A stretch of DNA of 20,555 nucleotides from a virus. Position numbers and translations under genes: made by a program. Where the stretch lies: positions 1 through 20,555 of the IMG/VR virus record IMGVR_UViG_3300008459_000526. One strand, 5' to 3'. Every line of letters begins with the position of its first letter. Position 1 is the stretch's first letter. Of the stretch, positions 1 to 20,555 are shown piece by piece. The notes beneath the pieces were generated by a model. It was not told the DNA's origin. It worked only from the letters and a program-made list of their open reading frames with translations, and searched no databases.

Positions 1-131
1 TCATCAAAATAGCCAGAACAACGGAAACCATCTACATTTACATGCTTTCCACGGCCAATAATAAGTTTCATACCGTATTCTGCGAGATGTTGCCTCACAA
101 ATTTTACGAACTGACGATTGCTCTGAGCCAT
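1..131 (-). CDS. Hypothetical protein, N-terminal part (runs off the left edge)
   Basis: The first 43 codons of a minus-strand gene are present; the rest lies beyond the window. The ATG at 131-129 is preceded by a strong Shine-Dalgarno sequence, GAGGAGG (minus strand 142-136), with a 4-nt spacer, which fixes the start. The visible protein is basic, begins MAQSNRQFVKFVRQHL, and contains GRGKHVNVDGF followed by one cysteine and a GYF motif. I do not recognise the family. It is divergent from the PAP2 gene at 174, with 42 nt between the two starts. A weak late-promoter-like GCTAAATA lies on the minus strand at 158-151. That the reading frame is a gene is likely; its function is unknown. Confidence 0.7.
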   Translation of the reverse strand, partial: MAQSNRQFVKFVRQHLAEYGMKLIIGRGKHVNVDGFRCSGYFD

Positions 132-160
132 AGGGCCTCCTCAGTCAACAATATTTAGCA

Positions 161-168
161 TATAGATA
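161..168 (+). promoter_or_regulatory. Late-promoter-like box TATAGATA upstream of the PAP2 gene
   Basis: TATAGATA matches the T4 late -10 consensus TATAAATA at seven of eight positions. Five nucleotides separate it from the ATG at 174. With T4 geometry (box at about -13 to -6) transcription would start at the A of the ATG. No Shine-Dalgarno sequence is present. The same spacing recurs at 7017, 7050, 11406 and 13933, which raises confidence in this variant box. Confidence 0.5.
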
Positions 169-173
169 TTAAT

Positions 174-860
174 ATGTCAAACAATAGGTATAATACCCCA
201 GATAGTGCCATTGACACAATAGTTTATGGCGATCTGTTGTATGATGATAAATCTAAAATAACTTGTGCAGATCCGATTATTGGTTATTTTTTTGCCACGG
301 GGATAATAAACCAATTTTTTGCAATGAAACCTCCAAAAAATTCAAGTGAACAAACTATAAATGAGCTTTTATTTTTAGAAAGAGTGACTGCCAATGCAAA
401 TGAACAAGAAATTGAGTTTGCAACAAATGCAGAAATATCAGAAAAGAAATTATATTCAGAGTTTTGTAAAACCGTGCTAAATTTAAATTTTGGAGAAACC
501 GTATTTACAAAAATTTTTAAACAAACTGATCCAATTTTGATGTTGTTGAAAAATCATCACAACAGACCAAGACCATATCAGCTGGCTCCATACTTTAACA
601 TTCAAATAAGGTTTAGCGTACCTACAGATGCTTTTCATCCAGCATATCCATCTGGACATGCTTTTGATTCTTATATTGTTTCTTCAATATTAAAATCAAT
701 TAAACCAAACTTTGCAGAAGAAATTGATAATTTTTGCCAAAGAATGGCAAACAGCAGATTTGTTGCCGGGGTTCACTATCCAAGCGATAATGTAATATCA
801 AAAAAGCTTGCCGATACGATCATTTCACACAATTTGATTAAATTGCCAAAAAAGATTTGA
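174..860 (+). CDS. PAP2-superfamily acid phosphatase
   Basis: A 228-residue protein carrying the complete catalytic signature of the PAP2 / vanadium haloperoxidase superfamily. Motif 1 is K-x6-RP (K126, R133-P134), motif 2 is PSGH (159-162), and motif 3 is SR-x5-H-x3-D (S194, R195, H201, D205). In this family the second histidine (H201 here) forms the phosphoenzyme and H162 is the general acid. Substrates of the family range from phosphatidic acid and undecaprenyl pyrophosphate to soluble phosphomonoesters, so the substrate cannot be named. There is no signal peptide and no multi-pass membrane topology; one mildly hydrophobic stretch lies at about 34-51. That favours a soluble enzyme. It is preceded by a late-type box and no ribosome-binding site, so expression late in infection is inferred. 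The superfamily call is firm; the role is not known. Confidence 0.88.
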   Translation: MSNNRYNTPDSAIDTIVYGDLLYDDKSKITCADPIIGYFFATGIINQFFAMKPPKNSSEQTINELLFLERVTANANEQEIEFATNAEISEKKLYSEFCKTVLNLNFGETVFTKIFKQTDPILMLLKNHHNRPRPYQLAPYFNIQIRFSVPTDAFHPAYPSGHAFDSYIVSSILKSIKPNFAEEIDNFCQRMANSRFVAGVHYPSDNVISKKLADTIISHNLIKLPKKI

Positions 861-884
861 CAGAGTCAATTTAGCGTCTATAGT
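857..884 (+). promoter_or_regulatory. Sigma70-like promoter of the winged-helix gene
   Basis: A perfect -35 TTGACA at 857-862, a 16-nt spacer and a -10 TATAGT at 879-884. The -35 box overlaps the TGA stop of the PAP2 gene. The predicted start near 891 leaves a leader of about 24 nt that contains the AAAGGAA ribosome-binding site of the gene at 915. The arrangement is nearly the same as that before gp32. Confidence 0.7.
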
Positions 885-914
885 ATGGCCGTCTCTTTTA
901 TAGAAAGGAACCAT

Positions 915-1151
915 ATGGAGATTACTACAGTTGACCGTCCTACGAAGATTCAGAGAGTTTTTGATTATATGCGTGGAGGCGCTACCCTCACTGCCGGTGA
1001 GGCCCGTAAGCGTTTTCGTGTGAGCAACATGCGTGCAACGATGCACGACCTTCGTGAGGCTTTTGATCGGTTTGACATGAACTACACGGTTAGCCGTGAG
1101 ACCCGCAACGGTCGTTCTTACTACAGAATCGTTCGCAACCGAAGCCGTTAA
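915..1151 (+). CDS. Small winged-helix / helix-turn-helix DNA-binding protein
   Basis: A 78-residue basic protein. Residues about 10-48 read as a compact helix-turn-helix: an N-terminal helix (KIQRVFDYM), the turn-helix LTAGEARKRF, and a probable recognition helix VSNMRATMHDLREAF. A basic beta-hairpin follows (NGRSYYRIVRNRSR), as in small winged-helix domains. The ATG at 915 is chosen over an in-frame start at 885 because AAAGGAA (904-910) lies correctly before it and the predicted transcript starts near 891. The gene has its own sigma70-like promoter and terminator, so it is a one-gene transcription unit probably expressed early by host polymerase. It is visibly richer in G+C than the structural genes. 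A regulatory role is inferred; the target is unknown. Confidence 0.75.
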   Translation: MEITTVDRPTKIQRVFDYMRGGATLTAGEARKRFRVSNMRATMHDLREAFDRFDMNYTVSRETRNGRSYYRIVRNRSR

Positions 1152-1170
1152 AACTCTCCGGTTTATTTTG

Positions 1171-1199
1171 AAAAACCCCGCCGAAAGGTGGGGTTTTTT
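1171..1199. terminator. Bidirectional intrinsic terminator between convergent genes
   Basis: Stem CCCCGCC (1176-1182) pairs with GGTGGGG (1187-1193), with one G-T wobble, around a GAAA loop (1183-1186). It is flanked by A5 on the left and T6 on the right, so it has a U-tract on both strands. It ends the winged-helix gene (stop at 1151) and the minus-strand gene that ends at 1198. The TAA of that minus-strand gene is formed by the T-run plus the following A. Confidence 0.9.
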
Positions 1200-2514
1200 A
1201 ATTTACAATTATAGTTAATCCAATTACTACTTGCCCAACCAATTCTAAAAATATCTTTCTTGGGCTAGTCGATGTTTTTGTATAAAAAATTCCAGATTGA
1301 TCGAAACCGGGAACACCTATTAAGTAATAATTTTCTGTCATCAAAATAGATTTTTGTTCATCGACATAGGCGTTTATAGAAAAACCTTTTAAGGTTGGAT
1401 GACTCAAATCAATTTTAAATCCATTGTCAATAGTAAAAGATACTTCGCTGGTTATCTGTATGCTGTCGTTTCCTTGAGCATTGGATTTCAATTGGTAGAT
1501 GTAATTTGGCGTAAAGTTTCCTTGGCCATCAAAAGAACCGTTTAATATTTCTTCAATGAACAAAAATATTGCCGCATCATAAAGTATCGTCTTGTCAGCA
1601 GATGCTGCATTGAATCCATTGTCTGTAAGCCTAGAGCAATATAGGCATGGTATCCATTGAGTCGTGTACGTAGAATTTTCAAACTGGCTTCTTAAAAATG
1701 CCTGAAGCTGATTTTGATTTTCAAAACATTGAATTTGGTTGCCAGAAGAATCATACACAACGTAGCAGCCTAAATTTTTTCTGCTCTTTGAAAGAATTTC
1801 TGGATTTGAGTCACCACGCAAATAATGAGTTATTGTAGACTCGGTTGTGCTCCGGTCTTCATTTTGAAGCGTTGTGTTTGTGTACAGAAGTTCTCTGTTG
1901 TCTTTTAATTTTATTGTGGAATTTACAACCAATTTTCCAGAGTTTAACGTGGATCCTGTTATTTCCACGTATTCTTCTTTTCCAAATTCCGAACCCACTG
2001 TTCCAAGATTTATAAAAGATTTTCCGGTATTGGAAGTGAGGTTATTTTGAATATAATTTGAAGCAGTCGAGCCACCAACATAAACTGTGGTGAACTGTGG
2101 TGAATCGGTAAAATTTATATTTTTATAAAATTTGTAATTATTCTGGTAAGTAAACCCAGATACGATTCCACCGATTATGATTCTATTATCACCTGTAAGG
2201 CTTTCTAATGAAAAAACTCCAGCAGGATCTAAAGTCAATTCATAGTCTGCATCATAATATTCGCTGTTTGTAAATTGAAAAGTTGTTCCAACTGGAGTGG
2301 ATTCAAACAATTTTATCAAATATGTAAGATCTGATATACTTTCAGTTCCTGTATAGTCAATAAAACAGCTATTACCTATTATAGAGACATTTGGTTTTGA
2401 ATCCATGTACCCTTGCGTGAAGCAGGGGTCGTAGGTAGAACCATACAACTTTACACCATAATTTAATAGTGTCTTTGCCGCGTTTAATGCATATTTCGAG
2501 GCATATGAATACAT
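1198..2514 (-). CDS. Hypothetical virion-type protein, 438 residues
   Basis: A 438-residue protein that I do not recognise. It is rich in Asn, Ser, Thr, Tyr and Ile with few charged runs, a composition typical of beta-rich phage structural proteins. Visible points are an N-terminal amphipathic helix (about 5-20), Cys31 and Cys50 flanking a GYMDSKPNVS segment, a second cysteine pair in the CLYCSRL motif in the C-terminal half, and a hydrophobic C-terminus ending GQVVIGLTIIVN. The start lies 1 nt after the stop of the gene at 2516-3463, and no ribosome-binding site is visible. Translational coupling with that fibre-like gene is likely. The context points to a tail fibre, adhesin or accessory baseplate protein (inference). 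The stop codon lies inside the terminator T-run. Confidence 0.7.
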   Translation of the reverse strand: MYSYASKYALNAAKTLLNYGVKLYGSTYDPCFTQGYMDSKPNVSIIGNSCFIDYTGTESISDLTYLIKLFESTPVGTTFQFTNSEYYDADYELTLDPAGVFSLESLTGDNRIIIGGIVSGFTYQNNYKFYKNINFTDSPQFTTVYVGGSTASNYIQNNLTSNTGKSFINLGTVGSEFGKEEYVEITGSTLNSGKLVVNSTIKLKDNRELLYTNTTLQNEDRSTTESTITHYLRGDSNPEILSKSRKNLGCYVVYDSSGNQIQCFENQNQLQAFLRSQFENSTYTTQWIPCLYCSRLTDNGFNAASADKTILYDAAIFLFIEEILNGSFDGQGNFTPNYIYQLKSNAQGNDSIQITSEVSFTIDNGFKIDLSHPTLKGFSINAYVDEQKSILMTENYYLIGVPGFDQSGIFYTKTSTSPRKIFLELVGQVVIGLTIIVN

Positions 2515-2515
2515 T

Positions 2516-3463
2516 TTATGAAGCCATGTATGTTATGACTTGAGTTCCCGTATTTGATATTGCATAAACTTTGTTTGTGTTTTGAATATCCAAGAAAATA
2601 TTTTCTCCTGGATCCAAAGCATATCCAAACGAAGAGCCGATAAGACCTGATGTATTTCCGACGTACACGAAGTCCGTGTTTGTGGAGAGTGCCTTGATAT
2701 TGATTCCTGCCAAGCAGGTATACCCAGCAGAATCCATTTGAGAAACTGCGGCTGATGTCGGGGCAACGCGGCCTGTCTTCAAAGCAGTTGGGCGTCCAAC
2801 TCCAAGAGCAGTAAAGTCAGTACGAAGACCAACTATTTGACCATAGATGGCTGTAATTCCATTGGTTATATCGGTATTGCTGATCCCAACTGTGTTGCCT
2901 ACGGTTACATTTACCGCCGTAGCACCCGAAATACCGGCTACAAGGACTGTAGAAGGAATGGTGGCCTCAAAGGTGGCTCCGGTGATGTTTACCTTAAGTG
3001 CGTCACCAACAGTGCCTATGTTCCATCCTGTGGCTCCTACTAGCTTTACTGGCAGGAAGGTTGCGCCAGATGGGCCATACACCGATACGGAATCCGATGT
3101 CGTGTATAGGCGACCACCTGTAACTTCAACTTGTGAACCTGTAAAGGTTCTTACATAAACCGGGGATGCGGTGGAACCTGTGGCTATTATGGTACCGCTT
3201 ACTGGAAGGGGGTATCCACCACCAGTGCCTTGGACTGAAATTAACCCGCTGAACCCAGAAATACTGGCAGTCAAACCACCGGCAACCGTAACTGGCAGCG
3301 GATTGCTGCTCGAAACCAAGGTGTTGACCCCGGTTATACCAAAAGCTGCTTTAAAGATTTGGTAGTGTGCCGTAATACCCGCAAACTGACCTACGTCGGT
3401 AGCTATTGCGGCTGTTAGTCCTGCTGTTTCGATAATGATGTTTTCGTTGTTATCCGAGGCCAT
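2516..3463 (-). CDS. Beta-repeat virion protein (fibre or capsid decoration type)
   Basis: A 315-residue protein of low complexity, dominated by Gly, Thr, Val, Ser and Ala. Residues about 50-200 carry short degenerate strand repeats of the type PLPVTVAGG, YPLPVSGTI, FLPVKLVG, ALKVNITG and AVNVTVGN. A distinct C-terminal domain (about 248-315) begins CLAGINIKALSTNTDFVYVGN, continues with a GYALDPGENIFLDI turn and ends VITYMAS. That pattern is common at the C-terminus of phage fibre or decoration proteins. The ATG at 3463 has a good ribosome-binding site (AGGAAA) and an upstream late-type box. Its codons are clearly richer in G and C than those of its neighbours. A virion role is inferred from the composition; the exact location on the particle is unknown. 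Confidence 0.75.
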   Translation of the reverse strand: MASDNNENIIIETAGLTAAIATDVGQFAGITAHYQIFKAAFGITGVNTLVSSSNPLPVTVAGGLTASISGFSGLISVQGTGGGYPLPVSGTIIATGSTASPVYVRTFTGSQVEVTGGRLYTTSDSVSVYGPSGATFLPVKLVGATGWNIGTVGDALKVNITGATFEATIPSTVLVAGISGATAVNVTVGNTVGISNTDITNGITAIYGQIVGLRTDFTALGVGRPTALKTGRVAPTSAAVSQMDSAGYTCLAGINIKALSTNTDFVYVGNTSGLIGSSFGYALDPGENIFLDIQNTNKVYAISNTGTQVITYMAS

Positions 3464-3472
3464 TTGGTTTCC

Positions 3473-3480
3473 TATAAATA
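3473..3480 (+). promoter_or_regulatory. Exact TATAAATA on the plus strand, possible late promoter for gp33
   Basis: A perfect match to the T4 late promoter core, pointing toward gp33. The predicted start at about 3486 would leave a leader of about 67 nt before the ATG at 3553. The box overlaps the 5' leader of the divergent minus-strand gene, so it could be fortuitous. Confidence 0.35.
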
Positions 3481-3499
3481 GTTCTAGAATATTTAGAAC
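3481..3499. repeat. Inverted repeat in the divergent intergenic region
   Basis: GTTCTA (3481-3486) and TAGAAC (3494-3499) form a perfect 6-bp inverted repeat around a 7-nt centre. It abuts the plus-strand TATAAATA and contains the minus-strand TCTAAATA, so it lies where transcription of both directions would begin. It could be an operator or a small mRNA hairpin. Confidence 0.45.
3490..3497 (-). promoter_or_regulatory. Late-promoter-like TCTAAATA for the minus-strand virion genes
   Basis: TCTAAATA on the minus strand differs from the T4 late consensus at one position. T4 spacing puts the start near 3484 and gives a 20-nt leader that contains the AGGAAA ribosome-binding site before the ATG at 3463. 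This is a conventional leader, unlike the leaderless arrangement at other late genes here. Confidence 0.4.
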
Positions 3500-3509
3500 G
3501 TTTAGATAA

Positions 3510-3537
3510 TTGCTTATTTTATTAAACGTGTTATTAT
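3510..3537 (+). promoter_or_regulatory. Possible sigma70-like promoter of gp33
   Basis: TTGCTT (3510-3515), a 16-nt spacer and TATTAT (3532-3537). The spacer length equals that of the promoters at 857 and 3779. The -35 box is weaker. Transcription would start near 3543, only about 10 nt before the gp33 ATG. Confidence 0.35.
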
Positions 3538-3552
3538 AAGTGTGAGATCAAC

Positions 3553-3786
3553 ATGTATATAGACGATAGTGCTAAAGAAAAATTTTCAACAAAAGTATTA
3601 GAAAGAGTCACAAAAACAAAACTTTCCTTTATGGATTGTGTTTTGGAACTGGCAGATGAGATGGGGTTAGATCCCGTTGCTGCCGGAAAACTCTTAACAA
3701 GACCAATAATAGAAAAAATTGAAGAAGAAGGAAAAAGAAAAAATATTCTAAAAAAATCAAAATCGGAAAAACTTCCGATTGACTGA
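3553..3786 (+). CDS. gp33: Late transcription coactivator, T4 gp33-like
   Basis: A 77-residue charged helical protein. In T4, gp33 binds the RNA polymerase beta-flap and ties the sliding clamp to late promoters together with the sigma-like gp55. The central part (about residues 24-60: SFMDCVLELADEMGLDP, then a PIIEKIEEEG helix) matches the pattern I know from gp33 proteins of T4-like marine phages. The short hydrophobic C-terminal tail (KLPID) is in the place of the clamp-binding tip. T4 gene 33 lies close to gene 32, with gene 59 between them; here 33 is directly upstream of 32, 60 nt apart, with no gene 59. No strong ribosome-binding site precedes the ATG. The assignment rests on pattern and synteny, as the protein is short. 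If correct, it explains the TATAAATA boxes elsewhere in the window. Confidence 0.75.
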   Translation: MYIDDSAKEKFSTKVLERVTKTKLSFMDCVLELADEMGLDPVAAGKLLTRPIIEKIEEEGKRKNILKKSKSEKLPID

Positions 3787-3806
3787 TCGTGGATGGAGAC
3801 TATACT
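3779..3806 (+). promoter_or_regulatory. Sigma70-like promoter of gp32
   Basis: TTGACT (3779-3784), a 16-nt spacer and TATACT (3801-3806). As at 857, the -35 box overlaps the stop region of the preceding gene. The predicted start near 3813 gives a leader of about 34 nt with a hairpin. Early or middle expression by host-type polymerase is inferred. Confidence 0.65.
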
Positions 3807-3819
3807 AACAAAAGAAAGG

Positions 3820-3836
3820 CCGAGGTAGATCCTCGG
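3820..3836 (+). promoter_or_regulatory. Hairpin in the gp32 mRNA leader
   Basis: CCGAGG, loop TAGAT, CCTCGG: a perfect 6-bp stem with a 5-nt loop, ending 10 nt before the gp32 ATG. The only GAGG of the leader is buried in the stem and no other Shine-Dalgarno sequence is present. T4 gp32 represses its own mRNA through a structured leader element, so this is a candidate translational operator (inference). Confidence 0.55.
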
Positions 3837-3846
3837 GCAAATTACT

Positions 3847-4701
3847 ATGGCAAATTTTTCAGATTTTAAAAAGAAGAGTAAGAATTCAGTAGCATCTTTG
3901 ACAGAACGCCTTGACAAACTTTCTTCCAAGGAAAGTTACAAGGATGACCGCATTTGGAAGCCCGGTATCGATAAGGCTGGAAACGGTTACGCCGTAATTC
4001 GTTTTCTTCCCGAGATCGATGGCGAGGATAGCCCATTCGTGGCTGTGTATAGCCATACATTCAAGGGCAAGGGTGGTTGGCTGTATGAAAACTGCCCAAC
4101 TACGATTGGTGAAAAGTGCCCGATCTGTGCAGCAAACACAGAACTTTGGAACAGTGGTATCGAAGACGACAAAAACATTGCTCGTCAGAGAAAGCGTAAG
4201 CTGACTTATGTTTCAAATATTTTGGTTCTTGAAGATCCTGCCAATCCGGAGAACAAGGGAAAGGTTTTCCTTTATCAGTACGGTACAAAGATCTTCCAAA
4301 AGATTCAGGGCCTTGCTCATCCAGAGTTCCAGGATGAGGTTGCCGTCGATCCATTTAACTTTTGGACCGGAGCAGATTTTAAGATTAAAATTCGCAATGT
4401 AGGTGGTTATGTTAACTACGACAGAAGCGAGTTTGCAACTCCTGCCCCACTGTTTGGTGGAGATGACAAGAAGCTTGAAGAGATTTGGAAGAAGCAGTAT
4501 CCTCTAAAGCCATTCATCGACAAGAGCCAGTTCAAGAGCCTTGATGAGCTCAAGGAACGGTTCAAAAAGGCTGTTGGCGATGACATTCGTTCTCAGTTTA
4601 CTGAGACCAAAAACATTGAGGATGATGTGGAATCACCCACCATCACTGATGTTGAGGAAAAAGATCCTCTTCAATATTTCTCCGAAATGGAGAATGATTG
4701 A
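3847..4701 (+). CDS. gp32: Single-stranded DNA-binding protein, T4 gp32
   Basis: A 284-residue protein (T4 gp32 has 301). It coats single-stranded DNA at the phage replication fork and in recombination. Residues 8-13 (KKKSKN) occupy the place of the basic LAST motif used for cooperative filament formation. The core has the structural zinc site H70-x12-C83-x7-C91-x2-C94; the H-x12-C spacing is the same as in T4, and WLYENCP and CPICA are typical. A core rich in aromatic and basic residues follows (about 110-220). The C-terminal tail from about 257 is acidic and ends in EMEND, as expected for the segment that recruits replication partners. The gene has its own sigma70-like promoter, a leader hairpin and a terminator. 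Its codon use is richer in G+C than that of the surrounding late genes. Confidence 0.97.
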   Translation: MANFSDFKKKSKNSVASLTERLDKLSSKESYKDDRIWKPGIDKAGNGYAVIRFLPEIDGEDSPFVAVYSHTFKGKGGWLYENCPTTIGEKCPICAANTELWNSGIEDDKNIARQRKRKLTYVSNILVLEDPANPENKGKVFLYQYGTKIFQKIQGLAHPEFQDEVAVDPFNFWTGADFKIKIRNVGGYVNYDRSEFATPAPLFGGDDKKLEEIWKKQYPLKPFIDKSQFKSLDELKERFKKAVGDDIRSQFTETKNIEDDVESPTITDVEEKDPLQYFSEMEND

Positions 4702-4702
4702 G

Positions 4703-4729
4703 AAAAGCCCCCGAAAGGGGGCTTTTTTT
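4703..4729. terminator. Bidirectional intrinsic terminator after gp32
   Basis: GCCCCC (4707-4712) pairs with GGGGGC (4717-4722) around a GAAA loop. It is flanked by A4 on the left and T7 on the right, and A-T pairing extends the stem to 10 bp. It ends gp32 (stop at 4701) and the minus-strand operon, whose last gene takes its TAA stop from the T-run at 4730-4728. The design is the same as that of the terminator at 1171-1199. Confidence 0.93.
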
Positions 4730-5168
4730 ATGACCACTCTATCGGTTGGCTTACCCTTGACTCTTCTTTGTTGAAGAATAAAAATCCAGAGGAAAACGAT
4801 GTTCGCTGTTCCGTGAATGATTTGGGGTCTGGATTTTTATTTGCCAAAGCAGAAACTATTTTATACAAATTTTGTATTGAAGGATTTACACTTTTGTCTA
4901 CCACATCTTTTAAAGTAGACATCTCTTTTTTGAATAATTCTATTTCTTCTGGTGGATTTAATTTTACAGATTCGGGCGATTTGTTCTGCCCGACCATAAA
5001 ATTAGAATCATCTAGTTGTGTTGCAGTAGTTGTTTTATCGGAATCTTCATACTCAACATCTCCTATGGATGAATTTTCCTGAGATTCTTCAGAAAGCAAA
5101 TCTGCTGGGTCTATCAAATAATTTTGACTTATTTGTTCAGCTTGTACGTTTTTTTCTTCTTCTGCCAT
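4728..5168 (-). CDS. Acidic hypothetical protein, last gene of the minus-strand late operon
   Basis: A 146-residue acidic protein I do not recognise. The N-terminal third is rich in Glu, Asp, Ser and Gln and looks disordered. Residues about 74-112 form a likely helical segment (EEIELFKKEMSTLKDVVDKS). The C-terminus has GFLFFNKEE and ends PIEWS. Its ATG overlaps the TAA of the frameshift extension (TAATG at 5170-5166), so translation is probably coupled to the chaperone frame. In P2-type tails the gene after gpE/E' encodes the tape measure; this protein is far too short for that. It may be an assembly or scaffold partner (inference only). Confidence 0.6.
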   Translation of the reverse strand: MAEEEKNVQAEQISQNYLIDPADLLSEESQENSSIGDVEYEDSDKTTTATQLDDSNFMVGQNKSPESVKLNPPEEIELFKKEMSTLKDVVDKSVNPSIQNLYKIVSALANKNPDPKSFTEQRTSFSSGFLFFNKEESRVSQPIEWS

Positions 5169-5365
5169 TAGTGATTAAAGAATCCTCTGGAGTTTATTTT
5201 TTTATCCATCTCGATTTGCTTTTGCTCCGCTAGCAAACTGATGTAAATTTCTCTTTCCCAAAAAAACATGTTTTCCAATTCCGATAAAGACCACTTGTAA
5301 TGATTTACCAATGAAAAATTTGTTTTGTAAAAATCTATCAGATCTACGAAGTTTGAAGCAAGGTA
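5168..5365 (-). CDS. -1 frame extension of the gp26/gp51-like chaperone (E'-like domain)
   Basis: This is a 65-codon reading frame, open from the T7 slip site to TAA at 5170-5168, in the -1 frame relative to the upstream gene. After the slip it reads YLASNFVDLIDFYKTNFSL, then a helical segment with HYKWSLSELENMFFWERE followed by IYISLLAEQKQ. The pattern of S-L-S-E-L-E followed by a WEREIY-like motif and a helix is what I associate with the C-terminal part of gp26/gp51-type and gpE'-type tail chaperones. No ATG, GTG or TTG with a ribosome-binding site exists in this frame near its beginning, so independent initiation is unlikely. A frameshift would give a fused product of about 283 residues. 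The otherwise gene-free 5171-5343 stretch is fully explained by this frame. Confidence 0.78.
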   Translation of the reverse strand, partial: YLASNFVDLIDFYKTNFSLVNHYKWSLSELENMFFWEREIYISLLAEQKQIEMDKKINSRGFFNH

Positions 5366-6018
5366 AAAAAACTTAGAGTACCAGATACCTCCTTTTCACC
5401 CTCTTCTGTCATTACAACAAAATATAGTTCTGGTTGCTCTTTAGATATTTTTTCTATTTCTTTTACAAAAGAATATGGTAGGTTGTCTACCAATTTTTTA
5501 AGATCATCTGGTAAAAATTTATCTAAATCAAAAATTTCATTTTTAATGCTGATTGATTTGAGATATTTTTTTATGATTGCTGTTTCGTCTGCAAAATCAA
5601 CAGTAAGAAGATCTTTTATTCTAGGTGTTTTTATAGTTCCAAATATTCCGTCTTTTATTTGGACGGTCTTGGAAGTTATGCTGTTTCTTGTTTTTATATC
5701 CGATATGTTTATTTTTACCGGAGTATTTGATATTTTTAAATTTAACTCTTCTCCAACACTCTTTCCACGCATATGCAGATAAAGATATTCGGCATCGGCC
5801 AGACAAAGATCATCTACATTTGTCGCTGGAGAATTGTTTTTTAAAACAGTCACCATTGCCATCAGTGAAAGTTTTTTATTTTCTTCTTTCAGTATTATTG
5901 ATATGTTTTTTGAATCTTTGACTTTGAATGGAGTATAGGAAACTGTTTTTTTGGAAAATGGCAAAACAGTTTCGTAAGTTGGGGAAAGTTCTTTTGTTAA
6001 AAAATTTATGTCAATCAT
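5344..6018 (-). CDS. gp26: T4 gp26/gp51-like baseplate hub assembly protein (zero-frame product)
   Basis: A 224-residue protein in the zero frame. The core motif LADAEYLYLHMRGKSVGE (73-90) followed by a short strand-rich segment is characteristic of the T4 baseplate hub gp26/gp51 family (Pfam T4_baseplate, from memory). It starts with MIDINFLTKELSPTYETVLP and ends shortly after a SFFTLLQTS tail. In T4 these proteins assist assembly of the hub and tape measure. T4 gp26 is 208 residues and gp51 about 249. The start lies 2 nt after the stop of the tube-fold gene, with no ribosome-binding site, so it is probably coupled. The last codons cross a T7 slip site, from which the -1 frame extends the protein by 65 codons. 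Confidence 0.82.
   Translation of the reverse strand: MIDINFLTKELSPTYETVLPFSKKTVSYTPFKVKDSKNISIILKEENKKLSLMAMVTVLKNNSPATNVDDLCLADAEYLYLHMRGKSVGEELNLKISNTPVKINISDIKTRNSITSKTVQIKDGIFGTIKTPRIKDLLTVDFADETAIIKKYLKSISIKNEIFDLDKFLPDDLKKLVDNLPYSFVKEIEKISKEQPELYFVVMTEEGEKEVSGTLSFFTLLQTS
5365..5394 (-). promoter_or_regulatory. Programmed -1 ribosomal frameshift signal
   Basis: On the minus strand the zero frame reads AGT TTT TTT ACC, so U-UUU-UUU forms a full X-XXY-YYZ slippery heptamer at 5371-5365. AAGGAGGT at 5394-5387, a full anti-Shine-Dalgarno match, lies upstream inside the coding region with 15 nt between. Internal Shine-Dalgarno sequences upstream of slip sites stimulate -1 frameshifting in dnaX, where the spacing is about 10 nt. 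Here the AAGGAGGT has no start codon in the -1 frame at usable distance, which argues for a stimulator role. The zero frame stops at TAG 5346-5344. Confidence 0.78.
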
Positions 6019-6020
6019 AA

Positions 6021-6605
6021 TTACACATTAAAATTTTGATAATAATCTCTGAAACCAAACAAAACGGTGTATCTGAGATATTTATCAGATGTTGCCATAT
6101 TCAATTCTAAGGGCTGACATTCTATCGGAAATACTTCATAGAAAGAAGTAACGTTGTTTGGGTTTCCATTCGGATCCAACATTTGTACTTCCATTACTAC
6201 GTTGTATACGGCATCATCGTAATAGGGCAGAATGAACGCATTTCTTAAACCGTTGGTTGAAGATCTTGGACCCGGATAAAAGTTGTTAAACCATCTATTG
6301 AAAAAATTTAAGATGTAGTTGTCGTTTGTTACTGGGAATACAATTTGAGCACCATATCCAGCACTTAAAAGATTTTGACTTCTTGGAACGAATCTACCAC
6401 CGCCAAATCCCATCAAACCATCTTGGATTGTAAAAATAGATCTTGGTCCGAGAATTACTTGTTCTGCTTGAATCTCAACTCCATTTGTATTCCAAACATT
6501 GCTGGGAAGGTTGTAAAAATTTACAATAAACCTATTTGAGAGCTGTAAGCCATTGTGGCGATCAAAGTAATCTTTTATTGTCTGTATTGCGTTTGGATTA
6601 GGCAT
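6021..6605 (-). CDS. Tail-tube-fold protein (gp19/gp54-like)
   Basis: A 194-residue protein with the layout of T4 tail-tube-fold proteins. It has an N-terminal helix and entry (IKDYFDRHNGLQLSNRFIV), a central strand-loop region ending FGGGRFVPRSQ, then GAQIVFPVTNDNYILNFFNRWFNNFY. A late FYEVFPIECQPLELN segment and a final strand pair YLRYTVLFGFRDYY follow. Comparable points in the tail tube genes at 19523 and 20067 are NRF near the start, a W-x-x-F or FF-x-x-W segment before the middle, and a C-x-P before the last strands. It could be the tube initiator (gp54 role) or a second tube protein. It overlaps the gp4 gene by 8 nt and is followed by the chaperone gene, an order like tube then gpE in P2. 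Confidence 0.72.
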   Translation of the reverse strand: MPNPNAIQTIKDYFDRHNGLQLSNRFIVNFYNLPSNVWNTNGVEIQAEQVILGPRSIFTIQDGLMGFGGGRFVPRSQNLLSAGYGAQIVFPVTNDNYILNFFNRWFNNFYPGPRSSTNGLRNAFILPYYDDAVYNVVMEVQMLDPNGNPNNVTSFYEVFPIECQPLELNMATSDKYLRYTVLFGFRDYYQNFNV

Positions 6606-7017
6606 TTGTAAAAATTTCTTTTTCTGTTAATATTTTGAATTCCATATTGTTCATCTCACAATATTTTCTAGCAGCTTCCCATTTTGCGGTGTTTATTATC
6701 CAAGTAATTTTTTCTTTCTTTGATGCGTTTTCTTTTAAAAAAGTTTGCTTCTTTGGTTTTACCTCAATCATCCAAGATTTTATTCCGGATGAGTTTTTAA
6801 ATTGCACTAAGAAATCTGGATAGTAGTTATGCACCTTTTTGTCCAACGGGCTGGTATAGGGAATCACTATTTCCTCAAATGACCACTTTATAACCTCTGG
6901 GGTTTCATCCAAAAACTTGCAAACCCTCCTCTCCCAAAGAGAACGGCATACTATTTTCGTACAATCCCCTATGTATTTTTTTGTATTTTGGGGTTTAAAT
7001 ACAGTTTTGTATGCCAT
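6598..7017 (-). CDS. gp4: Head completion protein, T4 gp4 (TnsA-endonuclease-like fold)
   Basis: A 139-residue protein (T4 gp4, also called gp50/65, has about 150). It has a nuclease-like core with E29 in SLWERRV, D68 in YYPDFLV and E85-V-K87 in WMIEVKPKK, the acidic and lysine positions of TnsA-type PD-(D/E)XK enzymes. The C-terminal half is helical (KITWIINTAKWEAARKYC). In T4 this protein is needed to complete filled heads so that tails can join. It is the first gene of the minus-strand operon 7017 to 4728. Its ATG lies 5 nt after a CATAAATA late-type box with no ribosome-binding site, so a leaderless mRNA is predicted. The gene is separated by 32 nt from the divergent gp48 gene. Confidence 0.88.
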   Translation of the reverse strand: MAYKTVFKPQNTKKYIGDCTKIVCRSLWERRVCKFLDETPEVIKWSFEEIVIPYTSPLDKKVHNYYPDFLVQFKNSSGIKSWMIEVKPKKQTFLKENASKKEKITWIINTAKWEAARKYCEMNNMEFKILTEKEIFTNA

Positions 7018-7022
7018 AAAAA

Positions 7023-7030
7023 TATTTATG
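7023..7030 (-). promoter_or_regulatory. Late promoter CATAAATA of the minus-strand operon
   Basis: CATAAATA (7030-7023) then five T, then the gp4 ATG at 7017. T4 late-promoter geometry puts the start exactly at the A of this ATG. There is no Shine-Dalgarno sequence. Confidence 0.65.
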
Positions 7031-7035
7031 AAAAT

Positions 7036-7043
7036 GATAAATA
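7036..7043 (+). promoter_or_regulatory. Late promoter GATAAATA of the plus-strand structural block
   Basis: GATAAATA is followed by six nucleotides and the gp48 ATG at 7050. The predicted start is 7049, so the mRNA would have a leader of one nucleotide at most. It lies back to back with the gp4 late box, only 5 nt away. Confidence 0.62.
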
Positions 7044-7049
7044 TTTTAA

Positions 7050-7859
7050 ATGCCTACGGACAACTATTATCAATACCCTCTGGGTGCATATGCTGCTGAA
7101 CAACCTCTATGGTTGAACTTTTTTTGTTCCACTTATTCATTGAATAACAAAGAACGTACCCGTGAAGGGATACAGAGCAGGGCATTCGTCCAAATGAAAT
7201 TACCAATGCCCAAAGAGCCCGGTTACGCGGTGCGACATGAATTTGGAGAGGGAACGAACCCAGTCGGGCCAAATATAACCACTGCATCAATTGCAAACAG
7301 TGGTGGTATTGCAAATTTTGATATTTTGTGGAATAGAAACCTTGATCCGGGGCAGTTTCAAGAAGAATATTTTAAAGCAACCAGTACTTATAGAAGATTC
7401 TCGAATATAACAGAAGCAACGCTAGTTTCTGAGGCCAGAAAAGAATACTACTTTGAATATATTTTTGTCCCAAAAAATAATGCTGAATCTATTGCAGCAG
7501 AAAATATTGCGGGAACTTTTAGAAAATGCTCTTACCCAATGGTCGCCTCTGGCCTCCCCGAAAGAACATATCCACAAAACCTCTGGGTTTTTCAGCTTTC
7601 AACTGGAACACAATCATCCGTTAGCCCCAGTGCAACGGCGGATTGGTTGGGCGAACCACTTCCCTGTGTTTTGACCACAGTAACCGTCAAGAAAAATGAT
7701 GCTGCAGATCCAATTGTAAGATTTTTGCCAAATGGAAATTCTAACGTAATTTTGCTTGGTCTTGTATTCAGAGAATTTGAAACAGGAACATATGATCCAG
7801 ACGAAAATGCAGTTTTGTCTAAGTCTGAAATATCATATAAGTACTTTAGGACTCCATGA
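7050..7859 (+). CDS. gp48: Baseplate tail tube cap, T4 gp48-like
   Basis: A 269-residue protein (T4 gp48 has 364). gp48 sits on the hub and starts the tail tube. The N-terminal part has QSRAFVQMKLPMP (about residues 42-54), the place where gp48 proteins enter the tube-like fold. Middle motifs are EARKEYYFEYIFVPKNNAES and GTFRKCSYP, and the C-terminal part has WLGEPLPCVLTTVTV followed by FLPNGNSNVILLGLVFREFET. This order of a 'FxFxxxPRN', a 'tFr..yP', a 'CVLT' and a 'LxFrE.E' segment is the one I know from gp48 of T4-like phages. It begins the plus-strand morphogenesis block and overlaps gp53 by ATGA. Confidence 0.78.
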   Translation: MPTDNYYQYPLGAYAAEQPLWLNFFCSTYSLNNKERTREGIQSRAFVQMKLPMPKEPGYAVRHEFGEGTNPVGPNITTASIANSGGIANFDILWNRNLDPGQFQEEYFKATSTYRRFSNITEATLVSEARKEYYFEYIFVPKNNAESIAAENIAGTFRKCSYPMVASGLPERTYPQNLWVFQLSTGTQSSVSPSATADWLGEPLPCVLTTVTVKKNDAADPIVRFLPNGNSNVILLGLVFREFETGTYDPDENAVLSKSEISYKYFRTP

Positions 7860-8692
7860 AATACTCCGCAAATTTACCAAAAATTACTTATTCAACCACT
7901 ATTGGTGATTTCGATGTCACGGACATATCATCATATTTTGTTTTAAACAATGATAATTTAAACAAAGCTGATATTGAAACTTCAAAAAATTTAACATTAA
8001 TTGAGTTGGCTGGATCAGTCTATAGTGATGTAAATTCATTTTGGTTATTTTTGTTGGCAAATGAAAAGGTAAATCCTTTTGATTTAACAAAAACGGATAA
8101 TTCAACATTACAATCAAATTACGCAACCAATACAGTTGTAAATGCAAAAAATATAGAAAGTGCATATGAAGTAATTGCTCCCGCCGGTTCTATTGTTTTT
8201 CCAAATATACCTAACTCCGGTGATACCTATTCTTTTGGTGGAACTGGTAATTACAGCCTTACTGGCGGGTTTGCTTTAATTCAATCATTTGATCCTTTCT
8301 CGAAACAATATGTTGCAATAGAACCCTATGGTGGAATTTCATTTGGAGTAAACAGTAGTGTGGTTTTTTTGATAAATGGTTCGACTGGCTATTACCAATA
8401 TGTTTCGTCTGGCGGTGGTGCCACTCAAACAATAAACAAAATACAAGTTCAGGAAAATGCTACCCAAAAAATTGTTTATTCAGACTCGACAACTCTTCAA
8501 GTTTTTGAAGCTCTGACTGAAGATCTACCTCCGATTATAAAAGGATCGGCTCCATATCAACCAACGGGCATTTCTCAAGCCATTTCATATTCTCAAGTTT
8601 CAAACAACGAAAATAGAAATATAAAATATTTCTTACCTTATTCGGTTGGATACTACAGCCTTACAAAGGTAATACAAAATTATAGTGTGTAA
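7856..8692 (+). CDS. gp53: Baseplate wedge protein, T4 gp53-like
   Basis: A 278-residue protein, longer than T4 gp53 (196). Residues about 41-82 contain the family signature: a helix ending LIELAGSVYSDVNSFWLFLLANEKVNPFDL, the pattern 'iA..vYgd..yyWvill.N...dp'. The C-terminal two thirds are Ser/Gly/Thr-rich beta sequence with no clear counterpart in T4, so the protein may carry an added domain. Its start overlaps the gp48 stop (ATGA), so translation is coupled. In T4 gp53 joins wedges into the hexagonal baseplate. Confidence 0.8.
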   Translation: MKYSANLPKITYSTTIGDFDVTDISSYFVLNNDNLNKADIETSKNLTLIELAGSVYSDVNSFWLFLLANEKVNPFDLTKTDNSTLQSNYATNTVVNAKNIESAYEVIAPAGSIVFPNIPNSGDTYSFGGTGNYSLTGGFALIQSFDPFSKQYVAIEPYGGISFGVNSSVVFLINGSTGYYQYVSSGGGATQTINKIQVQENATQKIVYSDSTTLQVFEALTEDLPPIIKGSAPYQPTGISQAISYSQVSNNENRNIKYFLPYSVGYYSLTKVIQNYSV

Positions 8693-8694
8693 TC

Positions 8695-10695
8695 ATGGCA
8701 GATTTTAATCCACTTTATTCCAAAATAAAAGATGTCCTCTTAGGACAGCTTTCTATAGTAAATAGAAATCAATATTGTCAATTTGAAAAAATTGAGATGG
8801 TTGAGAGTGTAGTAAATTTATACCCGCAGGGATCTTTGATCGTAAGAGATACCTCGGACATAATGACATATATTCAAGAAAACTCCATAGAGACTATAAC
8901 TTTTGAATTTGAAGATGAAAGACCCCAGACATATTTTATAACAAATTATTCTTTTATAAACAACGGAGCATCAAGCACCGAAGAAAACTTTGTATCAATA
9001 CAGTTTAGCAATTATCTTTTTAAATTGGGTCAAAATACGACAGTAACAGAGCTTCTTCAATATGAATACCCACAGGTATTCAATATTAATAGATTTTATA
9101 AGTCCGAGCTCATGCCAAAAATAAATGAGTTGATATTGGCACCTTATACTAAATGTGCTCTTTATGATGATGGTTACGAGTCCAGCAACTATATGGTCTA
9201 CAGACCAATCAATCCACTGGAAAGTAAAAATGACATTGTAAGTGAAAACTTTGTACAGTACATGTATTACATCAGCAGCATGATGTGTGATTCCGAAAAA
9301 GAGCTTCCAAGGTTTTTATTTTGGACTGGGTTTAACAATGAAATCAATCTAAAATACATACCTACAAATTATACCCAAGATCCAAATTATGAGGCATATA
9401 ACGAAGATAGGAATTATGGGGTATACGAATCCGATGTCCCGTCTTCTAAATTGTCAGATGGTGATGTATACAAAAAAATATACCAATTAATAACACAACC
9501 AGCAAAACAGTATTACAACAGAAATTATTATTATACAAGAATAGTTCCAAAACTTTTGGATGCAGAGGGACAAAATTCTGAAGATCAAGAACTTACTCTT
9601 TTTAACCACCAATACTTGGATCAGGGAAGTAGGTTTAAAACACAAATTGTAACCCCAGAGGGAGAGGTTGATCTGCTGCCGGAATCAAGTGGTTGGTCTT
9701 CCTTTGAAACTAATAGGTTTTATGGTTACTATGACAAAAACGATATAGATAATAATTTTAGAGATACTTCTCTGCTTTCTATGAGCTATGGTAATTCGGA
9801 CAGCTATTCTTCGAAAGTATTCGCAGGTGTTGCCGAGCCATATCCTTTTATTGATAGCCCGGAGATGTGGAAAAACATGTTTGATCTGACTCCAGTTCAC
9901 CCAAATATTGGAAGCTCTGATAATGAAACTGTGAGTGGGCAAAATACAAACCTTCAAAAAGTTTATCGCATAAGAAACATAAGAAAAAGTGATGTTTCCA
10001 AATTAGATCAGATGAAGGAAATTGAAAGACAAAACTTTATTCTTTATGTTCTCTGCTGCGTAAAAGATATTGAAGACGAACAAGAAGAAACCTTTTTTGC
10101 TAGAATAACTGGATGGACAGAGGATACAACACTTCCTACGGTAAGAGGGTACAACGGTGAACCTCTAAAATACAGATACAGTTGGAAAAAATTACAAATA
10201 TTAATAGGTTTATCAGATACAACAACAGATTTTCCATATTATACAAACCCAGAAGCCGAAAGATGGTTTGCAACAGATTCGTCAGATCCAGAAGATATAA
10301 AAACCTGGGCTATAAATCTCAATGAAAGAGTAAATACAACTGGATCTCAATCTTCTAGTGGATATTATGCTCCTGGTTGGTATGCTCAAAATTTAACTCA
10401 ATCTTTATTTGATTATGTCACATACAGACCAATTGGAAACCGTGCAGGAGATCTACAAACATCAGCAGATCCTAGTACTCTACCTTTTGGTGGATACCAT
10501 ATTGTTAAAATGACTAAAATTCCTTTTAGTAAAATAATAAAAGATTCTGTAAACTATTCCAGCGTTATAACCGATGCTACGATTTTAAATAATTTTTTGT
10601 CTGCTGCTGCAGGAAAGTATCTGTATTACTTTGAGATGGCAAATATAACAGACGGAAAGTGCAATACTGTAACAGTAGTTGAGCAACAACCATGA
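8695..10695 (+). CDS. Baseplate hub protein, N-terminal gp27-like part
   Basis: A 666-residue protein, probably the hub. The N-terminal about 130 residues read like the first tube-type domain of T4 gp27 and P2 gpD: QFEKIEMVESVVNLYPQGSL, LIVRDTSDIMTYIQ, then ETITFEFEDE and a YFITNYSFINNG strand pair. The middle is long and acidic and lacks motifs I can name; the closing region has the FSKIIKDSVNYSSVI motif. The usual gp27 C-terminal strands (PGQ-L-I, Y-x-V-x-x-x-x-H) are missing here and appear in the next gene, which overlaps by ATGA. I infer a hub split over two genes. No gp5-type lysozyme or needle domain is visible. Which virion protein it is remains inferred. Confidence 0.62.
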   Translation: MADFNPLYSKIKDVLLGQLSIVNRNQYCQFEKIEMVESVVNLYPQGSLIVRDTSDIMTYIQENSIETITFEFEDERPQTYFITNYSFINNGASSTEENFVSIQFSNYLFKLGQNTTVTELLQYEYPQVFNINRFYKSELMPKINELILAPYTKCALYDDGYESSNYMVYRPINPLESKNDIVSENFVQYMYYISSMMCDSEKELPRFLFWTGFNNEINLKYIPTNYTQDPNYEAYNEDRNYGVYESDVPSSKLSDGDVYKKIYQLITQPAKQYYNRNYYYTRIVPKLLDAEGQNSEDQELTLFNHQYLDQGSRFKTQIVTPEGEVDLLPESSGWSSFETNRFYGYYDKNDIDNNFRDTSLLSMSYGNSDSYSSKVFAGVAEPYPFIDSPEMWKNMFDLTPVHPNIGSSDNETVSGQNTNLQKVYRIRNIRKSDVSKLDQMKEIERQNFILYVLCCVKDIEDEQEETFFARITGWTEDTTLPTVRGYNGEPLKYRYSWKKLQILIGLSDTTTDFPYYTNPEAERWFATDSSDPEDIKTWAINLNERVNTTGSQSSSGYYAPGWYAQNLTQSLFDYVTYRPIGNRAGDLQTSADPSTLPFGGYHIVKMTKIPFSKIIKDSVNYSSVITDATILNNFLSAAAGKYLYYFEMANITDGKCNTVTVVEQQP

Positions 10696-11396
10696 CAACC
10701 GGTCCACAACAAATAAAAACTCTTTCTGCAACAAAAATACAGACTACCCAGTTTCCGGGTGGTTCGAGAAGGGTTTATGATTGCGCGAATCCATACATAA
10801 CTCGTGGTGTGACTTCACAACCAACAAGTTATAATGATTGTATCGAAAACTCCATATATGGTACCAGAGTTTCTGACATAGTAAATAAAATTGGAGGTTT
10901 TCCTTCGTGGGCAGGACCACCGGCAATAACTGGGGTCCCATCAACGATAGACAGCACCATAATCGGGGAATCCTCCCCTGAATGTGACAGCATAGAAGGA
11001 ACTCTGGGAAGCGATTGGAAGGGCTGCTACTGGGCTGCATCAGATTCCGTGTTCAGCTGTGACTGCCCAGAGGTGGGAGAAAACTACAATAATTACCTTC
11101 GGTTAAGATTAAATGTTGCTACTTTTTGGAATACTAAAATTGAAACCCCTCTTTTAAGACGGCAATTTTTAGATTATATCGAATACTCCCCCCAAATAAC
11201 GATTACGGTGGCTGGCGATTTTTCTTTAAAACCAGGACAATTGATAAAAATATCTGCAGACAGTATAAGCGGTTATGACACCAATATATTGAAATCTATA
11301 ATTTCAACCACATATTATATTGTTTCTATTAAGCATACAGTCATAAATTCTGGAGTTCATGAAACCGCCATAACTGCTGTGAAAGCTCCTTTATAA
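10692..11396 (+). CDS. Hub-associated protein with gp27/gpD-like C-terminal domain
   Basis: A 234-residue protein. The last about 60 residues have the motif set FSLKPGQLIKISADS, then YYIVSIKHTVINSG and HETAITAVKA. This matches the end of T4 gp27 and P2 gpD (L-x-PG strand, Y-x-V-x-x-x-x-H strand, and a final strand). The N-terminal half is unrelated and contains a cysteine cluster (C97, C111, C121 and C123, counted approximately) around KGCYWAASD and SCDCPE. It overlaps the 666-residue gene (ATGA at 10692-10695). The likely reading is the second half of a split hub. The stop TAA lies inside the late box of gp25. Confidence 0.6.
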   Translation: MTTGPQQIKTLSATKIQTTQFPGGSRRVYDCANPYITRGVTSQPTSYNDCIENSIYGTRVSDIVNKIGGFPSWAGPPAITGVPSTIDSTIIGESSPECDSIEGTLGSDWKGCYWAASDSVFSCDCPEVGENYNNYLRLRLNVATFWNTKIETPLLRRQFLDYIEYSPQITITVAGDFSLKPGQLIKISADSISGYDTNILKSIISTTYYIVSIKHTVINSGVHETAITAVKAPL

Positions 11397-11399
11397 ATA
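11392..11399 (+). promoter_or_regulatory. Late promoter TATAAATA of gp25
   Basis: A perfect T4 late consensus. Its TAA is the stop codon of the preceding gene (11394-11396). Six nucleotides separate it from the gp25 ATG, and the predicted start at about 11405 would give an essentially leaderless mRNA without a Shine-Dalgarno sequence. Confidence 0.75.
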
Positions 11400-11405
11400 A
11401 TCTTG

Positions 11406-11789
11406 ATGATTAATCTGAGAGATTTAAATATTCTTGGATATAAAATAGATTCAAATACCAGCAAAAAAGATATAAGTCTGGTAACTGGATTCAATTCATA
11501 TATTCAAAAAATAGAGCATATTTGCAAAACCCAAAAGGGAGAACTTCCCTCAGATACTTCAATTGGTTCAAATTACTATGCATTCGTATTTGATCCAGTC
11601 GGTAATAAAAATGTATTGGAGTTAAATCTTCAAGCATATTTAAAATCAGCGATATACGATCTTACCCGCGTAAAAGTAACCGTTGTTTATTCCGACGAAT
11701 CCAAGGTTTTGTTAAATGTAAAATTTGGTTTACGAAACTTTACTGAATCCCAAGATGCACAATGCCTTGTGGAGGTACAATTACAATGA
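11406..11789 (+). CDS. gp25: Baseplate wedge protein, T4 gp25-like
   Basis: A 127-residue protein (T4 gp25 has 132). The gp25/TssE/gpW family forms the core of the wedge in contractile systems. Residues about 30-63 give the typical helix and loop (SYIQKIEHICKTQKGELPSD), then YYAFVFDP and a helix LQAYLKSAIYDL, and the central strand pair RVKVTVVYSDESKVLLNVKFGL. The EPR motif that most of the family keeps is not present: at the corresponding place LTR (about 86-88) is read. The ATG at 11406 is preferred over the TTG at 11403. It is preceded by a perfect TATAAATA and overlaps gp6 (ATGA). Confidence 0.83.
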   Translation: MINLRDLNILGYKIDSNTSKKDISLVTGFNSYIQKIEHICKTQKGELPSDTSIGSNYYAFVFDPVGNKNVLELNLQAYLKSAIYDLTRVKVTVVYSDESKVLLNVKFGLRNFTESQDAQCLVEVQLQ

Positions 11790-12859
11790 GCTTAAACTTT
11801 AAAGATTTAAATGTCGCATCTCTGGATTATAGCGATATCGTTTCATCAATGACGGCCTTTCTCAAACAAGAGCCATCGTTGTCTGATCTAGATTACGATA
11901 ACAAGGCAAGCGCCATAAACATGTTGGTAAACATTTTGGCAACCGCTACTGCCTATAACGGAGTTTATTCGCAATTTGGATATAAAGAGTCATTTTTGAG
12001 CACAGCTACCCTTCTTCAATCGGTTGTTGGTCTTGCTTCAAACTCTTCTATTCTTCTTGAAGTAAAAAAATCAGCACAGAGCACAAGAAACATTTCTGTG
12101 TCTGGGACTACACTTCCGGCTTTTACAGCTTTTCCAGCAACAACAATAAACGGTGCAAATACAAATTTCTTTAATATAGAAGAAGTTGCAGCAAATACCA
12201 TTGCGACCGTTACACTTTATGCGGGATCAGAGGTAGTTCAATATGGTGCATGGGATTTTAACACCCAATCAATAACATTACCATTGACTGTAGATCCGGA
12301 AACGATAAAACTTTATAGCGCCGATATTGATGGTGTATTGACTACATGGGAAAGAGTGGACAAAACCACCATTTCAAGCCCTTCTATTGGAAACTATTAC
12401 ACCGTCCTGAATACTGTAAATGGTTACCTAGTAACGGCAAACTTGCCTAACTCAAACACCCTTACCACAGATTTGACCGTATATTGTAAAGCAATTGTTT
12501 CTACTGGTTCCGCTGCAAACTCGGCTAGTATAAACAGCAATACTTATGCATCATTCGTAACAACCGAATCTCCTTCGGGGGGATATGAAGACATATCCGT
12601 GGACTTGGCCAGAGCAAAAGTTCAATTTGCTGCGAATTCAGAAAAGCGTTGTGTAACGATTTCTGATTTTGAAACAGCAATATTGGTTTCTGGAATTTCC
12701 GGAACAGATAATATTGACAATATAACGGTTCAAAATGCAAATGAACCATGTGTAATTAAAATTTATGTGGATGGCCTTCAGTCAGCAAATCAAAATTTGT
12801 TAATCACATACTTGTCAGAAATGTCTGTTGCAGGAATAAACTTAATATATTCACAATAA
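11786..12859 (+). CDS. gp6: Baseplate wedge protein, gp6 / gpJ-like, short form
   Basis: A 357-residue protein; T4 gp6 has 660 residues and P2 gpJ about 302. The N-terminus (SLDYSDIVSSMTAFLKQEP, followed by DYDNKASAINMLVNILATATAYNG) matches the T4 gp6 start pattern, and EMFLDTAQL-like YKESFLSTATLLQSVVGLA follows. The later SEKRCVTISDFETAI segment is the family's 'aVT..DY.a.i' motif. The start at 11786 is chosen because GGAGG lies at 11771-11775 and the ATG overlaps the gp25 stop. An earlier in-frame ATG at 11762 has no ribosome-binding site. The C-terminal dimer part of T4 gp6 is absent, which makes the protein closer in size to P2 gpJ. Confidence 0.83.
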   Translation: MSLNFKDLNVASLDYSDIVSSMTAFLKQEPSLSDLDYDNKASAINMLVNILATATAYNGVYSQFGYKESFLSTATLLQSVVGLASNSSILLEVKKSAQSTRNISVSGTTLPAFTAFPATTINGANTNFFNIEEVAANTIATVTLYAGSEVVQYGAWDFNTQSITLPLTVDPETIKLYSADIDGVLTTWERVDKTTISSPSIGNYYTVLNTVNGYLVTANLPNSNTLTTDLTVYCKAIVSTGSAANSASINSNTYASFVTTESPSGGYEDISVDLARAKVQFAANSEKRCVTISDFETAILVSGISGTDNIDNITVQNANEPCVIKIYVDGLQSANQNLLITYLSEMSVAGINLIYSQ

Positions 12860-12860
12860 A

Positions 12861-13484
12861 ATGATTTTATTATTTAATAAAATACCCGTAACCCGAGAAA
12901 GAAAAGTCAATGAAGCTGTAGCATTGGCCAAATCTTTGTACGGTTCAGAATTTTACAATTATCAAGGACAATATTGGTTTGGAGATAATTTAACTACAAA
13001 TTCTTTATTTCCAAATTGGATACTGCAAGAAGCTGAATCCGATTCTTCAAACGTTTTGATTGTCCAGATAATAAAATCTTATCTTAGATGGCTTTTTAGT
13101 GAAAAATATGGCTATGGTGGAAAAGTGGATTGGGAAAATATCCAATGCCCTTTCACAATAAATGATAAATTTTTACAAGCCTTGGCAAACAAATACTTTC
13201 CAAATGAAGACTTTTCTTCTTCCTCCGACTTATATGATATTTTGCCAAATATTAAAAAATTTGCAATTCAAAGTGATGTAAACTTTTTTAATATAAAGGG
13301 AACAGCAGAATCAATAAAATATGCAATTTGCACTTTATTGGGAGTGGCTGTAGATGCATGCGAAGTTCAAACAGGAAGTCCAGGATTTTTGATCGTTATA
13401 GCAGATATTCCAGAAAAATATAAACCATTTTTAAATAGAGCAGTCTACCCTGCTGGAATAATTGTCACATATCAATCTCCATGA
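12861..13484 (+). CDS. Baseplate wedge protein, gp7 / gpI-like, short form
   Basis: A 207-residue protein directly after gp6, 1 nt apart. The second half carries the tail protein I pattern: NFFNIKGTAESIKYAICTLL (a 'KGT..ai..al..lG' motif), then a G-S-PG-F strand, IADIPEKYKPFLNRAV and PAGIIVTYQ. In P2 gene order gpW (gp25), gpJ (gp6) and gpI follow each other, exactly as here. In T4 the same position in the wedge is taken by gp7 of 1032 residues. The call is therefore a minimal gp7 counterpart. The first half has WILQEAESDSSNVLIVQIIKSYLRWLF, a likely helix bundle. Confidence 0.7.
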   Translation: MILLFNKIPVTRERKVNEAVALAKSLYGSEFYNYQGQYWFGDNLTTNSLFPNWILQEAESDSSNVLIVQIIKSYLRWLFSEKYGYGGKVDWENIQCPFTINDKFLQALANKYFPNEDFSSSSDLYDILPNIKKFAIQSDVNFFNIKGTAESIKYAICTLLGVAVDACEVQTGSPGFLIVIADIPEKYKPFLNRAVYPAGIIVTYQSP

Positions 13485-13924
13485 TAAGTAAAATTATGAT
13501 GTTTGCGATGTCAATCGCATCAAGAGGTTTGGACAACAAGACTACGGATCTGGAAACAAAAAAGCTCAGACATGTTTCTTGTTTTGGTCTTAATGAAATT
13601 AATAGCTGTCCAAAATTAACAAAAAGCAAAAAAAGTGATTTTTATTATTGCGGTGGCTGTGGGTGTGGTGATCACCCACATACTTGGCTTGAAAAAAATT
13701 CAGGTGAATATTGTAAGCTAGATTATCCTCATTTGACCTGCCCGAATAAAATGCCCGGATTTTCCAATTACGATCCAAATAACCCTCTGGAGGACCTGGA
13801 AAGAAAAAAACAAATTGAGCAAATGCCAGCAGAAAATTTAAAATTTGTAGAGCTTACCGTCTCCTGCGATCTGGAAAAACAAGAAGTGCTTGAAAAATTA
13901 TTGAAAATCATTAAAGATTCATAA
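13481..13924 (+). CDS. Cysteine-rich protein, probable metal-binding
   Basis: A 147-residue protein of unknown function. It has C34, C43, C57, C60, C62, H65, H67, C78 and C87. The centre is FYYCGGCGCGDHPHTWL, followed by YCKLDYPHLTCPNK. This is a dense cluster suited to zinc or another metal. A C-terminal helix (EVLEKLLKIIKD) follows. I think related proteins occur beside neck genes in other marine myoviruses, but cannot verify that. It overlaps the gp7-like gene (ATGA at 13481-13484) and its TAA stop lies within the late box of gp13. Context suggests a structural or assembly protein between baseplate and neck (inference). Confidence 0.72.
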   Translation: MISKIMMFAMSIASRGLDNKTTDLETKKLRHVSCFGLNEINSCPKLTKSKKSDFYYCGGCGCGDHPHTWLEKNSGEYCKLDYPHLTCPNKMPGFSNYDPNNPLEDLERKKQIEQMPAENLKFVELTVSCDLEKQEVLEKLLKIIKDS

Positions 13925-13927
13925 ATA
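13920..13927 (+). promoter_or_regulatory. Late promoter CATAAATA of gp13
   Basis: CATAAATA with five nucleotides before the gp13 ATG at 13933. T4 geometry places the start exactly on the A of the ATG. The box contains the TAA stop of the preceding gene, and no Shine-Dalgarno sequence is present. Confidence 0.65.
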
Positions 13928-13932
13928 ATTTT

Positions 13933-14763
13933 ATGATACCAACCACCCGGCAGCAATTTATTGATTACAGTTATAGAGCACTAGGTGCGCCAGTCATCCA
14001 GATCAACGTAGATCCGCAGCAAGCTGAAGATCGGTTGGACGAGGCTTTGGAGTATATGTTTGAAAGACACTTTGATTTTAATCAAAGAGCTCTTTATCTT
14101 TATCAAATAACCCAAACTGATATCGATAACCGTTATTTTGATGTAAGCACATTTGGTAATGCTGTTGGTGCACAAGAAAAATATGATGCTTCTACAGGCA
14201 CAACTGGTTATTGGCCTACAGCGTCAGATGTTAGAACAGTAACAAAGGTTTACAGACCATCGGATGTATCTGGAGATTATATGTTCGATCTCAGATATCA
14301 GCTGACTTTATTCGACTTCTTTGGCTTATACTTTAACCAAGGAGGTCTTTATACGGGGCCCATGGCAAGCTATATGGAATCCATGAGTTACCTTAAATTG
14401 GTAAATGACGTATTCAATTATCCCGTCTCATATACATACACCAGAACAACAGATAGGCTTACACTCGATATGGATATGGGGTCTTTAATTGTGGGGTCAT
14501 ATCTCCTCTTGGAGACATACGTTCAGATTGATCCAAACCAATATCAAAAGGTTTGGGGAGACCGCGTATTTAAAAAGTATTATGTTGCTTTGCTGAAAAA
14601 ACAATGGGCTCAGAACTTGATGAAGTTTGCCGGTGTACCTCTTCCCGGTGGAGCCCAGCTGAATGCTGCAGCCATGATGGGGGAAGCTGTAAATGAGTTG
14701 AACCAAATTGAAGTAATGCTGACTAAGACACAGGAACTGCCACCAGATCCGCTAATAGGATAA
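13933..14763 (+). CDS. gp13: Neck protein, T4 gp13
   Basis: A 276-residue protein (T4 gp13 has 309). gp13 and gp14 form the neck that closes the filled head and joins the tail. The N-terminus has YRALGAPVIQINVDPQQ followed by EDRLDEALEYMFERHFD, the usual gp13 opening. The C-terminus has DRVFKKYYVALLKKQWAQNL, KFAGVPLPGG and a terminal helix AMMGEAVNELNQIEVML, also typical. Gene order 13-14-15-16-17-18-19 is that of T4. The start directly follows a late-type box and lacks a ribosome-binding site. Confidence 0.93.
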   Translation: MIPTTRQQFIDYSYRALGAPVIQINVDPQQAEDRLDEALEYMFERHFDFNQRALYLYQITQTDIDNRYFDVSTFGNAVGAQEKYDASTGTTGYWPTASDVRTVTKVYRPSDVSGDYMFDLRYQLTLFDFFGLYFNQGGLYTGPMASYMESMSYLKLVNDVFNYPVSYTYTRTTDRLTLDMDMGSLIVGSYLLLETYVQIDPNQYQKVWGDRVFKKYYVALLKKQWAQNLMKFAGVPLPGGAQLNAAAMMGEAVNELNQIEVMLTKTQELPPDPLIG

Positions 14764-14766
14764 AAA

Positions 14767-15417
14767 TTGATAAATCCATATTTCTCCAACAACCAGAATG
14801 AACAAAATCTTGTAGAAGATATAACTGTTGAAATTATACAGTCTACTGGAGTGGAATGTTACTACATTCCAAGGGATTATCTGTCAATAGATAAAATTTT
14901 TGGAGAAGATCCGGGTTCATATTTTGACAATGCATATGCTCTTGAAATGTATTTGCAGTCCTATAAGGGGTTTGAGGGAAACGATGTAATCACCCAATTT
15001 GGTTTGGAAATTAAAGACAAAGTCAATTTGGTGTTTGCAAGAAGAAGATTTAAACAAGAAGTAACAAACAAAAATCAAACTCTGACTAGACCCAGAGAAG
15101 GTGACTTGATTTATTTTCCGCCATCGAAATCATTGTTTGAAATAAATTTTGTAGAACATGAAAATCCATTCTACCCGCTGGGTAGACTTTATTCTTATTT
15201 TATAACAGCAGAACTCTTCACATACAGCTACGAGAAGATGTCTACCGACATTGCTGCCGTAAACGATGTAATGACCAATACCCGTGGTTTCTCTGGATCT
15301 GAAATAATTCCTCTGAACAATGGTCTGGGAACCACAGCTGGTATAAATGACATAGTTGACGTAGAGGCTGCGGGATATACGTTTGATCCCAATAACCCAT
15401 TTGCAGAATGTAATTAA
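14767..15417 (+). CDS. gp14: Neck protein, T4 gp14
   Basis: A 216-residue protein (T4 gp14 has 256). The N-terminus, NPYFSNNQNEQNLVEDI then ECYYIPRDYLSIDKIFGED, has the gp14 pattern, including the YIPR element. It is followed by FARRRFKQEV and the GDLIYFPPSKSLFEINFVEH segment, which are also typical. The start codon is TTG at 14767: AGGA at 14757-14760 lies 6 nt before it, and the next in-frame ATG (at about residue 60) would remove the conserved N-terminus. The gene begins 3 nt after gp13. Confidence 0.9.
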   Translation: MINPYFSNNQNEQNLVEDITVEIIQSTGVECYYIPRDYLSIDKIFGEDPGSYFDNAYALEMYLQSYKGFEGNDVITQFGLEIKDKVNLVFARRRFKQEVTNKNQTLTRPREGDLIYFPPSKSLFEINFVEHENPFYPLGRLYSYFITAELFTYSYEKMSTDIAAVNDVMTNTRGFSGSEIIPLNNGLGTTAGINDIVDVEAAGYTFDPNNPFAECN

Positions 15418-15425
15418 GGAAAACA

Positions 15426-16097
15426 ATGTTTCAACAATACTACAACAAAAGCTTAAGAAAAATGGTGGTAGCCTTTGGCTCTCTTTTTAATGATATTGTT
15501 GTAGAGCATGCAAATCCAGATGACATAAACAATCCTCTGAATATTCGTGTTCCAATTACATATGCACCACAAGAAAAATTTATTAGAAGACTGCTTGAGA
15601 CATCTTCTATAACCGATACCACAAGAATTGAAAATCAACTACCTCGGTTAAGCTACATAATGACCAATATCAGCCCGGATGCTTCTAGAAGAAGAACTAA
15701 ATTTTCAACATTAAAATCACCAAATGTTGTAGGCAATGACTGTCAGCCAGAAGGTTTTCAGGTTGAAAATGTAGTTCCAGTAAATATAGGTTTTAATCTT
15801 TTCGTATATACTAGGCATATCGATGACACCCTTCAAATAATAGAACAGATAATGCCTTATTTTAATCCAGACCATATTTTTGAAATTGATATGAACGATG
15901 CTCAAAAAGGAGTCAGAGTTCCTTTGATCATGACTTCAAATAATATAACCGAAAGATACGATGGAGATTTTGGAAACAGAAGAGTTAATATTTCTTCATT
16001 GAGTTTTATTGCAAAAAGCTATATCTATGGTGCTGTTACACCGATGACCAGAATCGAAGGCATCGGACTTACATTGGGTATTGAATATGATGAATAA
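15426..16097 (+). CDS. gp15: Tail sheath stabiliser and completion protein, T4 gp15
   Basis: A 223-residue protein (T4 gp15 has 272). It caps the sheath end of the tail before joining to the head. Shared points with T4 gp15 are the N-terminal MFQQYYNKSLRKMVVAFGSL, RVPITYAPQEKF, the LPRLSY strand, and FVYTRHIDDTLQIIEQIMPYF (T4 has a very similar FTRYEDDMFQIVEQILPYF). A late GDFGNRRVNISSLSF segment matches too. The start has AAGGA at 15416-15420, 5 nt before the ATG. It overlaps the start of gp16. Confidence 0.95.
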   Translation: MFQQYYNKSLRKMVVAFGSLFNDIVVEHANPDDINNPLNIRVPITYAPQEKFIRRLLETSSITDTTRIENQLPRLSYIMTNISPDASRRRTKFSTLKSPNVVGNDCQPEGFQVENVVPVNIGFNLFVYTRHIDDTLQIIEQIMPYFNPDHIFEIDMNDAQKGVRVPLIMTSNNITERYDGDFGNRRVNISSLSFIAKSYIYGAVTPMTRIEGIGLTLGIEYDE

Positions 16098-16536
16098 AAA
16101 TTTAGCTAATTTTTTTAATTTGCCACCCGAAAAAGAATCTAAAGAAAGATCAACCCAGGAATCTGGGGGAACTTTTGATTTTGGAAACTTTCAAAAAGAT
16201 TATGAATTTGTACAATCAAATTTAAAAAATCTCATAGGTAGTGGAAACGTTGCACTTGAAAGTGCCTTGAAGGTTGCAACTGAGTCAGATTCTCCCAGAG
16301 CATTTGAGGTTGTTGCAATAATGCTTAAAACAATGGCAGACTTAAACAACAATGTTTTGGACGTGCACAAAAAAGCCAAAGCCACTACAGCAGACACAAA
16401 AACGACAATCAAACAGACTAATAATTCCGTATTCATTGGTTCAACCAAGGATCTTCAAAACCTGTTAAATAAAGAGAGAAGCACTGAAAAAGAAGTGATT
16501 GAAGCGGAAATTATAAAAGATGTCGGAAACAAATAA
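16087..16536 (+). CDS. gp16: Small terminase subunit, T4 gp16
   Basis: A 149-residue protein from the ATG at 16087 (T4 gp16 has 164). An in-frame TTG at 16081 and an ATG at 16090 are alternatives. gp16 recognises DNA and regulates gp17 during packaging. The middle helix pair ALESALKVATESDSPRAFEV followed by VAIMLKTMADLNNNVLDVHKK is the hallmark of gp16 (T4 has the same 'ESESPRAYEVLSAMLK' type segment). The N-terminal 40 residues are variable. It overlaps gp15 by 11 nt and gp17 by 17 nt, a packed terminase operon. Confidence 0.9.
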   Translation: MMNKNLANFFNLPPEKESKERSTQESGGTFDFGNFQKDYEFVQSNLKNLIGSGNVALESALKVATESDSPRAFEVVAIMLKTMADLNNNVLDVHKKAKATTADTKTTIKQTNNSVFIGSTKDLQNLLNKERSTEKEVIEAEIIKDVGNK

Positions 16537-18163
16537 GCAGGGTTACAGAAATAATCCAAAATTAAAACCACCCGGGATACAGTTGTCCTACACAGAGGAA
16601 CAGCTGAAAGAATACGTAAAGTGTGCAAATGATCCTGTGTATTTTTGCAGTAAATATGTAAAAGTAAAAACACTGGACAAGGGAATAATGCCCTTTGAAT
16701 TGTATGATTATCAACAAAAATTTGTCAGTGCAATTCACAAAAATAGATTTGTCATTTCAAAGTGGCCCAGACAATCGGGTAAGTCTACCTCGGTTATTGG
16801 TTACATAACGCACTACGTAACATTTAACCAGTCAGTTAGCTGTGCTATTTTGGCCAACAAACTAAAGACTGCCAAGGATGAATTGTTTGCCAAATTGCAA
16901 TTAGCCTATGAAAATTTACCTCATTTTCTTCAACAAGGTGTAGTTGAGTGGAACAAGACTTCATTTAAGTTAGAAAATGGTTCAAGAGTAATATGTGATG
17001 CTACATCTTCCAGCGCAATCCGTGGTGGTTCGTACAACCTTCTACTTCTTGACGAATACGCCTTCTTGCCATCCCACGTAGCGGAAGAATTCTATTCATC
17101 AACATATCCAACAATTTCTGCTGGTACTACGACGAAGCTTATAATTGTATCTACCCCAAATGGAATGAATCACTTCCACAAACTTTGGGTGGATGCAAAC
17201 AGAGCAGAAGGCCATAAGTTAAAAAATAAATTTATTCCAGTAGAGGTATCGTGGAGAGATGTTCCTATTACTCCGGGTGGGCCAAAGCGTGATGACGTAT
17301 GGGCAGCGGAGCAAATTGCCAATACCAGTCCGGAGCAGTTTGAGCAGGAATATGGGTGCAGCTTTCTTGGATCATCAAATACTCTTATTTCTTCAACTAA
17401 GTTAAATGTTCTTGCGCCAGAGGAATTCATAAAAGAAGATGCAGATGGAACAAGAATTTTTAAAAATGAAAATAAAGATGACATATATTTCTTGATGGCT
17501 GACGTTTCTAGAGGCCAAGGGTCTGACTATTCGGCGGTAACGGTGATAAATGGATCAAGAAGCCCCTATGAGGTTGTGGCAACTTATAAGAACAATACAG
17601 TAAGCCCGTTCCATTTTCCAACAATTATAAAGTCTTTGGCTGAAAAATACAACCACGCATATGTGTTAGTGGAAACTAACGACATCGGAGGCCAAGTTGC
17701 AAACATACTTTATAACGACTTGGAATATGAGAATGTTTTGATGACAACCATAAAAGGAAGAAAAGGCCAAATGCTCTCACAGGGTTTTGCTGGAAGTAGG
17801 AGCGAATACGGCCTAAGAACAACAGCACAAACTAAAAAACTGGGGTGCGCCATCTTCAAAAGACTGGTAGAAGAAGACAAAATTTTATTGAATGATGAAC
17901 GAATTATACAAGAATTGATGACATTCGTGTCTAAATCAAACACGTTTAAAGCAGATGATGGGCACAATGATGACATGATAATGACGCTTGTGTTCTTCTC
18001 TTGGCTGTGTAGGCAGGAATACTTTGCCGATTTGATTGAGTCTGCCAAGTTAAATTTTGAACAAGCAAAGGATCCAGAGGAAGAGAATACTCTTTTTATG
18101 TTAAATCCAAATGAAGATGATGAAAAATTTTCAGATGGTACTGCTGTTTGGTATCCAGCTTAA
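16520..18163 (+). CDS. gp17: Large terminase subunit, T4 gp17 (ATPase and nuclease)
   Basis: A 547-residue protein (T4 gp17 has 610). It is the DNA packaging motor and headful nuclease. The ATPase domain has a Walker A motif RQSGKST (84-90), a Walker B motif LLLLDEYAF (174-182, D178, E179) and motif C STPNG (211-215). The RNase H-type nuclease domain has D328 in FLMADVSRGQGSDYS, E385 in YVLVETND and D484/D485 in DGHNDD. The D328 to E385 distance of 57 equals the D401 to E458 distance in T4. The adaptor region upstream of Walker A (CANDPVYFCSKYVKV, LYDYQQKFV) is also of gp17 type. All catalytic residues are present, so it is predicted to be active. Confidence 0.97.
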   Translation: MSETNKQGYRNNPKLKPPGIQLSYTEEQLKEYVKCANDPVYFCSKYVKVKTLDKGIMPFELYDYQQKFVSAIHKNRFVISKWPRQSGKSTSVIGYITHYVTFNQSVSCAILANKLKTAKDELFAKLQLAYENLPHFLQQGVVEWNKTSFKLENGSRVICDATSSSAIRGGSYNLLLLDEYAFLPSHVAEEFYSSTYPTISAGTTTKLIIVSTPNGMNHFHKLWVDANRAEGHKLKNKFIPVEVSWRDVPITPGGPKRDDVWAAEQIANTSPEQFEQEYGCSFLGSSNTLISSTKLNVLAPEEFIKEDADGTRIFKNENKDDIYFLMADVSRGQGSDYSAVTVINGSRSPYEVVATYKNNTVSPFHFPTIIKSLAEKYNHAYVLVETNDIGGQVANILYNDLEYENVLMTTIKGRKGQMLSQGFAGSRSEYGLRTTAQTKKLGCAIFKRLVEEDKILLNDERIIQELMTFVSKSNTFKADDGHNDDMIMTLVFFSWLCRQEYFADLIESAKLNFEQAKDPEEENTLFMLNPNEDDEKFSDGTAVWYPA

Positions 18164-18168
18164 AATTA

Positions 18169-18187
18169 TATAAATATTTTATAAATA
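18169..18187 (+). promoter_or_regulatory. Tandem late promoters before the sheath gene
   Basis: Two perfect TATAAATA boxes at 18169-18176 and 18180-18187. The first predicts a start near 18182 and a leader of about 15 nt with the AAGGGA ribosome-binding site (18187-18192). The second predicts a start near 18193 and a leader of about 4 nt without it. The doubled box fits the high demand for sheath protein. Confidence 0.75.
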
Positions 18188-18196
18188 AGGGAACAA

Positions 18197-19510
18197 ATGC
18201 CAAGCAACTTAAATTCATTCATTTCACCTGCAATTTTCCGCAGCGAATCAAAAACACTTCCTCTTTATGCGGGCATGTTGGCTGGATCTACATACGTTGC
18301 TCCCACCTTTAGCGGAGCTTCTGGTGCAGCCAGCACCGACCCAGGTGGATTGTTTGGATGGTTGATATATGCCAGAAGCCAAATTGCCAGCCCTGCAAGA
18401 GGATTCACATACGATCCGTACATTGAATACACCAACTATAATTCTTTAATCAATGACTTGAATCTTCTTGGTGGCGTAACCTACTGCCTTATGTCCAGAA
18501 ATACAGAAGGTGGAACTTTTGGTTTCTTTGCTTATAACGCATCCTCAGCCCAACCTAACGTAACGGCCAAAAATAACGGTAATGATTTTATCCATGCATT
18601 GAACTACCTTTCTTACGGTGGAACATTGGTAATCGCCGGAACATGTGCAGGATTTGTTACATACCAGAACACAACAACAAACCTGCTTGATGTAATGATC
18701 GGTCAAAGCGGATTTACAAACAGTGCAAGATTTTTAGAAAACAACGACTACATTATTGGAATTTTCCCTTCTGTAAATGACGGTGCTGGATACACTGCAT
18801 TAAATTTTGATTCTCTTTTCAGCAACTCTGCAAATGTTGTATTTACCGAGGGTGCAACCGTTGCCGACAGAATCTTCAATGTTGGTGGTCAAAGCAAAAA
18901 GCAATTCTCGACAGAAAGCCTTAGAAGTGGAACAAGCATTCTCTACACAATATCTTCTGTGGCGGATGCTGCAGGTGCATTTGCACGATCAAAAGATCAG
19001 CAAGATCTACCATTCACTGTTGCTGGAATAAATTACTCAATCCCACTAAACACCACAATTAATAACATTGTACAGTGGGAAGATACAACCACAAAAAACA
19101 TTTATAAAACAAATAGAGTAAATTTTTATTCCAAGACAGGAAATACCACAACTAGCCAGTATTTCCTTGGATCAGATCTAGTAGGAGCAACGGCTGGCGC
19201 TTCAGCTTCATATACATCAATTGAAAGAATTGGTCCAGCATATCTTAGAAACACGATAGAAAAAACCGTGAGAGAGATCATGTTGAAGTATCTTTACAAT
19301 CTCAACAATGCATCAACCCGTGCATCTGTTACTACCGAAATCACACTTTACATACAATCGCTTACCGAATATTTGGATACAACTTATACCCAAATTATAT
19401 GCGACGGAACGAATAACGTGGACAACTCCACAACCTTGAATGCGGAAGTAACCGTAAAACCACTAACAACAACGGAATCGTTCACATTTAACGTATCAAT
19501 ATCCACATAA
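18197..19510 (+). CDS. gp18: Tail sheath protein, T4 gp18-like
   Basis: A 437-residue protein (T4 gp18 has 659), so one of the surface-exposed insert domains of T4 is likely missing. Sheath subunits polymerise round the tube and contract at infection. The C-terminal region (about 343-437) has the conserved assembly domain: ERIGPAYLRNTIEKTVREIM, LKYLYNLNNASTRASVTTEI and a last strand set ending SFTFNVSIST. The N-terminal FGWLIYARSQIASP and the YTNYNSLINDLNLLG strand-helix also suit the family. A ribosome-binding site (AAGGGA) lies before the ATG, and tandem late boxes lie upstream. Position after the terminase and before the tube genes is the T4 order. Confidence 0.88.
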   Translation: MPSNLNSFISPAIFRSESKTLPLYAGMLAGSTYVAPTFSGASGAASTDPGGLFGWLIYARSQIASPARGFTYDPYIEYTNYNSLINDLNLLGGVTYCLMSRNTEGGTFGFFAYNASSAQPNVTAKNNGNDFIHALNYLSYGGTLVIAGTCAGFVTYQNTTTNLLDVMIGQSGFTNSARFLENNDYIIGIFPSVNDGAGYTALNFDSLFSNSANVVFTEGATVADRIFNVGGQSKKQFSTESLRSGTSILYTISSVADAAGAFARSKDQQDLPFTVAGINYSIPLNTTINNIVQWEDTTTKNIYKTNRVNFYSKTGNTTTSQYFLGSDLVGATAGASASYTSIERIGPAYLRNTIEKTVREIMLKYLYNLNNASTRASVTTEITLYIQSLTEYLDTTYTQIICDGTNNVDNSTTLNAEVTVKPLTTTESFTFNVSIST

Positions 19511-19522
19511 TAAAGATAAAAA

Positions 19523-20065
19523 ATGCCAAATGACAATAGCATACAATCATTTAAGCAGGCTTTTGGCGGCGGCACCAGAGCAAACAGATTTGAAGTAATA
19601 TCAACATCTGGATGGCCAACTGGTGTGGGTGTGGATCCAATCAATACCAAGTTTAAAATATTTGCTGCGTCTTTGCCACAGGCTGAAGTCGGAACGATAA
19701 CAGTACCATACCGTGGTAGAGTTCTTTATTTTGCAGGTGACAGAAACTACCCATCCTGGATTGTTAGTGTTTACGATGACAGTGGAACAAATAATTTGTG
19801 GAGAGCGTTCAATAAATGGAAAGAGTTGCTTGACAGCCACGTGACCCACACCGTGTCGAATTCGGATTTTTCTTATAAAAACCTTCAAAAGACTTGGAAA
19901 ATAAATCAATTAAATTTAAATGGTGGAGTTTTAAGAACCATAAATTTGATAAACTGCTGGCCCGAGCAAATAAGCAACATTGATCTAGATATGGCCAAGG
20001 CAGATTTTTCTGTGTTTAGCGTAAGTTTAAAATTTGATTACTACGATATCACGGGAGGATTGTAA
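19523..20065 (+). CDS. gp19: Tail tube protein, T4 gp19-like (copy 1)
   Basis: A 180-residue protein (T4 gp19 has 163). It forms the inner tube within the sheath. Typical points are FKQAFGGGTRANRFEV at the start, YRGRVLYFAGDRNYPSWIVSVYDD, NLWRAFNKWKELLDSHVTHT, a W-K-I-N-Q-L-N strand, INCWPEQISNIDLD and the final strand FSVSLKFDYYDI. It is paired with a second gp19-type gene 1 nt downstream. Only a weak AAAGATAAA purine run precedes the ATG. Confidence 0.92.
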   Translation: MPNDNSIQSFKQAFGGGTRANRFEVISTSGWPTGVGVDPINTKFKIFAASLPQAEVGTITVPYRGRVLYFAGDRNYPSWIVSVYDDSGTNNLWRAFNKWKELLDSHVTHTVSNSDFSYKNLQKTWKINQLNLNGGVLRTINLINCWPEQISNIDLDMAKADFSVFSVSLKFDYYDITGGL

Positions 20066-20066
20066 C

Positions 20067-20555
20067 ATGTCAATCAGCATAAATGCTTTTAAGGAAAAGT
20101 TTAATGGCGGAACACGCCTTAATCGCTTTCTTGTACAGGGTATAATTCCCGGAAACGGTGAAATAAGCAAGTTTCACATTCGCGCTACCCAGATTCCAAA
20201 TCTTTCCACACAATCATTGGAATACAATTATTTTGGAAGAAAAAAATATTATCCAGCAGAAAAACAATATCCAGCTTGGAGCGTCATAGTTCTAGACGAC
20301 ACCACGGATAAAGGAAATCTCTGGAAAAAATTCCACAATTGGCAGAATTCCATAAACAATCATGTAACAAATGTCTCTTCGATACCAAGCCTCAACAATG
20401 ATTACAAGGCTTATAACTGGGAAGTCCAGCACCTTCAGCTGAACGGCGAGGACAATACGCCATTGAAGACATTTAGAATGCATGGCTGCTGGCCAAGAAC
20501 AATCGGCGCAATTCCCTTGAACATGGGAAATGCCAATGCTTTGAACCAGTTTCCT
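20067..20555 (+). CDS. gp19: Tail tube protein, gp19-like (copy 2), 3' end beyond the window
   Basis: 163 codons are visible and the gene runs off the right edge. The start at 20067 has GGAGG at 20054-20058, 8 nt upstream, and lies 1 nt after the stop of copy 1. The protein repeats the tube plan: NAFKEKFNGGTRLNRFLV, YFGRKKYYPAEKQYPAWSV, DDTTDKGNLWKKFHNWQNSI, a WEVQHLQLNG strand, and HGCWPRTIGAIPLNMGNA. Alignment by eye with copy 1 gives shared GGTR-x-NRF, YP-x-W, NLW-x-x-F-x-x-W, HVT, LNG and CWP, with low identity elsewhere. It is a diverged paralogue; it may serve as main tube, tube initiator or terminator-side variant. Confidence 0.88.
   Translation, partial: MSISINAFKEKFNGGTRLNRFLVQGIIPGNGEISKFHIRATQIPNLSTQSLEYNYFGRKKYYPAEKQYPAWSVIVLDDTTDKGNLWKKFHNWQNSINNHVTNVSSIPSLNNDYKAYNWEVQHLQLNGEDNTPLKTFRMHGCWPRTIGAIPLNMGNANALNQFP

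Follow-up and report, generated by a model that had tools for sequence, protein, structure and literature searches.

Several tailed phages make a short tail assembly chaperone (TAC) and a -1-extended form of it from one gene, as in P2 (gpE and gpE+E', with the slip site T TTT TTG) and lambda (gpG and gpGT). For T4-like phages, Sullivan et al. (2010, PMC3037559) described cyanophage and vibriophage gp51 as lacking its first ~200 residues and Aeromonas phage Aeh1 as lacking gp51, with frameshifting unmentioned. The title of Vladimirov et al. (2022) announces that TAC genes were identified in T4-like phages, together with a mechanism distinct from frameshifting, and a passage in a 2025 paper (PMC12846349) cites this work for poly-T -1 signals in T4-like TAC-N genes. 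Judged by that title and that citation, the system is apparently the same gene family as the one studied here. Our literature search for a gp26/gp51 frameshift found no direct report, and this prior work was reached via the 2025 citing paper.

The window analyzed here is a 20,555-nucleotide stretch of viral DNA (IMG/VR record IMGVR_UViG_3300008459_000526). It very probably carries a frameshifted TAC gene of an uncultivated T4-like phage, with a short and a long form, and the mechanism is the known TAC-N/TAC-NC tail-assembly-chaperone frameshift.

A gp26-like frame with a gp51-like extension

The features listed in a first-pass annotation of the window (the TAG of the zero frame, the run of seven T, the -1 frame, the TAATG overlap and the upstream AAGGAGGT) were all found when the minus strand was checked (Table 1). 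The first -1 codon of the extension is TAC, starting at position 5365, and the -1 translation yields 65 residues (YLASNF...RGFFNH); the short product has 224 aa, and the fused product has 283 aa and reads SFF-YLASNF at the slip-site junction. No ATG is present in the -1 frame of the early extension, in agreement with the first-pass remark that it offers no usable start codon.

Table 1 Coordinates of the frameshifted gene and its surroundings in the window.
Feature	Position	Strand	Remarks
Zero-frame CDS, short form (TAC-N, gp26-like), 224 aa	5344..6018	minus	ATG 6018, TAG 5346-5344
Slippery heptamer T TTT TTT, in phase	5365..5371	minus	context AGT TTT TTT ACC
AAGGAGGT, internal Shine-Dalgarno-like element	5387..5394	minus	15 nt upstream of first slip T
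-1 frame extension, gp51-like part of TAC-NC	5168..5364	minus	65 codons + TAA 5170-5168
Region 3' of slip site	5277..5364	minus	no significant hairpin in the window; sister clades have a hairpin here
146-aa ORF	4728..5168	minus	ATG 5168-5166 overlaps -1 stop TAA 5170-5168 (TAATG)

We propose that most ribosomes would translate the gp26-like frame as far as its TAG, giving TAC-N, and that a minority would shift back by one base at T TTT TTT and read 65 more codons, giving TAC-NC; slippage would be aided by pairing of the 16S anti-Shine-Dalgarno (anti-SD) with AAGGAGGT. We infer the slippage itself and its rate, and also that the short and long forms would serve the tape-measure and tube proteins as chaperones. 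At the sequence level, the analysis supports the first-pass proposal that -1 slippage yields gp26-like chaperone forms of about 224 and 283 residues.

The zero frame belongs to Pfam family PF12322 (T4_baseplate; 85.8 bits vs a cut-off of 24.5), with a match over residues 13-218 that covers nearly the full profile and reaches the slip codons. It also matches phrog_150 of the PHROGs collection ('baseplate hub'), and this match spans both the zero frame and the extension. The extension further matches phrog_634 ('baseplate hub assembly catalyst', gp51) with an E of 4e-16, and its profile matches the C-termini of T4-type gp51 (hhalign 97.7%, E 2e-12), which establishes its homology to the T4 gp51 C-terminus and confirms that it is gp51-like, as first suggested. 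Residues F19, W38, E39 and Y43 of the extension are invariant among 71 relatives, and the gp26 and gp51 profiles match each other (hhalign 99%, E 2e-18). DUF6760 was rejected as a relative of the extension (weak match, E 0.085; no match in seven genomes).

Modelled apart with AlphaFold2, the zero-frame part and the extension gave confident structures (pLDDT of 91 and 82, respectively). The TAC-N model had no significant match to solved TACs (HK97 chaperone 2ob9: E 2.1, probability 0.13), its comparison with 3fgx gave an E of 0.69 and a probability of 0.72, and a PDB fold search with the extension model returned no match; a sequence search for relatives of solved structure gave none that was credible for either part. 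Because no solved TAC was matched significantly, the TAC assignment rests on gp26/gp51 homology and on gene logic.

The 146-aa ORF has no Pfam or PHROGs match, and its overlap with the -1 stop makes translational coupling possible. The window-clade loci that were read have ORFs of similar size after the extension, with very divergent sequence. When the neighbors were checked for a tape measure gene, the window was found to continue past the 146-aa ORF with an opposite-strand ORF (3847-4701); several relatives have an ORF of 530-656 aa one or two genes downstream, without identification as a tape measure.

Slip site and stimulatory signals in relatives

Relatives were drawn from IMG/VR and from isolates, and the resulting 183 loci (141 distinct) take in the window clade, Kyanoviridae, Vibrio VH1, Sinorhizobium phiM7 and phiM9, Ochrobactrum OC, Methylophilales Melnitz-2, and S-CRM01. 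In 183/183 loci, a T TTT TT[T/C/G] heptamer lies in phase and leads into a homologous -1 frame that is open, and KVP40, Aeh1, HTVC008M, and pf16 likewise have the slip site and an open -1 frame. In all 141 distinct sequences, the codon before the Phe-Phe pair is NNT and the first Phe codon is TTT; Phe-Phe pairs elsewhere in the same genes are slippery in 3 of 90 cases, vs 141/141 at the slip site. Given background codon frequencies and 15 protein clusters (<50% identity), the chance expectation is ~2e-5 for the two slip codons alone. The run has exactly seven T in the window clade and reads TTTTTTC in Kyanoviridae and in independently sequenced isolates. The slip site and -1 frame are neither chance nor sequencing error, and, since many marine relatives have the same signal, they are of a kind already known.

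In 50 of 51 window-clade sequences, pairing with the anti-SD is strongest at a single offset, -24 to -20 relative to the slip site, and a duplex of <= -6 kcal/mol occurs at this offset in 98% of the 51 vs 0.55% of the background. The other 90 sequences show the pairing at -18 to -14 in ~88% of cases (background 2.4%). The Glu codon within the Shine-Dalgarno (SD) element is GAG, not GAA, in 50/50 window-clade sequences vs a background of 9.9%, and in 74/86 other sequences vs 31%. As GAG is preferred at this codon far above background, the element is not explained by amino-acid conservation, which supports the internal SD stimulator postulated at first. In E. coli dnaX the SD lies 10-14 nt from the slip site; the spacing in the window is slightly longer, which counts against the frameshift model.

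On average, the 60 nt 3' of the slip site fold better than shuffled sequences (mean z of -2.5 and -2.2). Kyanoviridae have a hairpin of 13 pairs starting 5 nt after the heptamer, in which 80% of cells are paired vs 30-50% when slid, and 34 cells are doubly changed. A covarying hairpin of another design occurs in the window's main sister group (7 nt after the heptamer, 10 pairs, 26-nt loop), with 91% of cells paired vs 24-67% when slid, 18 doubly changed cells, and both arms showing synonymous changes (GTA/TTT to GTG/TTC). The slid control allows for relatedness; the shuffle control of this covariation analysis ignores it. At the window's own slip site a simple downstream hairpin was not significant (z of +0.30 and +1.70), and the window together with its eight closest relatives (nine sequences) gave no consensus fold downstream of the slip site. 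This absence of a detectable stimulatory hairpin in the window and its closest kin counts against the frameshift model.

One gene or two, and competing explanations

Two PF12322 genes are present in T4, 44RR, phiKp_12, and POP12, where gp26 ends without a T-run slip site: the shorter gp26 stops at the slip position, and the longer gp51 runs in frame into the extension. In these phages both forms would be supplied by the paralogous genes 26 and 51. T4 gp26 ends with TTC TTT GAG TTA CTA TAA, which keeps Phe-Phe in a non-slippery form. Acinetobacter phage ZZ1 also has two PF12322 genes, the second one broken, and its gp26 has no slip site; its gp51 is split between two frames at a T run and is annotated twice, reflecting either a sequencing error or a slip within the gene. 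The slip site was present in 13/13 isolate genomes tested that have one PF12322 copy (P-SSM2, VH1, phiM9, phiM7, Melnitz-2, Mosig, Aeh1, KVP40, HTVC008M, pf16, S-PM2, S-CRM01, and OC), and a single copy was found in five long window-clade contigs, which may be incomplete.

The sequences from two-gene phages group together in the phylogenetic tree (support 99/94), beside KVP40 and Aeh1 (92/87). Tentatively, this sequence tree, which has long branches and no root, fits a single duplication into gp26 and gp51 inside Straboviridae. We lean slightly toward the reading that frameshifting is ancestral in the T4-type superfamily and was replaced once by this duplication, and that its signal was rebuilt from different parts: an SD with a 13-bp hairpin in Kyanoviridae, an SD with a 10-bp hairpin in the sister group, and an SD with T7 alone, without detectable hairpin, in the window clade.

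Database records treat the locus in several ways. Those for P-SSM2, S-PM2, and other cyanophages list the two parts as neighboring genes, gp26 and gp51; the S-CAM1 record has gp26 but no gp51, and in Mosig the annotated gp51 begins deep within the conserved region. In Aeh1, reported to lack gp51, a gp51-like -1 ORF follows TTTTTTC at the gp26 end. In Kyanoviridae the ATG annotated as the gp51 start falls inside the 5' arm of their covarying hairpin (e.g. L003:2513-2543), which makes it probable that many annotated gp51 starts are artefacts.

Such records are the main argument for a separate gp51 gene, with its own start or with re-initiation after the gp26 stop: most cyanophage entries show two genes, gp51 was taken as a shortened gene by Sullivan et al. 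(2010, PMC3037559), an ATG occurs about three codons past the slip site in most loci outside the window clade, and in KVP40, phiM9, and S-CRM01 an ATG overlaps the gp26 stop. For the window this explanation is refuted by the absent start codon; near the extension start, ATG is missing in 44/51 window-clade sequences, and ATG, GTG, and TTG are all missing in 28/51. S-CAM1 and Mosig likewise lack a start codon at the extension head yet keep slip site and frame, homology to the T4 gp51 C-terminus extends back to the slip codons, and the Kyanoviridae ATG lies in a conserved hairpin arm with the SD too far upstream to serve it, all of which makes a separate gene extremely unlikely. A sequencing or assembly error, with six or eight T in a true single frame, could be suspected because homopolymers are error-prone and because bacterial contractile-injection-type loci have both parts fused in one frame, but it is refuted by recurrence: window-clade loci from many independent metagenomes have exactly seven T, and TTTTTTC recurs in independently sequenced isolates, leaving this explanation a negligible probability.

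If the frame were changed by the RNA polymerase slipping on the T run rather than by the ribosome, a run of seven T as in the window clade would be suitable, but in Kyanoviridae it has only six T followed by a C, the codon phase of the run is preserved, and an SD at fixed distance and hairpins at 5-7 nt are stimulators of ribosomes; we regard transcriptional slippage as very unlikely. The slip site could also be real and the protein a structural hub subunit instead of a chaperone, as the annotations 'baseplate hub subunit' and the lack of a significant structural match to a solved TAC would have it. Against this, one gene giving a short form and a rarer long form follows TAC logic, a chaperone or cofactor role was proposed earlier for T4 gp26 and gp51, and the title of Vladimirov et al. 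(2022) claims the identification of T4-like TAC genes, so that a structural role appears unlikely. Programmed -1 ribosomal frameshifting in a TAC gene, with a major short and a minor long form, is the most likely reading.

Comparison with known systems

The initial interpretation of the window was partly supported, being right in substance and wrong on the lack of precedent: it was aware of no comparable mechanism among relatives of T4 gp26, and the same site occurs in Kyanoviridae, KVP40, Aeh1, pf16, and Sinorhizobium phages. The claim also fails because the literature, in the passage of PMC12846349 cited above, already links T4-like TAC genes with poly-T slip sites. The 'gp51' that was seen as truncated in cyanophages and vibriophages, or as missing in Aeh1, corresponds to the -1 portion of gp26, which resolves a puzzling annotation into one gene, and database records with two genes or with an invented internal gp51 start are probably wrong. 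The occurrence of one slipping gene vs two non-slipping paralogues in one virus group provides a natural test of the need for a short and a long chaperone. Novelty is limited to the new clade, the stimulator layout and possibly the single-duplication picture, given the earlier work on T4-like TAC genes, which reportedly names gp26 and gp51.

The first-pass label 'P2 gpE/E' style' holds for the mechanism and not for the sequence. Profile comparison gave hhalign probabilities of 0.1-0.4% for P2 gpE or E', no relationship to lambda gpG/T was detectable either (<1%), and size and modelled fold are unmatched; P2 gpE is an analogue only. By eye, the P2 E+E' C-terminus SLTELITWREKAL looks like SLTELENMMPWERE, a motif in the extension of the T4-like proteins, a likeness with no statistical support.

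Bacterial tail-like (contractile-injection-type) loci share PF12322, an FF-like junction and a similar C-terminus, which is weakly similar to the phage extension; they differ in having one uninterrupted frame that encodes the long form only. Their PF12322 genes adjoin tail-sheath and tube-like genes, and no separate short form is visible. T4 has PF12322 in both gp26 and gp51, with the extension borne by gp51, and differs from the window in using two separate genes without a slip site. A close counterpart is the gp26 and 'gp51' of cyanophages and vibriophages (P-SSM2, S-PM2, KVP40), where the order, the slip site, the SD-like element and the homologous extension are the same, although that version is annotated as two genes. 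Within this likeness, Kyanoviridae combine T TTT TTC with an SD ~6 nt nearer and a hairpin, whereas the window combines T TTT TTT with an SD at 15 nt and no detectable hairpin.
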